A DNA stretch of 55,103 nt. Origin: Nitrospirota bacterium (GTDB taxonomy: Bacteria; Nitrospirota; 9FT-COMBO-42-15; HDB-SIOI813). The stretch covers positions 1-55,103 of the forward strand of contig JADLDG010000091.1 in assembly GCA_020846775.1 (NCBI GenBank), given 5' to 3'. Shown in pieces: positions 1 to 55,103 of this stretch. The position numbers and the translations under genes are program-made. How positions within the stretch are numbered: position 1 is the stretch's first letter; every line of letters starts with the position of its first letter. The notes beneath the pieces are model-generated. The model was given only the letters and a program-made list of their open reading frames with translations, made no database searches and was not told the DNA's origin.

Positions 1-1
1 A

Positions 2-88
2 TGGTGCCGAAGGGGGGAGTCGAACCCCCATGTCCTTGCGAACACTAGACCCTGAACCTAGCGTGTCTACCAATTCCACCACTTCGGC
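2..88 (-). tRNA. tRNA-Leu (anticodon CAG)
   Basis: Read on the minus strand this folds as a class II tRNA. The 7-bp acceptor stem starts GCCGAAG and closes with CTTCGGC; there is a D-arm, a 5-bp anticodon stem and a seven-base loop UUCAGGG giving anticodon CAG (reads CUG). A long variable arm and a T-arm with GGTTCGAC follow. The 3' CCA is encoded (positions 2-4 as TGG on the plus strand). The long variable arm and the sequence are typical of leucine tRNA. It lies divergent from rplI, about 150 bases away. Confidence 0.95.
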
Positions 89-169
89 ATTTAGGACGAC
101 ATCACTTGCATGTATGAATGACAATTGTTTATACTACAAAAGGTAGGCATGGGTGTCAAATCTTTTTTA

Positions 170-199
170 TTGACAATGGCATGCCAACTTAGCTATAAC
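170..199 (+). promoter_or_regulatory. Sigma70-type promoter of rplI
   Basis: A perfect -35 TTGACA (170-175) is followed after 18 bases by TATAAC (194-199). Transcription would start near 206, giving a leader of about 33 bases that contains the GGGGGA ribosome-binding site of rplI. The longer open frame starting at 125 begins upstream of this promoter, which supports the internal start at 239. Confidence 0.7.
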
Positions 200-238
200 T
201 GTCAGGTTAGTTATCATCTGAGAGAATGGGGGAATACT

Positions 239-682
239 ATGAAGGTCATTTTAAAAGAAGATGTCAAAGGCTTAGGCAAACTTGGGGAGATAGTAGAAGT
301 ATCCAGCGGCTATAGCAGAAACTTCCTGATTCCGCAGAAGAAGGCGGTAGAGGCTACACCTCACAATATCAAGACAGTGGAACAAAAGAAGAAGGAACTC
401 GAAGAAAAGATGAAGCAAAACCTGCACGCTATTGAAGAAATGTCAAAGAAGATGGGTGAGTTGTCAGTTACCATAGCAAGACAGGTTGGTGAAGGTGAAA
501 AAATGTTTGGTTCTGTGACTACTGCTGATATTGCCGAAGCCATCACAAAGGAAGGCATGACTATAGATAAACACCAGGTAGTTCTTGAAAAACCTATAAA
601 AGAACTCGGGCTCTTCCACGTCCCGGTTAAACTTCATCCGGAAGTTTCTGCTGAAGTCAAGGTGTGGATCGTTAAGCAGTGA
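239..682 (+). CDS. rplI: Large ribosomal subunit protein bL9
   Basis: This encodes ribosomal protein bL9 (147 aa), which binds 23S rRNA near the L1 stalk. The N-terminal domain (about residues 1-50) starts [17 protein letters not shown] and has the family signature with [10 protein letters not shown] charged connecting helix follows, and a C-terminal domain runs from about residue 75 to the end. The start at 239 is chosen over an in-frame start at 125 because it follows GGGGGA at normal spacing and begins the conserved domain exactly. The length is normal. No rpsF/rpsR neighbour is seen, so the gene appears to be transcribed alone from its own promoter. Confidence 0.96.
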
Positions 683-1007
683 TTAAGTCCTGACTGAGAC
701 CTTATCGTAGCTCCTGAACGGTCCGTTTGATGAAGCTCCACATTCATTGTTCAACAAACGGAAAGTTATGATTTAAACAGACAGACAAACATAGTTTATA
801 CACAGGCTCTAATTAGTTGAGCCTTTATAATCACCCCTCATCAGGCGGATACACCACACCTTGTGACTGAAAATTCACCTGACTTACCTGACTTCGGCCG
901 CCCGGAGTGTGGCTTTCCCTGATATCGGTTTCAACTTCTGTTATTTTGTGAGCTGCTTTGCCCATCTTGCATTGTTGACATAAATTGACCCATTGGAATA
1001 TATTGAA
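683..1007. other. Intergenic region with an imperfect hairpin
   Basis: These 325 bases contain no convincing gene. An inverted repeat pairs 722-734 (TCCGTTTGATGAA) with 750-762, with one mismatch in 13 bp and a 15-base loop. No T-run follows it, so it is at best a weak or Rho-assisted terminator or an mRNA 3' end for rplI. The right end carries the putative promoter of the CoA-binding gene. Nothing else was recognised. Confidence 0.5.
975..1004 (+). promoter_or_regulatory. Putative promoter abutting the CoA-binding gene
   Basis: TTGACA (975-980) is followed by TATATT (999-1004) at an 18-base spacing, or AATATA (997-1002) at 16. The start codon ATG is at 1008, so the transcript would begin at or next to the start codon. 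No Shine-Dalgarno sequence precedes this ATG. This is one of several cases in the window of a promoter abutting a start codon. Confidence 0.45.
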
Positions 1008-1415
1008 ATGGATGATATTGATAAAATCCTACTTGAATCTCGAAATATTGCTGTAGTCGGGATATCCAATAAACTTGGCAGGCCCAGCCTGACAGTGGCA
1101 AGCTATCTGAAGGGGCAGGGTTACAGGATTATACCTGTGAATCCAACTATCCAGGATGTGAATGGAGAAAAAAGTTATCCTGATCTTACATCCATCCCTG
1201 AAAAAGTTGACGTTGTAGATATATTCAGAAAGCCGGAGGATGTCCTTCCTGTGGTGGAAGAGGCTATAAGGATCGGGGTAAAGGCGATATGGATGCAGGA
1301 AGGAATTGTAAATGAGGAGGCAGCGGGCAAGGCACGAGCGGCTGGTTTGCATGTAGTAATGGACAAATGTATGTTGAAAGAGCATTCGCGGTTGAAACGA
1401 GAGGGCAGAATATAA
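1008..1415 (+). CDS. CoA-binding domain protein (YccU-like)
   Basis: A 135-residue single-domain protein of the CoA_binding_2 family. It has a Rossmann fold with N-terminal NIAVVGISNKLGRPS, then YRIIPVNPT, VDVVDIFRKPEDV and a C-terminal AAGLHVVMDKCMLKEH, all in the same order as in E. coli YccU. Family members bind CoA or a related nucleotide, but no general function is established. ATG 1008 is preferred to TTG 993 because it directly precedes the family start (DDIDKILLES) and fits the promoter position. A palindromic repeat and polX follow on the same strand. Confidence 0.85.
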   Translation: MDDIDKILLESRNIAVVGISNKLGRPSLTVASYLKGQGYRIIPVNPTIQDVNGEKSYPDLTSIPEKVDVVDIFRKPEDVLPVVEEAIRIGVKAIWMQEGIVNEEAAGKARAAGLHVVMDKCMLKEHSRLKREGRI

Positions 1416-1427
1416 GGACCATGTAGA

Positions 1428-1498
1428 TGTCATTCCCGCTTATGCGGGAATCCAGAACGATGACTTAATTCTGGATTCCAACTTTCGTAGGAATGACA
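1428..1498. repeat. Family C palindromic repeat (REP/MITE-like)
   Basis: A nested palindrome of 71 bases. The ends TGTCATTCC (1428-1436) and GGAATGACA (1490-1498) are perfect inverted repeats. Inside, GGAATCCAGAA and TTCTGGATTCC form a second inverted pair, and a small CCCGC/GCGGG hairpin lies near the left end. Repeats with TCATTCC/GGAATGA ends are common dispersed elements in bacterial genomes. It sits between the CoA-binding gene and polX, and only one copy was seen here. Confidence 0.7.
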
Positions 1499-1526
1499 GG
1501 CAGTCAGGAGCATTTTAGAGTAAATA

Positions 1527-3290
1527 ATGAATAAACTTGATGTCAGTAAGATCCTGGAGGAGATAGGCATCCTCCTTGAGCTTAAAGGCGAAAATCCCTT
1601 TAAATTCAGGGCGTATCATAATGCAGCAGTATCTGTTGAGGCGCTTGAAGAAGATTTGGATAAGGCCATCGAAGATGGCACTCTTGCGGAACAGAAGGGT
1701 ATAGGAAAGGGTCTGTATGAAAAGATAGTTGAGCTCAATCGCACTGGCCGCCTTAAATACTACGACGACCTTAAAAAGGAGCTCCCTGCCGGTCTTCTGG
1801 AGATCATACGGATTCCTGGTGTTGGTCCAAAAAAGGCAAAGGCACTTTTCGATGAACTTGGAATATCTACTGTAGGTGAGCTTGAGTATGCCTGCATTGA
1901 AAACAGGCTCGTTGGTCTTCATGGTTTTGGTGAAGCTACTCAGGAGAAGATATTAAAAGGGATAGAGTATTACAGGAAGGGGATGGGACATCACCTTTTT
2001 AATGTTGCCCTGAAGGACGCTGAACGACTTCTTTCTTTACTGGATAAGAATAAGGATGTCAAGATGAGCAGTATTGCCGGAAGTATCAGACGCAGAAAAG
2101 AGGTTATCAAGGATATAGATATTGTGGCAAGTGCCAGACACAAGAGTGCAGAATCGGTCATGGACTTCTTTACTACCCTTCCTGATGTCCAATCCATTAC
2201 AGGTAAAGGTGATACCAAATCAAGCGTTATTCTTAACAGTGGTATAAATGCTGATCTTAGAATTGTTTCTGACAGCGAGTACCCTTTTGCTCTCCATTAC
2301 TTCACGGGCAGCGCCGAACACAATACTGCGATGCGCAGCCGTGCAAAGAAATTCGGCCTCAAATTGAACGAATATGGTCTCTTTAAGGGAGAAGATTCTT
2401 TACCATGTAAGAGTGAGGAGGAGATATTCAAGGCCCTCGGACTCATGTACATTCCCCCTGAGTTGAGAGAGGATAAGGGGGAGATCGAGGCAGCAGAACA
2501 GGGCAGCATACCAGAGCTAATTGAATCCGATGATATAAAAGGGATTTTCCATGTGCATACTACATACAGTGATGCAAACATGACACTGCATGAGGCTGTG
2601 ACTCTGGCAAAGGGGGCAGGTTATCAGTATATAGGCATCACAGATCATAGTAAATCTGCATACTATGCAGGAGGTCTCACTGAAGAAAAATTGCGTGCGC
2701 AGCATGATGAGATTGACGAATTAAACAGCAAGCTAAAAGACTTCTATATATTTAAGGGAATAGAGTGTGAGATACTCTCTGATGGTTCCCTTGACTACAA
2801 TGATGAAATACTATCCAAATTCGATTTTGTGATTGCCTCGGTTCACAGCGGATTCAATATGAGCGAAGAGGTGATGACTGAGAGGATTATCACGGCGATA
2901 TCTAATCCATATACAACCATGCTCGGTCATCCTACAGGGCGTCTGCTCCTCTCAAGAGAAGGTTATAAGGTGGACATCTACAAAGTTATAGATGCTGCTG
3001 CAGAACATGGTGTTGCAATTGAAATAAACGCCCACCCCTACAGGTTGGATCTGGACTGGAGGTACTGTAAGTATGCAAAGGAGCGGGGAGTAAAGATCAG
3101 CATTAACCCTGATGCCCACCATGCAGAAGATATCGCCAATGTCTCATATGGAGTCGGAATAGCAAGAAAGGGCTGGCTTACAAGAAAAGATGTATTAAAC
3201 ACCATGACTCTTGGAGAAATTAAGAAGAAATTTGCTCTGGGGAATGAAAATAATCCCCCTTACTCCCCCTTTTTCAAAGGGGGAAATTAG
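1527..3290 (+). CDS. polX: DNA polymerase/3'-5' exonuclease PolX
   Basis: A 587-residue family X DNA polymerase fused to a PHP nuclease domain, expected to act in gap-filling base excision repair. The N-terminal region (about 1-150) has helix-hairpin-helix motifs, including RIPGVGPKKAKALF. The nucleotidyltransferase core carries D196-I-D198 and a third acidic residue at D243 (NADLRIV). The PHP domain begins near residue 339 with FHVHTTYSD (H342, H344) and includes YIGITDHS and the late metal site SINPDAHH. The last residues (NNPPYSPFFKGGN) are encoded by the left part of a family A repeat, which also supplies the TAG stop. This tail is probably not ancestral. Confidence 0.95.
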   Translation: MNKLDVSKILEEIGILLELKGENPFKFRAYHNAAVSVEALEEDLDKAIEDGTLAEQKGIGKGLYEKIVELNRTGRLKYYDDLKKELPAGLLEIIRIPGVGPKKAKALFDELGISTVGELEYACIENRLVGLHGFGEATQEKILKGIEYYRKGMGHHLFNVALKDAERLLSLLDKNKDVKMSSIAGSIRRRKEVIKDIDIVASARHKSAESVMDFFTTLPDVQSITGKGDTKSSVILNSGINADLRIVSDSEYPFALHYFTGSAEHNTAMRSRAKKFGLKLNEYGLFKGEDSLPCKSEEEIFKALGLMYIPPELREDKGEIEAAEQGSIPELIESDDIKGIFHVHTTYSDANMTLHEAVTLAKGAGYQYIGITDHSKSAYYAGGLTEEKLRAQHDEIDELNSKLKDFYIFKGIECEILSDGSLDYNDEILSKFDFVIASVHSGFNMSEEVMTERIITAISNPYTTMLGHPTGRLLLSREGYKVDIYKVIDAAAEHGVAIEINAHPYRLDLDWRYCKYAKERGVKISINPDAHHAEDIANVSYGVGIARKGWLTRKDVLNTMTLGEIKKKFALGNENNPPYSPFFKGGN

Positions 3291-3331
3291 TTACCCCCCT
3301 ATAGAAAAGGGGGGTCAGGGGGGATTTGAAA
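3252..3331 (+). repeat. Family A palindromic repeat, copy A1
   Basis: This copy has the complete pattern: an outer AATCCCCC arm, an inner hairpin CCCCC-TTTTTCAAA-GGGGG, a second inner hairpin of CCCCCC and GGGGGG arms, then TCAGGGGGGATT closing the outer stem, and the flank TGAAAGG. It overlaps the 3' end of polX, supplying its last codons and stop. It ends about 22 bases before the start codon of the cyclase gene, with its G-rich end towards that gene. Confidence 0.85.
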
Positions 3332-3353
3332 GGCTATTTTAGGGTGAATAAAC

Positions 3354-3986
3354 ATGAAAATATATGACATATCCGTTACAATATCCCCTGACCTGCCTGT
3401 TTGGCCCGGCGACCCCCCGGTCAGCATAGAGCGTGTAGCAAAGATTGAAGACGGGGCAAACGCCAATGTCTCCAGGATTGCAATGGGAGTACATACCGGT
3501 ACGCACGTGGATGCACCATTTCATTTCCTCACTGATGGCGCTACAGCAGAACAACTCCCTCTTGATTTGCTCACAGGTCCTGCCTATGTCCTTGAACTAC
3601 CAGGCGTGAAAGTTATCACATCATCTGTATTGAAACAGGCTTCAATACCCTCCGGAACGCTCCGTCTCCTGATAAAGACAGACAACTCCGGATACTGGAA
3701 GGACAGCGGGGCAACTTTTCAAACCGGTTTTACTGGTATCAACTCTGACGGTGCTGAGTTTCTTGTAAATCTTGGAGTAAAATTGATTGGAATGGATTAC
3801 CTGTCAGTAGCGCCTTATAAGCAAAGCCGGCCTACTCACTTAGCCCTGCTTAACGCCGGCGTTGTGATCATTGAGGGCTTGAATCTGTCGGAAATTACCC
3901 AGGGATATTTTACCTTATACTGCCTCCCAATCAAACTGGCGGGATGTGACGGTGCACCGGCACGGGCCATATTGATAAGCGACTGA
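3354..3986 (+). CDS. Cyclase family protein (kynurenine formamidase-like)
   Basis: A 210-residue member of the cyclase/KynB-type metal-dependent hydrolase family. It carries the signature HTGTHVDAPFH at residues 47-57, in which H47, H51, D53 and H57 are the expected divalent-metal ligands and catalytic residues. The N-terminus (MKIYDISVTISPDLPVWPGD) is typical. Family members hydrolyse formylkynurenine or related amides or lactones; no kynurenine pathway neighbour is seen, so the substrate is unknown. AGGGTGA lies seven bases before the ATG. A family A repeat lies just upstream. Confidence 0.88.
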   Translation: MKIYDISVTISPDLPVWPGDPPVSIERVAKIEDGANANVSRIAMGVHTGTHVDAPFHFLTDGATAEQLPLDLLTGPAYVLELPGVKVITSSVLKQASIPSGTLRLLIKTDNSGYWKDSGATFQTGFTGINSDGAEFLVNLGVKLIGMDYLSVAPYKQSRPTHLALLNAGVVIIEGLNLSEITQGYFTLYCLPIKLAGCDGAPARAILISD

Positions 3987-4023
3987 CGTCTTTACCTCAA
4001 GGCAAAGGGAATTATCAAGTTAA

Positions 4024-4425
4024 CTACTTCGCAGGTGTTATGCTTGCATCTTCAATAATGGCATCATAAATGTAGCCGGCGCCAAAGTCTTTACCTACGG
4101 CAAGTGTTCCGGTAATGATTACTTTGTCTCCGATTTTGACAATGTCCTGTGTTGTTGCAGTTAAATCATTGGTGCCGGGTTTTCCGCTTCCGTCTTTTAT
4201 GTGAACCCAGTTCTTCCCCATGATGCCGCTGTTGAATTTTACAACTTCTCCCTTTATTGTGATCCTCTTGCCCTTGAGTGCGTCCTTACCGGCAAAGACC
4301 TCTTCAATCTTCTTTATATCTCTGGCTGCTGCAGAATGCTCTGCTTCTGCTGAGTAGACATTGTTTATGGTCCCTGCGCTCAAGACGGCTGTTAACGATA
4401 AGACGACAATTAAATTCGATTTCAT
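4024..4425 (-). CDS. Periplasmic OB-fold protein
   Basis: A 133-residue exported protein. The signal peptide (about residues 1-24) ends near VYSAEA. The rest is one OB-fold-like domain: KGKRITIKGEVVKFNSGIMG, NWVHIKDGSG, NDLTATTQDIVKIGDKVIITGT and DFGAGYIYDAIIEDA. Similar small periplasmic OB-fold proteins occur with c-type cytochromes in anaerobic diderms, but their role is not defined. The start at 4425 is chosen because AGGAGG lies seven bases upstream; an earlier in-frame ATG at 4458 lacks a site. It converges with the cyclase gene and diverges from leuS. Confidence 0.75.
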   Translation of the reverse strand: MKSNLIVVLSLTAVLSAGTINNVYSAEAEHSAAARDIKKIEEVFAGKDALKGKRITIKGEVVKFNSGIMGKNWVHIKDGSGKPGTNDLTATTQDIVKIGDKVIITGTLAVGKDFGAGYIYDAIIEDASITPAK

Positions 4426-4556
4426 CTGGTATCCTCCTGAATTTCCGGGTTGTTTCATATCAGTTATGCAGATTCATCTGATTAAAGTAGCATGAGGAGA
4501 TTATCATAGCAATTGATTTTTATTAATATGCATAAGATTACCTGAAATTCCCCGTA

Positions 4557-4584
4557 TTGACAGCCCTCCTCATAGGGTTATAGA
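4557..4584 (+). promoter_or_regulatory. Promoter of leuS, start codon at the expected +1
   Basis: A perfect TTGACA (4557-4562) is followed after 16 bases by TATAGA (4579-4584, in TATAGAAT). The leuS ATG is at 4595, only 10 bases after the -10 box. The expected transcription start is thus about 3-5 bases before the ATG, leaving no room for a Shine-Dalgarno sequence, and none is present. Confidence 0.65.
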
Positions 4585-4594
4585 ATACCCGTCT

Positions 4595-7078
4595 ATGTCT
4601 GTAAAATATGACCATAAAGAAATAGAGCCAAGGTGGCAGCAATACTGGGAAGACAGTGGCACTTTTAAGGTGACAGAGGACTCCTCTAAGCCCAAATACT
4701 ACTGCCTTGAGATGTTTCCGTATCCTTCAGGCAGGATACATATGGGGCATGTTCGGAACTATTCCATCGGAGATGTGATTGCGCGGCATAAGACCATGCG
4801 CGGTTTTAATGTATTGCACCCGATGGGCTGGGATTCATTCGGGCTTCCTGCAGAAAATGCGGCAATAGAAAAGGGTGTTCATCCTGCCGTATGGACAAGT
4901 CAAAATATAGCGTACATGAAACATCAATTGAAGAGGATGGGGCTGTCTTATGACTGGGGGCGCGAGATTACCACCTGTGAGCCTGCTTATTATAAGTGGA
5001 ATCAATGGTTTTTTCTAAAGATGTATGAAAAAGGGCTTGCGTATAAGCGGAGGTCGAGCGTGAACTGGTGCGGTTCATGTGAGACTGTCCTTGCCAATGA
5101 ACAGGTTGTTGATGAAAGCTGCTGGCGCTGCAGCTCAGCTGTTGAGCAAAAAAACCTGGAACAGTGGTTTTTTAAAATAACGCATTATGCTGAAGAACTG
5201 CTGTCAGGATGTGACAACCTTCCGGGGTGGCCGGAGCGGGTACTGACCATGCAGAGGAACTGGATTGGAAAGAGTGTGGGTGTTGAAATTGACTTCCCCC
5301 TTGCAGACAGTAATATCCCTGTCAGGATATTTACCACAAGGCCGGATACATTATTCGGCGCTACGTTTATGAGCCTTGCCCCTGAACATCCTCTGGTTAA
5401 TGAACTTATTCGGGGGACTGAGACTGAGACCGGTGTCAGGGATTTCATAGAGCGTGTGAAGCGCCAGGATAAGATCGTCCGGACCTCTGCAGATGTGGAG
5501 AAGGAAGGGGTGTTTACAGGACGATACGCCATAAACCCGCTTACCAGGGAAAAGATACCTGTATGGGTTGCGAACTTTGTTCTGGTTGAGTATGGAACAG
5601 GATCCATAATGGCTGTGCCTGCACATGATCAGAGGGATTATGAATTCGCAGGGAAATATAAGATCCCAAAGAGGGTTGTAATCCAGAATAATGAGGGGAC
5701 ACTCTCTGTTGATTCAATGACAGCGGCATATACGGAGGAGGGGGTCCTTGTAAATTCCGGACAATTCAGCGGAGTTAAGTCTTCTGAAGCCATTGGACTG
5801 ATTGCAGCATACATTGAAAAAGAGGGAATGGGCAAATGCACTGTTAATTACAAGATCCGTGACTGGGGTGTTTCAAGACAACGCTACTGGGGGACACCAA
5901 TACCTGTTATTTACTGTGACAAATGCGGGACTGTACCAATACCGGAAAATGAACTTCCGGTATTGCTGCCCAAAGATGTTGCATTTACAGGAAAGGGGGG
6001 CTCACCGCTGCTCCAATCGAGGGAGTTTATAGAAACCAGGTGCCCGGCTTGTGACGGGGATGGAAGACGGGAGACAGATACCATGGATACATTCGTTGAT
6101 TCGTCGTGGTATTTCCTCCGTTACTGCTCACCACATTCGGACAAATTCCCTTTTAACAGCAATCATATCTCTTACTGGATGAATGTAGACCAGTATATTG
6201 GAGGCATTGAACACGCAGTACTCCATTTGCTCTATTCAAGGTTCGTTACGAGGGTAATTCGAGACCTTGGTCTTATACAAAACGATGAACCATTCATGAA
6301 CCTCCTTACGCAGGGTATGGTCATAAAAGACGGAGCAAAGATGTCCAAGTCCAAAGGTAATGTCGTTGATCCCGATTATATTATTGAGACCTTCGGCGCT
6401 GATACTGCGAGGCTTTTTTCATTGTTTGCCGCACCGCCTGAAAAAGATCTCGACTGGAATGACAGGGGAGTAGAGGGTGCCCACAGATTCCTGTCACGAA
6501 TATACAGAAAGGTAGCGGAATTGGCGCCGTTCTTCAATGGTCTCCCCGATTCATGCCCGGAGGGAGAACTGCCTGCTGATTTAAAAAATCTCAGAAAAGC
6601 GGTGCATCAGACTATCAAGAAGGTTACAGATGATATTGATGTATTCCATTTCAACACGGCAATAAGTTTTATCATGGAACTGGTCAACAATATTTACCTT
6701 GTTCCTGTTGATGGACGTACCGGGGATAAGGTATTCCTTTTTGCCATGAAAGAGGCCATGGATAACGTTGTCCTTCTATTGTCCCCCTTTGCCCCTCACA
6801 TCTCTGAGGAGATGTGGACTATGCTTGGTCATGAACCTTCTGTATTAAAATACAAATGGCCTTCCTGCAGTGACGAGATAGCTTCTGAAGAGGAGAGGAT
6901 TATTATCATACAGGTAAATGGCAAGGTCAGGAGTAAGATTATGGTGCCAGCAGGTTCAGGGGAAGAGGAAATAAGGGAAAAAGCACTCTCGGATGAAAGG
7001 CTAAAGAGTTTTCTTGGTGACAAAACTCCAAAAAAGGTATTTGTTGTACAAGGTAAACTGGTGAATATAGTTATATAA
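4595..7078 (+). CDS. leuS: Leucyl-tRNA synthetase
   Basis: An 827-residue class Ia aminoacyl-tRNA synthetase that charges tRNA-Leu. The HIGH signature appears as HMGH in [16 protein letters not shown] near residues 42-57. The CP1 editing domain includes [12 protein letters not shown] and the [15 protein letters not shown] region. The KMSKS loop is [15 protein letters not shown]. The C-terminal anticodon-binding and tRNA-interacting domain ends in VNGKVRSK..., and the length matches bacterial LeuRS. The ATG at 4595 has no ribosome-binding site but lies right behind a good promoter. lptE follows after two bases and holA after that, probably as one operon. Confidence 0.97.
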
Positions 7079-7080
7079 AA

Positions 7081-7674
7081 ATGGGTTCACAAAGGAAGCT
7101 AATAATACCTTCCCCTTCAAGGGGAGGGAAAGGGTGGGGATGGGTTTGCCTCTTCTTATGCTCTTTCTTACTCCTCACGGCATGCGGATACCATATGGCC
7201 GGCACAGGCGGTCATCTTAAAACCGGTGTCAAATCGCTTTTTATCCCTGTCTTTGAAAATAAGACCATGGAACCTATCATAGAGGAGGATCTTACGGTCG
7301 CAGTTGTAAGGGAATTTCTGAAGGATGGGAGGATAGAGGTTGTTGACAAATCAAAGGCGGATATGATTTTAAAGGGGAGTGTTGTTTCCTATAAAGAAAC
7401 ACCTGTCTCCTTTGACGCCTCATATATTGTTGAATACCGGGTAACTGTAACAACACATTTAATTCTACAGGAGAATACCCCCCTCCAGATCGGGGAAAGT
7501 AAAGGACCAGTTCCTTCAGTCAATCCTCTCTGGGAAAAGGACATTACTTCAACTGCAGAATATAAGGTCAGCAGTGATGTCATGGTCACAAGGGTCTCAA
7601 AGCTTTCAGCGCTTAGAGAGATTGCAAGAAACCTCTCTGAGGAAGCAGCAGACAGGGTATTATTGGGATGGTAG
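7081..7674 (+). CDS. lptE: LPS-assembly lipoprotein LptE
   Basis: A 197-residue outer-membrane lipoprotein of the LptE family, the plug and partner of LptD in lipopolysaccharide insertion. The lipobox LLTAC gives lipidation at C35, followed by GYHMAG as in the family, and VKSLFIPVFENKTMEP is the typical first strand. The C-terminal part has VSKLSALREIARNLSEEAADRV. The signal peptide is unusual: its n-region contains PSPSRGGKGWGWV, encoded by a family B repeat (7108-7145). No alternative start lies downstream of the repeat and before the hydrophobic core, so the repeat must be translated. It follows leuS directly. Confidence 0.88.
   Translation: MGSQRKLIIPSPSRGGKGWGWVCLFLCSFLLLTACGYHMAGTGGHLKTGVKSLFIPVFENKTMEPIIEEDLTVAVVREFLKDGRIEVVDKSKADMILKGSVVSYKETPVSFDASYIVEYRVTVTTHLILQENTPLQIGESKGPVPSVNPLWEKDITSTAEYKVSSDVMVTRVSKLSALREIARNLSEEAADRVLLGW
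7108..7145. repeat. Family B repeat, copy B1 (translated in lptE)
   Basis: CCTTCCCCTTCAAGGGGAGGG with a GGGTGGGGATGGG tail. The core is a palindrome around CCCCTT/AAGGGG. Read in frame it encodes the arginine- and glycine-rich n-region of the LptE signal peptide. A second copy in mfd (45463-45503) encodes nearly the same peptide (PSPSRGGSGSGWG). Confidence 0.8.
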
Positions 7675-7699
7675 TTGATAAGTTATCCGGAGGTGGTGT

Positions 7700-8722
7700 G
7701 TGGCTGGAATAAGTTATACAGAATTCTCAGGACGTTTCAAGGGGATTAAGCCTTCCCCTGTCTATTTATTTACAGGCGGGGAGCAGCTCTTTATTGATGA
7801 AGGGGTACAACTTGTAAGTGATAGATTGCTTGATAAAGGAATCCGGGAGTTTAATTACGATATTTTATCTGCTTCAGATGTAAAGGCCGCAAACGTTATA
7901 GGGATTGCTGAGACACTCCCTGTAATGACCAGCTACAGGGTTGTTGTATTAAAAAATGTTGATGAATGGACGTCAAAAGAGAGGGAGAGCCTTATTTCTT
8001 ATATTAATAACCCTTCTCCCACTACCTGCCTGATCCTTACAGCCGTAAAACTGGACAAACGCGAAAAGTTTGCATCTTCGATAGGCAGGAACGGGGTTAT
8101 GGTACTTTGCCAGCCGCTAATAAAGAATCAGCTTGGAGGCTGGATCAGGCAGGAGGTAAAGCGTTCAGGAATAGCTATAAATGATGATGCTGCCTATATG
8201 CTCTCTGAAATGGCAGGCAGCGATATGATGTCGCTCAGGAATGACATTGAGAAGCTTACGCTATATAGCAGGGATAAAAAGACGATATCCCTGAGTGATG
8301 TTACAAAGGTATCGAACAATATACGAAGCGTCTCTGTATTTGAGGTTATTAATGCAATATTTGACAGGAGATTGAATGATGCAATCCTGGCCCTGAAGCG
8401 GGCGATGGATGAGGGAGAAGCTCCAGTCAAGATATTCTTTTTCATTACTAAGGAAGTCAGGACAATGCTGAAGGCCAATGTACTGATCGATGCGGGTGAA
8501 AAACCTGACAAGGCTGCGATTCACGCCGGCGTACCCCCTTTTAAGGCCGGAGAGTTTTCTCAGCGCCTGAAGAAGTTTACGGGGAAGGAGCTGAACAAAA
8601 TATTTGAGAGCCTGATTGAGACAGACAGCCTTTTAAAAGGATCAGCAATCAAACCGGCTATTGTATTGGAAAAACTCTTGTTAACTGTTTGCGGATTTGT
8701 TAACGCGGGTGGTAAGCCTTGA
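7700..8722 (+). CDS. holA: DNA polymerase III subunit delta
   Basis: A 340-residue clamp-loader delta subunit, which opens the beta clamp DnaN. The AAA+-like N-terminal domain includes SPVYLFTGGEQLFIDEG and REFNYDILSASD. The middle and C-terminal helical collar includes AGSDMMSLRNDIEKL and the final domain with LKGSAIKPAIVLEKLLLTVC. The start is GTG at 7700 with GGAGGTG four to five bases upstream. Its 3' end overlaps the 3' end of rpsT on the other strand by 42 bases. It follows lptE after 25 bases in the leuS-lptE-holA order known from other diderms. Confidence 0.93.
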   Translation: MAGISYTEFSGRFKGIKPSPVYLFTGGEQLFIDEGVQLVSDRLLDKGIREFNYDILSASDVKAANVIGIAETLPVMTSYRVVVLKNVDEWTSKERESLISYINNPSPTTCLILTAVKLDKREKFASSIGRNGVMVLCQPLIKNQLGGWIRQEVKRSGIAINDDAAYMLSEMAGSDMMSLRNDIEKLTLYSRDKKTISLSDVTKVSNNIRSVSVFEVINAIFDRRLNDAILALKRAMDEGEAPVKIFFFITKEVRTMLKANVLIDAGEKPDKAAIHAGVPPFKAGEFSQRLKKFTGKELNKIFESLIETDSLLKGSAIKPAIVLEKLLLTVCGFVNAGGKP

Positions 8723-8953
8723 AACAATCCTGCTGGCCTTGTTCTTGTGGATAAGGCCCTTGCCGGCAACTTTATCAATATAGGCAGTCGCTAACCTGAG
8801 ATTTTCCTTACTATCCTGAGTCTCCTTATCTTCTGCAGATGTTACAACCTTCTTAACCAGTGTCTTCAAGGTAGACATAGCTGCCTTATTTCTAAGTCTT
8901 TTTTTCTCTGACTGCTTTGCCCTCTTAAGGGCTGATTTATGTCTTAATGCCAC
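8681..8953 (-). CDS. rpsT: Small ribosomal subunit protein bS20
   Basis: A 90-residue, highly basic, all-helical ribosomal protein starting MALRHKSALKRAKQSEKKR, which binds the 5' domain of 16S rRNA. The start codon is GTG at 8953, nine bases after AGGAG, as is common for rpsT. The last codons overlap the end of holA on the opposite strand (8681-8722). It has its own promoter upstream. Confidence 0.96.
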   Translation of the reverse strand: MALRHKSALKRAKQSEKKRLRNKAAMSTLKTLVKKVVTSAEDKETQDSKENLRLATAYIDKVAGKGLIHKNKASRIVSRLTTRVNKSANS

Positions 8954-8990
8954 TTTATCATTCTCCTTTTATATTATTAAGTAGACATAT

Positions 8991-9020
8991 CTTGTAACAT
9001 GAAATATATTTGTCTGTCAA
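8991..9020 (-). promoter_or_regulatory. Promoter of rpsT
   Basis: On the minus strand TTGACA (9015-9020) is followed after 18 bases by TACAAG (8991-8996). The predicted leader is about 30 bases and contains the AGGAG ribosome-binding site before the GTG start. It contrasts with the leader-poor promoters elsewhere in the window. Confidence 0.6.
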
Positions 9021-9029
9021 GTGAAGAAG

Positions 9030-9060
9030 AAGCAATGAGTGGAAAGCAATGAGCAATGAG
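9030..9060. repeat. Family E repeat, copy E1 (GCAATGAG repeats)
   Basis: A 31-base sequence made of three AGCAATGAG-type units (AAGCAATGAGTGGAAAGCAA followed by TGAGCAATGAG). Its exact reverse complement occurs at 23155-23185, and shorter versions occur at 19228-19264 and 48080-48098. Confidence 0.8.
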
Positions 9061-9077
9061 TAGACGATAGCGATGTG

Positions 9078-9157
9078 AATCCCCCTTAATCCCCCTTTTT
9101 CAAAGGGGGAAATAATCTACCCCCCTTTAGAAAAGGGGGGTCAGGGGGGATTTGAAA
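9078..9157 (+). repeat. Family A palindromic repeat, copy A2
   Basis: A complete copy: outer AATCCCCC arm, an inner hairpin of CCCCC and GGGGG arms, a second inner hairpin of CCCCCC and GGGGGG arms, and closing TCAGGGGGGATTTGAAA. It lies between rpsT and murJ and ends 12 bases before the murJ ATG, so the whole murJ ribosome-binding region adjoins the repeat. The G-rich end points to murJ. Confidence 0.85.
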
Positions 9158-9169
9158 AGGGATTTCAGG

Positions 9170-10735
9170 ATGAATAACCAGGAAAAGGTTGCAAAGGCAG
9201 CGGCGGTGATGGGTGTCACTACCCTGATCAGCAGGATCTTCGGATTTGTCCGTGACATGGTAGTGGCATGGGCTTTCGGTGCGGGAATGGTAGCAGATGC
9301 ATTTTACGTTGCATACCGCGTCCCTTCACTTTTAAGGGAGCTTTTTGCAGAAGGCTCCATTTCAGCCGCCTTCATCCCGGTTTTCACCAGGCATCTCAAT
9401 GAAGAGGGTCGGGAAGAGGCGCAGCGGCTTGCAAGGGCAACCTTTACAGCCCTTATAGTCATACTTACAATAGTAACTATCATAGGGATAATTGCGGCGC
9501 CGTCTGTAGTCTCGGTAATCGCCCCTGGTTTTCACTCGGCATCAGGGGGCAAGTTCGACTTAACGGTACAACTCACCCGTATAATGTTCCCGTATCTCCT
9601 GTTTGTCTCCCTCGCTGCCCTTGCAATGGGGATTTTAAACACCCTTGGCTCATTTGCCATACCTTCACTATCTTCGATAATGCTTTCGATATTCATGATA
9701 ACTGGTGTATATGTCTTCGCCCCCCGTTTCAGCGTCCCTATTTATGGTCTTGCCACAGGCGTTCTGCTCGGAGGTATTTGTCAGTTTGCCTTTCAATTAC
9801 CCTCATTATCACGTCGAAAAATGACCCTCGGGTGGTATTTTAATCCAACTCACCCCGGAGTAATCCAGATAGGGAAGTTGATCGTACCTATGATCCTTGG
9901 ACTTTCAGTAACACAGGTAAACATATTTGTAAATACAGTCCTTTCATCCTTATTAAAGGAGGGGAGCATTACCTACTTATACTATGGCATCAGGCTTATT
10001 CATTTCCCACTAGGCATATTTGGAGTGGCCATGGCATCAGCAGTGCTTCCGACGCTATCGGCTGCAGCGGTCAGGAGAGATTATGATGAGATGCGAAAGA
10101 CCTATTCATTTGCGATCAGATTAATACTCTTCATAACACTGCCGGCGATGGCAGGCCTGATCGTCCTCCGGATACCGATAATAAGCGTACTGTTTCAGTC
10201 ACGGGCCTTTGATTACGCGGCAACTATCGGGACTGCAGATGCACTTTTATATTATTCAGTGGGTCTATGGGCATTTACAGGGACCAGGATTACTGCCCAG
10301 GCATTCTACTCTTTGCAGGACACCAAAACCCCTGTGAAGGCAGCATCAATAGCAGTGGCTGTAAACATCATAGTCTCCTTGCTTCTTATGGGACCACTTC
10401 AGCATGGCGGCCTTGCCCTCGCAACTTCAATGGCATCCATGGCAAACCTCTCTGTTCTTATCTGGGCATTAAGGAAGAGGCTGGGGAGACTGCATCTTAT
10501 GGAGATCATCCATTCAATGAAGAAGGTAGTGCCGGCAACACTGGTTATGGGAGTCATCGCGTGGCTGATCACCAGAGGGGATATCTGGGCATCAAATGGT
10601 CCGTCATCAACAAAAATAGGTTTATTGTTCGGCAGTATATTAATAAGTTCCATTTCCTATATACTGATACTCTATCTGTTAAAAAGCAAAGAGCTGATTT
10701 TCCTCTGGGAAATGGCAGTCAGGCGAGTTAAATAG
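9170..10735 (+). CDS. murJ: Lipid II flippase MurJ
   Basis: A 521-residue multispanning membrane protein of the MurJ/MviN family, which moves lipid II across the inner membrane for peptidoglycan synthesis. The N-terminus ISRIFGFVRDMVVAWAFGAG and FYVAYRVPSLLRELFAEGSI are diagnostic, as is LPTLSAAAVRRDYDEM in the middle. About 13-14 hydrophobic segments are seen. The ATG at 9170 is chosen over a TTG at 9152 that lies inside the family A repeat; GGGA lies about eight bases before it. A perfect hairpin follows the stop codon. Confidence 0.95.
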   Translation: MNNQEKVAKAAAVMGVTTLISRIFGFVRDMVVAWAFGAGMVADAFYVAYRVPSLLRELFAEGSISAAFIPVFTRHLNEEGREEAQRLARATFTALIVILTIVTIIGIIAAPSVVSVIAPGFHSASGGKFDLTVQLTRIMFPYLLFVSLAALAMGILNTLGSFAIPSLSSIMLSIFMITGVYVFAPRFSVPIYGLATGVLLGGICQFAFQLPSLSRRKMTLGWYFNPTHPGVIQIGKLIVPMILGLSVTQVNIFVNTVLSSLLKEGSITYLYYGIRLIHFPLGIFGVAMASAVLPTLSAAAVRRDYDEMRKTYSFAIRLILFITLPAMAGLIVLRIPIISVLFQSRAFDYAATIGTADALLYYSVGLWAFTGTRITAQAFYSLQDTKTPVKAASIAVAVNIIVSLLLMGPLQHGGLALATSMASMANLSVLIWALRKRLGRLHLMEIIHSMKKVVPATLVMGVIAWLITRGDIWASNGPSSTKIGLLFGSILISSISYILILYLLKSKELIFLWEMAVRRVK

Positions 10736-10737
10736 GA

Positions 10738-10764
10738 GTTAAATAGGGACAGCGCCTATTTAAC
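10738..10764 (+). terminator. Hairpin after murJ
   Basis: GTTAAATAGG (10738-10747) and CCTATTTAAC (10755-10764) form a perfect 10-bp stem with a 7-base loop, immediately after the murJ stop codon. The left arm repeats the sequence at the gene end itself (AGTTAAATAGGAGTTAAATAGG). No T-run follows, so it is more likely a 3'-end stabiliser or weak terminator than a strong intrinsic one. Confidence 0.5.
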
Positions 10765-10883
10765 TGCAACGACCGGATACCGCGCCGATAATCTTATCAG
10801 AGACTCTCATTATAATGACCAGTAACCGATAGTAACGTAGACGATATTCCCTTGTCTAAAAACCGCAAAGAGGAGCTGGATTT

Positions 10884-11894
10884 ATGTCTCACTCAAGCAC
10901 AATAAGTAGTCTATGTAAATTATTTCTGTTGTTTATTATGTTTTCCTTCATCACTTCCTGCGATAAGAATTTACAGGGTAAAGCTGAAGTCGTAAAGAAA
11001 CCTGAAGTAAGCGTAGGCCGTCTGATTTGCGGTGGACATCTCCCTTTGTCCGTTGCTGAGAAGAAGTTCCAGGATGATCTTACTACTTTTCGTCTCAAAA
11101 CTGTCCAAAACCATGACTGGGACGCAGTAATGAAGGACTTGAAAGCCGGCAGGCTGTCAGGGACTTTCATTATATCACCCCTGGCTATGAAATTGATCCG
11201 TGATGGTTTTCCTGTCAAGATCGTACTCAAGGCCGACAGAAACGGTAATGGCTTTATTCTCTCTAATAAGATAAAGTCCATAGATGCACTTAATGACATG
11301 AAGACTATCATTGCAGTGCCTCACATCTATTCCCAGCACAATGTCTTACTGCACATGGTATTGAAACAACACAGGGTCTCCCTTGATAAAGTCACAATAA
11401 TAGGAATGCCTCCGCGAGACATGATAAACTCCCTGCGTCAAGGTGAAATCGATGGTTTCATGATAGGTGAACCGGAAGGAAACAAGTCCGTCGAGATCGG
11501 TGTGGGTTGGATGGCAGCAATCTCCCCTGAGATATGGAAAGACCACATGGATCATGTGCTCATTGCCACAGACCAGTTCATCAAAGAGCACCCCGAACAA
11601 CTTCAGGAACTCATAAATGCCCTCGTAAAAAGCGGACAGTATATAGAGTCACATCCACATGAAGCAGCCGTAATAGGGGAAGATTATACCGGCTCCAATG
11701 CCTCAGTCTTTGAAAAGGTACTGACTACACCACCTGACTGGATAGACTACTCAGATATGGTACCGACAATAGAAGATCTTCGTGCAATGTCACAGAAGTT
11801 AGTCAATATGGGTCTCTGGAAAGAACAACCGGAGAATTTAGCTTCCTTTATGGATACCCGATTTGTCGAAAAGGCAGTATCCGTAAACAAATGA
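10884..11894 (+). CDS. NrtA/SsuA-type solute-binding lipoprotein
   Basis: A 336-residue lipoprotein. The signal peptide ends with ITSC, placing lipidation at C26. The mature part resembles NrtA/CmpA/SsuA-type binding proteins: VGRLICGGHLPLSVAEKKF, DAVMKDLKAGRLSGTFIISP, the AVPHIYSQHNVLLHMVLK segment and GEIDGFMIGEPEGNKS. Family members bind nitrate, bicarbonate, sulfonates or similar small ligands. No permease or ATPase is adjacent; a membrane GGDEF/EAL protein starts 16 bases downstream, so a sensory rather than transport role is plausible (inference). GAGGAG lies eight bases before the ATG. Confidence 0.8.
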   Translation: MSHSSTISSLCKLFLLFIMFSFITSCDKNLQGKAEVVKKPEVSVGRLICGGHLPLSVAEKKFQDDLTTFRLKTVQNHDWDAVMKDLKAGRLSGTFIISPLAMKLIRDGFPVKIVLKADRNGNGFILSNKIKSIDALNDMKTIIAVPHIYSQHNVLLHMVLKQHRVSLDKVTIIGMPPRDMINSLRQGEIDGFMIGEPEGNKSVEIGVGWMAAISPEIWKDHMDHVLIATDQFIKEHPEQLQELINALVKSGQYIESHPHEAAVIGEDYTGSNASVFEKVLTTPPDWIDYSDMVPTIEDLRAMSQKLVNMGLWKEQPENLASFMDTRFVEKAVSVNK

Positions 11895-11910
11895 GTAAAA
11901 TATTTTCATA

Positions 11911-14712
11911 ATGAAGTTTAAGTTATCCCTAAAATATTCATGGTATGGACTAATTGGACTTGTGGGTTTGCTGCCCGCACTTATCATATTAGTGTTGGTT
12001 GTTCTCAAACTTTATTCTACTTTTCTTGAGAATGCGCTGTTAAAGGAAAGACATTTCAATGATGCCGCTGCAATCCAGGTGGGAAACGAAGTCTCACGAC
12101 TTATCTCCGTATTGAGCCACGAGAGTGATTCCATAGAGTCCGCTTTAGAAAGGGATAGAGATAAGAATTTATTGAATGAACAATTAAGGTCTATCATGAG
12201 ACGTGCAGAAGCAATCAATTCCCTGCTTATCCTCGGCATTGATGGCAAAATTGTTGCCAGCTTTGATCGTTTCAGATCTGATCGTTTCATTGATAATTAT
12301 GAATGGCTACTATCCAACGATCTTGTTCCTGACAAACTGTCACCGACCTTTGTCATTCCCATGCACGGGAGAACGTACATCGGTCCAACCACAAATTATG
12401 CGGGTTTACAGTTATTTGATATTGCAGTGCCGGTAGGTCCACTTGAACAACCAACAGCTATGCTGCTGGCAAAAGTTGATGCAACAACATTATGGCATAC
12501 TCTTGAGCCGCGGCTGACGCGGCCAGGAATAATAACATACCTCGTAGACCGGCGCGGGAGTATACTGACTTCACATAGGGATTCAAGGTATGAGGTTGGA
12601 CATTTGGCGACTAATCTTGATATCATCCGGGCATTGCTTTCAAACAGTGACTGGGATGTGGAAAAGACTTATCAGGGACTAAGCGGAAACAGAGTATTTG
12701 GAACAGTTTCAACCATTAAAATAGTTAATTGGGGTGTTATATCCGAAATTCCACAACAGCAAATCACAAAACACATTTACAATATCCTTATCCGAATCAC
12801 AGCAATCACCGTCGGCTTTCTTTCAATATTCACCTTTTTAGGGCTTGCGTTAGTTAAACGCATTATTAACCCTATAGAATTATTATCATCTGATTTTAAG
12901 CGCCCAGGCAACAGGGATTATTCCCCAAGCCAGGCAGTGTCATCCATTAAGGAGCTGCAATCGCTGGCAGACGGCTTTAACCGTATGGTCACAGATATTA
13001 AAAAAAATGAGCAACTACTTCACAAATTCAGCCTTGCTGTTGAGCAGAGCCCAAACTCAGTAGTTATAACCGACACCGATGGCATAATAGAATATGTCAA
13101 TCCAAAGTTTACAAGATTGACAGGATATACAAGTAAAGAGGTTAACGGGCAGAGTCCTAATATCTTAAAATCCGGCATACATAAACCAGAATACTATAAA
13201 CAATTATGGGATACGATCACATCCGGTAAAGTATGGAGAGGAGAATTTTATAACAAGAAAAAGAATGGTGAATTCTACTGGGAAAGCGCATCTATATCAC
13301 CACTCACTAATGAAAAAGGAGTTATCACTCATTTCATCGCAGTAAAGGAAGACATCTCCGAGCGAAAGAAGTCCGAAGAAACCATCTTAAAAATGGCATA
13401 TCATGACCAACTTACCGGACTTCCGAACAGGGTCCTTCTCATTGATCGTCTTAACCATTTGCTGGCCCAGGGAAGAAGAAGTAAAAGGCTTGCAGCAATC
13501 CTTTTCCTTGATCTTGATAACTTTAAGCATATCAATGACTCATTTGGACATGCTGAAGGTGACAATCTGCTCAAAGAGGTATCTGAAAGATTGAATAAGC
13601 ATACACGCTCCTGTGATACACTGGCCCGGCATGGTGGGGACGAATTTATAATTCTCATAGATGATCTTAAAAAGGTTGACAATATTACTCAGGTAGTCGA
13701 ACGTATATTTTCAGAATTTAATAAACCTTTCGTTCTGAACGGGCAAGTTTGCTTTGTCACAACAAGTATTGGTATCAGTATATATCCCGACGACGGAGAG
13801 GATGTCAGTACACTTCTTAAGAACGCCGACATCGCGATGTACAGGGCAAAGGAAGAAGGTAAAAACACCTACCAGCTTTATGAGCCAGCTATGACCGAGA
13901 GAACAATTGAGATTGTAAAAATGAAGAGCATGCTCCATATGGCTATTGAAAACAGAGAGTTTATTCTGCACTACCAACCACAAGTTAATATTTCCACTGG
14001 TAATATTATTGGTCTCGAGGCCCTTGTTCGTTGGCAGAATCCGGAAAGAGGGCTGATTTCTCCAGGTAATTTCATACCACTGGCTGAGGATACCGGACTT
14101 ATTGTGCCTATAGGCGAATGGGTATTACATTCAGCTTGTGTACAGAACAAATTCTGGCAAGATAAATGTCTTAAGCCAGTCAAAGTGGCTGTAAACCTAT
14201 CTATACGCCAGCTGGTGCAAAAAGATTTTGTAGGTACGGTAAAGAGGATACTAAAGGATACCAGACTGGACCCGGGATATCTGGAACTTGAGGTGACCGA
14301 AAGCGCAGTGATGGAAGACATAGAGTCCAACATAGAGATACTGCATGAATTAAAGTCTCTTGGAATAAGAATATCAATTGACGATTTTGGCACAGGTTAT
14401 TCCTCTTTTGAATATCTCAAACGGATGCCTATTGATATGCTGAAGATAGGTATGCCGTTTGTGCGTGATATTATTAACAACCCTGATGATGCGGCTATTG
14501 CTACATCTATCATTCAGGTGGCTCATATCATGAATTTGGAAGTAATGGCTGAGGGTGTTGAAACGATAGAGCAGTTCAGGTTACTCGGCACTTTACTGTG
14601 TGACAATGTTCAGGGTTTTCTGGTGTCAAAACCACTACCCTCTTCCAAAGGAATCGAAGAGTTTTTGATAAAAGAATGGCGATTTTTTGATAGCCGGTTA
14701 TTATTTGTATAA
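11911..14712 (+). CDS. Membrane c-di-GMP cyclase/phosphodiesterase (CACHE-HAMP-PAS-GGDEF-EAL)
   Basis: A 933-residue inner-membrane signalling protein. A first membrane segment (about 13-35) and a second (about 290-316) flank a periplasmic CACHE-like sensor domain. A HAMP-like region (about 317-370), a PAS domain (about 371-487), a GGDEF domain (about 490-660) and an EAL domain (about 670-920) follow. GGDEF is intact at 575-579, with an RxxD inhibitory site at 566-569. The EAL motif is intact (703-705), as are DDFGTGYSS (824-832) and AEGVE. The usual KID is changed to K845-I-G847, so phosphodiesterase activity may be altered. It begins 16 bases after the solute-binding lipoprotein gene and probably shares its transcript. 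Confidence 0.92.
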   Translation: MKFKLSLKYSWYGLIGLVGLLPALIILVLVVLKLYSTFLENALLKERHFNDAAAIQVGNEVSRLISVLSHESDSIESALERDRDKNLLNEQLRSIMRRAEAINSLLILGIDGKIVASFDRFRSDRFIDNYEWLLSNDLVPDKLSPTFVIPMHGRTYIGPTTNYAGLQLFDIAVPVGPLEQPTAMLLAKVDATTLWHTLEPRLTRPGIITYLVDRRGSILTSHRDSRYEVGHLATNLDIIRALLSNSDWDVEKTYQGLSGNRVFGTVSTIKIVNWGVISEIPQQQITKHIYNILIRITAITVGFLSIFTFLGLALVKRIINPIELLSSDFKRPGNRDYSPSQAVSSIKELQSLADGFNRMVTDIKKNEQLLHKFSLAVEQSPNSVVITDTDGIIEYVNPKFTRLTGYTSKEVNGQSPNILKSGIHKPEYYKQLWDTITSGKVWRGEFYNKKKNGEFYWESASISPLTNEKGVITHFIAVKEDISERKKSEETILKMAYHDQLTGLPNRVLLIDRLNHLLAQGRRSKRLAAILFLDLDNFKHINDSFGHAEGDNLLKEVSERLNKHTRSCDTLARHGGDEFIILIDDLKKVDNITQVVERIFSEFNKPFVLNGQVCFVTTSIGISIYPDDGEDVSTLLKNADIAMYRAKEEGKNTYQLYEPAMTERTIEIVKMKSMLHMAIENREFILHYQPQVNISTGNIIGLEALVRWQNPERGLISPGNFIPLAEDTGLIVPIGEWVLHSACVQNKFWQDKCLKPVKVAVNLSIRQLVQKDFVGTVKRILKDTRLDPGYLELEVTESAVMEDIESNIEILHELKSLGIRISIDDFGTGYSSFEYLKRMPIDMLKIGMPFVRDIINNPDDAAIATSIIQVAHIMNLEVMAEGVETIEQFRLLGTLLCDNVQGFLVSKPLPSSKGIEEFLIKEWRFFDSRLLFV

Positions 14713-14810
14713 ATACTGATTGGATTATTATACAATAACTATGATATTTGTGGAGGGTTATACGGACCAACTCCCTTCTTCTGATTGATTATTCCAACAG
14801 TTGTGGTAAC

Positions 14811-16373
14811 ATGAAAAAGATAAACAACCGACCACTTCAGTTATTCTTTTCCCTAAGTTGCCTCTTCGTTCTCTTTTTTTTAATACCCCCGTTTGTATTT
14901 GCTGACGCACCGAACGATGTATTCTTGTTTAAAAAGCTTGCGTTGCTGAATACTGATGATCGTACAGGAAAAGACTACGGCGAGAAAATTGAAAAAATCG
15001 TCAGAGACGAGCTTGAGCAGATGCTGAGGTTCGATATCATTCCGCAGGATAAAGTTCGTGTTCAACACCCGCTCTCGCAGCAATCGTTAGGCACGATCAA
15101 CAAAATATTGCAGGCTGACGGGTTTATCGTTGGCCGGGTTGATCTTTCCAATGAAATGATAAACATCTCTCTTGAGATCCTTGATAAGAGGGGGGAGATG
15201 TTTGCTCTGGAACTACTGGCCGTTAATGAGCTGGCATCTCTGGCTGATTTGGAGGAAAACGTTCGCGAACTAGTTGTGAAATTGATCCGGCGAATACCTT
15301 ATAAGGCAGTCATCACACAGGTTAAAAATGGAGTAGTGACCTTTGATGCGGGCCTCAAACATGGGGTTGAGACAGGATCGAAAGTGTCCCTCTTTGAGAT
15401 CATCGGGGTGAAACGGCATCCTTATACCGACGAGATTATCTCATTCAAGCGGAAAGACCTGGGAGTAATTCAGGTTACACAGGTGGAGGATCTATCAGCA
15501 ACCGGAAAGATTATCAGTAGTAAAAAGGGGGCTAAGATCAAAGCTGGCAGTAAGGCGGATTTTATCCCATCCGAGAAATTTATCCTTGAAAGTCATATAG
15601 AGAAGAATGAGTTGTTGGCCGAAAAAAAGCTGTCGCCTGAATTGCTCAACACCGGAGAACAGAGGTTGACCAAAGAACCTCCGGGACGGCCCCGGGGATC
15701 ACTGGCAGTAAGCGCCGGTCTCCTCCTTAATGACTATAAAATCAGCTCAAATCAGTTCAACTTCAGGCGTGATACGTCACCAGTCACATCAGTCACCATG
15801 GCTGGAGAGTACTGGGTTCTTGCACCACTGGGGGCAGATGTCTCTTACTCAGCTTCCTGGATTTATTTCAAACAGACTGGCAGCGTTCCTAAGACGGATG
15901 CATCGCTTTCATGGCTGACAGCCCATCTCAAGTATCGCCATTTCTTTTCAAGCGATCGTTTGAGTCCGGAGATAGTCGGGTCTGTAGGCTACCACATCTA
16001 TGATTTCGAGGTAGACAAAAGCGATTCTAAATATTTCAACAATATCAAATACAGCGGAATAGACATAGCATTGACTGCGAGTTATCCTATGACATCAAAA
16101 ATGAAAGGGGTCGTAAACGTCGGATACCTGCCATCTCTCGATATAGAGGAAGACCCGGTGACCAGTGGAACAAACCCGCATGCCTATGGATATTATTTCG
16201 GTCTGGCAGAACACTTTAACGTGTCTGACAAGACAGCATTAGCGCTGCGATATTATTATCTGGCATACCATGCAAAGTTCAGCGGAGACGGAACAAGGGG
16301 TGCCGGAACAACCGATACTGAAATTCGAGACCTTTGTCAGGGAATTAATTTAAGCCTTATTTACGAGTGGTAA
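14811..16373 (+). CDS. Exported protein with C-terminal outer-membrane beta-barrel, function unknown
   Basis: A 520-residue protein. The signal peptide ends near PPFVFADAP. The N-terminal half resembles soluble TolB/FlgT-like folds (FLFKKLALLNTDDRTGKDYG; ADGFIVGRVDLSNEMINISL), followed by a beta-rich region with GVETGSKVSLFEI. From about residue 290, alternating strands and a final EW suggest an outer-membrane barrel (GYYFGLAEHFNVSDKTALAL near the end). The start is set at ATG 14811, where the signal peptide begins; the ribosome site is weak. It is not a clear member of any family I know. It follows the GGDEF/EAL gene after about 100 bases and its 3' end overlaps rsmI by 17 bases. Confidence 0.65.
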   Translation: MKKINNRPLQLFFSLSCLFVLFFLIPPFVFADAPNDVFLFKKLALLNTDDRTGKDYGEKIEKIVRDELEQMLRFDIIPQDKVRVQHPLSQQSLGTINKILQADGFIVGRVDLSNEMINISLEILDKRGEMFALELLAVNELASLADLEENVRELVVKLIRRIPYKAVITQVKNGVVTFDAGLKHGVETGSKVSLFEIIGVKRHPYTDEIISFKRKDLGVIQVTQVEDLSATGKIISSKKGAKIKAGSKADFIPSEKFILESHIEKNELLAEKKLSPELLNTGEQRLTKEPPGRPRGSLAVSAGLLLNDYKISSNQFNFRRDTSPVTSVTMAGEYWVLAPLGADVSYSASWIYFKQTGSVPKTDASLSWLTAHLKYRHFFSSDRLSPEIVGSVGYHIYDFEVDKSDSKYFNNIKYSGIDIALTASYPMTSKMKGVVNVGYLPSLDIEEDPVTSGTNPHAYGYYFGLAEHFNVSDKTALALRYYYLAYHAKFSGDGTRGAGTTDTEIRDLCQGINLSLIYEW

Positions 16374-17226
16374 TTGAAGGTGATCTATGGATCTTAAGCG
16401 CCTCACTGTATACCTTACTCCTGGGAAGATTCAGCTCTTTTGATGCCTTGCCAACCGCATCCTTGAGACTGAGCCCTTCCTTCTGCATCATCCTTTTCAG
16501 ACAGCCAGTCAAGTCTGCAACGTCAAAAGCAGTTTCTTCATGCGCTCCTTCTATTATTATAGTGATCTCACCCTTCAAGACTCTTCCCCTGATCTTTTCC
16601 ATGACATTTATTACCCTGCCTCTAATGACCTCTTCAAACATCTTGGTAAGCTCTCTTGTAAGTACTACACGCCTGTTACCCAGAATCTCTGCAATGTCTT
16701 CAAGTGATGAAGATACCCGCCGGGGTGTATCAAACATAATAATGGTACGTCGTTCTGAGCAAATCTCCCTGAACCTTTTCTGACGTGCCGCCTTTTTGGC
16801 AGGCAGAAAGCCTTCGAAGACAAAGGCATCTGTCGGAAGCCCTGAGATTGACAGGGCTGCAATAGACGCAGTGGGACCAGGGACTGGTGTTATCCTTATA
16901 TTATCATCTATCGCCCTGTTTATAAGGTAATATCCGGGATCAGAAATACCGGGGGTCCCTGCATCAGAAACCAGTGCAATATCAAGGCCCTCTTTTAATT
17001 TGGCAATAAGGATTGCAGACTTTTCTTCTTTATTGTGATCATGATAACTGGTCTGCGGGGTATGTATATCATAGTGGTGAAGCAATCTCTGCGTGTGACG
17101 GGTATCTTCTGCAGCAATTATCCGGACACTCCCAAGGACCTTCAATGCCCTCAGAGTAATATCCTCAAGATTACCTATTGGAGTACTGACGATGTAGAGG
17201 GTTCCTGACGCAGGTTTATCAGTCAT
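16357..17226 (-). CDS. rsmI: 16S rRNA (cytidine-2'-O)-methyltransferase RsmI
   Basis: A 289-residue tetrapyrrole-methylase-fold enzyme that 2'-O-methylates C1402 of 16S rRNA. It starts with GTLYIVSTPIGNLEDITLRA and carries AAEDTRHTQRLLHHY, LVSDAGTPGISDPGYYL and VPGPTASIAALSISGLP, all typical of RsmI. It is the last gene of the minus-strand run and overlaps the beta-barrel gene tail-to-tail by 17 bases. It follows hpt after only a few bases. Confidence 0.95.
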   Translation of the reverse strand: MTDKPASGTLYIVSTPIGNLEDITLRALKVLGSVRIIAAEDTRHTQRLLHHYDIHTPQTSYHDHNKEEKSAILIAKLKEGLDIALVSDAGTPGISDPGYYLINRAIDDNIRITPVPGPTASIAALSISGLPTDAFVFEGFLPAKKAARQKRFREICSERRTIIMFDTPRRVSSSLEDIAEILGNRRVVLTRELTKMFEEVIRGRVINVMEKIRGRVLKGEITIIIEGAHEETAFDVADLTGCLKRMMQKEGLSLKDAVGKASKELNLPRSKVYSEALKIHRSPSITTRK

Positions 17227-17235
17227 CTAACTGAA

Positions 17236-17772
17236 TTATTCAACCTCACTCTTATCCAGGACAGCAATATATGGCAGGTTACGATATTTGTCCTTATAAT
17301 CGAGGCCATAACCGATTATGAATTTATTTGGAATAGTAAACCCAAGATATTCGATTGGAACTTTATGCTTTCTTCTTTCAGACTTATCAAGAAGGACGCA
17401 CAATTTTAACGACTCAGGTTTTTTTGTCTTAAGGGTCTGATATATATAATCCAGGGTCAATCCTGAATCAATAATATCTTCAACAAGAAGTACGTCTTTT
17501 CCTTCAATAGAAACTGATAATTCCTGAATGATATTTACTGAACCGCTGGATACAGACCGGTCTCTATAACTTGACACCATCATGAAATCAACCATTACTG
17601 GTAAATGAACATTTCTAACCAGATCGGCAAAAAAGGTGTAGGCCCCCTTTAGTAAACAGATCAGCAGCACGTCTTTGCCGTCATAATCAGCGGTGATTTG
17701 CGCCCCAAGCTCTTTCACTCTCTTTTCTATCGCCTTCTGTGTAATGAGAGGTTTACCAAAAATGCGTTCCAT
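17236..17772 (-). CDS. hpt: Hypoxanthine phosphoribosyltransferase
   Basis: A 178-residue purine salvage enzyme converting hypoxanthine (or guanine) and PRPP to the nucleotide. The PRPP-binding loop is VLLVEDIIDSGLTLDYI and the N-terminal LLICLLKGAYTFFADLVR is typical; LLDKSERRKH and the C-terminal GLDYKDKYRNLPYIAVL complete the fold. ATG 17772 is preferred to ATG 17781 because AAAGG then lies about eight to nine bases upstream; either is possible. hpt directly follows tilS, as in many bacteria. Confidence 0.93.
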   Translation of the reverse strand: MERIFGKPLITQKAIEKRVKELGAQITADYDGKDVLLICLLKGAYTFFADLVRNVHLPVMVDFMMVSSYRDRSVSSGSVNIIQELSVSIEGKDVLLVEDIIDSGLTLDYIYQTLKTKKPESLKLCVLLDKSERRKHKVPIEYLGFTIPNKFIIGYGLDYKDKYRNLPYIAVLDKSEVE

Positions 17773-17809
17773 GCCTTCCATCCTTTCTGTTTAAAACTTA
17801 CATTTCACT

Positions 17810-19240
17810 CTATGCCGCAATTTTTTCGGCCCTGACTTCCAGTACCTTTTCCGTTGCCTGCGTCACCCCGAATCTTTCATCCATCCTGTATCCGGCAACC
17901 CACATGATACCTTCGGGTGAAGTAAGTATCGGTATCCTCTCTTTGTCTTTTCGGGATATTTTTAAATCAATAAAATATTCTTTTATCTTTTTTCTCTTTC
18001 CCCCCATTCCCTGCGGGCAAAAGAAATCACCTTCTCTGCGGTTTCTGACAATCAAGGGTTCCGTAAATTTATTAATATCAAAATATGCAGTATCTCTGCC
18101 GGTCTCTGCCTTATCCTGCGTACCTCTCTTCGGAAAAAGAGACGATCGTATTGTAGTGTTAATTTTTATACCGGCCTCATGCACTATAGTATCTCCGGGA
18201 ATTCTTACTGTTAAAGCATATTGTGGAGTTGATATAACCGATGACTGTAAATATATGCTGAATAAATCTCCTCTTCTCTCAGCCACTACTCCGGCAGGTA
18301 AATTAATTTCCCCCGACCTGTTATGATACAACAGTGAAAGGGCCTCTTCAACATGCTGAAAGGATAATGCAATACCCTCTGACCCCTTAAGAAATTCTAC
18401 GGCACATCTCACCAATCTTCTTTTTACCGGTTTTTCACAAGCGTTAAACCTCTTGACATCAAACTGTATAATACCATCTGCCTGATTTTTTACTACATCC
18501 CGGAACATTGTCTTAACATAATTCTCAAGAAATATGTCCTCATCCCTTAATACATTTAAACTCCTTATGATTGTATTCATGATATTAGGATTATATTCCT
18601 TTGCAAGATAAGGTATGAGTTCCAAGCGGATCTTGTTTCTAAGATAAACCGGGCTCAGGTTAGAGGAGTCAATCCTGCAACGTATATTATAAGAGGATAG
18701 GTACTCACTGATCTCTTTCCGAAGGACCCCGATAAGGGGCCTTATGATCATCCCCCTGACAGGCGGGATACCGGAAAGACCATGAGACCCTGAGCCCCTG
18801 AGGAGCCTCATGAGGAATGTCTCAGCCTGGTCATCCGCAGTATGACCAAGGGCTATCCTGTCTGCCCCGGTCTTATCAGATGCGGAACTGAGGAATCTGT
18901 AACGCACCTCTCGTGCAGCCTCCTGTTTTGATATACGCTCTGCCCTGGCATAGGCAGGGATATCCGAATATTCTGCAATAACCGGTATGCCAAGCGAATC
19001 TCCCATATCCTGAACAAACCTGGCATCGTCCTCCGCCTCTTCACCCCGGAATCCATGATTCAGATGAGCAATATTAAGGGAGAGGTTATTTTCATCCTGT
19101 AATTCCTTTAATACATGGAGGAGACAGACCGAGTCAGGACCTGAGGAGACGGCTACAAGCACGTTATCGCCGTATTCAAGCATTTTGAAGTGCTTAATCG
19201 TTTCCCGGACTTTTTTTATCAGGGCATTCTCATTGCTCAT
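17810..19240 (-). CDS. tilS: tRNA(Ile)-lysidine synthase
   Basis: A 476-residue enzyme that converts C34 of the AUA-reading tRNA-Ile to lysidine. The N-terminal PP-loop ATP pyrophosphatase domain has VAVSSGPDSVCLLH, in which the usual SGG is SSG. LNIAHLNHGFRGEEAEDD and ALGHTADDQAETFLMRLLRG follow. The C-terminal substrate-binding domain has FCPQGMGGKRKKIKEYFID. The start codon overlaps the ribF stop (ATGA), so the genes are translationally coupled. Its first codons (MSNE) come from a family E repeat. Confidence 0.93.
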   Translation of the reverse strand: MSNENALIKKVRETIKHFKMLEYGDNVLVAVSSGPDSVCLLHVLKELQDENNLSLNIAHLNHGFRGEEAEDDARFVQDMGDSLGIPVIAEYSDIPAYARAERISKQEAAREVRYRFLSSASDKTGADRIALGHTADDQAETFLMRLLRGSGSHGLSGIPPVRGMIIRPLIGVLRKEISEYLSSYNIRCRIDSSNLSPVYLRNKIRLELIPYLAKEYNPNIMNTIIRSLNVLRDEDIFLENYVKTMFRDVVKNQADGIIQFDVKRFNACEKPVKRRLVRCAVEFLKGSEGIALSFQHVEEALSLLYHNRSGEINLPAGVVAERRGDLFSIYLQSSVISTPQYALTVRIPGDTIVHEAGIKINTTIRSSLFPKRGTQDKAETGRDTAYFDINKFTEPLIVRNRREGDFFCPQGMGGKRKKIKEYFIDLKISRKDKERIPILTSPEGIMWVAGYRMDERFGVTQATEKVLEVRAEKIAA

Positions 19241-19264
19241 TGCTTCTTCATTCTCATTGCTTCT
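19228..19264. repeat. Family E repeat, copy E3 (ribF-tilS junction)
   Basis: On the minus strand AAGAAGCAATGAGAATGAAG is followed by AAGCAATGAGCAATGAGA. It spans the ribF stop codon and the tilS start codon. It shares the GCAATGAGCAATGAG core with the copies at 9030, 23155 and 48080. Confidence 0.65.
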
Positions 19265-20184
19265 TCTATCAACACTTCCTTTGCCCTTATAACATCATCC
19301 TTTATCTGTTGTATTAACTCTTCCTCGTTATCAAATTTCTTTTCATCCCTGATTAATTTAACAAACTGAACCGTCAGGTGCTCGTGGTATAGTTCTCCGT
19401 TGAAGTCAAAGAGAAATACCTCTATGCCAATCTTTTCTCCGGCAAATGTCGGCTGATTTCCTATGTAACATGCACCGTCTAAAACAACGTGCCCCCGTAA
19501 GACCCTGACTGCATAAATTCCGTTTTTTGGAATCGCCTCATAAACAGTATAGATGTTTGCCGTAGGGTAGCCTAATACCACCCCGCGGTGATGACCAGGC
19601 ATAACTACGCCATTTATTGAATAGTCTCTCCCCAGAAGACCTGCTGCCATGTCAACCTCACCTTTAGAGAGGTGCTCCCTAATCCTTGAACTGCTGACCC
19701 TGTTCCCGCCGATTTCAACAGGGTCTACCACTTCGACTTCAAAGCCCAGCATCTTTCCCTTTTGACGCAGATAGTTAATATCCCCTGTCTGACCTTTTCC
19801 AAACCTGTAGTTTGCCCCGACAATAATGACCCTTGCACCGATCTTATTGCAGAGAATCTCCTCTGCAAATTCATCAGGAGATTTTCCGGCAAATTCAGGA
19901 GTAAACTCAATACAGATTACAACATTGATACCATACGACTGAAAAAGTTCTATCTTTTCCTGAAGGGATATTAATTGACACGGCGCCTTGTCCGGTCTTA
20001 ACACCTTTGCGGGGTGAGGCTCAAAAGTAATAACAACGCTGACGGCATTTATCTCATCGGCGCGCTTGATTACCCTTTTCAGGAGTTCCTGATGCCCAAG
20101 ATGAACCCCGTCAAAGTTTCCTATTGTCACGACCGTATTGTCGAGACCATTAGGAATAGCGGCAATACCCCTGATAATATTCAA
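19237..20184 (-). CDS. ribF: Bifunctional riboflavin kinase/FAD synthetase
   Basis: A 315-residue enzyme making FMN and FAD from riboflavin. The N-terminal adenylyltransferase domain (about 1-180) has VVTIGNFDGVHLGHQELL and VVITFEPHPAKVL, with GANYRFGKGQTGD near the middle. The C-terminal kinase domain has INGVVMPGHHRGVVLGYPTA and NGIYAVRV. No FMN riboswitch is visible: the gene starts four bases after hemB. Its 3' end overlaps tilS, and the C-terminal tail EEAMRMKKQ is encoded within a family E repeat. Confidence 0.95.
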   Translation of the reverse strand: MNIIRGIAAIPNGLDNTVVTIGNFDGVHLGHQELLKRVIKRADEINAVSVVITFEPHPAKVLRPDKAPCQLISLQEKIELFQSYGINVVICIEFTPEFAGKSPDEFAEEILCNKIGARVIIVGANYRFGKGQTGDINYLRQKGKMLGFEVEVVDPVEIGGNRVSSSRIREHLSKGEVDMAAGLLGRDYSINGVVMPGHHRGVVLGYPTANIYTVYEAIPKNGIYAVRVLRGHVVLDGACYIGNQPTFAGEKIGIEVFLFDFNGELYHEHLTVQFVKLIRDEKKFDNEEELIQQIKDDVIRAKEVLIEEAMRMKKQ

Positions 20185-20188
20185 TTAA

Positions 20189-21169
20189 TTATTTATCCTC
20201 CCGTAATACAAGCGCTGCATCTTTGGCAAAATAGGTAAGTATTATATCTGCTCCCGCACGCTTTATAGAAATTAGCGTTTCCATCATCGCACGGGACTCA
20301 TCAATCCATCCGAGCCGTCCAGCGGCTTTAACCACGGCATATTCCCCGCTGACATTGTAGGCCGCAACAGGTATATCCCACCGCTCCTTTATTCTGCATA
20401 CTATATCAAGATATGGAAGGGCTGGCTTGACCATAACTATGTCTGCCCCTTCTTCAATGTCAAGGGCGATCTCCTGCATGGCCTCCCTCGAATTTGCCGG
20501 ATCCATCTGGTACGATCTCCTGTCGCCAAACTGAGGTGTTGATTCCGCTGCATCTCGGAAAGGTCCGTAAAAGGCCGATGCGTATTTTGCGCCATAAGCC
20601 ATAACTGGAATATTCTCAAACCCTTCTTTGTCAAGGGACTGCCTGATACTTGATACCCGGCCATCCATCATGTCCGACGGGGCAACAATATCAGCGCCTG
20701 CCTTCACATGCGATACAGACTCTCTTGACAGTAGTTCCAGAGTAGGGTCATTGAGCACCCGGCCATCCTTAACAACACCGCAATGTCCGTGACTTGTGTA
20801 CTCGCACAGGCAGACATCAGTTATAACTATAAGGTCAGGTATGTTATCCTTGATTGCCCTGACCGCCTGTTGAACAATCCCGTCGTCAGCATATGCCTCT
20901 GACCCTGTCTCATCCTTGTGATCAGGTATGCCAAAGAGGATCACCGCAGGTATACCAAGTGAGTTGACCTCTTTTGCTTCGCTAATAATGTTGTCTGTGG
21001 ACAATTGAAAAACCCCGGGCATGGAATTTATCTCACGCTTAACATTGCGGCCATGAACTACAAAGAGCGGATAGATGAGATCATCAACCGAGAGCCTTGT
21101 CTCCCTGACCATCCGTCTGTGAGTCTCAGTAGCCCGCATCCTTCTGAGACGGGTCTTTGGAAATGCCAT
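20189..21169 (-). CDS. hemB: Porphobilinogen synthase (zinc type)
   Basis: A 326-residue delta-aminolevulinate dehydratase that condenses two ALA molecules to porphobilinogen. The zinc-site cysteines are C120, C122 and C130 in [13 protein letters not shown]. The two active-site lysines lie in [14 protein letters not shown] and [13 protein letters not shown]. The ATG at 21169 is chosen because GGAGGT lies about seven bases upstream; a 17-residue longer frame has no site. It is the fifth gene of the ccsA-hem run. Confidence 0.96.
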
Positions 21170-21215
21170 GTAATTACCTCCGTTATCCCAGGGTAGTCCT
21201 AATATACTTCCCTCT

Positions 21216-21243
21216 GTCATCCTGTACTTGTTTCAGGGTCTCA
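21216..21243. repeat. Family D repeat, copy D1
   Basis: GTCATCCTGTACTTGTTTCA followed by GGGTCTCA. It resembles a common dispersed bacterial repeat with the pattern TCATTCTGAACTTGTTTCAG. It lies between hemD and hemB and its right end forms the hemD stop codon (TGA on the minus strand). A second copy lies in the 5' part of mfd at 46742-46769. Confidence 0.6.
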
Positions 21244-22020
21244 AAACTTAGCATAATGCCTTGCAATCGCCCCTGCCAGATCAGCCACTGTATATCTGTC
21301 CGGAATAATATCAACATTCAGGCCGTACTTTCTTACAGTATCTGAGGTTACGGGGCTTATGCACGCAATTTTGACTCCTGTCAGGAGCGATTTATAGTGA
21401 TCCAGGCCTATAATCTCAAGAAAGTTTTTTACACACGAGCTGCTGGTAAATGTAACTACATCTATTTCCCTGTCTCTTAACATAGTCTTTAATCTCAGTG
21501 CATCAGTATCAGGGCGTACTGCCTTGTAAACAGGGATAACGTCTACATGCATCCCCATTCTGATAAGTTCTTTAGGCAAGATATCCCTGCCCACCTGTGC
21601 CCTTGGTAAAAGTACATTTTTTCCCGGGCTTCCCATCTCTATAAATCCATCAGCCACTGCCTCCGCACGAAACTCTTCAGGTATGAAATCTACCTCAAGC
21701 CCGTGTGATTCAACCACCTCTGCAGTTTTAAGACCAATAGCACAAATCATTATGTCATTTAGTGTTTCACTTAAATCTTTTTTAAGTGCAATCAATCTAT
21801 CCGTAAAGGAGATGACACCATTTACACTCGTGAATATAATCCAATCGTATGTCTTAATCTTTTCTATTGCCCTGTCAGCAGCATCCCAGCTATCAGGCGG
21901 GGCAATTGCTATCACCGGGAACCTGACAGTCTCAGCGCCAAGAGATGAGAGCATTACAGCAAACTCCTCCTGCTGATCTGACGGCCTTGTAATGACTATT
22001 TTTCTTCCTGTTAATTGCAT
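21241..22020 (-). CDS. hemD: Uroporphyrinogen-III synthase
   Basis: A 259-residue two-domain enzyme that cyclises hydroxymethylbilane with D-ring inversion. It starts LTGRKIVITRPSDQQEEFA and has DWIIFTSVNGVISFTDRL and VVTFTSSSCVKNFLEIIG, the two half-domain signatures typical of HemD. The sequence is poorly conserved as a family, but its position between hemC and hemB confirms the assignment. The start has GGTGAT about six bases before the ATG. Confidence 0.92.
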   Translation of the reverse strand: MQLTGRKIVITRPSDQQEEFAVMLSSLGAETVRFPVIAIAPPDSWDAADRAIEKIKTYDWIIFTSVNGVISFTDRLIALKKDLSETLNDIMICAIGLKTAEVVESHGLEVDFIPEEFRAEAVADGFIEMGSPGKNVLLPRAQVGRDILPKELIRMGMHVDVIPVYKAVRPDTDALRLKTMLRDREIDVVTFTSSSCVKNFLEIIGLDHYKSLLTGVKIACISPVTSDTVRKYGLNVDIIPDRYTVADLAGAIARHYAKF

Positions 22021-22062
22021 ATTACATCACCCAATAATCCTTCTATCGCCGATTTTTCAACG

Positions 22063-22986
22063 TCAACTATACACTTCCCGCAGGATTTCCTCACCCCCCT
22101 GCAGCAGGAGGCTTTCTGCAAGGACTGTCCCGGCGTCTTCGGGATTATCCGTCGTCCCTGACATCTTCTCCCTTACCATCCGCCGCCCATCAACAGAGGC
22201 AACGAACCCTTCGATCATAATAGTATCATTACCACTTATAATAGAATATGCACCAATAGGAACCTGGCATCCACCCTCAAGACGCTTCAGGAAGGCCCTC
22301 TCAGCCCGAACGCAAATGTTTGTTTCCCGGTGATCAAGCGGGCTTATGATTTCCTTAATTCTATTGTCTGCTTCCCTGTGCTCTATACATAATGCTCCCT
22401 GTCCAATCGCAGGCAGGCTGATCGTTTCCGGTAAATATTCCGTAATCCTGTCTGCCCATCCCATCCTGCGAATACCTGCAGCAGCGAGGATAATTGCATC
22501 GAATTCTCCGGCCTCAAGCTTTTTTATCCTTGTATCAATATTCCCTCGAAGCGGGTGAATTATAATATCAGGCCTCTGATGAAGCAGCTGTGAGATCCTT
22601 CTCAGACTGCTTGTACCAATACGGGCTCCCTTCTTAAGATGTAAAAATCCACTCTCATCCCTTGACAACAGGGCGTCCCGCGGGTCCTCACGTTCAGGGA
22701 TAACTCCAATACAAAGCCCCTCAGGAAGTATCGCAGGGACATCCTTCATGCTGTGAACTGCAATGTCTATCTCATTGCGAAACAGGGCATCCTCGATTTC
22801 TTTAATAAACAGACCCTTGCCTCCAATCTTTGCAAGCGGGACATCAAGTATCTTATCTCCTGTGGTTTTTATCGTTTGTATTGTAATTATTATTCCGGCA
22901 TGCAGCGCCTCAAGCCTTGCTTTTATATGCTCTGCCTGCCATACCGCAAGTCTGCTTCCCCTGCTGCCTATCCTGATTTCTTTCAT
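22063..22986 (-). CDS. hemC: Hydroxymethylbilane synthase (porphobilinogen deaminase)
   Basis: A 307-residue enzyme that polymerises four porphobilinogens. The dipyrromethane cofactor cysteine is C240 in LEGGCQVPIGAYS. IRIGSRGSRLAVWQAEHIK, AVHSMKDVP, RGNIDTRIKKL and AIGQGALCIEHR are all present. The ATG at 22986 lies 12 bases from the end of a family A repeat, whose AAAGG flank may serve as a distant ribosome site. It follows hemA in the same run. Confidence 0.96.
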   Translation of the reverse strand: MKEIRIGSRGSRLAVWQAEHIKARLEALHAGIIITIQTIKTTGDKILDVPLAKIGGKGLFIKEIEDALFRNEIDIAVHSMKDVPAILPEGLCIGVIPEREDPRDALLSRDESGFLHLKKGARIGTSSLRRISQLLHQRPDIIIHPLRGNIDTRIKKLEAGEFDAIILAAAGIRRMGWADRITEYLPETISLPAIGQGALCIEHREADNRIKEIISPLDHRETNICVRAERAFLKRLEGGCQVPIGAYSIISGNDTIMIEGFVASVDGRRMVREKMSGTTDNPEDAGTVLAESLLLQGGEEILREVYS

Positions 22987-22998
22987 TCAAAAACAACC

Positions 22999-23104
22999 TT
23001 TCAAATCCCCCCTGACCCCCCTTTTCTAAAGGGGGGAATCTGATTTCCCCTTTGAAAAGGGGGGCTTCATTTCCCCCTTTGAAAAAGGGGGATTAAGGGG
23101 GATT
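22999..23104 (-). repeat. Family A palindromic repeat, copy A3 (extended)
   Basis: Read on the minus strand, the copy has the outer AATCCCCC arm, three inner C-run/G-run hairpins instead of two, and the closing GTCAGGGGGGATTTGAAAGG. It fills the space between hemA and hemC, with its G-rich end 12 bases before the hemC start codon. The extra hairpin probably arose by internal duplication. Confidence 0.8.
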
Positions 23105-23154
23105 ATTTTCATGCGCCTTTGCGAGCCCGCACTAACGTTTATTCACCATCATTT

Positions 23155-23185
23155 CTCATTGCTCATTGCTTTCCACTCATTGCTT
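23155..23185. repeat. Family E repeat, copy E2
   Basis: An exact reverse complement of the 31-base copy E1 at 9030-9060, located just after the hemA stop on the minus strand. Identity over 31 bases at about 14 kb distance indicates a mobile or recombining repeat rather than chance. Confidence 0.75.
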
Positions 23186-23186
23186 T

Positions 23187-24491
23187 TTATACTCCGTCAT
23201 CCTCTCCGTTCTCCTCAGCCACCCTGACCTCAAGGTTAAATATCTTTTTTATCGTCTCTGCATACAAAAGGCCATTGCTCGAATCAGCTTCTGATTTAAG
23301 TGTTACAAGCGGACCATGCAGTATCTTACTAACAATCATATTCGTAAGACCGTCAACAGCTGCTATCTCTTCCGGAGTGAGTGTACGAAGTCTGTCTGAG
23401 ACCCTTTCCATCTCCCTTTTCCGTATCTCCTCAACCTTATCTCTGAGGGCAACGATGGTAGGCACAACCTCAAGGGATTTAAACCACTTTGTGAAGGTCT
23501 TAACCTCTTCCACAATTATTTGTTCCCCTTTATCTGCCTCATCTTTTCGCGTCCTGCGATTTGCCTCAACTACCGCCTGCAGATCATCAATGTCATATAG
23601 AAATACATTATCAATCTTATTGATAGCCGGGTCAATATTTCTCGGGACGGATATATCTATAAGAAATATAGGACTGTTTTTCCTCTTATGAATAATATCC
23701 TGCATATGCTCAGCCCTGATAACATAATCCGGGGCGCCTGTTGAACATATTACAACATCTGATTTGCTCATTTCCTCTAAAAAATATTCAAACCTTACAG
23801 CCCTGCCTTTATATGTCTGTGCAAGAGTAAGCGCCCTGTCATAGTTTCTCGTTGAGACCACTATCTCTCTGATGCCGCTGCTGACAAGATAATTTGCTGC
23901 AAGCTCACCCATCTCACCTGCGCCGACCAGCATCCCCCTCTTATCCCTTAAACTACTGTATATCTTTTTGGCAAGCTCAACTGCGGCAAAGCTTATAGAC
24001 ACTGCATTTTCAGCTATCTTAGTCTCAGTCCGTACCCGTTTTGCCACAGATATGGACTTTTTAAACAGCTTATTTATGATCGCACCGGTCGTCTTGTTAA
24101 GAAGCGCCGTATCAAAGGCATCTTTTACCTGTCCAAGGATCTGCGGCTCCCCCACTACCATGGAATCAAGGCTTGAAGCAACCCTGAAGAGGTGTTTTAT
24201 GGCCGCCTCATTTTTATTAATATAGAGGTGTTGTGAGATGGATTCCAGAGGCAGGGCCGTCTGATATGAGTGCAGAAAATCCTTGATCCGCGCGATACCG
24301 ATCTCAGACTTGTCAACTATAGCATAAATCTCTACACGGTTGCATGTGGAAAGAATAAGACATTCACTGATATTTTCATATTCCCTGAGCCGTTTGATCC
24401 CATCTGACAGCATCTGACCTGAAAATGACAGTTTCTCCCTGACTTCAACCGGGGCCGTATTATGACTAAGTCCAACTAATATGATGTCCAT
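23187..24491 (-). CDS. hemA: Glutamyl-tRNA reductase
   Basis: A 434-residue first enzyme of the C5 pathway to 5-aminolevulinate. The catalytic cysteine is C50 in LSTCNRVEIYA, and GLSHNTAPVEVREKLSF precedes it. The NADPH domain has MLVGAGEMGELAANYL and CSTGAPDYVI. A C-terminal dimerisation helix follows. The complement (hemL, hemE, hemN) is not in the window. It follows ccsA by 20 bases. Confidence 0.96.
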   Translation of the reverse strand: MDIILVGLSHNTAPVEVREKLSFSGQMLSDGIKRLREYENISECLILSTCNRVEIYAIVDKSEIGIARIKDFLHSYQTALPLESISQHLYINKNEAAIKHLFRVASSLDSMVVGEPQILGQVKDAFDTALLNKTTGAIINKLFKKSISVAKRVRTETKIAENAVSISFAAVELAKKIYSSLRDKRGMLVGAGEMGELAANYLVSSGIREIVVSTRNYDRALTLAQTYKGRAVRFEYFLEEMSKSDVVICSTGAPDYVIRAEHMQDIIHKRKNSPIFLIDISVPRNIDPAINKIDNVFLYDIDDLQAVVEANRRTRKDEADKGEQIIVEEVKTFTKWFKSLEVVPTIVALRDKVEEIRKREMERVSDRLRTLTPEEIAAVDGLTNMIVSKILHGPLVTLKSEADSSNGLLYAETIKKIFNLEVRVAEENGEDDGV

Positions 24492-24511
24492 AACAATTTA
24501 ATGCACACCCT

Positions 24512-25330
24512 TTATAAGAAGGCGTGCCTCCCCTGAAGGAGAAAGTTTACCCCTGCAAAGGTAAAGATCACACCGGCAAACCCTATTATTGCCAGATAGG
24601 CCGCCTTTCTGCCGCGCCATCCAACTGTAATCCTTCCATGAAGCATCGCAGCATAAAAAAGCCATATTATCAAAGACCATGTCTGTTTGGGGTCCCAGTT
24701 CCAGTAGGTACCCCAGGCATATTCAGCCCAAATCGAGCCTGTGATAATGCCGATGGTAAGGAGAGGAAAACCGAAGGATATGGCTCGATAATTAAGGTTA
24801 TCCAGCATATCAAGGGCAGGGAGTTTAAAATAGAGGTTATTAAACCTCTTTGATTTAAGAAACCAATCCTGTAAAAGGTACATTACACCGGCAAGAAATG
24901 CCACAGAAAACGCCGCAGCGCCCATTATTGCGAGGATGGTATGAATGCCAAGCCAGGCACTCTGCAACTGAGGATCGAGCATCTTTATCTTCATGGGAAG
25001 CGTGGCAGAAGAGATAAGTGATATAAAAGTTACAGGGAGAACGAATGAGCCGAGGACATAGATCCTGTACTTGTACTCTATTAGAAGAAAGGCAAGGACA
25101 AGCGCCCATGAGAAGAAGGCCATAGCCTCATGCAGGTTTGTTATAGGTATATAAGCTGCTTCTGCTGTCCGAATTATAAGTGCGATTGTATGGACAAGAA
25201 AGCCCAGGCCTGTCAGGGCAAAAGATAAGCGTGGCGGCCTTGTCTTCCTGCTGTAAAGAAAGTAGAGAAATGATGCCATTCCAAGGAAATATAAACCGAG
25301 GGCTGCTTTAAAAAAAAAGATGTTCACCAT
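24512..25330 (-). CDS. ccsA: Cytochrome c assembly protein CcsA (HemX-like)
   Basis: A 272-residue membrane protein with about eight transmembrane segments. It carries the heme-handling tryptophan-rich motif WGTYWNWDPKQTWSLI. Conserved histidines include FLVHTIALI, NLHEAMAF, LGIHTILAIM and MLHGRITV. It probably handles heme for system II cytochrome c maturation; members at this position beside hemA are often called HemX. The start is ATG 25330, since it begins a membrane segment and lies just behind a promoter; an upstream frame extends another 34 codons without support. Confidence 0.88.
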   Translation of the reverse strand: MVNIFFFKAALGLYFLGMASFLYFLYSRKTRPPRLSFALTGLGFLVHTIALIIRTAEAAYIPITNLHEAMAFFSWALVLAFLLIEYKYRIYVLGSFVLPVTFISLISSATLPMKIKMLDPQLQSAWLGIHTILAIMGAAAFSVAFLAGVMYLLQDWFLKSKRFNNLYFKLPALDMLDNLNYRAISFGFPLLTIGIITGSIWAEYAWGTYWNWDPKQTWSLIIWLFYAAMLHGRITVGWRGRKAAYLAIIGFAGVIFTFAGVNFLLQGRHAFL

Positions 25331-25338
25331 GTTCAAGT

Positions 25339-25368
25339 AGTTTAACTTTATTGTAGAATGTGTGTCAA
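25339..25368 (-). promoter_or_regulatory. Promoter of the ccsA-hem run, -10 abutting the start codon
   Basis: On the minus strand TTGACA (25363-25368) is followed after 18 bases by TAAACT (25339-25344). The ccsA ATG begins at 25330, eight bases past the -10 box. No Shine-Dalgarno sequence is present. A nearly leaderless message is predicted. Confidence 0.5.
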
Positions 25369-25398
25369 GGATTGTAAAACAGCAGATTAAACGTAATA

Positions 25399-26514
25399 AT
25401 GAATAAGAAAGAACTCCATACCCTTGCTGCAAATGTGGCCAGGCTCTCGAATCTCCTTACGAGAGAACGTGAAATACTTCCGCTCCCCTATCTGGAGGAT
25501 AAAGGCCTGCGGGATGCATATATCCTCTATTACGTCCCGGCAAACATGTATAAAGTTCATATCCCCCTCAAGGAACTGTCCCTTCATCCGTCAGGGATAT
25601 TTCGGAAAAACACATTACGAATCCTCGATCTCGGTTCAGGTCCCGGAACAGTTATCCTCGGTGTCATGGACTTCTTCTCTTCTAAAGCAGACAAACCATC
25701 CCTTGAGTTCACAGCAGTTGACTCGGTTGAAGAAAATCTGAGGGATGCTGAGAGGTTATTCAGAACTTTCAAGGAACAAACCCTGGTAGACGCCAGTCTA
25801 TTGGCCATAAGATCAGAGATCGGGAGGACAAAGGCCCTTCCGGAGGGCCCTTTTGATATGATCATCCTATCCAATGTACTGAGCGAGATATTTCTTCCGG
25901 ATCATGATAGGATTGCATATAGGGGGAGGATCAATTTTCGGATCAACCTGTTAATATCTCTGATAAGGAGGAACCTTGCCAGTAACGGGAGCTGCATCAT
26001 CATCGAGCCTGCCCTCAGGGAAACGTCACGGGAACTGCTGGAAGTCAGAGACGGCCTTATCAGAGAAGGTCTTCATGTCTACTCCCCATGCCTTTTGAGC
26101 GATCCGTGCGCTGCCCTCACCAATCCTAAAGACTGGTGCCATGAAGACATACCCTGGGAACCACCGGCGACCATACGGGAAATAGACAAGTTGACTGGCT
26201 TAAAAAAAGACTCACTCAAGTTCTCCTATCTCATTATCAGAAATGACACCCTCTCCATCGGCGACATCTGCGGTACCAACTCCTACAGGGTTGTAAGCGA
26301 AGCGCTGATATCAAAAGGAAAGGTCGAGTATTATCTTTGCGGCTCAGGCGTCAGACGGCTTACTGTAAGACTGGACAAGGATAAAAGCAATGAAAATGAA
26401 CCATTTTCAGGCCTGAAACGGGGCAACACCGTTTGGTTCAAGTACCTGATTGATGAAGGAAAAAGACTGAAGGTGGTGAAGGAAACAACAGTCCTCACCA
26501 ACCCCTCTCTCTGA
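25399..26514 (+). CDS. Rsm22-family methyltransferase-like protein
   Basis: A 371-residue protein of the Rsm22 family (mitochondrial-ribosome-associated relatives include METTL17). The SAM-binding motif is RILDLGSGPGTVILGVMDFF (about 73-92). The typical cysteine cluster YSPCLLSDPCAALTNPKDWC includes three of the cysteines expected to bind an iron-sulfur cluster in this family. LKFSYLIIRND and a C-terminal OB-like part follow. The substrate in bacteria is unknown. The C-terminus (LTNPSL) is encoded in a family B-like repeat. It is divergent from ccsA and has no obvious ribosome-binding site. Confidence 0.82.
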   Translation: MNKKELHTLAANVARLSNLLTREREILPLPYLEDKGLRDAYILYYVPANMYKVHIPLKELSLHPSGIFRKNTLRILDLGSGPGTVILGVMDFFSSKADKPSLEFTAVDSVEENLRDAERLFRTFKEQTLVDASLLAIRSEIGRTKALPEGPFDMIILSNVLSEIFLPDHDRIAYRGRINFRINLLISLIRRNLASNGSCIIIEPALRETSRELLEVRDGLIREGLHVYSPCLLSDPCAALTNPKDWCHEDIPWEPPATIREIDKLTGLKKDSLKFSYLIIRNDTLSIGDICGTNSYRVVSEALISKGKVEYYLCGSGVRRLTVRLDKDKSNENEPFSGLKRGNTVWFKYLIDEGKRLKVVKETTVLTNPSL

Positions 26515-26525
26515 GAGGAGAGGAA
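26493..26525. repeat. Family B-like repeat, copy B3
   Basis: CCTCACCAACCCCTCTCTCT followed by GAGAGGAGAGGA, a palindrome around CTCTCTGAGAG. It resembles the B copies in lptE and mfd in its purine/pyrimidine design, though the core differs. It supplies the last codons and stop codon of the Rsm22-family gene. Confidence 0.55.
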
Positions 26526-26570
26526 TTGATGAGGGAGACTCTCTTACTGTAAAATAGTGACCTTAAGCAT

Positions 26571-26873
26571 TTACCTGCTTTTTTTAGGCTTTGATAGAAC
26601 AGGCGACTTTTTGGGAGCCAGTCTCGCCTGAAGTCCTTCCTTTTCCTTCTGAAGGATTGTAATCTCTTTCTCTGACTGTGTAAACTTTTGATTAAGAGAT
26701 TCATTTTCAACTTTTAACTGATTGAGCTGATCAGAGAGTGTTGTCTTTTCCTGATTCGCCTTCTCCAGCTCCCTTACGATCTTTTCATGCTCAGACTTCG
26801 GCACCCCGCACCCAGCCGTAGACATGGTCAACACTCCAGTCATTAACATCGCCATTAAAATCCTGCGCCACAT
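26571..26873 (-). CDS. Small coiled-coil lipoprotein
   Basis: A 100-residue lipoprotein. The signal peptide ends with STAGC, giving lipidation at C22. The mature part is almost entirely heptad-rich coiled coil (about residues 28-85: KIVRELEKANQEKTTLSDQL onwards), then a basic proline- and lysine-rich tail. Coiled-coil lipoproteins of this kind can form envelope spacers, but no specific function can be assigned. ATG 26873 is chosen because AAAGGA lies about five bases upstream. It precedes the histidine kinase gene region on the same strand. Confidence 0.7.
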   Translation of the reverse strand: MWRRILMAMLMTGVLTMSTAGCGVPKSEHEKIVRELEKANQEKTTLSDQLNQLKVENESLNQKFTQSEKEITILQKEKEGLQARLAPKKSPVLSKPKKSR

Positions 26874-26932
26874 AATCATCCTTTCTGAAGCTGCCATGCC
26901 CACTTCTGTTGGATGCGGATTGAAGCTAACCG

Positions 26933-27232
26933 CTATTTCTTATCCATCTTCTCATCCTTCTTTACTTCATTTTTCTCTTCTACCTTAATGGATTTGGCAT
27001 GTCCTTTAGTTTCATTCACCTCGACAGCAGCGCCAACCTTCACATCTCCGGTCATTTTTGTAGAAGCGTCAAAGTGGACCTTATGTTCCTTACCCTTAGC
27101 GTCTTTTATGAAGTAAAATGAACCCTTCTCATCAATCTTCTCCACAGTACCCTTGACCTCTGCCGCAATGCTCAGACTTACAAAGGAGAGGACAGCAACC
27201 GCCATAATCATACCCTGTAATATGCGTTTCAT
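26933..27232 (-). CDS. Small exported OB/beta-barrel-like protein
   Basis: A 99-residue protein with a signal peptide ending near SIAAEVKG. The mature domain is a short beta-rich unit (KGTVEKIDEKGSFYFIKDAK, KVHFDASTKMTG, VGAAVEVNETKGHAKSIKV) followed by a lysine- and glutamate-rich tail. It resembles small periplasmic DUF5666-type domains; the function is unknown. GGGGGTGA lies nine bases before the ATG. Confidence 0.72.
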   Translation of the reverse strand: MKRILQGMIMAVAVLSFVSLSIAAEVKGTVEKIDEKGSFYFIKDAKGKEHKVHFDASTKMTGDVKVGAAVEVNETKGHAKSIKVEEKNEVKKDEKMDKK

Positions 27233-27355
27233 ATATTAATCACCCCCTTTCTCTTTTATTTCTCGTTGAAGACTGTTTCATAAGTGCCTGCCTTCACAAT
27301 TTATAAAGACTACACTAAAAAGATTAAAGGAATATTAATAGGAAATTAGAAGATT

Positions 27356-28759
27356 TTAATCTTTTAGAGGAAATGTCACGGTGAACCTGCTCCCCTTGCC
27401 AACCGTGCTTTCTACCGACAATTTACCCTGGTGGGCCTCGACTATCCACTTGCAGAGGCTAAGCCCAAGTCCATGTCCCTGGTTTGAGCGTGACTTATCA
27501 ACCTGATAGAACCGGTCAAAAATGTATGGAACCTCATCTTCAGGAATGCCGCATCCGGTATCGGCAAAAGAAACTAAAGCCACGGTATCTCTTTTGCAGA
27601 GCGATAGCGCCACATCTCCTCCTGCTGGAGTATAAACAATGGCATTCTGTACAAGGTTCAGCAATAGTTCCCTTACGAAAAGGTCGTCTCCCAATATCAG
27701 GACAGGGCCGTTTGTATCTAATGTCATATGAACATTCTTCTCCCGGGCAGGGATTCGGAGTTTATTATAGACATATCTCAGCAGGTCCTCGACATCAAGC
27801 TCAACTTTTTTGAGCTCAATCTCCCCCCGGTCTGCCTTTGAAAGGAACAAAAGCCTTTCAACAATCATTTCCATCCGGAGGATCTCTTCGAGATTGCTTT
27901 CGAGTGTCTCTTTGTACTCGCCACCACTTCGCAATCTCCTCAGACTGAGCTCAGTCTGCCCCCTCAGAATTGAAAGCGGGATTCTGAGCTCATGAGAGAC
28001 ATTTTCACTGAAATCCCGGATCTGCCGGAAAGATGTTTCGAGCCTTATGATCATTTGATTAAAGGCGGCCGTAAGGTCTCGTATCTCCCGGCTGGTCTTA
28101 TCTGATACTTCTATTCTATGCTGCAGATCACCGGAACTTATTGTATGCGATGCCCTGATCACGGTATCCAGCGGTTTCAGCGCCCGCTTCGTAAGTATCC
28201 ATCCCCCTCCGCCAAGGAGTATAGTAGTTGCCGGGATGAAGAGAAGATTCAGGAGCAATATGTTTTCCAGGGTTGTTTGAATATCATGAAGGGAACTTCC
28301 TACCTGTATAATGTAGACCAGTTTGTTCCTGTTAAATATCGGCTTGGTAAGTACACGCATGGAGGTGAGGCCTTCCATTATAGAAAGCGTGGTCAGACTC
28401 ATTTCCCTGTGGTATATTTTTCCCCACATCTCTTCTGTAACAGGAAATCTCTCGGCCTCAGATATTGACGAGCTGAAAATGATTGCCCTGGAGGGATCAT
28501 AGACCTCTATGAGTATCCCCTTTAACTCAATATCAGGATACTCCTTATTCATTCTTTCTACAGCTGACTGGACATCATCTTTTGCAGGAATCCTCCTTGG
28601 GATTGAGGAATCGAGGACATCGGCAACCACCTTCAGGGAGTAGTCTTTCTGACTCTGCAAGATACGTTTATATCCGGTATATCTTATCCCGGTAAGAATA
28701 CTCAGAACAACGACTACCAGAATGCTAAACCATATGGCCAGTTTGGTCCGGATGGCCAT
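27356..28759 (-). CDS. Sensor histidine kinase (CusS-like)
   Basis: A 467-residue membrane histidine kinase. Two transmembrane segments (about 8-28 and 165-188) flank a periplasmic sensor region. A HAMP domain (about 188-243) follows. The HisKA dimerisation domain contains the phosphoacceptor H256 in SENVSHELRIPLS. The ATPase domain has an N-box near N372, G1 DTGCGIP at 400-406 and G2 GHGLGL at 428-433. The start is ATG 28759, six to seven bases after GGAGG. The gene overlaps the response regulator gene by 35 bases. The heavy-metal sensor subfamily is suggested by overall layout, but the stimulus is unknown. Confidence 0.9.
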   Translation of the reverse strand: MAIRTKLAIWFSILVVVVLSILTGIRYTGYKRILQSQKDYSLKVVADVLDSSIPRRIPAKDDVQSAVERMNKEYPDIELKGILIEVYDPSRAIIFSSSISEAERFPVTEEMWGKIYHREMSLTTLSIMEGLTSMRVLTKPIFNRNKLVYIIQVGSSLHDIQTTLENILLLNLLFIPATTILLGGGGWILTKRALKPLDTVIRASHTISSGDLQHRIEVSDKTSREIRDLTAAFNQMIIRLETSFRQIRDFSENVSHELRIPLSILRGQTELSLRRLRSGGEYKETLESNLEEILRMEMIVERLLFLSKADRGEIELKKVELDVEDLLRYVYNKLRIPAREKNVHMTLDTNGPVLILGDDLFVRELLLNLVQNAIVYTPAGGDVALSLCKRDTVALVSFADTGCGIPEDEVPYIFDRFYQVDKSRSNQGHGLGLSLCKWIVEAHQGKLSVESTVGKGSRFTVTFPLKD

Positions 28760-29432
28760 TAAAATCCTCCCGCAACATATAACCGACACCACGGACCGTC
28801 TGAATCATTTTATTCGGCTTTCCCTTGTCAATCTTGTTGCGCAGGTAGGTAATATAAACATCAATGACATTTGTCTCTGTATCGAAATCAATATTCCAGA
28901 CATGTTCGGATATCATAGTGCGGGTAAGTACCCGGTTTGGATTCCGCATGAAATACTCGAGGAGGGCATACTCCTTGTTTGTCAGATCTATCCTCCTGGA
29001 CCCGCGGTAAACCTCATGTTTTACCGGATTTAACATCAGGTCTGCGACACTGATAACCTCTGCATGCTCCGGGGGGGGGCGTCTGAGCAGTGCCCTTACG
29101 CGAGCCAGAAACTCCTCAATGGAGAAGGGCTTTGTCAGATAGTCATCCCCACCATAATCAAGGGCCATGACCTTATCCCTGACTGCATCCCTTGCCGTAA
29201 GCACAAGTATAGGTATCTGACACCTTTTTTTCCGGAGGTCCCTGATGACATTCAGCCCGCCCATCTTAGGGAGCATCAGATCCAGAATAATCAGGTCGTA
29301 GTTATAGGTCCCGGCGAGATCCAGGCCATTCTCGCCGTCAAATGCCTGGTCTACCGCATACTGTTCTTCTTCGAGGGCCTGACGAAGAAAATTAGAGACC
29401 TTCCTTTCATCTTCCACAATTAACATCCTCAT
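28725..29432 (-). CDS. OmpR/CusR-type response regulator
   Basis: A 235-residue transcription regulator. The receiver domain has acidic residues D8 and nearby E7, phosphoacceptor D51 in DLIILDLMLP, T79 and K101 in YLTKP. The C-terminal winged helix (about 130-225) includes LTNKEYALLEYFMRNPNRVL and VDVYITYLRNKID-like helices ending IQTVRGVGYML. It pairs with the overlapping kinase gene. The start ATG 29432 is followed by the typical MLIVEDE strand; it has no clear ribosome site and lies close behind a promoter. Confidence 0.93.
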   Translation of the reverse strand: MRMLIVEDERKVSNFLRQALEEEQYAVDQAFDGENGLDLAGTYNYDLIILDLMLPKMGGLNVIRDLRKKRCQIPILVLTARDAVRDKVMALDYGGDDYLTKPFSIEEFLARVRALLRRPPPEHAEVISVADLMLNPVKHEVYRGSRRIDLTNKEYALLEYFMRNPNRVLTRTMISEHVWNIDFDTETNVIDVYITYLRNKIDKGKPNKMIQTVRGVGYMLREDFNGHPDQTGHMV

Positions 29433-29442
29433 AATAAAAATT

Positions 29443-29471
29443 ACCGTAGCAGGATCACTATTTGCTGTCAA
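29443..29471 (-). promoter_or_regulatory. Promoter of the two-component operon
   Basis: On the minus strand a perfect TTGACA (29466-29471) is followed after 17 bases by TACGGT (29443-29448). The response regulator ATG starts 10 bases after the -10 box, so only about four or five leader bases are expected. The -10 box is weak, which would suit activation by the regulator itself. Confidence 0.4.
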
Positions 29472-29503
29472 GCAGACCAGAGAGCGTAATGGTCACAAGG
29501 CTA

Positions 29504-29532
29504 TTTACGAAGTTGTCAAACTTTAATACAAT
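29504..29532 (+). promoter_or_regulatory. Promoter of livGF, -10 abutting the start codon
   Basis: TTTACG (29504-29509), 17 bases, then TACAAT (29527-29532). The livG ATG is at 29541, eight bases after the -10 box, so the transcript would begin at or just before the start codon. No Shine-Dalgarno sequence is present. Confidence 0.5.
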
Positions 29533-29540
29533 ACATTGAC

Positions 29541-30314
29541 ATGAAACCACTCCTCGAGGCAAAAGGTGTTTCAAAATATTTTGGCGGTCTTAAGGCATTG
29601 GATGGGGTGGTGCTGGATATAGTTCCCGGCGAGATCATAAGCCTGATCGGCCCTAACGGAGCTGGCAAGACAACTTTTTTTAACTGTATCACCGGCCTTG
29701 TGTCTCCTGACGAGGGTGAAATATGGTTTAAAGGGGAAAAAATCAGCAGACTGAAGCCCCACCAGATCACAAGACACGGGATAGCCAGGACGTTTCAGAA
29801 CCTGCGGCTCTTTGCTGAGATGTCAGCGCTGGAAAATGTAATGGTAGGCGGATTCTGCAGGACTAAGGGAAGTATCGCCGGCGCTATATTTCGGACCCGA
29901 AACACTGTTGAGGAAGAGCGCCGGCTTTCATCAAAGGCTATAAGACTGCTCGAATTCGTTGGCATCGGTGATCAAACCGGGAGCTGGGCGAGGAATCTCT
30001 CATATGGAGACAGGCGGAGGCTTGAGATTGCCCGGGCCCTTGGCAGTGACCCATCACTTCTTCTGCTTGATGAACCTGCTGCAGGATTGAACCCGAGTGA
30101 GTCCAGACAACTCATGGAAATCATAAGGCTGATACGTGACATGGGGATCACAATACTCCTTATTGAACATGACATGAAGGTCGTTATGGGTATTTCCGAC
30201 CGTGTTGCCGTCCTTGACTATGGGGTGAAGATAGCAGAAGGTTGCCCGGCTGATATACAAAAGGACCCGGCTGTGATAGAGGCATATCTGGGGAAAGAGG
30301 AAGGCTATAACTGA
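29541..30314 (+). CDS. livG: Branched-chain amino acid ABC transporter ATPase LivG-type
   Basis: A 257-residue ABC ATPase of the LivG class. Walker A is GPNGAGKTTFFNCITG; the signature is LSYGDRRRLEIARALGSDP; Walker B is LLLLDEPAAGLNPSE; the switch histidine lies in LLIEHDMKVVM. The LivG-type RTFQNLRLF motif is present. It partners LivF in importing branched-chain amino acids, amides or urea-like solutes. The permeases LivH and LivM and a binding protein are absent from the window. Its stop overlaps the livF start (TGATG). Confidence 0.9.
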   Translation: MKPLLEAKGVSKYFGGLKALDGVVLDIVPGEIISLIGPNGAGKTTFFNCITGLVSPDEGEIWFKGEKISRLKPHQITRHGIARTFQNLRLFAEMSALENVMVGGFCRTKGSIAGAIFRTRNTVEEERRLSSKAIRLLEFVGIGDQTGSWARNLSYGDRRRLEIARALGSDPSLLLLDEPAAGLNPSESRQLMEIIRLIRDMGITILLIEHDMKVVMGISDRVAVLDYGVKIAEGCPADIQKDPAVIEAYLGKEEGYN

Positions 30315-31027
30315 TGCTGCGTCTGGAAAACGTTCACGCCTCATATGAACTGATTGAGGTACTCAAAGGGATCTCCCTGGATGTCAATAAAGGAGAGATC
30401 GTTACAATAATCGGTGCAAACGGCGCAGGCAAGACTACCACACTGATGTCCATATCAGGAATTAATAAGATTTCCAGGGGACGCATTTCATTCGAAAATA
30501 AATACATATCAAACCTGATGCCTCACAAAATTGTGGAGCTTGGGATTTCTCACGTCCCTGAGGGGAGGAGGATTTTCCCGCGTTTTACAGTCCTTGAGAA
30601 TTTGGAGATGGGGGGCTTTTTGTGCAGGGATAAGAAAGAATTAAAAGGACGTATTGATATGGTCTACAGTCATTTCCCGATACTCTCTGAACGCAGAAGT
30701 CAGTATGGGGGGACACTGAGCGGAGGGGAACAGCAGATGCTTGCAATAGGGCGGGCACTCATGTCAAACCCAGTGCTTCTTCTTCTTGACGAACCTTCAC
30801 TGGGATTAGCGCCTATGGTAGTCTCAAAGATCTTTGAGATAATACGTAAAATTAATGGAGAGGGTGTTACCATCCTCCTCGTTGAACAGAATGCGAGGGC
30901 AGCCCTCATGCTGGCGAACAGGGGATATGTTATAGAAACAGGAACAGTTATACTTTCCGATGATGCAAGGGCGCTTATATCAAACAAAAAGGTAAGGGAG
31001 GCATATCTGGGAGAGTCCGGGTCATAA
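30314..31027 (+). CDS. livF: Branched-chain amino acid ABC transporter ATPase LivF-type
   Basis: A 237-residue ABC ATPase of the LivF class. Walker A is GANGAGKTTTLMSISG; ISHVPEGRRIFPRFTVLENL is the LivF-type hallmark; the signature is LSGGEQQMLAIGRALMSNP and Walker B is LLLLDEPSLGLAPM. The switch histidine position has a Q (LLVEQNARAAL), as usual in LivF. It is translationally coupled to livG. No liv permease genes adjoin. Confidence 0.92.
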   Translation: MLRLENVHASYELIEVLKGISLDVNKGEIVTIIGANGAGKTTTLMSISGINKISRGRISFENKYISNLMPHKIVELGISHVPEGRRIFPRFTVLENLEMGGFLCRDKKELKGRIDMVYSHFPILSERRSQYGGTLSGGEQQMLAIGRALMSNPVLLLLDEPSLGLAPMVVSKIFEIIRKINGEGVTILLVEQNARAALMLANRGYVIETGTVILSDDARALISNKKVREAYLGESGS

Positions 31028-31141
31028 AGCTTTTTTAAAGGATTTTTTCCTCTTGACGATAATATTTTATTATGTTAGATTGTTAACGTTTTAAAGCATA
31101 AGAAGTGGTAGTTTTGAAGTTATAGTAGGTCGGCCATCGGT

Positions 31142-31178
31142 AACCGCAGGGGTTTTAGTGGCCTCTGCGGTTTTTTTT
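31142..31178 (+). terminator. Intrinsic-terminator-like hairpin in the cold-shock gene leader
   Basis: Arms AACCGCAGGGG (31142-31152) and CCTCTGCGGTT (31162-31172) form an 11-bp stem (one G-U pair) with a 9-base loop, followed by a run of T (31171-31178). This is a strong intrinsic terminator by sequence. Only 28 bases separate it from the cold-shock ATG, and they hold the ribosome site, leaving no room for a promoter. It is thus either the livGF terminator with read-through, or an attenuator in the cold-shock message. Confidence 0.75.
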
Positions 31179-31206
31179 ATTTCTGTAGAAAAGGAGGTCA
31201 GAAGCA

Positions 31207-31407
31207 ATGCCAAGAGGTCGTGTAAAATGGTTCAATGATAAAAAAGGCTACGGTTTCATTGAACAAGAAAATGGCGAAGATGTCTTTGTACATTTTTCAG
31301 CCATAACTGAAGAAGGCTTCAAAAGCTTGAGCGAAGGTCAGGAAGTAGAGTTTGAAGTTACATCCGGTCCAAAAGGCGCTCAGGCAAAGAACGTCACTAA
31401 AGTGTAA
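31207..31407 (+). CDS. Cold-shock protein (CspA family)
   Basis: A 66-residue single cold-shock domain, a nucleic-acid chaperone. RNP1 is KGYGFIEQ and RNP2 is DVFVHFSAI, in the expected spacing after [10 protein letters not shown] perfect AAAGGAGGT lies nine bases before the ATG. An intrinsic-terminator-like hairpin lies directly before this site, and a strong terminator follows the gene. Confidence 0.95.
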
Positions 31408-31420
31408 ATCCGTAGAATTA

Positions 31421-31444
31421 AGTGCCCCGCTTCGGCGGGGCACT
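31421..31444 (+). terminator. Terminator after the cold-shock gene
   Basis: AGTGCCCCGC and GCGGGGCACT form a perfect 10-bp stem with a TTCG tetraloop, followed by ATTCTTTATCTT. It lies 13 bases after the cold-shock stop. It may also end pepA transcription from the other strand, where it lies about 40 bases after the pepA stop, though the T-run there is weaker. Confidence 0.85.
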
Positions 31445-31484
31445 ATTCTTTATCTTATCAACAACTCCCCCAAAAACTGAAACC

Positions 31485-32993
31485 TTAACAGGCATCTATT
31501 AACATCTGCAGTATCAACCTTACTCCGATTGCTGTTGGTCCTGCGGGAACATATGCCCTGTCCTTGTCAATCCATTCTGTGCTGGCAATGTCAAGGTGTA
31601 CCCAGGGATAGTCCTCAACAAATTTACTTAGAAAGATTGCAGCCGTTATAACCCCGCCTTCCCTTCCACCGGAGTTTTTCATATCTGCCACAGGACTCTT
31701 TATCTGCTCAGCATAGTCATCCCATAAAGGCATCTCCCAGACCCGTTCCCAAACCTTCTCACCGGCTGTTTTAGTCCGATCCTTTAAATCCTTGTCATTT
31801 CCAAGCATTCCTATTGCATGACTGCCCAGCGCAACTCCACAGGCGCCTGTCAGCGTCGCAATATCTATTATCCACCTTGGCTTATACCTGGTGGCGTAGA
31901 AGAGGGCATCACTTAACACAAGCCTTCCCTCAGCATCTGTGCTGATTATCTCTATGGTTCTCCCGCTCATGGAGCGGAGTATATCACCCGGTCGTATGGC
32001 AGATCCGCTCGGCATATTTTCCGTCGCAGGGAGCAGCCCTACTACATTCAGCGGCAGCCTGAGCATGGATGCGGCCCTTAATACACCAATCGTCGCCGCG
32101 CCCCCTGACATATCATATTTCATCTTACCCATTCCTTCGCTCGGTTTAATAGAAATTCCACCGCTGTCAAAAGTAATGGACTTTCCTACAACAACAATAG
32201 GCTTCTCCCCCTTTTTACCGCCATTATATTCGAGGATAATGAACCTTGGCGGTTCCTGACTTCCCTGAGATACGCCAAGGAATGCCCCCATGCCAAGTTT
32301 TTCTATTTGAGGCCTCGAAAGTGCTGTATACTTTACCCGGGCCTCTTTCGCCATTTTCTTTGCCGACTCCGCAAGTATCGTCGGGGTCATATCATTGGCA
32401 GGATGGTTAATAAGGTCGCGTGCAAGATTAACCGAATCCGAGATGATCCGACCCTTTTCTACGCCTGTCTTAACATCGGCCACCGTCTCTTTCCCTTCAT
32501 CAACAAAACGTATCTCTTCTATATTTTTTGAATTGCCATTTTCCTTAACCTTGTATTTAGTAAATCTGTAGAGTGCAAGGTTCGCCGCCTCAGACATGGC
32601 CGTCGCCGCATCCTCTGCACCAATATGTTCAGTTTCGCAGATGAACGAATTTGTAGATACACCAATCTTCTTTAATCCCATCTCCCTGGCTCGCAGGACT
32701 GCACGGCCCATAGCCTTCCGTATCTGTTCCAACCCGGTATTTTCAACTTTACCCAGTCCGCACAAGATAAAGTAACCTGCAGCCGACGTCTCCCTTGCCT
32801 CCAGTACCTCTGTCTGCTCGAGTTTGCCGGTAAAAGACTTACGGCTCAATAACTTATCAACTGCGCCGCCCAGCAGCCTGTTCACCTCCGCAGCAAGCGG
32901 ACTCATTTCCCCCGCATCTTCATATATACCAACAAGTACTGCATCCACACGTTCCCTTAAGACCTGGCCTTCTTTTACAGTGAACCTTATCAT
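31485..32993 (-). CDS. pepA: Leucyl aminopeptidase (M17 family)
   Basis: A 502-residue dizinc/dimanganese aminopeptidase. The metal and active-site motifs are VVVGKSITFDSGGISIKP, GKMKYDMSGGA and STDAEGRL. The last differs from the usual NTDAEGRL by N to S. LTGACGVALGSHAIGML is also typical. The start is ATG 32993, where the family N-terminus begins and AAGG lies about six bases upstream; a 36-codon longer frame overlaps the end of rlpA and is rejected. It is the last gene of the dnaA-to-pepA run. Confidence 0.93.
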   Translation of the reverse strand: MIRFTVKEGQVLRERVDAVLVGIYEDAGEMSPLAAEVNRLLGGAVDKLLSRKSFTGKLEQTEVLEARETSAAGYFILCGLGKVENTGLEQIRKAMGRAVLRAREMGLKKIGVSTNSFICETEHIGAEDAATAMSEAANLALYRFTKYKVKENGNSKNIEEIRFVDEGKETVADVKTGVEKGRIISDSVNLARDLINHPANDMTPTILAESAKKMAKEARVKYTALSRPQIEKLGMGAFLGVSQGSQEPPRFIILEYNGGKKGEKPIVVVGKSITFDSGGISIKPSEGMGKMKYDMSGGAATIGVLRAASMLRLPLNVVGLLPATENMPSGSAIRPGDILRSMSGRTIEIISTDAEGRLVLSDALFYATRYKPRWIIDIATLTGACGVALGSHAIGMLGNDKDLKDRTKTAGEKVWERVWEMPLWDDYAEQIKSPVADMKNSGGREGGVITAAIFLSKFVEDYPWVHLDIASTEWIDKDRAYVPAGPTAIGVRLILQMLIDAC

Positions 32994-33009
32994 AGAGCCT
33001 TCATCCCCC

Positions 33010-33645
33010 TTAATCTTTCCTTGTAATAAACAATTTGAAACCTTCCCCTGAAAGCTTTTCAGCCAGGAGTTCCGCCTCCCGGATATCCTTTGTAGCACCA
33101 ACCCTTACCCTGTAATATTGTTTATCTTTAGATTCATATGGTGTTACATATACATCTTTATATTTAAGATTCAGTTTATCCTTTAATCTCTGTGCATTCT
33201 CTTCCACTTCAAAAGACCCCACCTGTACCGTAAAGTCTGTCAAATTCTCTCCCCACTTCATAACCTTTATCTCAACCCTGGACAATCCCTTCTCCGCCAT
33301 GCCAATTTCCTTTGCAGCTGAGTATGACAGATCAATAATGCGGCCTTCAACAAAAGGACCCCTGTCATTTATCTTTACAACTACTGACTGGTTATTTTCC
33401 AAATTAGTGATCTTTGCGACTGTACCAAGGGGCATAAGTTTGTGAGCCGCTGTCAGGTCATACATGTTGTATATCTCACCGCTTGACGTCGGTTTTCCAT
33501 GGAAATCCTCACCATACCAGGACGCTATACCCCTTTCCACATACCCGGCTGCATAGGGCTGCCTGCGAGTAGACAGTGCACAGGAGGACACAGTTAAAGC
33601 AACAAAAAAAATAAACAGATAGCGTATATTAGACAACCTCTTCAT
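33010..33645 (-). CDS. rlpA: RlpA-family septal lipoprotein with SPOR domain
   Basis: A 211-residue lipoprotein. The lipobox ends SSC with lipidation at C22. The double-psi beta-barrel domain (about 35-130) has [30 protein letters not shown] and [15 protein letters not shown], as in RlpA lytic transglycosylases that cut naked glycan strands at the septum. The C-terminal SPOR domain (about 138-211) has [20 protein letters not shown]. It overlaps the gyrA stop region by 17 bases. Confidence 0.9.
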
Positions 33646-36073
33646 CTTCCCTCTCTGCTAATTTTACTACACCAACAACTTTATCAGTATCTTCTATATT
33701 GATGAGTTTTACACCCTGAGTATTACGGCCAATAATAGATATATCTTTAGTCTTCATCCTGATTATCATACCCGCTGAAGTAAGTATCATAATCTCATCA
33801 TCTTCAGTTACCTGAATGGCTGACATGGCCTTGCCATTTTTCTGGGTGACCTTGATCGTCAGGATACCTTTGCCTCCGCGGCTCTGCATCCTGTATTCCG
33901 ACAGGTTTGTCCTTTTCCCATAGCCCCGTTCAGTTACCGTCAGGATAGAAGAATTGTCCTGAACTATCTCCATACCCACGACAAAATCATCTTCATCAAG
34001 ATTAATCCCCTTCACACCCCTGCCAACCCTGCCTATTGTCCTTACATCTTCCTCATTGAAGCGGATTGACATACCATTATGAGTGCTGAGCAGGATCTCC
34101 TGATTGCCTGTTGTAATCCTGACAGACCCTAATTTATCACCTTCATCGAGCAGTATTCCTATAATGCCCCCAACCCTGATATTGCTGTAAGCATTAATAG
34201 GGGTCTTTTTTATCACACCCTTGATAGTCGCCATTACAATATATTCATTCTCACTGAAGACCTTTACAGGAAGCACAGCAGTAACGCGTTCATCCTTGTT
34301 GAGCTGAAGGAGATTTACTATGGCCTTGCCCTTAGCATGCCTCCCGGCCTCGGGCAGCTGGTGTACCTTAATACTATAGACCTTTCCGCTGTCAGTAAAA
34401 AAGAATAGGTGGTCATGGGTGGATGCCACAAAGAGGTGTTCAACAAAATCCTCTTCCTTTGTCTCCATCCCTATCTTACCCTTACCGCCCCTCTTCTGGC
34501 TTCTGTAAATAGTAACCGGATTTCTCTTGATATAGCCTGTGTTGGATATCGTAATAACCATATCCTCTTCCACTATAAGGTCTTCTATATCAATCTCTCT
34601 TGTCTCGGGGACAATCTCAGTCCTCCGCGGGTCTGAATAGGCCTCTCTTATTTGTTTAAGCTCATCTGTTATAATCTTCATCACGAGGGCTTCACTTGCA
34701 AGCACTGAATTCAGATATGCTATCAGCTCAATAAGCTGTCTGTATTCTTCTTCAAGTTTTTCGCGCTCGAGACCTGTCAGTCTCTGCAGCCTCATATCGA
34801 GAATTGCCTGGGCCTGTATAACCGAAAGGGTAAAGCGCTCGATCAGGGCTCCCTTTGCCTCATCAGGCGTCCTTGATCTTTTTATCAGACTTATTATCTC
34901 ATCAAGATTATCCAGCGCAATCTTGAGTCCCTCTAATATATGTGCCCTTGCCTCTGCCTTACGCAGCTCAAACTGGCTCCGCCGGACAACCACCTCTCTT
35001 CGGTGTTCTACAAAATAACGGAGCATCTCTTTCAGATTCAGCACCCTGGGCTGATTATTTACGAGGGCCAGCATGATGATACCGAAACTGCTCTGCATCT
35101 GCGTATGTTTATATAAATGATTAAGGATAATAGCTGACTGCTCCCCGCGCTTTACTTCAACTACTATGCGCATTCCTTCGCGGTCTGACTCATCCCTCAC
35201 CTCAGAGATCCCCTCAATCCTCTTATCCCTCACAAGACCTGCAATGGTTTCAATCAGCTTAGCCTTGTTCACCTGATACGGGATCTCCGTTACAATGATA
35301 CTCTCCCTGTCTGTCCTTTGATTTGTCTCGATAAGCGCCCTCGCCCTCATCTGAACAATACCCCTGCCGGTCCTGTATGCATCCCGGATGCCGGTAAGGC
35401 CATGAATAAAACCTGCCGTTGGAAAATCAGGGCCTTTTATAACCCCTGACAGCTCATCCACCGTTATGTCCGGATTTTCTATATACATAATCAATCCGTC
35501 TACAATCTCACCAAGATTATGCGGCGGTATGTTTGTCGCCATACCTACGGCAATTCCTGACGCACCATTGATCAGGAGATTAGGGACCTTTGCAGGAAGG
35601 ACTACCGGCTCTTCCATGGAGCCATCATAATTGGGGGCGAAGTCAACGGTCTCTTTATCTATATCAGCCAGCATCTCACTGGTGATCCTGTCCATCCTGA
35701 TCTCGGTATAACGCATTGCCGCAGGAGGGTCGCCGTCAACAGAACCAAAGTTACCCTGACCATCAATCAGCGGGTATCTCATCGAGAAGTCCTGTGCGAG
35801 CCTGACAGCAGTGTCGTATACCGCAACATCACCATGCGGATGATACTTACCTATTACATCACCGACGATCCTTGCTGACTTTTTATACGGCCTGTTCCAT
35901 GCAACACCCATCTCATGCATGGCAAACAGGACACGCCTGTGAACAGGTTTCAGGCCATCTCTTACATCCGGAAGCGCCCTTCCAACAATAACGCTCATAG
36001 CATAGTCAAGATACGAAGACCGCATCTCATCTTCTATACTAACCGGCACCTTCTTTTCACCACCTATTGCCAA
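33629..36073 (-). CDS. gyrA: DNA gyrase subunit A
   Basis: An 814-residue type IIA topoisomerase subunit. The catalytic tyrosine is Y122 in [10 protein letters not shown]. The quinolone region reads [13 protein letters not shown]: position 83 (E. coli numbering matches directly) is V instead of S, while D87 is kept. The C-terminal half contains the beta-pinwheel with repeated GyrA boxes, including QKRGGKGK. The start is TTG at 36073 with GGAGGG six to seven bases upstream. A family A repeat lies between gyrB and gyrA. Confidence 0.96.
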
Positions 36074-36107
36074 GTCATTCCCTCCATGCCTTCACTCGAA
36101 ATAGCCT

Positions 36108-36217
36108 TTCAAATCCCCCTGCCCCCCTTTTCTAAAGTGGGGTAACTGCTTTCCCCCTTTGAATAAAAGTGAGTAACTAATTTCCCCCTTTGAAAAAGGG
36201 GGATTAAGGGGGATTTG
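36108..36217 (-). repeat. Family A palindromic repeat, copy A4 (degenerate, extended)
   Basis: Read on the minus strand: an outer AATCCCCC arm, CCCCC-TTTTTCAAA-GGGGG, a degenerate middle hairpin with altered arms, a CCCC/GGGGGG hairpin and the closing GGGGGATTTGAAAGG. It fills the gyrB-gyrA gap and its G-rich end lies 34 bases before the gyrA start codon. Confidence 0.75.
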
Positions 36218-36241
36218 GGTACCCCCATTTTTCAGCGTGAA

Positions 36242-39816
<3,575 letters not shown>

Positions 39817-39880
39817 ATATGCTCCTTCCTTCTAAATATTTAACTATGTAACCAAATTATTCTCAAAAATACCCGGTTTT

Positions 39881-41200
39881 TTACTCTTTAATCTTCTTGA
39901 TCAAATCCTCTATCAAATAAACCATATTGGGATCATCCACCTTCTGTTTTTCAATCAGATTGCAGGAATATATAACCGTAGAATGGTCCTTTCCCCCAAA
40001 CAGCCTTCCTATTTCAGGAAAAGACATCTTCAGGATCTCCCTGCTTAAGTACATAGCTATCTGCCGCGGAATAACCAGTGTCTTTGTCCTTTTCTTTGAC
40101 TTAAGATCCACCATCTTTATATTAAAATGTGAAGTTATTACCTTCTGGATCTTCTCTACTGTTATCTTTTCTTCCCTCTCCCTGATAATATCTTTAAATA
40201 TCCGCTTTGCAAGCTCATAGGAAAGCTCCTGCCCTGTCAGGGATGAGAAGGCACCCAGTCTTATCAATGCCCCCTCCAACTCCCGAACGTTGGTCTTAAT
40301 ATTCTCAGCCAGAAACATTGCAACATCATCCGGAAAATTTACATGAGGGAATTCCCCTGCTGCCTTCTTTTTAAGTATGGCAATCCTCGTCTCTATATCC
40401 GGCGGTTGTATATCCGCCAGCAATCCCCATTCAAACCTTGAACGGAGTCTTTCATCTATATGCTGTATATCCTTGGGAAAACGGTCACTTGTAATAACTA
40501 TCTGTTTATGTGCCTCATACAGGGTATTAAAGGTGTAGAAGAATTCTTCAACAGTCCGGTCTTTGCCGGCTATAAACTGAATATCATCCATCAGCAAAAC
40601 ATCTATGTTGTTTCTGTATTTATTCCTCAGTTCAGTCGTCTTGTTGTTAAGAATAGACTGAATAACCTCATTGGTAAATTGCTCGGAAGATACATAAAGA
40701 ATCCTGTATGAAGGTTTTTCCGCCATAATATGGTTTCCTATGGCATTGAGAAGGTGTGTCTTTCCAAGACCAACACCGCTGTATATAAATAATGGATTAT
40801 AACCGGCGCCGGGATTTTCAGCAACGGCCCTTGTTGCAGCATGAGCAAACTGATTGCTCGGGCCAATTACAAATGAATCAAAGGTATACTTTGGATTTAG
40901 TCTTTCATCTTTCTTTTTCTTCAGGCTTACGGCAGGAGCTGAGTCTGTAAGAGCCTCTTTCATATCCTCACAGACTACGAAATCTACATCAATTTCTTTT
41001 CCCGCAACTTTTTTTACCGTATTCTTAATAACATCCATAAAGTGGTCCCGCAGCCAGTTGCCAAGAAATATATTCGGAACACCTACCTCCATAAAATCTT
41101 CTTTTAAAGAGTGGAGCCTGGTGTTACGAAACCAGTTATCAAAACTCTGTTTTGTTATTATGTTTTCTATTTCAGAGAGACTTAATTCCCAAATATCCAT
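39881..41200 (-). CDS. dnaA: Chromosomal replication initiator DnaA
   Basis: A 439-residue AAA+ initiator. Domain I is at the N-terminus (WELSLSEIENIITKQSFDNW). Domain III carries NPLFIYSGVGLGKTHLLNAI (Walker A) and DVLLMDDIQFIAGKDRT (Walker B). The DNA-binding domain IV ends with FGGKDHSTVIYSCNLIEK, the DnaA signature. AGGA lies eight bases before the ATG. The upstream region holds a long palindrome with two DnaA-box-like sequences. Confidence 0.97.
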   Translation of the reverse strand: MDIWELSLSEIENIITKQSFDNWFRNTRLHSLKEDFMEVGVPNIFLGNWLRDHFMDVIKNTVKKVAGKEIDVDFVVCEDMKEALTDSAPAVSLKKKKDERLNPKYTFDSFVIGPSNQFAHAATRAVAENPGAGYNPLFIYSGVGLGKTHLLNAIGNHIMAEKPSYRILYVSSEQFTNEVIQSILNNKTTELRNKYRNNIDVLLMDDIQFIAGKDRTVEEFFYTFNTLYEAHKQIVITSDRFPKDIQHIDERLRSRFEWGLLADIQPPDIETRIAILKKKAAGEFPHVNFPDDVAMFLAENIKTNVRELEGALIRLGAFSSLTGQELSYELAKRIFKDIIREREEKITVEKIQKVITSHFNIKMVDLKSKKRTKTLVIPRQIAMYLSREILKMSFPEIGRLFGGKDHSTVIYSCNLIEKQKVDDPNMVYLIEDLIKKIKE

Positions 41201-41488
41201 TTAAACATCCTGTAACCAATTTACAAACACAGTTATTAACAGGTGTTAATAACTGTGTTAATTACATATATTACAAAGAGTTGTAAAGCACTGCATATGC
41301 AGCTTATTTATTTTTGCGAGACTTAATGAAGGATTTTATACTATAACAGACTATTAAAGTAAAGGCAACGTGATTAAACTTAATACCGCATCTTCTTTTG
41401 CACATGTTTATATCAATTATTACCTTTATTTTACATAACGTTACAAAACTATCAACAAATTAACAACCCTTACTACTATTACTATCTT
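41201..41488. other. Candidate chromosomal origin (oriC) upstream of dnaA
   Basis: An AT-rich 288-base region between dnaA and surA. It holds no gene. It contains a 34-base palindrome with two TTATTAACA sequences, a related CTATCAACA at 41449-41457, a TTACAA-AGAG-TTGTAA inverted repeat (41271-41286), the palindrome CTGCATATGCAG (41291-41302), and a highly AT-rich stretch from about 41476 into the end of surA that could serve as unwinding element. No perfect TTATCCACA box is present. All genes on both sides are on the minus strand, so a strand-switch does not support an origin. Confidence 0.4.
41226..41259. promoter_or_regulatory. Palindrome with paired DnaA-box-like sites upstream of dnaA
   Basis: AACACAGTTATTAACA (41226-41241), GG, then its exact reverse complement (41244-41259): a perfect 16-bp inverted repeat with a two-base spacer. 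Each arm contains TTATTAACA, which differs from the DnaA-box consensus TTATCCACA at two positions. It lies 26-59 bases upstream of the dnaA start codon, a good site for dnaA autoregulation. Confidence 0.65.
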
Positions 41489-42400
41489 TTATATATAAAT
41501 ATTAATATAAGAAGAGGTTTTTAGATTATATATCCAGTCTTTGTAGGCACTCTCACTCTTATCCTGAAATACAGCATCCCTTATTATATCTTTAACCGCA
41601 TCTATGGGTTTAAATTCAGTCTTTTTTACTTCAATCTTCTTAATTATGTAAAAACCTTTTGAGGTCTTTATTACATCACTGATCTCGCCTTCCTTCAGAT
41701 TGAAGGCAGGATTTTCAATTTCAGGCATTAAATCACCCTTCTTAACGAAACCAAGGTCATTTACAAAGTTTATATCCTTTGAATCAGAATACCTTCTCTT
41801 GAGTTCAGACAGGGATATGTTATTCTTAAGGTCAGTAAGAATACTTGTAATCTTTCTTAATGCCGACCTTTCCTCATCCTCAGAGTCTAATGTTTTCAAT
41901 GGCACATTTACATAACCAATTCTTATGCTCTCCTGGACCTTGAAATTACCTTTATGTGACTGATAATAATTTTCTACATCCTTGTCACTTACAGAAATCT
42001 TGGATTTAACCTCCCTGTTTATAACCTTAAGTATTAATAACTGCTCGGATAATTCTCTCTTATAATCTTCAAATGAGACACCCTCTTTCAATAAAGCATT
42101 CCTCATCTCGTCATCGGAAGAAAATCCGTTCATTTTTTTTACATCATTAAGTGCATCTTCAAACTCACTATTGGTTACCGACATCCCCTTTTTTTTTGCC
42201 GCCTGAAGCTGTAATTTTTTTTCAATCAAGAAAGACAAGGATGTTGACTTAAATATCCTGGTATCTGCTGTATTTAATTCGCTTAGAGTGATAATATCAT
42301 CGTTAACTACAGCAATAATACGGTCTTCAGATGCATATGAATTATGAAGAATGGTAAATGAGAATAGAAAAATTATAAAAATGATTTTAATAGATTTCAT
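41489..42400 (-). CDS. SurA-like peptidyl-prolyl isomerase
   Basis: A 303-residue periplasmic chaperone with a signal peptide ending near NSYASED. The N-terminal SurA-type domain has IIAVVNDDIITLSELN. A single parvulin domain (about 160-265) has FVNDLGFVKKGDLMPEIENP and KTSKGFYIIKKIE. E. coli SurA has two parvulin domains, so this is a shorter form. It helps fold outer-membrane proteins. It starts two bases after the PpiC lipoprotein gene. Confidence 0.87.
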   Translation of the reverse strand: MKSIKIIFIIFLFSFTILHNSYASEDRIIAVVNDDIITLSELNTADTRIFKSTSLSFLIEKKLQLQAAKKKGMSVTNSEFEDALNDVKKMNGFSSDDEMRNALLKEGVSFEDYKRELSEQLLILKVINREVKSKISVSDKDVENYYQSHKGNFKVQESIRIGYVNVPLKTLDSEDEERSALRKITSILTDLKNNISLSELKRRYSDSKDINFVNDLGFVKKGDLMPEIENPAFNLKEGEISDVIKTSKGFYIIKKIEVKKTEFKPIDAVKDIIRDAVFQDKSESAYKDWIYNLKTSSYINIYI

Positions 42401-42402
42401 TT

Positions 42403-43266
42403 TTACTTTAAAAGGTCTTCCTTAATAGTAATATTTGCCTTTGATTTAAGCCCGGCTACAAGATTATCAAATTTTTCCTTCTTCTTTTTCTTTAAGAGCT
42501 TCTGTTCCAATTCTGCTTTAGCCTCATCAAAACTTTTCTCTTTTCCGGTCCTCCTGTCAGTTACCTTGATGATATGAAAACCAAAACGTGTCTCAACAAG
42601 ACCGCTTGTCTCGCCTTTCTGTAATTTAAAAGCCGCTTCTTCAAATTCAGGTACCATAACCCCTGAGTGAAAATAACCAAGATCACCGCCGCGTACCTTA
42701 CTCCCTGTATCAATAGAAGATGACTTTGCAAGATCTTCAAATTTAGCGCCGGCCTTAAGTTTTGCCAGAACAGCCTCTGCCTCTTCGCGAGTCTTTAAAA
42801 GTATGTGACTTGCCCTGATCTCAACCGGGGCCTTTGCCTCGTCAGGGTGCTCATCATAATATTTTTTTAATTCCTCTTCTGAAATTTTCATATCTCCATC
42901 CAGCTCTTTTTTAAAATACTTTTCAACGAGCAGCCTCTTTTTCATCTCTTCGAGCATAGCTGCTGTTTCCTTGTCCTTGTCAAGGCCTTCACGGAGAGAT
43001 TCCTGGTATAATAGTTCCCGTACAATCAAATTATCCAGAAAACCTTTCTTGGTCTCCATGTCAAGGGTTCCACCATGTGCCACAGATGGATATTCCTTAA
43101 GGCGCTCATTGAAGTCTGCCAGTGTAATCTCCGTATTATTGATCTTAGCCAGTACCGGTTCGCTGCTGCCGACCTTGGCAGCCTCCTTCTTTTGCGAACA
43201 GGAAGTAAACGTTAAGGTCATTGCAGAAAACATTACTACAGATAAAAATAAAACTCTTTTCTTCAT
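42403..43266 (-). CDS. PpiC/PrsA-like peptidyl-prolyl isomerase lipoprotein
   Basis: A 287-residue lipoprotein. The lipobox ends TSC with lipidation at C23. A SurA-type N-terminal helical domain and a parvulin domain (about 145-245: ASHILLKTREEAEAVLAKLK, GGDLGYFHSGVMVPEFEEAA, ETRFGFHIIKVTD) follow. The last part is lysine-rich. The second ATG (43266) is chosen since GGAG then lies five bases upstream. It sits between mfd and the SurA-like gene in one run. Confidence 0.88.
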   Translation of the reverse strand: MKKRVLFLSVVMFSAMTLTFTSCSQKKEAAKVGSSEPVLAKINNTEITLADFNERLKEYPSVAHGGTLDMETKKGFLDNLIVRELLYQESLREGLDKDKETAAMLEEMKKRLLVEKYFKKELDGDMKISEEELKKYYDEHPDEAKAPVEIRASHILLKTREEAEAVLAKLKAGAKFEDLAKSSSIDTGSKVRGGDLGYFHSGVMVPEFEEAAFKLQKGETSGLVETRFGFHIIKVTDRRTGKEKSFDEAKAELEQKLLKKKKKEKFDNLVAGLKSKANITIKEDLLK

Positions 43267-43298
43267 CATATCTCCTTTGCGTTAAATAAATGTAATAT

Positions 43299-46200
43299 TT
43301 AAACATACCCCCCTACAACTTTCAAGCAGTTTATTATTTCAGAAAACATTGATACAGTCTCTTTATTTTTCAACAACATTTGAAACTTGTATTCTGAGAG
43401 AAACTGGATTTTATTGGCATAGATTTTAAGGAGTTTTTGCAATATATCCTTGTTATTCTTAGTAACCTCAGGGTCAACAGTAAAGACTATGCCGTTCTCA
43501 CCTTCTTCTATCTTAGAAACCCTGGTCATACAGGCTGACAATTTAATTTCTATAATCTTTAGAAGGTTTTCCACCTGCACAGGCACCGGACCATAACGGT
43601 CAAGCATCTCTTCCTGTATAGAAAAGATCTGTTCTTTTTCTCTAATTGATGAGAGTCTCTTATACAGAGAAAGCCTCTGTGATGAATCACTTATATATTC
43701 CTCAGGTATAAAAGACGCTATCCTCAGATTTATTGTAGGGATAAAATCCTCCTCTACCTTTTCACCCCGTAGATGCTTGACCGCCCGGTCAAGCATCTGG
43801 GTATAGAGCTCAAAACCTACAGACGAAATGTGACCTGACTGCTTGCGGCCAAGCAGATTGCCTCCGCCCCGTATCTCAAGGTCCTTGTTTGCGAGACGGA
43901 AACCAGCGCCAAGACCGGTAAGTTCCTGTATAGCCTTTATCCTTTTTTTAGAATCTGACGTCAGGGCCTCATCTGCAGGCACTATCAGATATGCGTAGGC
44001 CTGGTGACCGGACCGGCCGACACGTCCCCTGAGCTGATACAGATCTGCAAGACCGAACATATCTGCACGATTGATGATGATAGTGTTTGCATCAGGTATA
44101 TCAAGACCTGACTCAACTATGGCGGTACAGACAAGGAGGTTATAATCACCATTAATAAACTTGATCATGACATCTTCAAGCAGTTTCTCTCTCATCTGTC
44201 CATGGGCCACCCCTATCCGTGCCTCCGGTACGAGCTCCTGCAGTAGATTTGCGATGCCTGCTATATTTTCTATCCTGTTGTGAACAAAATAGACACTCCC
44301 CCCCCTGTCAAATTCACGCAGGATGGCGCTCCTTATTATCCTTTTATCGAAAGGGATTATGACGCTATGGATGGCAAGCCGGTCTTCCGGAGGTGTCTCA
44401 ATGACGCTTAAATCACGGATTCCAAGCAGCGCCATCTGGAGGGTTCTGGGAATAGGCGTTGCTGAGAGGGACAGGACATCTACACTCTTGCGTATCTGTT
44501 TTAGCCTCTCTTTCTGCGACACCCCGAACCTCTGTTCCTCATCAACGATAAATATGCCGGCATTTCTGAATGAAATATTCTTCTGCAGCAGGCCGTGTGT
44601 CCCAATAATAATGTCAATAGTGCCTTCTGCAAGTCCCCTGATAATCTCCTTCTGTTCTTTAAGAGTCTTGAAACGGCTCAGCATCTCTACACGAACAGGA
44701 AAAGATGCAAACCGGCGGGCGAATGTCTGATAATGCTGCTGGGCCAGCAGAGTCGTGGGGACAAGTATTGCGGCCTGTTTACCCTCTATGACCACCTTAC
44801 AGACGGCCCTTAACGCAACCTCTGTCTTTCCATAGCCAACATCCCCGCAGATAAGCCGGTCCATGGGTTTTTGTGTGCCAAGGTCCCTCATTACATCTTC
44901 AATTGCAGTCAGCTGGTCCGGTGTCTCTTCAAATTCAAAGGAAGACTCAAATTCCGTCATAAGGTGGACTTCCGGCAGATATGGAGACCTCTCTACAACC
45001 ATACGTGCTGCATACAGCTCTACCAGGTCCTCGGCAATTTCTTCAATCGCCTTTTCTACCCGTCTCCTGGTTTTTTCCCACTGAGACCCCTGGAGTTTGT
45101 CAATGTGCGGGGCATGTCCCTCTGCACCGGCATATTTCTGAACCAGGTCCATCTTGTTAACAGGGACATAGACATAGTCATTTCCCGAATATCTTATGCA
45201 TAGGAAATCACCCTCTCCACCGCTCAGTATCTTTCTCACAAGCCCGTCATACTGTCCTATACCATGCTGGAGATGGACCACATAGTCACCCTTATTTAGA
45301 TCCTGAAATGACGTCTGAAAGGGGCGGGACTTCTGCTTTGGAGGCGGCCGCCGCCTGCCCCGTTTACCGAAGATCTCTTCCTCTGTTATAAATATCAGGT
45401 ATGCATCCGGATAAAAAAACCCCGAAGAGAGGTGGCCTGTTATGATGTGTACCGGAAGAGAACCCCATCCCGACCCTGACCCTCCCCTTGAAGGGGAGGG
45501 AACCTTTTCGGCTCCCTTGCGTAACAGTTGCGACAAATTAGCCGTATCAGTAATGGTTGCAGGAACGTCATACTCAATAAATAAGTCCCTGAACCGCTCC
45601 GCCTGCCCGTCTGTAGGTGACACAAGTACAAGGAGGTTCTCTTTCCTTAGAATGTCCAGCCTTTCTGCGATATCTTTTAAGGAAAATGAAAATCCCCCCG
45701 TATCCCCCATTTTCAAAGGGGGACTTATATTCCCCCCTTTAGAAAAGGGGGGTACGGGGGGATTTGAACGTGTCTCTGTAAGCAGCAATGATGTCGAATT
45801 AATAGAAACAGAAGCAGTGCCTTCAATAGGTATAGACTCAATATCTATCTTATTCTTAAACAGGCTTCGGATATCTACAATCTCATCCCATGGAAAATAT
45901 AATTTCTCCGGCTCCGCAACACGGCGTCCCTGGAGCAGGGCGTCCTTATAAATCTCCAGGATCTGAGACCAGTATTCTGAGGAATTTTGTTTGATCTCTG
46001 CCGCCTCATCAAATATTAAAGTATCTTCATCAGAAAGATATTCAAAAAGCGAACCGCCGGACGCCTGCTGTTTGCGGTGGTTCTCAAGGTGTGGCAGCTC
46101 CTTTGCCGGCATAATAACAGCAGACTCCATCTGACTTACAGATCTCTGTGTCTCAGGATCAAAACTCCGCAATGACTCTATAGAATCCCCAAAGAATTCT

Positions 46201-46865
46201 ACCCGGACAGGGTATTCCTCTCCGGGAGAGAATATGTCAACTATACCGCCCCGAAGAGAGAATAATCCACGATGAACCACCAGGTCAGAAGGCTCATAAC
46301 CTATGTCAACCAGGTGTGCTGCAAGCGCCTCTTTGTCCATCTCCATACCAGGCTCGATCTTCTTAATCAGACCCTGTAATGTGCCGGGTGTTATCACCTG
46401 CTGGATCATGGAATAAGCCGGACTCACAAAGATCCCGCGCCTTCCTGATAATAATGCAAGATATCCTGACATCCTTATGTGTGTTATGTCAGTATGTGGA
46501 AGTATGGTGTCATACGGAAGGATTTCCCAGTAAGGAAATGAGAATAAGTCGGGAGGGGAGAGGAAGAATCGTGAAAATAACCTGAGGTCCGTAAGCAAAG
46601 CCTCTGCTGTTTCACCGTCCGGGGTAACTACGAATATAGAGTGAGTTGTCCGATCAAAGAGTTCTGTCAGGAAGAGGGCCTTTGATGACCCCCAGAGGCC
46701 GCTGATTTTAGATACCTGTTCACCCGGGGATACAGCCTCCCCTTCATTCTGAACTTGTCTCAGAACCCCCTTTGTTATGTTATTTAAAATTTTAGAAAAA
46801 AGATCTGACAAGAGAGTGCAAGAATCAAATCCCCCCTTACCCCCCTTTACTAAAGTGGGGCACAA
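43299..46865 (-). CDS. mfd: Transcription-repair coupling factor Mfd, carrying translated repeats
   Basis: An 1188-residue translocase that removes stalled RNA polymerase and recruits UvrA. The N-terminal UvrB-like region has GSSKALFLTELF and REGRGGIVDIFSPGEEYPVR-like sequence; the RNA-polymerase-interacting domain follows LNKGDYVVHLQHGIGQYDGL. The motor has Walker A GDVGYGKTEVA and DEEQRFGVSQKERL. Segments derived from repeats are in frame: about residues 366-391 (family A copy A5), 455-467 (family B copy B2) and the N-terminus (A6, then D2 near 32-41). The start GTG 46865 lies in copy A6 with GGGGGAG just upstream; homology begins only near residue 52, so the true start is uncertain. Confidence 0.93.
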   Translation of the reverse strand: MCPTLVKGGKGGFDSCTLLSDLFSKILNNITKGVLRQVQNEGEAVSPGEQVSKISGLWGSSKALFLTELFDRTTHSIFVVTPDGETAEALLTDLRLFSRFFLSPPDLFSFPYWEILPYDTILPHTDITHIRMSGYLALLSGRRGIFVSPAYSMIQQVITPGTLQGLIKKIEPGMEMDKEALAAHLVDIGYEPSDLVVHRGLFSLRGGIVDIFSPGEEYPVRVEFFGDSIESLRSFDPETQRSVSQMESAVIMPAKELPHLENHRKQQASGGSLFEYLSDEDTLIFDEAAEIKQNSSEYWSQILEIYKDALLQGRRVAEPEKLYFPWDEIVDIRSLFKNKIDIESIPIEGTASVSINSTSLLLTETRSNPPVPPFSKGGNISPPLKMGDTGGFSFSLKDIAERLDILRKENLLVLVSPTDGQAERFRDLFIEYDVPATITDTANLSQLLRKGAEKVPSPSRGGSGSGWGSLPVHIITGHLSSGFFYPDAYLIFITEEEIFGKRGRRRPPPKQKSRPFQTSFQDLNKGDYVVHLQHGIGQYDGLVRKILSGGEGDFLCIRYSGNDYVYVPVNKMDLVQKYAGAEGHAPHIDKLQGSQWEKTRRRVEKAIEEIAEDLVELYAARMVVERSPYLPEVHLMTEFESSFEFEETPDQLTAIEDVMRDLGTQKPMDRLICGDVGYGKTEVALRAVCKVVIEGKQAAILVPTTLLAQQHYQTFARRFASFPVRVEMLSRFKTLKEQKEIIRGLAEGTIDIIIGTHGLLQKNISFRNAGIFIVDEEQRFGVSQKERLKQIRKSVDVLSLSATPIPRTLQMALLGIRDLSVIETPPEDRLAIHSVIIPFDKRIIRSAILREFDRGGSVYFVHNRIENIAGIANLLQELVPEARIGVAHGQMREKLLEDVMIKFINGDYNLLVCTAIVESGLDIPDANTIIINRADMFGLADLYQLRGRVGRSGHQAYAYLIVPADEALTSDSKKRIKAIQELTGLGAGFRLANKDLEIRGGGNLLGRKQSGHISSVGFELYTQMLDRAVKHLRGEKVEEDFIPTINLRIASFIPEEYISDSSQRLSLYKRLSSIREKEQIFSIQEEMLDRYGPVPVQVENLLKIIEIKLSACMTRVSKIEEGENGIVFTVDPEVTKNNKDILQKLLKIYANKIQFLSEYKFQMLLKNKETVSMFSEIINCLKVVGGYV
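45463..45503. repeat. Family B repeat, copy B2 (translated in mfd)
   Basis: Contains CCCTCCCCTTGAAGGGGAGG, with an adjoining ACCCCATCCCGACCCTG arm. On the minus strand it encodes PSPSRGGSGSGWGS, nearly the same peptide as the lptE copy. It lies just before the RNA-polymerase-interacting domain of Mfd. Confidence 0.8.
45691..45768 (+). repeat. Family A palindromic repeat, copy A5 (inside mfd)
   Basis: A complete 78-base copy (26 codons) within mfd, in frame: outer AATCCCCCC arm, a CCCCC/GGGGG hairpin, a CCCCCC/GGGGGG hairpin and closing TACGGGGGGATTTGAA. On the mfd coding strand it reads NPPVPPFSKGGNISPPLKMG then DTGGF. It is the only copy whose orientation is opposite to the gene it affects. 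Confidence 0.88.
46742..46769. repeat. Family D repeat, copy D2 (within mfd 5' end)
   Basis: CTTCATTCTGAACTTGTCTC followed by AGAACCCC, matching the pattern of copy D1 at 21216. On the mfd strand it encodes part of GVLRQVQNEGE (residues about 32-41), before conserved Mfd sequence begins. Confidence 0.55.
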
Positions 46866-46969
46866 TCTCCCCCTTACTAAAAGAAAGTCGGAGATAATTT
46901 CCTTCCTATCTTAAAGAAAGGGGAGAAACTAATTTCCCCCTTTGAAAAAGGGGGATTAAGGGGGATTTA
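46826..46969 (-). repeat. Family A palindromic repeat, copy A6 (hldE2-mfd junction, extended)
   Basis: Read on the minus strand: the outer AATCCCCC arm overlaps the last codons and supplies the TAA stop of hldE2. The inner CCCCC-TTTTTCAAA-GGGGG hairpin, a degenerate middle part and a final G-rich arm GGGGGGTAAGGGGGGATTTG follow. The GTG used as mfd start and its ribosome site lie inside the element. Confidence 0.75.
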
Positions 46970-47438
46970 AGTTATATTTATTTATTATATCCTCAATAAT
47001 CCGTGAAGAAGACGCCCCTTCAATAAACGGAATGGTACAGACCTTACCGCCGCAGGATTCCACAACATCTCTGCCGATAATGTCTTCTATACGCCAGTCA
47101 CCACCTTTAACAAGTATATCTGGTTTCAATTCTGCAATGACATTGTAAGGGTCAGGCTCATCAAAAACAACTACAAAGTCTACAGCCCTGAGTGATGAAA
47201 GTACCTCTGCACGTTCTCCCTGCGGGACAATTGGACGGTTATTACCCTTTATTGACCTGACAGACTCGTCACTGTTTAAACCGACAACAAGCACATCGCC
47301 GAGACCCCGCGCCTCTTTAAGATACCGGACATGACCTACATGAATGATATCGAAACAGCCGTTTGTAAAGACAATGCGCTTTCCAGCCTGTTTTAAAGAC
47401 TTAACCCTTGAGGATAATTCTGATATGTTGAGAATCAT
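46956..47438 (-). CDS. hldE2: D-glycero-beta-D-manno-heptose 1-phosphate adenylyltransferase
   Basis: A 160-residue nucleotidyltransferase equal to the C-terminal half of HldE (also called RfaE2), making ADP-heptose for lipopolysaccharide. It has IVFTNGCFDIIHVGHVRYLK (HxGH motif), GLNSDESVRSIKG and DILVKGGDW. The partner kinase domain (HldE1) is not in the window. The end NLNPP and its TAA stop come from a family A repeat. Confidence 0.92.
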   Translation of the reverse strand: MILNISELSSRVKSLKQAGKRIVFTNGCFDIIHVGHVRYLKEARGLGDVLVVGLNSDESVRSIKGNNRPIVPQGERAEVLSSLRAVDFVVVFDEPDPYNVIAELKPDILVKGGDWRIEDIIGRDVVESCGGKVCTIPFIEGASSSRIIEDIINKYNLNPP

Positions 47439-47464
47439 AATCTAAATACTTATGAGCCACTGGC

Positions 47465-48091
47465 TCAAGAAGGGTCTCCAAACATTACGTCTTCTACAAC
47501 CTGGCAGATGACATGGCCCAGGGTAATGTGTACCTCTTGTATCCGGGCGGTATCTTTCGACGGGACTATGAAGGCATAATCCACAATGGATGCAAGTTTG
47601 CCGCCGCTGCCTCCGGTCAGGCCGATAGCTATAATCCCCATCTTTTTGGCGGTTTCCACAGCCGCTAAAATATTAGGAGAATTTCCGCTTGTGCTTATCG
47701 CTGCTACAACATCTCCAGCTCTCGCAAGGGCCTCTACCTGACGGCTGAAGACATGGTTGAATCCATAGTCATTACCTATACAGGTTAAAACTGCCGTGTC
47801 TGTATTAAGAGCTATGGCAGGGAGTGGCGGGCGATCATTCTTAAACCTGCCTATAAATTCACCTGCAATATGAGAGGCATCAGTAGAGCTTCCGCCATTT
47901 CCCATCAATAAGAGCTTATTACCATTCCTGAAGCAGGAGACAATCAGTTCAGAGACCTCCATGATCAGAGAGGCATATTGCGACACGAACTGCTCCTTTA
48001 CCCTGATGCTGTCAGAAAAAAGGTCTGTTATCCTGTCGTCAGTTCTTTTTTTACTCTTTCCTTCACTTTTACTTGCTAACTCATTGCTCAT
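47465..48091 (-). CDS. gmhA: Phosphoheptose isomerase (SIS domain)
   Basis: A 208-residue enzyme that makes D-glycero-D-manno-heptose 7-phosphate from sedoheptulose 7-phosphate. The SIS domain has LLLMGNGGSSTDASHIAGEF, GDVVAAISTSGNSPNILAAV and ARIQEVHITLGHVICQVVE, as in GmhA. It precedes hldE2, so the two act in heptose synthesis for the LPS core. The first codons (MSNE) and their upstream bases form a family E repeat; the start is nine bases after hpf. Confidence 0.92.
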   Translation of the reverse strand: MSNELASKSEGKSKKRTDDRITDLFSDSIRVKEQFVSQYASLIMEVSELIVSCFRNGNKLLLMGNGGSSTDASHIAGEFIGRFKNDRPPLPAIALNTDTAVLTCIGNDYGFNHVFSRQVEALARAGDVVAAISTSGNSPNILAAVETAKKMGIIAIGLTGGSGGKLASIVDYAFIVPSKDTARIQEVHITLGHVICQVVEDVMFGDPS

Positions 48092-48098
48092 TGCTTCT
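48080..48098. repeat. Family E repeat, copy E4 (hpf-gmhA junction)
   Basis: CTCATTGCTCATTGCTTCT on the plus strand; on the minus strand AGAAGCAATGAGCAATGAG containing the gmhA start codon. It matches copy E3 at the tilS start, so two unrelated genes begin with the same codons. Confidence 0.6.
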
Positions 48099-48100
48099 TA

Positions 48101-48454
48101 TTACTCCGTCTTCCGGGGCTTTTTCTCCGCCCGCCGTATTTTATATGTGTGCTCTTTTTTCATCATATCCTTAAACTTCTTGACCTCCCTCAGCAGTTCA
48201 TCAAAGGCAAGATTCATTGCATTAAAGGCATCAAACCCCTCGTCTTTAGCCCGCAACGTTTTCTTTGGAACGGCAAGGGTCAGTGAAACATAATACTCCT
48301 CCCGACGTGCCTGTTTTTCAAAAGTTACTTCAAGGCGTATCGTATCATCATCAAAGCTCGAAAGAAGCTCTTCAACCTTGCTGACCTTTTTTTCAAGCAT
48401 TGCCTCTACCTGCGGCATAGGTTCAAGATTTTTGTAAAAAATGTTGCATATCAT
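48101..48454 (-). CDS. hpf: Ribosome hibernation promoting factor (short HPF/YfiA type)
   Basis: A 117-residue beta-alpha ribosome-binding protein that inactivates ribosomes in slow growth. It has ICNIFYKNLEPMPQVEAMLE, FDDDTIRLEVTFEKQARREE and a C-terminal KRE-rich helix with FDELLREVKKF. It lacks the second domain found in long HPF. It starts four bases after the DHH protein gene. Confidence 0.85.
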   Translation of the reverse strand: MICNIFYKNLEPMPQVEAMLEKKVSKVEELLSSFDDDTIRLEVTFEKQARREEYYVSLTLAVPKKTLRAKDEGFDAFNAMNLAFDELLREVKKFKDMMKKEHTYKIRRAEKKPRKTE

Positions 48455-48457
48455 CGT

Positions 48458-49876
48458 TTAACCCTCCTGTTCTTTGGTTGTCTCTTCAAAACCGGCAAGG
48501 AATAGATCTATTATCCGGTCCCTTATAGTTGATTCACGTTTGTCGCCAAAAAATTTATAAAAGTTCTTTAACGGGACCACGGCCTTTGCCATATGACTGT
48601 GCCCGCCGGCGCTGCCAAGCTGGTTGAACGCATTCTTCATGATTACACCGGCACTCCTGACATATCCGACATTTCTGACAGATATTATCAGATTGCCTTT
48701 GAATATTCCAGAGACAACTGACCACTCTACTCCCTCTATTTGTAAAGAAAAGTCTGCAAAATGAGGTATTACATCTTCACGCCTCACCCTGCCGAGGTGG
48801 GAAAATAATATATTATTAATTATTTTCCTCTTCTTGAGGGCATTGCTGAAGGAGTCTATATCTTCAGGGTAAACCTCAGGGCGCTCTATCTTCCGAAGGA
48901 TATTCGTGTTTGCAAGGGGATACAGATAAGAGAATGCCTTGATGTCCGCAGGGTCAACACCCCTTCCAAGCAGCAGTGTGTCGCTCTTTATACCATACAG
49001 GAGGGCAGTAGCGAGGCGTTGAGAGATACTGAAATCAACGGCCCTCAAGTATTCAGTGAGGATAGTAGATGTTGCCCCGTAGTTGGCCTTGATGTCTTTT
49101 ATCTTTGCCAGATAACCGGGTTTATCCGGGTGGTGGTCTATTACCACGTCTACCATGTTTATGCACTGATTACTATTGGTAAACAGATGGGGAGGTTGAA
49201 CATCCAGCATGCAGAGGCTGTCATATTTTTGAATTACATCCGGTGTGATCTTCTCAATCTCTATATCCAGCAGCCTGAGCATCGCCACATTCTCAGGCCT
49301 TGTCACCTCTCCAAAAGATGCTATATGTGCCGTTGATCTGTTGCGTCCTATGAGGTGGCGAAAGGCAAGGGCGCTCGCTATTGCATCAGGATCAGGGTCT
49401 GACTGTATAAGCAGGAGAATCTTGTCTTTATCTTTAAACAGCTCTCTTATCTCATGGATATGTTTTTTTGTGAAGGCCTCCTCTATCCTCGGAAGGCAAA
49501 GCTCTGTAAATATCAAAGACGGTTTAAGTACCTTTGCGCTGAGCTGATCAGGCAGATCAATATCTTTTTCTTCAATTATAATCGTTGGCTGATAGGGGTG
49601 ATACCTTGCCACTATCTTCAATATATTTGATAAAAATGTCCTGTTCTTAACTGATATGATAAGGCAGCTATTAGGTTTTAACTGCAGGTCTCTGAAAAAC
49701 CTGTCCAGCTTTTTATTAAATGAGCATATCTCAGCCGATACCCCCTGACCCTGAAGTCTTTCAAACAGGGACTGACTATTTACAATAAAATGAATCGTGT
49801 CCCTTTTGGAAGAAAGGTTTTTTAAGAGCAATAAGAAGTAAGGGAGCTCATCCTGACAGAGGATTATATAATCCAT
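48458..49876 (-). CDS. TrkA-like/DHH phosphoesterase
   Basis: A 472-residue two-part protein. The N-terminal part (about 1-130) has alternating strands and helices resembling TrkA-N/RCK-type Rossmann domains. The DHH phosphoesterase part has IQSDPDPDAIASALAFRHLI, CMLDVQPPHLF and VVIDHHPDK (DHH motif). DHHA1 ends with GSAGGHSHMAKAVVP. Relatives act as nano-RNases or cyclic-dinucleotide phosphodiesterases. Either an RNA or c-di-AMP/pGpG substrate would suit, but this is not shown. It lies between the TPR gene and hpf. Confidence 0.82.
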   Translation of the reverse strand: MDYIILCQDELPYFLLLLKNLSSKRDTIHFIVNSQSLFERLQGQGVSAEICSFNKKLDRFFRDLQLKPNSCLIISVKNRTFLSNILKIVARYHPYQPTIIIEEKDIDLPDQLSAKVLKPSLIFTELCLPRIEEAFTKKHIHEIRELFKDKDKILLLIQSDPDPDAIASALAFRHLIGRNRSTAHIASFGEVTRPENVAMLRLLDIEIEKITPDVIQKYDSLCMLDVQPPHLFTNSNQCINMVDVVIDHHPDKPGYLAKIKDIKANYGATSTILTEYLRAVDFSISQRLATALLYGIKSDTLLLGRGVDPADIKAFSYLYPLANTNILRKIERPEVYPEDIDSFSNALKKRKIINNILFSHLGRVRREDVIPHFADFSLQIEGVEWSVVSGIFKGNLIISVRNVGYVRSAGVIMKNAFNQLGSAGGHSHMAKAVVPLKNFYKFFGDKRESTIRDRIIDLFLAGFEETTKEQEG

Positions 49877-51562
49877 TTATTTCTTTGACTTGTGGAGGTT
49901 CAAGGCCTTTTTATTGAAATGAAGCGCCTTCTTGTATTCCCCGCACTTTATATAAATAGTCCCTATGCCCAGGTAATCCAGTTCTGTGGATATCCTGTCG
50001 CCGAGTTTGAGATGTATGTTAAGGGCATTATTAAGAAAATGTAATCCCCGTTTATAATTACCCTTGCTGCTGTAGACAGACCCAATCTGGGCATAAGCAT
50101 TCCCTATACCGGTCTTGTTGTCCATATGTTTATATATATCAACCGACTTAAGAAGAAAATCGAGGGCCTTATCATATTCACCCCTGCTGCTGTAAATATT
50201 TCCGAGGCTTACATGAAGATTTGCCAGCGCCCCCTGTTCACCGCTCGTATTTCCTATTTCTTTAAATATATCAAGCGCCATCTCCTGGTACTTAAGGGCA
50301 GAGTCAAAATCCCCCTTGCTGCTGTAAATATTTCCTATGTTGGCATAGACATTTCCCACTCCGAGCATGTTTCCCATATTCTGGTGGATCCGGCGGGCCT
50401 TCTGATGAAAATCAAGGGCCTTATCATAATCACCCTGATGACAGTATGTATTACCAATATTCGTATATACACTACCGACACCTACCTGGTTGTTCAACTC
50501 CTCGTGTATTTTGAGGGCCTTATGATAATATTCGAGGGCCCTCGAATAGCCCCCTTTATGGCTGTATATATTTGCGATGTTGGCATAATCGCTTCCTTCA
50601 CCAAGCCGGTTAGTCAAATGCCTGTGGATAGTCAACGCCTTTTTGTAAAAACTCAATGCCTTGTCATATTTGCCCATCTCAGCATAGATAGTCCCAAGGT
50701 TTGCATGGTCATTTGCCTCCCCAAGCCTGTGACCCAGGTCGGAATGTATCTTCAGCGCCTTCTCGTAGTAGCGTACGGCGTTATTCCGGTCTCCCTGTAT
50801 GTTGTATATATTCCCTATGTTGGTGTAGTCATTGCCTTCCCAAATCCGGTTCTGAAGGCGGCGGTGGATTGCAAGTGCGCGCTTATGATGTTCGAGGGCG
50901 CTTTTGTAATTCCCCCTCTTGCTCAGGACATTTCCGATATTTGCGTAGATATTTCCTTCCCCAAGCCTGTATGATTCGTTCCTGTAAATCTCAAGGGCCT
51001 TCTCATAATAAGTCATGGCCTTTTTGTAGTCGCCCTGGAATTTGAAGAGGATTCCAAAACTGCTGTAATCATGTCCGATCTCAAGTGTCCTGCCAAGCGC
51101 CTTATGAATTTTTAAGGCCTTTTTAAAATAACCGTCAGCCTCTTCTGCCTTGCCCTGAATGGCCTTTATCGTGCCGATGTTATTATAGACCCCGCCCTCT
51201 TCAGTCTTATCCCCGCATTTTTTAAATATTGAAAGCGCCTCTTCAAAACAATTTATAGCCTCTGCATACTTCCCCTTTTTGGAGTAAATCGCCCCGATAC
51301 GCCTTAATGACTTCCCATGTCCGTTACTATATCCGGAGGCTACGGCATCCTGAAGGGAATGTTTATAGAATTCTATGGCTGCGGAATATTCACTCTGTGA
51401 GTCTGCAATTTTCCCATATAGCAGACCTATCTCTGAGTGGACATCTTTCTTTCCGATATGAATAGATGATACCTTATCGAGATGCGAGGAGGCCTTCTTA
51501 TACTCCCCCCGATCAATTGAAGACTCTATAAGGACTAACTGCCTTTCTAAGGAACTATCCAT
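49877..51562 (-). CDS. TPR-repeat protein (about 14 units)
   Basis: A 561-residue cytoplasmic-type protein made of about 14 tandem 40-residue tetratricopeptide units of the LGN/Rapsyn kind. The consensus is YANIGNIYSSKGDYDKALEF plus a helix ending KALxIH. There is no signal peptide or membrane segment. It is likely a protein-interaction scaffold; the partner is unknown. ATG 51562 is chosen because TGTTATAAT lies 12 bases upstream; a TTG at 51619 would start within the 3' end of the exporter gene. It follows the SLBB exporter. Confidence 0.8.
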   Translation of the reverse strand: MDSSLERQLVLIESSIDRGEYKKASSHLDKVSSIHIGKKDVHSEIGLLYGKIADSQSEYSAAIEFYKHSLQDAVASGYSNGHGKSLRRIGAIYSKKGKYAEAINCFEEALSIFKKCGDKTEEGGVYNNIGTIKAIQGKAEEADGYFKKALKIHKALGRTLEIGHDYSSFGILFKFQGDYKKAMTYYEKALEIYRNESYRLGEGNIYANIGNVLSKRGNYKSALEHHKRALAIHRRLQNRIWEGNDYTNIGNIYNIQGDRNNAVRYYEKALKIHSDLGHRLGEANDHANLGTIYAEMGKYDKALSFYKKALTIHRHLTNRLGEGSDYANIANIYSHKGGYSRALEYYHKALKIHEELNNQVGVGSVYTNIGNTYCHQGDYDKALDFHQKARRIHQNMGNMLGVGNVYANIGNIYSSKGDFDSALKYQEMALDIFKEIGNTSGEQGALANLHVSLGNIYSSRGEYDKALDFLLKSVDIYKHMDNKTGIGNAYAQIGSVYSSKGNYKRGLHFLNNALNIHLKLGDRISTELDYLGIGTIYIKCGEYKKALHFNKKALNLHKSKK

Positions 51563-51574
51563 CTTAAGAATCAC

Positions 51575-51583
51575 ATTATAACA
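51575..51583 (-). promoter_or_regulatory. Extended -10 promoter of the TPR gene
   Basis: On the minus strand TGTTATAAT (51575-51583) is a perfect extended -10 box (TGn-TATAAT). No good -35 box precedes it, which extended -10 promoters tolerate. The TPR ATG at 51562 starts 12 bases after it, giving a leader of about five or six bases and no Shine-Dalgarno sequence. Confidence 0.5.
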
Positions 51584-51605
51584 TAAATTGTTAAAGGTGA
51601 GGTCA

Positions 51606-54596
51606 TTAAAATAATCCAATTAATGTGACAAATACAACAACACTTGCCGTGGTGACCAGGGTATACTTAACAACATCAATAATCTTATCTATCCTTTCCA
51701 CGATATCCAGGCTCATTACCCGTGCAGGTACATAAACTATGTCCCCTTCCGTAAGGTATTTAACCTTGTCTGCAGGGATTATACTTCCATCCACCCTCAT
51801 TACCTTTACCCCCTTTTTATCAGCATCTACTGAAAAACCGCCGGATTTGTCAATATAATAATCGAGTTTTGAATCAGCCCTGTATTGTACGGATGTGGGC
51901 CTCGTTACAGCGCCTACTATACTTACCGTTTCAACACGCTGCGGTATGGTTATGGTGTCGCCATCCATCAATATGATATTATCTTCTCCGCCCTTTAATG
52001 CCCTTTCAAGGTTCAAGATTACCCGCTCTGATTGATTCAGGTCTGCTTCGCCAAGCCTTCTTGATCTGCTCACCACTGCCGGCGCTCTTTCAAAGGTTTC
52101 CATAATCCCGCCGGCAACCTGTCCTGCCGACTGGGCAACACCAGGTGCAAGCCCTATTGCGGCGGCCTCTGACGGTGTCCCGCTTGTTGCAACCACGGGG
52201 GCCGCAGTCCCACCGACAGGCTGAAACTTATCCTTATCCTTGACATCTTTCCCTAAAAGCCACTGGTTTCTCGCCAACTGCCGGTAATATTCAAGCTCAT
52301 TTAAATTATTTGTGAGATTATTTGCCAGGAGCAGATCCCTTCTCTGCTCATCAGACGGGAAATTTTCTTTTTTTCGTGTGAAGACGGTTCCCTTTGCATA
52401 GGCGTACTTCGTCAAACCCCCGGCCCTTTCTATAAGGTCACGGATTTTATCCTCTTTCCCTTTAAGGGGGTAGACGCCCGGGTATTTTACCTCGCCTCCT
52501 ATTGTAATCCATGCAGGTCTGTCGTAGAACTCTGACTTCATCCTTACCATTATTATGTCTGAATCACTTAATAACAGGTCCTGGCCCTCGTCGCCATTGG
52601 CAAGGGCGGCCAGATTTACCTTTATTATTTTTACCTCTCCCTCATTGCGCGCCTTTGCAACCTCTATCATTTCGTAGCTGCCCGGCAATACCCCGCCTGA
52701 CAGGCGAAGCAGGTCACTGAGCCTCATGCCTTCAAAGCGTGTATAAGTACCGGGCCGTTGCACTGCGCCTGCAATAGATACCTCATGCGGGGCTGTAAAC
52801 TCCAAATCCTGCAACGAATAAATCCTTAACGTGTCTCTGTCTTTCAAAACGTAAGGTTCCGCCTCCTGCCCCTCAAGAACTCTTTTTAAATCCACAGACA
52901 GATTTGCATAAGTCTCTTTTTCAAAGTCATATCTCAGCAGGTCTGCGCTATCCAGAAAGGTATTGGGCAATACACCGCCTGCCATTACGAGCAGGTCCTT
53001 AATCGTCATTCCATCTGAGCGATAATAATTGCCGGGTGACTGGACAGCACCTGATATTGTGACATACTGCGGGGGAAAGAAACTGATATCCCACTTAGCG
53101 TAGACTGTGAGCTCATCCAGGGGTGCAAGCCTTATATCATCAGAAGGCTCCTTTGACAGGGCCTTGCCGAGATTGACAGTGATCAATGACGTGGTTTTTT
53201 TGTCCTCGTTCAGCCTTAGAATATCGGCCCTTTCCATATATGCCCCGCCAAGAGGCTTGTTGGTATCAGAAAAGAGATCAGAAACCTTCATGTTCTTTTT
53301 TAATTCGTATACGCCCGGTCTCTCAACCGAACCTTTGATTGTGACAATATTTCTTGCATCAGGAGAGACAGCGGCCACTACAACCGAATCGCCATCAAAG
53401 AGTTCATAATTTGAAGAAACAGCGCCCTTGCTTATATCAAGATCAACTACAACCCTTTCCTTGTTCGGGATAACGGACCTGATTTGAACATTACTCAGCA
53501 TCCCGGTAGGCTTTATGCCGTTTCCGAGGGAGATGATTTCTTTTAATCTTTCCCCTTCTTTTAACTCATAAATACCGGGACGGTTTACCTCACCTGCGAT
53601 AGAGACCTGTTTGCCTGCCTTTGAGATAAAGATCGTATCCCCTGCAATCAGCGGGTAATCATCCTTACTATCCCCCTTCAACAGATAATTATAAAAGTCT
53701 ACATTTACAGTCTTATTGTTTCTGATCAGCTTGATATCCCTTAATGAGCCGAAGTTGGACGGACCGCCGCCTGCATAAAGGGCATTAAAAAGCGTCGTTA
53801 CCGAGCTTACCGCATAACTGCCGGGACGAAATGCCTCACCTGTTATAAATATCTGAATACTCCTGAGGCTTTCTAACGAGGCGATCAGGCTTAGATTCTT
53901 TCCATAGACCCTCTGCAACTGTTCCTTTACTGCGTCCTGAAACTGAGAGATGGTCATGCCCCTCGCAACGATCCTTCCAGCCCTGGGTACAGATACCCCC
54001 CCTTTTTCATCAAGAGACAGTTTTACCTCAGTCAGTTCTATAAGATCCCCCCAGTAATAGATTGTTACCCTGTCTCCGGGGCTAAGCATATAATTGGGAG
54101 GGATGGTCGCATTGGTATGAGATGAGACCATATCAAGAGGTCCTACAAATCCCGCGACGGCATCTTTCTGTGAGACCAGCGGCCTCTGTCCCTTGCTGAT
54201 CATATTCTCAATTGCAATGATCCTTTTTCTTGCAGTCCTGAAAAAGTCAAAGCCAAACCGTTTTACAGCTTGTGCCTCCGTTTCCTCATCTTGTTCCTGG
54301 ATAAACTCAATTCCTGTTTGTATCTCCTCTGCTCCACCTCCCCCTGTGGACATCTCCTTACTTTCAGCAGGTGCCTGACGACTTTTCTTAGACAGCTCAG
54401 ATTCAACTAACTTACGCTGCTCAGGTGTAAGGGATTTCATATCAAATCCAGGGGGTACAACAGACTGGAACTGAGGGGGTATTTTATCCGGAGATATTTC
54501 CTGGGCAGATACATTTTTTAAAAGTAAATGACAGAAAAAGGTAAGAAAAACAGCCCCGATAGTTAAATGACTCCGTAAGCCTTTCGACCTGAACAT
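51606..54596 (-). CDS. Polysaccharide export protein with seven SLBB domains
   Basis: A 996-residue exporter of the Wza/Poly_export type. The N-terminal signal region ends near NVSAQE. The Poly_export domain (about 155-245) has YMLSPGDRVTIYYWGDL. Seven SLBB units follow, each opening with a pattern like VSIAGAVQRPGTY (near 245, 330, 410, 500, 590, 690 and 900). A C-terminal segment (about 970-996) is hydrophobic and may be the outer-membrane anchor. It forms the outer-membrane passage for exopolysaccharide, next to the Wzz partner. Confidence 0.87.
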   Translation of the reverse strand: MFRSKGLRSHLTIGAVFLTFFCHLLLKNVSAQEISPDKIPPQFQSVVPPGFDMKSLTPEQRKLVESELSKKSRQAPAESKEMSTGGGGAEEIQTGIEFIQEQDEETEAQAVKRFGFDFFRTARKRIIAIENMISKGQRPLVSQKDAVAGFVGPLDMVSSHTNATIPPNYMLSPGDRVTIYYWGDLIELTEVKLSLDEKGGVSVPRAGRIVARGMTISQFQDAVKEQLQRVYGKNLSLIASLESLRSIQIFITGEAFRPGSYAVSSVTTLFNALYAGGGPSNFGSLRDIKLIRNNKTVNVDFYNYLLKGDSKDDYPLIAGDTIFISKAGKQVSIAGEVNRPGIYELKEGERLKEIISLGNGIKPTGMLSNVQIRSVIPNKERVVVDLDISKGAVSSNYELFDGDSVVVAAVSPDARNIVTIKGSVERPGVYELKKNMKVSDLFSDTNKPLGGAYMERADILRLNEDKKTTSLITVNLGKALSKEPSDDIRLAPLDELTVYAKWDISFFPPQYVTISGAVQSPGNYYRSDGMTIKDLLVMAGGVLPNTFLDSADLLRYDFEKETYANLSVDLKRVLEGQEAEPYVLKDRDTLRIYSLQDLEFTAPHEVSIAGAVQRPGTYTRFEGMRLSDLLRLSGGVLPGSYEMIEVAKARNEGEVKIIKVNLAALANGDEGQDLLLSDSDIIMVRMKSEFYDRPAWITIGGEVKYPGVYPLKGKEDKIRDLIERAGGLTKYAYAKGTVFTRKKENFPSDEQRRDLLLANNLTNNLNELEYYRQLARNQWLLGKDVKDKDKFQPVGGTAAPVVATSGTPSEAAAIGLAPGVAQSAGQVAGGIMETFERAPAVVSRSRRLGEADLNQSERVILNLERALKGGEDNIILMDGDTITIPQRVETVSIVGAVTRPTSVQYRADSKLDYYIDKSGGFSVDADKKGVKVMRVDGSIIPADKVKYLTEGDIVYVPARVMSLDIVERIDKIIDVVKYTLVTTASVVVFVTLIGLF

Positions 54597-55103
54597 CTAC
54601 GCCTCCTTTAATTTCTTTATATACTCTAAAAAAAATGCCAGAAAAATAGCTATGAATGAAGAAACAATAAAACTCAGGATAACAGTCTGGCGTCTCTTAG
54701 GCAGTATCCTCATGTCAGGCACCCTTGGGGGATCAATGACCTTGTATGAAAAATATTCATTCATCTCAGACATCATTGCGGTTTCCACCTGCTGAGAGAT
54801 AAGGTTATATATCTTCTGCCTTATAATCGGGTCAGAGGTAGATCTCAGCTGATCTTCAAGATACCGTCTCTTTATCAGTGCAGATTTTTTGGATTCGTTG
54901 CTCATATGTTCGGACAGGGTAGAGAGGATGTCATCAACCAGGACGACTGTTGTCTGCGGGTCATGGAAGTCGGCAGATACGGAAATAGTATTTTCCTTTA
55001 TATTATTAGTTACTTTAATAATTGAGTTAAGCGCCCTGATACCGTTCCACATGGTTGGGGGTTTTTCAATCCATCCCTTCTTATCCTTATCCCATTTTTT
55101 AGA
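54597..55103 (-). CDS. Polysaccharide chain-length regulator (Wzz/Wzc-type), N-terminal part outside window
   Basis: The C-terminal part of a Wzz-family inner-membrane protein. The reading frame stays open to the window edge (SKKWDKDKKGW..EKPPTMWN), where a typical KxWD...PPT pattern of this family begins. A coiled-coil region with KRRYLEDQLRSTSDPIIRQK and a proline-rich YKVIDPPRVPDMRILPKRRQ segment precede the final transmembrane helix (VILSFIVSSFIAIFLAFFLE). It controls chain length with the SLBB exporter, which starts right behind it. An internal ATG at 55052 is not the true start. Confidence 0.85.
   Translation of the reverse strand, partial: SKKWDKDKKGWIEKPPTMWNGIRALNSIIKVTNNIKENTISVSADFHDPQTTVVLVDDILSTLSEHMSNESKKSALIKRRYLEDQLRSTSDPIIRQKIYNLISQQVETAMMSEMNEYFSYKVIDPPRVPDMRILPKRRQTVILSFIVSSFIAIFLAFFLEYIKKLKEA

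Follow-up and report, generated by a model that had tools for sequence, protein, structure and literature searches.

A solute-binding lipoprotein paired with a dCache receptor: a probable ligand-sensing unit with interchangeable output

We analyzed a 55,103-nucleotide stretch of DNA from a Nitrospirota bacterium (contig JADLDG010000091.1; the window) and found two adjacent genes, encoding a solute-binding lipoprotein and a membrane receptor, whose products probably form a single ligand-sensing receptor: the lipoprotein would capture a ligand, dock on the dCache domain of its neighbor and thereby switch the output. The initial annotation of this region had described three open reading frames, the third encoding a barrel protein, with 16 nt between the lipoprotein and receptor genes, and all of this is borne out.

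The lipoprotein gene (10884-11894, + strand) is preceded by a ribosome-binding site, GAGGAG, read in the sequence at 10870-10875 (+), and encodes 336 residues with a lipobox whose Cys26 is invariant in an alignment of relatives. The protein matches the Pfam family NMT1_2 (PF13379) at 107.7 bits, well above the gathering cut-off of 24.7 (E 1e-30), as well as NMT1 (5e-11); no further Pfam family was matched, so it is not of the PotD type (SBP_bac). It reaches 94.5 bits against the NCBIfam model SsuA_fam, under the curated cut-off of 163.5, and scores far under the cut-offs of the other NCBIfam NrtA/SsuA/TauA transport models. The closest solved structures are 3un6, the NrtC/CmpC regulatory domains, NrtA and TauA. 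Because the AlphaFold model of the lipoprotein is poor (pLDDT 61), we used it for the fold only and do not name a ligand from structure. Directly 3' of murJ, bordering the pair upstream, lies a palindrome, GTTAAATAGG-GACAGCG-CCTATTTAAC (10738-10764), possibly a terminator-like or repeat element, whose left half is present once in the window.

The receptor gene (11911-14712, +) encodes a 933-residue protein of the layout dCache-HAMP-PAS-GGDEF-EAL. PAS, GGDEF and EAL are matched by Pfam, HAMP only weakly and dCache_1 under the gathering score; the AlphaFold model of residues 1-365, however, matches solved dCache sensor domains of chemoreceptors and kinases (E about 1e-9). This periplasmic domain, the predicted docking site of the lipoprotein, spans residues 45-288 approximately (12043-12774, +; pLDDT mostly 75-94) and by hydropathy is flanked on either side by a membrane helix, the hydrophobic windows of which start at residues 9-26 and at residues 289-301. 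It is followed by a HAMP linker (residues 314-363; 12850-12999, +), weak in the window and clear in relatives, and by the PAS domain (residues 372-486; 13024-13368, +). The GGDEF domain (13396-13866, +) retains the GGDEF motif and the RxxD inhibition site intact, the sequence features of an active diguanylate cyclase, and the EAL domain (13930-14634, +) keeps the motifs EALVR, DDFGTGYSS and AEGVET, with LKIG in place of LKID. The GC content of the receptor gene is slightly lower (0.41 vs. 0.44), too small a gap for transfer to be inferred from base composition.

The pairing of the two genes extends far beyond chance. When 84,980 species genomes were scanned for the lipoprotein, six relatives with 59-65% identity came up; one belongs to a 'Deltaproteobacteria' MAG, the other five to Mariprofundaceae/Zetaproteobacteria-type genomes. 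Each is followed, at a distance of -4 to +21 nt, by a gene for a large membrane protein that matches the window receptor over the first ~490 residues. A profile search of the 78 Zetaproteobacteria-class genomes (the class of Mariprofundus) detected the lipoprotein in 19 of them and the input part of the receptor in 20: both occur in 19, the lipoprotein alone in none and the input alone in one (Fisher P = 3e-17, which is only indicative because within a single class much co-variation comes from shared descent). G342 is the sole input-alone genome, and its receptor gene is cut off by the end of the contig. With the window genome, its congener G002 and the 'Deltaproteobacteria' MAG added to the 19, the lipoprotein lies directly upstream of a dCache-HAMP receptor in 22 of the 22 genomes with a close lipoprotein relative. 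Conserved co-occurrence, which the initial annotation had proposed as a check, holds for these two genes. Among 296 sampled genomes of the window's phylum, only two have the lipoprotein, both of the window's genus. The pairwise identities of lipoprotein and receptor correlate (r = 0.88), and both protein trees group the window with G002, L019, L065 and L066, as expected if the pair had travelled together. Two disrupted loci were also seen: in G316 (L070:3238-3912) the lipoprotein gene is cut to its last third beside an intact receptor gene, and at L056:2668-6430 the receptor gene breaks off after PAS, and genes for an IS200-like (Y1) transposase and a serine recombinase come next.

The receptors share their input but differ in what follows it. 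In the five Zetaproteobacteria-type pairs, dCache-HAMP-PAS is continued by HisKA, HATPase and REC (Pfam), while the receptor of the 'Deltaproteobacteria' MAG has additional PAS domains and then GGDEF-EAL, as in the window. A divergent pair, L065, combines a kinase with a second kinase/receiver gene. In the congener (L071, G002:C47), the receptor ends shortly after GGDEF and the EAL domain has been lost; no EAL remnant was found, and toxin-antitoxin-like genes come next. A common dCache-HAMP-PAS arrangement with differing outputs indicates that the same input drives different outputs, as a self-standing sensory module would. The link from 'nutrient' sensing to c-di-GMP that had been envisaged initially does not generalize, since most relatives have a histidine kinase output.

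The receptor-linked lipoproteins also carry a residue signature of their own. In an alignment of 19 of them, R46, C49, G50, G51, H77, N122, Q151, R178, E198, N200, P215, D223 and H224 are invariant, and the transporter-linked relatives and CheW fusions described below lack this set; H147 is common only to the fusions. Judged from the alignment, the signature is cleft-like and probably marks a subfamily with one conserved specificity. Its richness in His, Cys, Arg and Asp, together with the iron-oxidizer-centered lineages in which it occurs, would leave room for a ligand that is a metal, is linked to a metal or is an oxyanion, which would be new for such receptors. Nitrate and bicarbonate were considered as ligands and find no support: the Asp223-His224 pair aligns (within one residue) next to what we take to be the specificity residue of NrtA (Lys269) and CmpA (Glu270), and the aligned positions differ. 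More tentatively, and with somewhat less than even confidence, we suggest that a dedicated NMT1_2 family left transport to become the sensory subunit of dCache receptors, that it offers one fixed specificity to either a hybrid histidine kinase or GGDEF-EAL, and that it moved across phyla.

Beyond the 22 genomes, the profile score drops from more than 430 bits (near-complete genes) to less than 180 bits. Many of these distant relatives adjoin ABC permease and ATPase genes (e.g., L116, L119, L122 and L129), and others are cytoplasmic REC-NMT1_2-CheW fusions. The fusions are proteins of about 640-690 residues with no evident signal peptide (L121:7823-9856 and L072:5727-7649, both on the - strand, assigned by Pfam); similar ones occur in L117, L120, L123, L127 and L128, as judged by size and REC/SBP match. 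They resemble CheV-like chemotaxis coupling proteins with a cytoplasmic binding-protein domain, and they occur in genomes from the same phylum as the 'Deltaproteobacteria' MAG and in one from the window's phylum.

It is instructive to compare the pair with systems in which a binding protein acts on a receptor. In Vibrio, the AI-2-binding protein LuxP, of type I, docks on a tandem-PAS (dCache-like) domain that the hybrid histidine kinase LuxQ exposes in the periplasm. This layout of binding protein, tandem-PAS/dCache domain and hybrid histidine kinase is that of the Zetaproteobacterial pairs, not of the window, and LuxP belongs to the type I family, in contrast to the NMT1_2 lipoprotein; we know of no c-di-GMP version of LuxP-LuxQ. 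NspS-MbaA of Vibrio cholerae, with homologues in Sinorhizobium, shares with the window pair a periplasmic binding protein and an adjoining membrane GGDEF-EAL receptor, but NspS is a PotD-type (SBP_bac) protein that senses polyamines, whereas the window's binding protein is of the NMT1_2 type and most of its relatives are coupled to a histidine kinase output. ArtI of Salmonella is a binding protein of transport type, putatively for L-arginine, whereas the lipoprotein is a dedicated neighbor without a transporter. NrtA, CmpA, SsuA, TauA and the NrtC/CmpC regulatory domains belong to the same sequence superfamily as the lipoprotein, but they serve or regulate ABC transporters. NspS-MbaA provides a ligand-dependent switch between c-di-GMP synthesis and breakdown (PMC8967002, PMC9993111), and the c-di-GMP enzyme STM1987 requires ArtI in order to signal through its dCache_1 domain (PMC8846402). 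Stimulation of receptors by binding proteins is a general mechanism (PMC9602780), and domains of the binding-protein clan are prevalent with c-di-GMP enzymes and hardly studied (reviewed in PMC8846402). Our search of open-licence papers for NMT1-type binding proteins that partner receptors found no description of the lipoprotein-dCache pair. By analogy, the best reading is that the pair would be a periplasmic co-receptor working like NspS-MbaA, ArtI-STM1987 or LuxP-LuxQ, with a different binding-protein family and an interchangeable output; the family and the output swap are new, while the kind of receptor is already known.

How might such a co-receptor work? The envelope-anchored lipoprotein would use its Venus-flytrap cleft to bind one particular small ligand and would dock on the periplasmic dCache domain. 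The second membrane helix, HAMP and PAS would then relay docking, or release upon ligand binding, to the output. Because the output of the window receptor is GGDEF-EAL, the predicted effect there is a shift, in either direction, in the balance between c-di-GMP synthesis and breakdown; in Zetaproteobacteria, the same input would drive a hybrid histidine kinase. Few binding-protein-driven c-di-GMP receptors are known, and natural variation provides a clean test here, since one input is found joined to two kinds of output. The ligand should be findable because conservation is strong and the pair recurs in iron-oxidizing marine bacteria, including the cultured Mariprofundus erugo.

Some observations sit less easily with a co-receptor. 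The lipoprotein, at a mean identity of 65%, is more conserved than the receptor input, at 41%; no docking surface stood out as conserved; and G316 keeps its receptor despite the truncated lipoprotein gene. Ligand binding could also reside in the dCache domain itself, as many dCache domains among the structural matches bind small ligands directly. In that case, the lipoprotein might concentrate or buffer a second molecule, or modulate the receptor in its ligand-free form as an apo-form regulator. In the NspS-MbaA model, MbaA with no NspS bound is mostly a phosphodiesterase (PMC8967002), so a free receptor can have an activity of its own. We nevertheless regard direct dCache binding as unlikely: the lipoprotein signature is strictly invariant, whereas identity in the dCache part has fallen to about 30%, a pattern that suits ligand recognition in the lipoprotein.

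It is still less probable that the lipoprotein is the binding protein of an ABC transporter with its permease elsewhere, neighboring the receptor in a common operon that serves joint expression only. The NMT1_2 family is mostly transport-associated, and the relatives below 180 bits that adjoin permease and ATPase genes fit this idea. However, the linkage to the receptor in every one of the 22 genomes and the private signature both argue against it, and the transport genes that might have been feared beside lipoprotein orthologues are never found beside the close ones. The absence of permease and ATPase genes near the pair, pointed out initially, holds, and for permeases of the NitT/TauT type it extends to the genome as a whole. 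The window genome is 99.6% complete and contains a single NMT1_2 protein, the lipoprotein of the pair. Of its ten BPD_transp_1 permease matches, six were examined and are of the oligopeptide/nickel (Opp/Dpp), phosphate (Pst), sugar and molybdate (Mod) types, and the other four adjoin these or nearly duplicate them, as judged by position or score. Because no NitT/TauT-type permease was found in this genome, an orphan transporter subunit is unlikely.

The third gene is a neighbor rather than part of the conserved unit of lipoprotein and receptor. Its reading frame (14748-16373) gives 541 residues counted from TTG; the likelier start is the ATG at 14811, directly followed by a signal peptide and about 98 nt past the receptor stop, so that the outer-membrane or periplasmic barrel protein is encoded at 14811-16373 (+). 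It has only weak TolB_N and FlgT_C similarity. The initial annotation had placed all three genes in one envelope-signalling module, and of that proposal the lipoprotein serving a Cache receptor is supported, the two being neighbors in every relative, while the barrel gene falls away: it was not found beside the pair in any relative, the same-genus G002 included. The rsmI-hpt-tilS-ribF block is conserved in the window's family, but beyond rsmI the seven family genomes read depart from the window arrangement, and murJ, the pair and the barrel gene are all missing there. Two further genomes of the phylum, G020 and G049, carry barrel relatives with 36-37% identity, elsewhere and without the pair. 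The differing gene order beyond rsmI and these relatives without the pair indicate that the barrel gene adjoins it by local arrangement only. A three-gene module, for which the common strand and the lack of a terminator-like site between the genes on that strand would speak, is therefore highly improbable and contradicted by gene order in relatives. The N-terminal half of the barrel protein, which bears the weak TolB_N/FlgT_C likeness, is doubled in tandem in proteins of 970-985 residues in two genomes of the phylum (L137:5227-8139 and L138:2929-5886).

Follow-up and report, generated by a model that had tools for sequence, protein, structure and literature searches.

Dispersed palindromic repeats carried in frame by the mfd gene of an uncultured Nitrospirota bacterium

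In-frame insertion of palindromic repeats into protein-coding genes is already known, both from the Rickettsia palindromic elements (RPEs) and from REPs located in repair genes. RPEs (Ogata et al. 2000, as related in PMC2229807 and PMC10969869) are palindromes of ∼105–146 bp that fall into several families and are found in frame within unrelated conserved genes as well as in intergenic regions; the RPE-tagged gmk enzyme has been shown to be translated and active (PMC2229807). According to PMC3733652, the main text of which contains no occurrence of 'mfd', REPs are mostly intergenic, some being in frame in repair genes, including those for DNA polymerase I and UvrD, where they are thought to be tolerated in loops, and in recB of two Xanthomonas species distinct REPs occupy nearly the same position. 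A third group comprises ORF-containing MITEs such as ERIC/RU-1, Correia and BOX (PMC2229807, PMC2759123, PMC3049150), which are small and non-autonomous, end in inverted repeats and have a frame free of stops. A start codon may be present in BOX, whose ORFs are described as having no good Shine-Dalgarno candidates (PMC3049150).

The window analysed here, a stretch of 55,103 nucleotides (contig JADLDG010000091.1), contains the gene for the transcription-repair coupling factor, mfd (43299..46811, minus strand). Its ORF is intact and encodes the expected Pfam domains (UvrB_inter, CarD_TRCF_RID, DEAD, Helicase_C and TRCF), and its product matches a solved Mfd chain with an E-value of 3.3e-222. The most likely start, TTG 46811, gives a protein of 1170 aa; read from this codon, 'MSDLFSKILNNITKG' aligns with the N-terminal helix (MYPFS...) of the relatives. 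TTG 46811 lies 14 nt downstream of A6/D2 (46826..46968, minus strand), a composite repeat of family A that consists of two adjoining model matches (46826–46900 and 46894–46968) and overlaps the end of the upstream ORF; the mechanically assigned start, TTG 46865, falls within this repeat. A closer relative, L226, has the same leader repeat followed by an in-frame TGA ahead of its TTG start. Given this stop, A6/D2 is probably a leader located outside the Mfd protein, and a coding role for it was rejected on the basis of the stop and the N-terminal alignment. The initial annotation, in which A6 and D2 were translated as part of mfd, is not supported on this point, and the gene end that it placed at 46969 lies outside the ORF, with stops intervening.

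Three other palindromes are carried by the coding sequence proper. A5 (45690..45767, minus strand) is a 78-nt family-A palindrome inserted in frame as exactly 26 codons (SNPPVPPFSKGGNISPPLKMGDTGGF; residues 349–374 of 1170), as originally proposed. Its predicted fold is stable both as DNA (z about −7) and as RNA (−55 kcal/mol, z −6.7). The absence from relatives expected of a foreign segment was found for all 29 sequences of the first Mfd alignment, but not for L226, which is 82–91% identical to this genome at the DNA level (five blocks) and carries A5 at the corresponding site together with a family-C repeat nested inside; the frame is kept there too and is therefore open in two lineages. A5 is antisense to the family-A consensus, every antisense frame of which contains stops, so that either a variant copy was inserted or the stops were lost later. 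B2 (45461..45503, minus strand; ∼14 codons, residues about 437–450) was likewise correctly described as being in frame, and its palindrome indeed recurs in a translated copy near the N-terminus of lptE (7108..7147, plus strand; ORF 7081–7674), the two places matching on both strands with 0.01 chance matches expected. In L226 Mfd the B2 site holds an A-type repeat instead. A third in-frame insert, overlooked in the initial annotation, belongs to family C (46725..46766, minus strand; ∼14 codons, VLRQVQNEGEAVSP, residues 16–29). Its palindrome, TTCTGAACTTGTCTCAGAA, is located at 46747–46765 near the Mfd N-terminus and matches other loci; the insert is common to L226 and absent from L223 and L224. 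All three inserts are missing from most relatives examined while the frame is kept, which bears out the view that they are dispersed repeats, and alignments with relatives including L226 rule out native Mfd sequence as their source.

In the AlphaFold model of Mfd the C, A5 and B2 inserts occupy three of six low-confidence segments (pLDDT <50 at 1–32, 347–375 and 438–449, respectively), albeit low pLDDT is partly expected wherever a stretch has no aligned relatives. Three further segments (244–250, 483–499 and 983–986) likewise show low pLDDT. Native Mfd loops also differ in length between relatives. The inserts apparently lie in floppy loops, and all three precede the RNA-polymerase-interacting domain, in line with the suggestion for A5 and B2 that a loop could be tolerated there.

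Family A is widespread in this genome. The hairpin pattern occurs 99 times, versus once for a reversed control, and at least 79 distinct places could be recognized, a lower bound obtained by scoring 150 of 599 candidates; 45 of these overlap no ORF of ≥90 codons. Fifteen copies are interior to ORFs, ten of them within domain-supported proteins with the frame unbroken: Mfd and nine others, among them an ATPase, a glycosyltransferase, AnmK and a peptidase. Two of the ten run off a contig end (the P-type ATPase L049 and the HypC/radical-SAM protein L091). Five copies were excluded from this set. For three of them, in UvrD, an Oxidored_q6 protein and a methyltransferase, translation may in fact begin further downstream; the other two are in a contig-end ProRS-like fragment and in one ORF without a Pfam scan (L098). 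Only one of the six frames of the consensus is open, and it is the one used by eight of the ten domain-supported copies and, in the sister species, by five of six interior candidates. Genomes of other relatives also carry A copies in proteins. The initial list of copies was incomplete with respect to both the nine additional proteins and the many copies at gene junctions. An Rfam scan of the window returned tRNA only, and in a plasmid collection matches were present in 5 of 72,556 records, all from Planktothrix or Synechocystis.

Within the window, one A copy overlaps an ORF end and is followed by another ORF (3251..3328, plus strand), and a second is situated 15 nt upstream of the ATG of the next ORF (9077..9154, plus strand). 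Two copies bear an extra hairpin. The first (23002..23105, minus strand) again has an ATG 15 nt downstream, that of a gene with the N-terminus MKEIRIGSRG, which we take to be hemC-like; in the sister species (G001) this junction holds a different palindrome. The second (36110..36216, minus strand) lies between two genes and is present in G001 but not at that junction in G002–G007. Genome-wide, a start codon follows the A hairpin by 14–16 nt in 30 of 69 copies (the 79 places minus 10 outside 70–110 nt) and in 28 of 63 copies of the sister species (150 of 660 candidates scored, giving 76 distinct places, of which the weakest 13 were left out); no offset other than +14 to +16 counts above 2. The link was not seen in G003 and G007, from two other genera, where a small and array-biased sample gave 5 of 50 ends in phase 0 and 7 of 50 in phase 2. 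Such constant spacing in two genomes is suggestive of a small mobile repeat that provides genes with translation starts.

The longer form of A found at gene junctions runs up to the start codon of the following gene and bears a Shine-Dalgarno-like stretch. Since the conserved ends between which A often lies also flank unrelated palindromes, A looks like the cargo of a composite mobile unit. Tentatively, such a unit may be 'bilingual': one frame would provide an open linker of ∼30 codons, allowing it to reside within a protein, and another register a TGA in the left end that stops the upstream gene and, in the right end, both a start for the next gene and a Shine-Dalgarno-like stretch. The repeat would then have adapted to translation, beyond being simply tolerated by it, and could enter tight operons, sparing both genes even where stop and start overlap as ATGA. 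If true, the unit brings in exchangeable hairpins between conserved ends.

Of the possible movers of these elements, a RAYT-type Y1 transposase acting on them as REPs is rather unlikely. A Y1_Tnp gene is present in 70 of 99 genomes, and the single match in this one (L001) is to a gene that we take to be a RAYT; however, the repeat flanking that gene is a different one (GGGGTCAGGTCTT), and the 1.3 kb around the gene contain no A copy. Furthermore, G007, which is 100% complete, has no Y1_Tnp match, yet contains 31 A-type hairpins and 404 R-ends, and G002 and G004, also without a match, contain 20 and 6 A-type hairpins. By eye, the ends of A display neither a GTAG nor a CGTC tag. RAYT as the mover of A is unsupported, and A showed no association with a RAYT gene. 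Another cargo family, in G001, starts with CGTC. As in MITEs, A possesses terminal inverted repeats (outer stem AAATCCCCC/GGGGGATTT) and a stable fold, with z of −2.8 to −7.3 for four DNA folds of three copies. As a candidate target-site duplication, TGAA is found at the left edge of 39 of the 69 copies, at the right edge of 44 and at both edges of 26; two filled/empty junctions compared with L226, L223 and L224 gave no clear-cut duplication. No parent transposon for A was found in a search that covered Y1_Tnp only.

The loops themselves are occupied in different ways among relatives: in Mfd, Pol I, AnmK and the glycosyltransferase, the repeat found in a given loop differs between species or genera. 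None of the eight family relatives that cover the Pol I site has the insert seen here. In AnmK the loop is filled in every relative, four of six matching repeats in loci from the same phylum; no empty site is thus seen, and AnmK was rejected as a clean insertion. Some loops gave no repeat match (AnmK of G006, Pol I of G003 and the B2 site of G001 Mfd). Because the same loops are occupied by different repeats, the exact sequence of an insert seems not to be important. Loops hit repeatedly by unrelated repeats would reveal where proteins naturally permit insertion and offer a route to testing the neutrality of inserts.

Taken together, A5, B2 and the N-terminal C are very probably dispersed palindromic repeats that inserted into mfd and were kept because the frame was held, the frame used has no stop and the position is a loop. 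They would be translated as disordered linkers with, most likely, little or no effect on Mfd, and the same elements are found mostly outside proteins, often at gene junctions. That positive selection has instead favoured the inserts for a change in Mfd function, such as a weakened-repair or mutator state, is unlikely. Two of the ten domain-supported hosts, mfd and polA, are excision-repair genes, but the other eight are of varied kinds, the inserts sit in low-confidence loops, and these loops accept different repeats. Selection of this kind has been proposed for other bacteria, where REPs occur in uvrA, uvrB, UvrD, DNA polymerase I and recBCD (PMC3733652).

Bypassing elements make ribosomes skip part of an mRNA, and the very stable RNA fold of A5 might be taken to act likewise, leaving the insert untranslated; this is highly improbable, as an open frame in two lineages would not be needed if it were skipped, and the stop-free frame is the one in which the majority of in-protein copies lie. 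Least credible of all is a misjoining of repeat copies into mfd in this draft assembly of 136 contigs: repeats do break assemblies, and close to contig ends two A copies are found next to ProRS-like fragments, but the separately assembled L226 contig carries A5 at this position too, with differences of its own, and A5 is flanked by continuous Mfd sequence.

Thus, translated and nearly neutral insertion remains the preferred reading of the mfd repeats, for which, as for start-bearing units of this kind, no published description was found in the one open-licence library searched. The comparison with Rickettsia made in the initial annotation is apt as an analogy: as with RPEs, in-frame insertion has taken place into unrelated protein genes, here those of ten domain-supported proteins, alongside intergenic copies. 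RPEs, however, have Rickettsiales hosts, whereas the nearest named genomes here are Nitrospirae MAGs such as RBG_16_43_11, and, going by their descriptions, RPEs are further set apart by the A copies at junctions with a start at fixed spacing and by the conserved ends that flank exchangeable palindromes, the same loops holding different families by species or genus. Family A resembles in-gene REPs in being palindromic, mainly intergenic and sometimes in frame in repair genes, but has no GTAG/CGTC tag and no RAYT beside it. With MITEs it shares inverted-repeat ends and a stop-free frame; BOX ORFs have no good Shine-Dalgarno candidates, whereas the longer form of A does have such a stretch. Rickettsia and a few REP-rich genomes are the best-known settings for in-frame palindromic insertion; the present cases come from uncultured Nitrospirota and involve housekeeping and repair proteins.

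The mfd gene is an intact open reading frame on the minus strand ending at position 43299, unbroken as the initial annotation had described it; its product contains the UvrB-interaction, RNA-polymerase-interaction (RID), helicase and TRCF domains (Pfam) and matches a solved Mfd chain (3.3e-222). Mechanical ORF calling puts the start at TTG 46865, within a repeat. Mfd of close relatives opens with a 'MYPFS..' helix, to which 'MSDLFSKILNNITKG', read from TTG 46811 in the window, corresponds. We take this TTG as the probable start, which would give 1170 aa (residue numbers in the 1188-aa scheme minus 18). With this start, the A6/D2 repeat (46826–46968, minus strand), a composite A-family repeat, falls in the mfd leader. 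In L226, a 7.3-kb contig in the bin of the relative G002, an in-frame TGA stands between the A6/D2 repeat and the same TTG. The earlier placement of A6 and D2 within the Mfd protein is therefore not supported.

Three inserts lie within the gene, all on the minus strand. A5 (45690–45767) is 78 nt long, exactly 26 codons as first proposed, and is read in-frame as SNPPVPPFSKGGNISPPLKMGDTGGF (residues 349–374). In the alignment with relatives, none of 29 Mfd sequences (L018–L046; L037 starts beside the site) shows A5. It is present at the same site in the nearer L226, where a family-C repeat is nested within it and the frame is still open. At the B2 site (45461–45503) a B palindrome in the window faces an A-type palindrome in L226; neither occurs in the main G002 contig (L224). 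In the sister species G001 this site has an extension, no second copy of which was detected among the fetched loci. The third insert, of family C (46725–46766), is common to the window and L226 and missing in L223 (G001) and L224. L226 is nearer to the window than is the rest of the G002 bin (82–91% DNA identity in five blocks). The bin contains two Mfd genes, and since C99 (MHEI01000099.1; L226, also L107) is much closer to the window organism than C67, it seems to mix two species.

An AlphaFold model of Mfd (39 sequences, mean pLDDT 80.5) had six segments with pLDDT below 50. Three match inserts (1–32, holding the C insert; 347–375, A5; 438–449, B2), and 244–250, 483–499 and 983–986 correspond to no identified insert. 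A5 and B2 thus both map to low-confidence segments of this predicted structure, as is partly expected wherever relatives lack sequence to align.

The A repeat is a palindrome of 77–78 nt, in which an outer stem encloses two hairpins (z −2.8 to −7.3 as DNA, four folds of three copies; −55 kcal/mol for A5 as RNA). A covariance model gave at least 134 matches on both strands of the own genome, at no fewer than 79 distinct places among the best 150 of 599 candidates scored. Of the 79 places listed, 45 have no overlap of 20 nt or more with any ORF of at least 90 codons; 15 were classed, by our rule, as lying inside an ORF. The core hairpin had 99 matches, against one for a reversed control pattern, and was found in 10/10 family genomes and in 35 of the 99 genomes examined. 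Two ProRS-like fragments of the own genome, adjoining A copies near contig ends (L097, end of C17; L100, start of C58) are possibly one gene whose repeat cluster broke the assembly.

We kept ten of the interior copies, each within an ORF that bears a Pfam domain: Mfd, DNA polymerase I, a P-type ATPase, glycosyltransferase 9, AnmK, a metallo-beta-lactamase-fold protein, peptidase C26, two radical-SAM proteins and BadF/DUF2229. The A consensus has a single open frame among six, IPLNPPFSKGEISYPPLEKGGQGGF, and eight of the ten use it (the DUF2344 copy is a single hairpin of uncertain orientation, and several copies are partial); the BadF copy is in another frame and the Mfd copy is antisense. In G001, 5/6 interior candidates use the open frame. 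Survival of inserts that are translated would produce such a pattern. A repeat resembling A (81% over 77% of the query) was also seen under annotated genes of Planktothrix agardhii plasmids (H1–H4), a DNA methylase or modification enzyme in 3/4 records; a similar element may therefore sit within cyanobacterial genes.

The same loops carry different repeats in different genomes. The A insert of DNA polymerase I is missing in all eight family relatives covering the site; the loop in G007 and G009 has other sequence matching repeats in fetched loci, and the stretch in G003 had no match among these loci. After DAALVE, the AnmK loop contains A in the window genome; it is filled by C-like repeats in G001 and G005, by a B-like repeat in G007 and by a further one in G003. 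The G004 loop includes a palindrome and, apart from this, matches one distant locus alone (L141), and that of G006 matched none of the fetched loci. The glycosyltransferase loop has an A-containing insert in G003 too, a short unmatched one in G001, and little or none in G002, G004 and G007.

A is often bordered by conserved ends, which also border unrelated palindromes. Every one of the 10 family genomes has the right end, [GT]ATTTTCRRRTGAA (19 to 404 copies each, both strands), and none of 21 non-family genomes has more than 10 copies (control counts 0 or 1). The left end, GCTCACAAAGG-N(2-5)-ATGAAAA, was found in 9/10 family genomes (not G006) and one other. What the ends enclose varies from unit to unit, A in some and palindromes unrelated to it in others. 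The 73 stretches between ends, some of which look like chance pairings of ends, formed four clusters (31, 14, 9 and 6) and 13 singletons. Head-to-tail units of ~120–180 nt with conserved ends, shared TGAA and differing palindromes were observed in L308–L321 (G007) and L322–L323 (G003). TGAA, looked at as a candidate target-site duplication, borders both edges of 26 of the 69 own-genome A copies of 70–110 nt. The search for a mover of A covered the Y1 transposase family. The sole Y1 gene of the own genome (in L001, region 850–2150) is flanked by a repeat other than A, inverted copies of GGGGTCAGGTCTT; G007, 100% complete, gave no Y1 match, yet has 404 right ends.

Longer forms of A run on as GATTTG-AAAGGCTATTTTCGAG-TGAA in the own genome (aligned flanks) and as GATTTGAACGGAGATTTTCGAGTGAA in G001; an AAAGG/GGAG stretch ahead of the start looks like a Shine-Dalgarno site. 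At offsets −20 to +59 from the hairpin, we counted each ATG or GTG with which an ORF of 100 codons or more begins. Such a codon falls at +14 to +16 in 30/69 own-genome copies (20 GTG, 10 ATG) and in 28 of the 63 strongest G001 copies (24 at +15); every other offset, and the antisense control, gave at most two in each genome. The left edge lies within 13 nt of an upstream stop codon (ORF of at least 80 codons) in 18/69 own-genome copies. Counted over right ends with any cargo, the ATG/GTG begins an ORF of 100 or more codons in 12/23 cases in the own genome and 17/37 in G001, against 1/9 in G003, 4/41 in G007 and 1/6 in other family genomes (phase-2 controls 1, 1, 3, 4 and 1, respectively; phase 1, none). 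The start-codon link is therefore strong in the genus of the window organism and was not seen in the G003/G007 sample, the regions of which were chosen for arrays or particular genes. A simple repeat of AGCAATGAG / CTCATTGCT also lies near gene starts (9027–9060, 19225–19265, 23151–23188, 48076–48106) and at 48091 seems to supply an ORF start. The LptE N-terminus (MGSQRKLIIPSPSRGGKGWGWVC...LLLTACG; 7081–7195) appears built of a left-end-like stretch and a B palindrome, with no in-frame start seen by eye between repeat and lipobox; the repeat thus seems to supply the n-region of the lipoprotein signal peptide.

In the literature searched we found no earlier description of such insertion in this phylum or with mfd as host gene, nor of exchangeable palindromes between conserved ends or a fixed start-codon spacing. 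PMC3733652, the main text of which does not contain 'mfd', describes REPs within repair genes, among them uvrA, UvrD and DNA polymerase I, and one precedent, recB, for different repeats at one site. In-frame palindromic insertion into genes is known from the Rickettsia palindromic elements, as PMC2229807 and PMC10969869 describe. The comparison with Rickettsia made at the outset is apt as an analogy, and the Mfd inserts are the same kind of event as both the Rickettsia elements and the REPs in repair genes.
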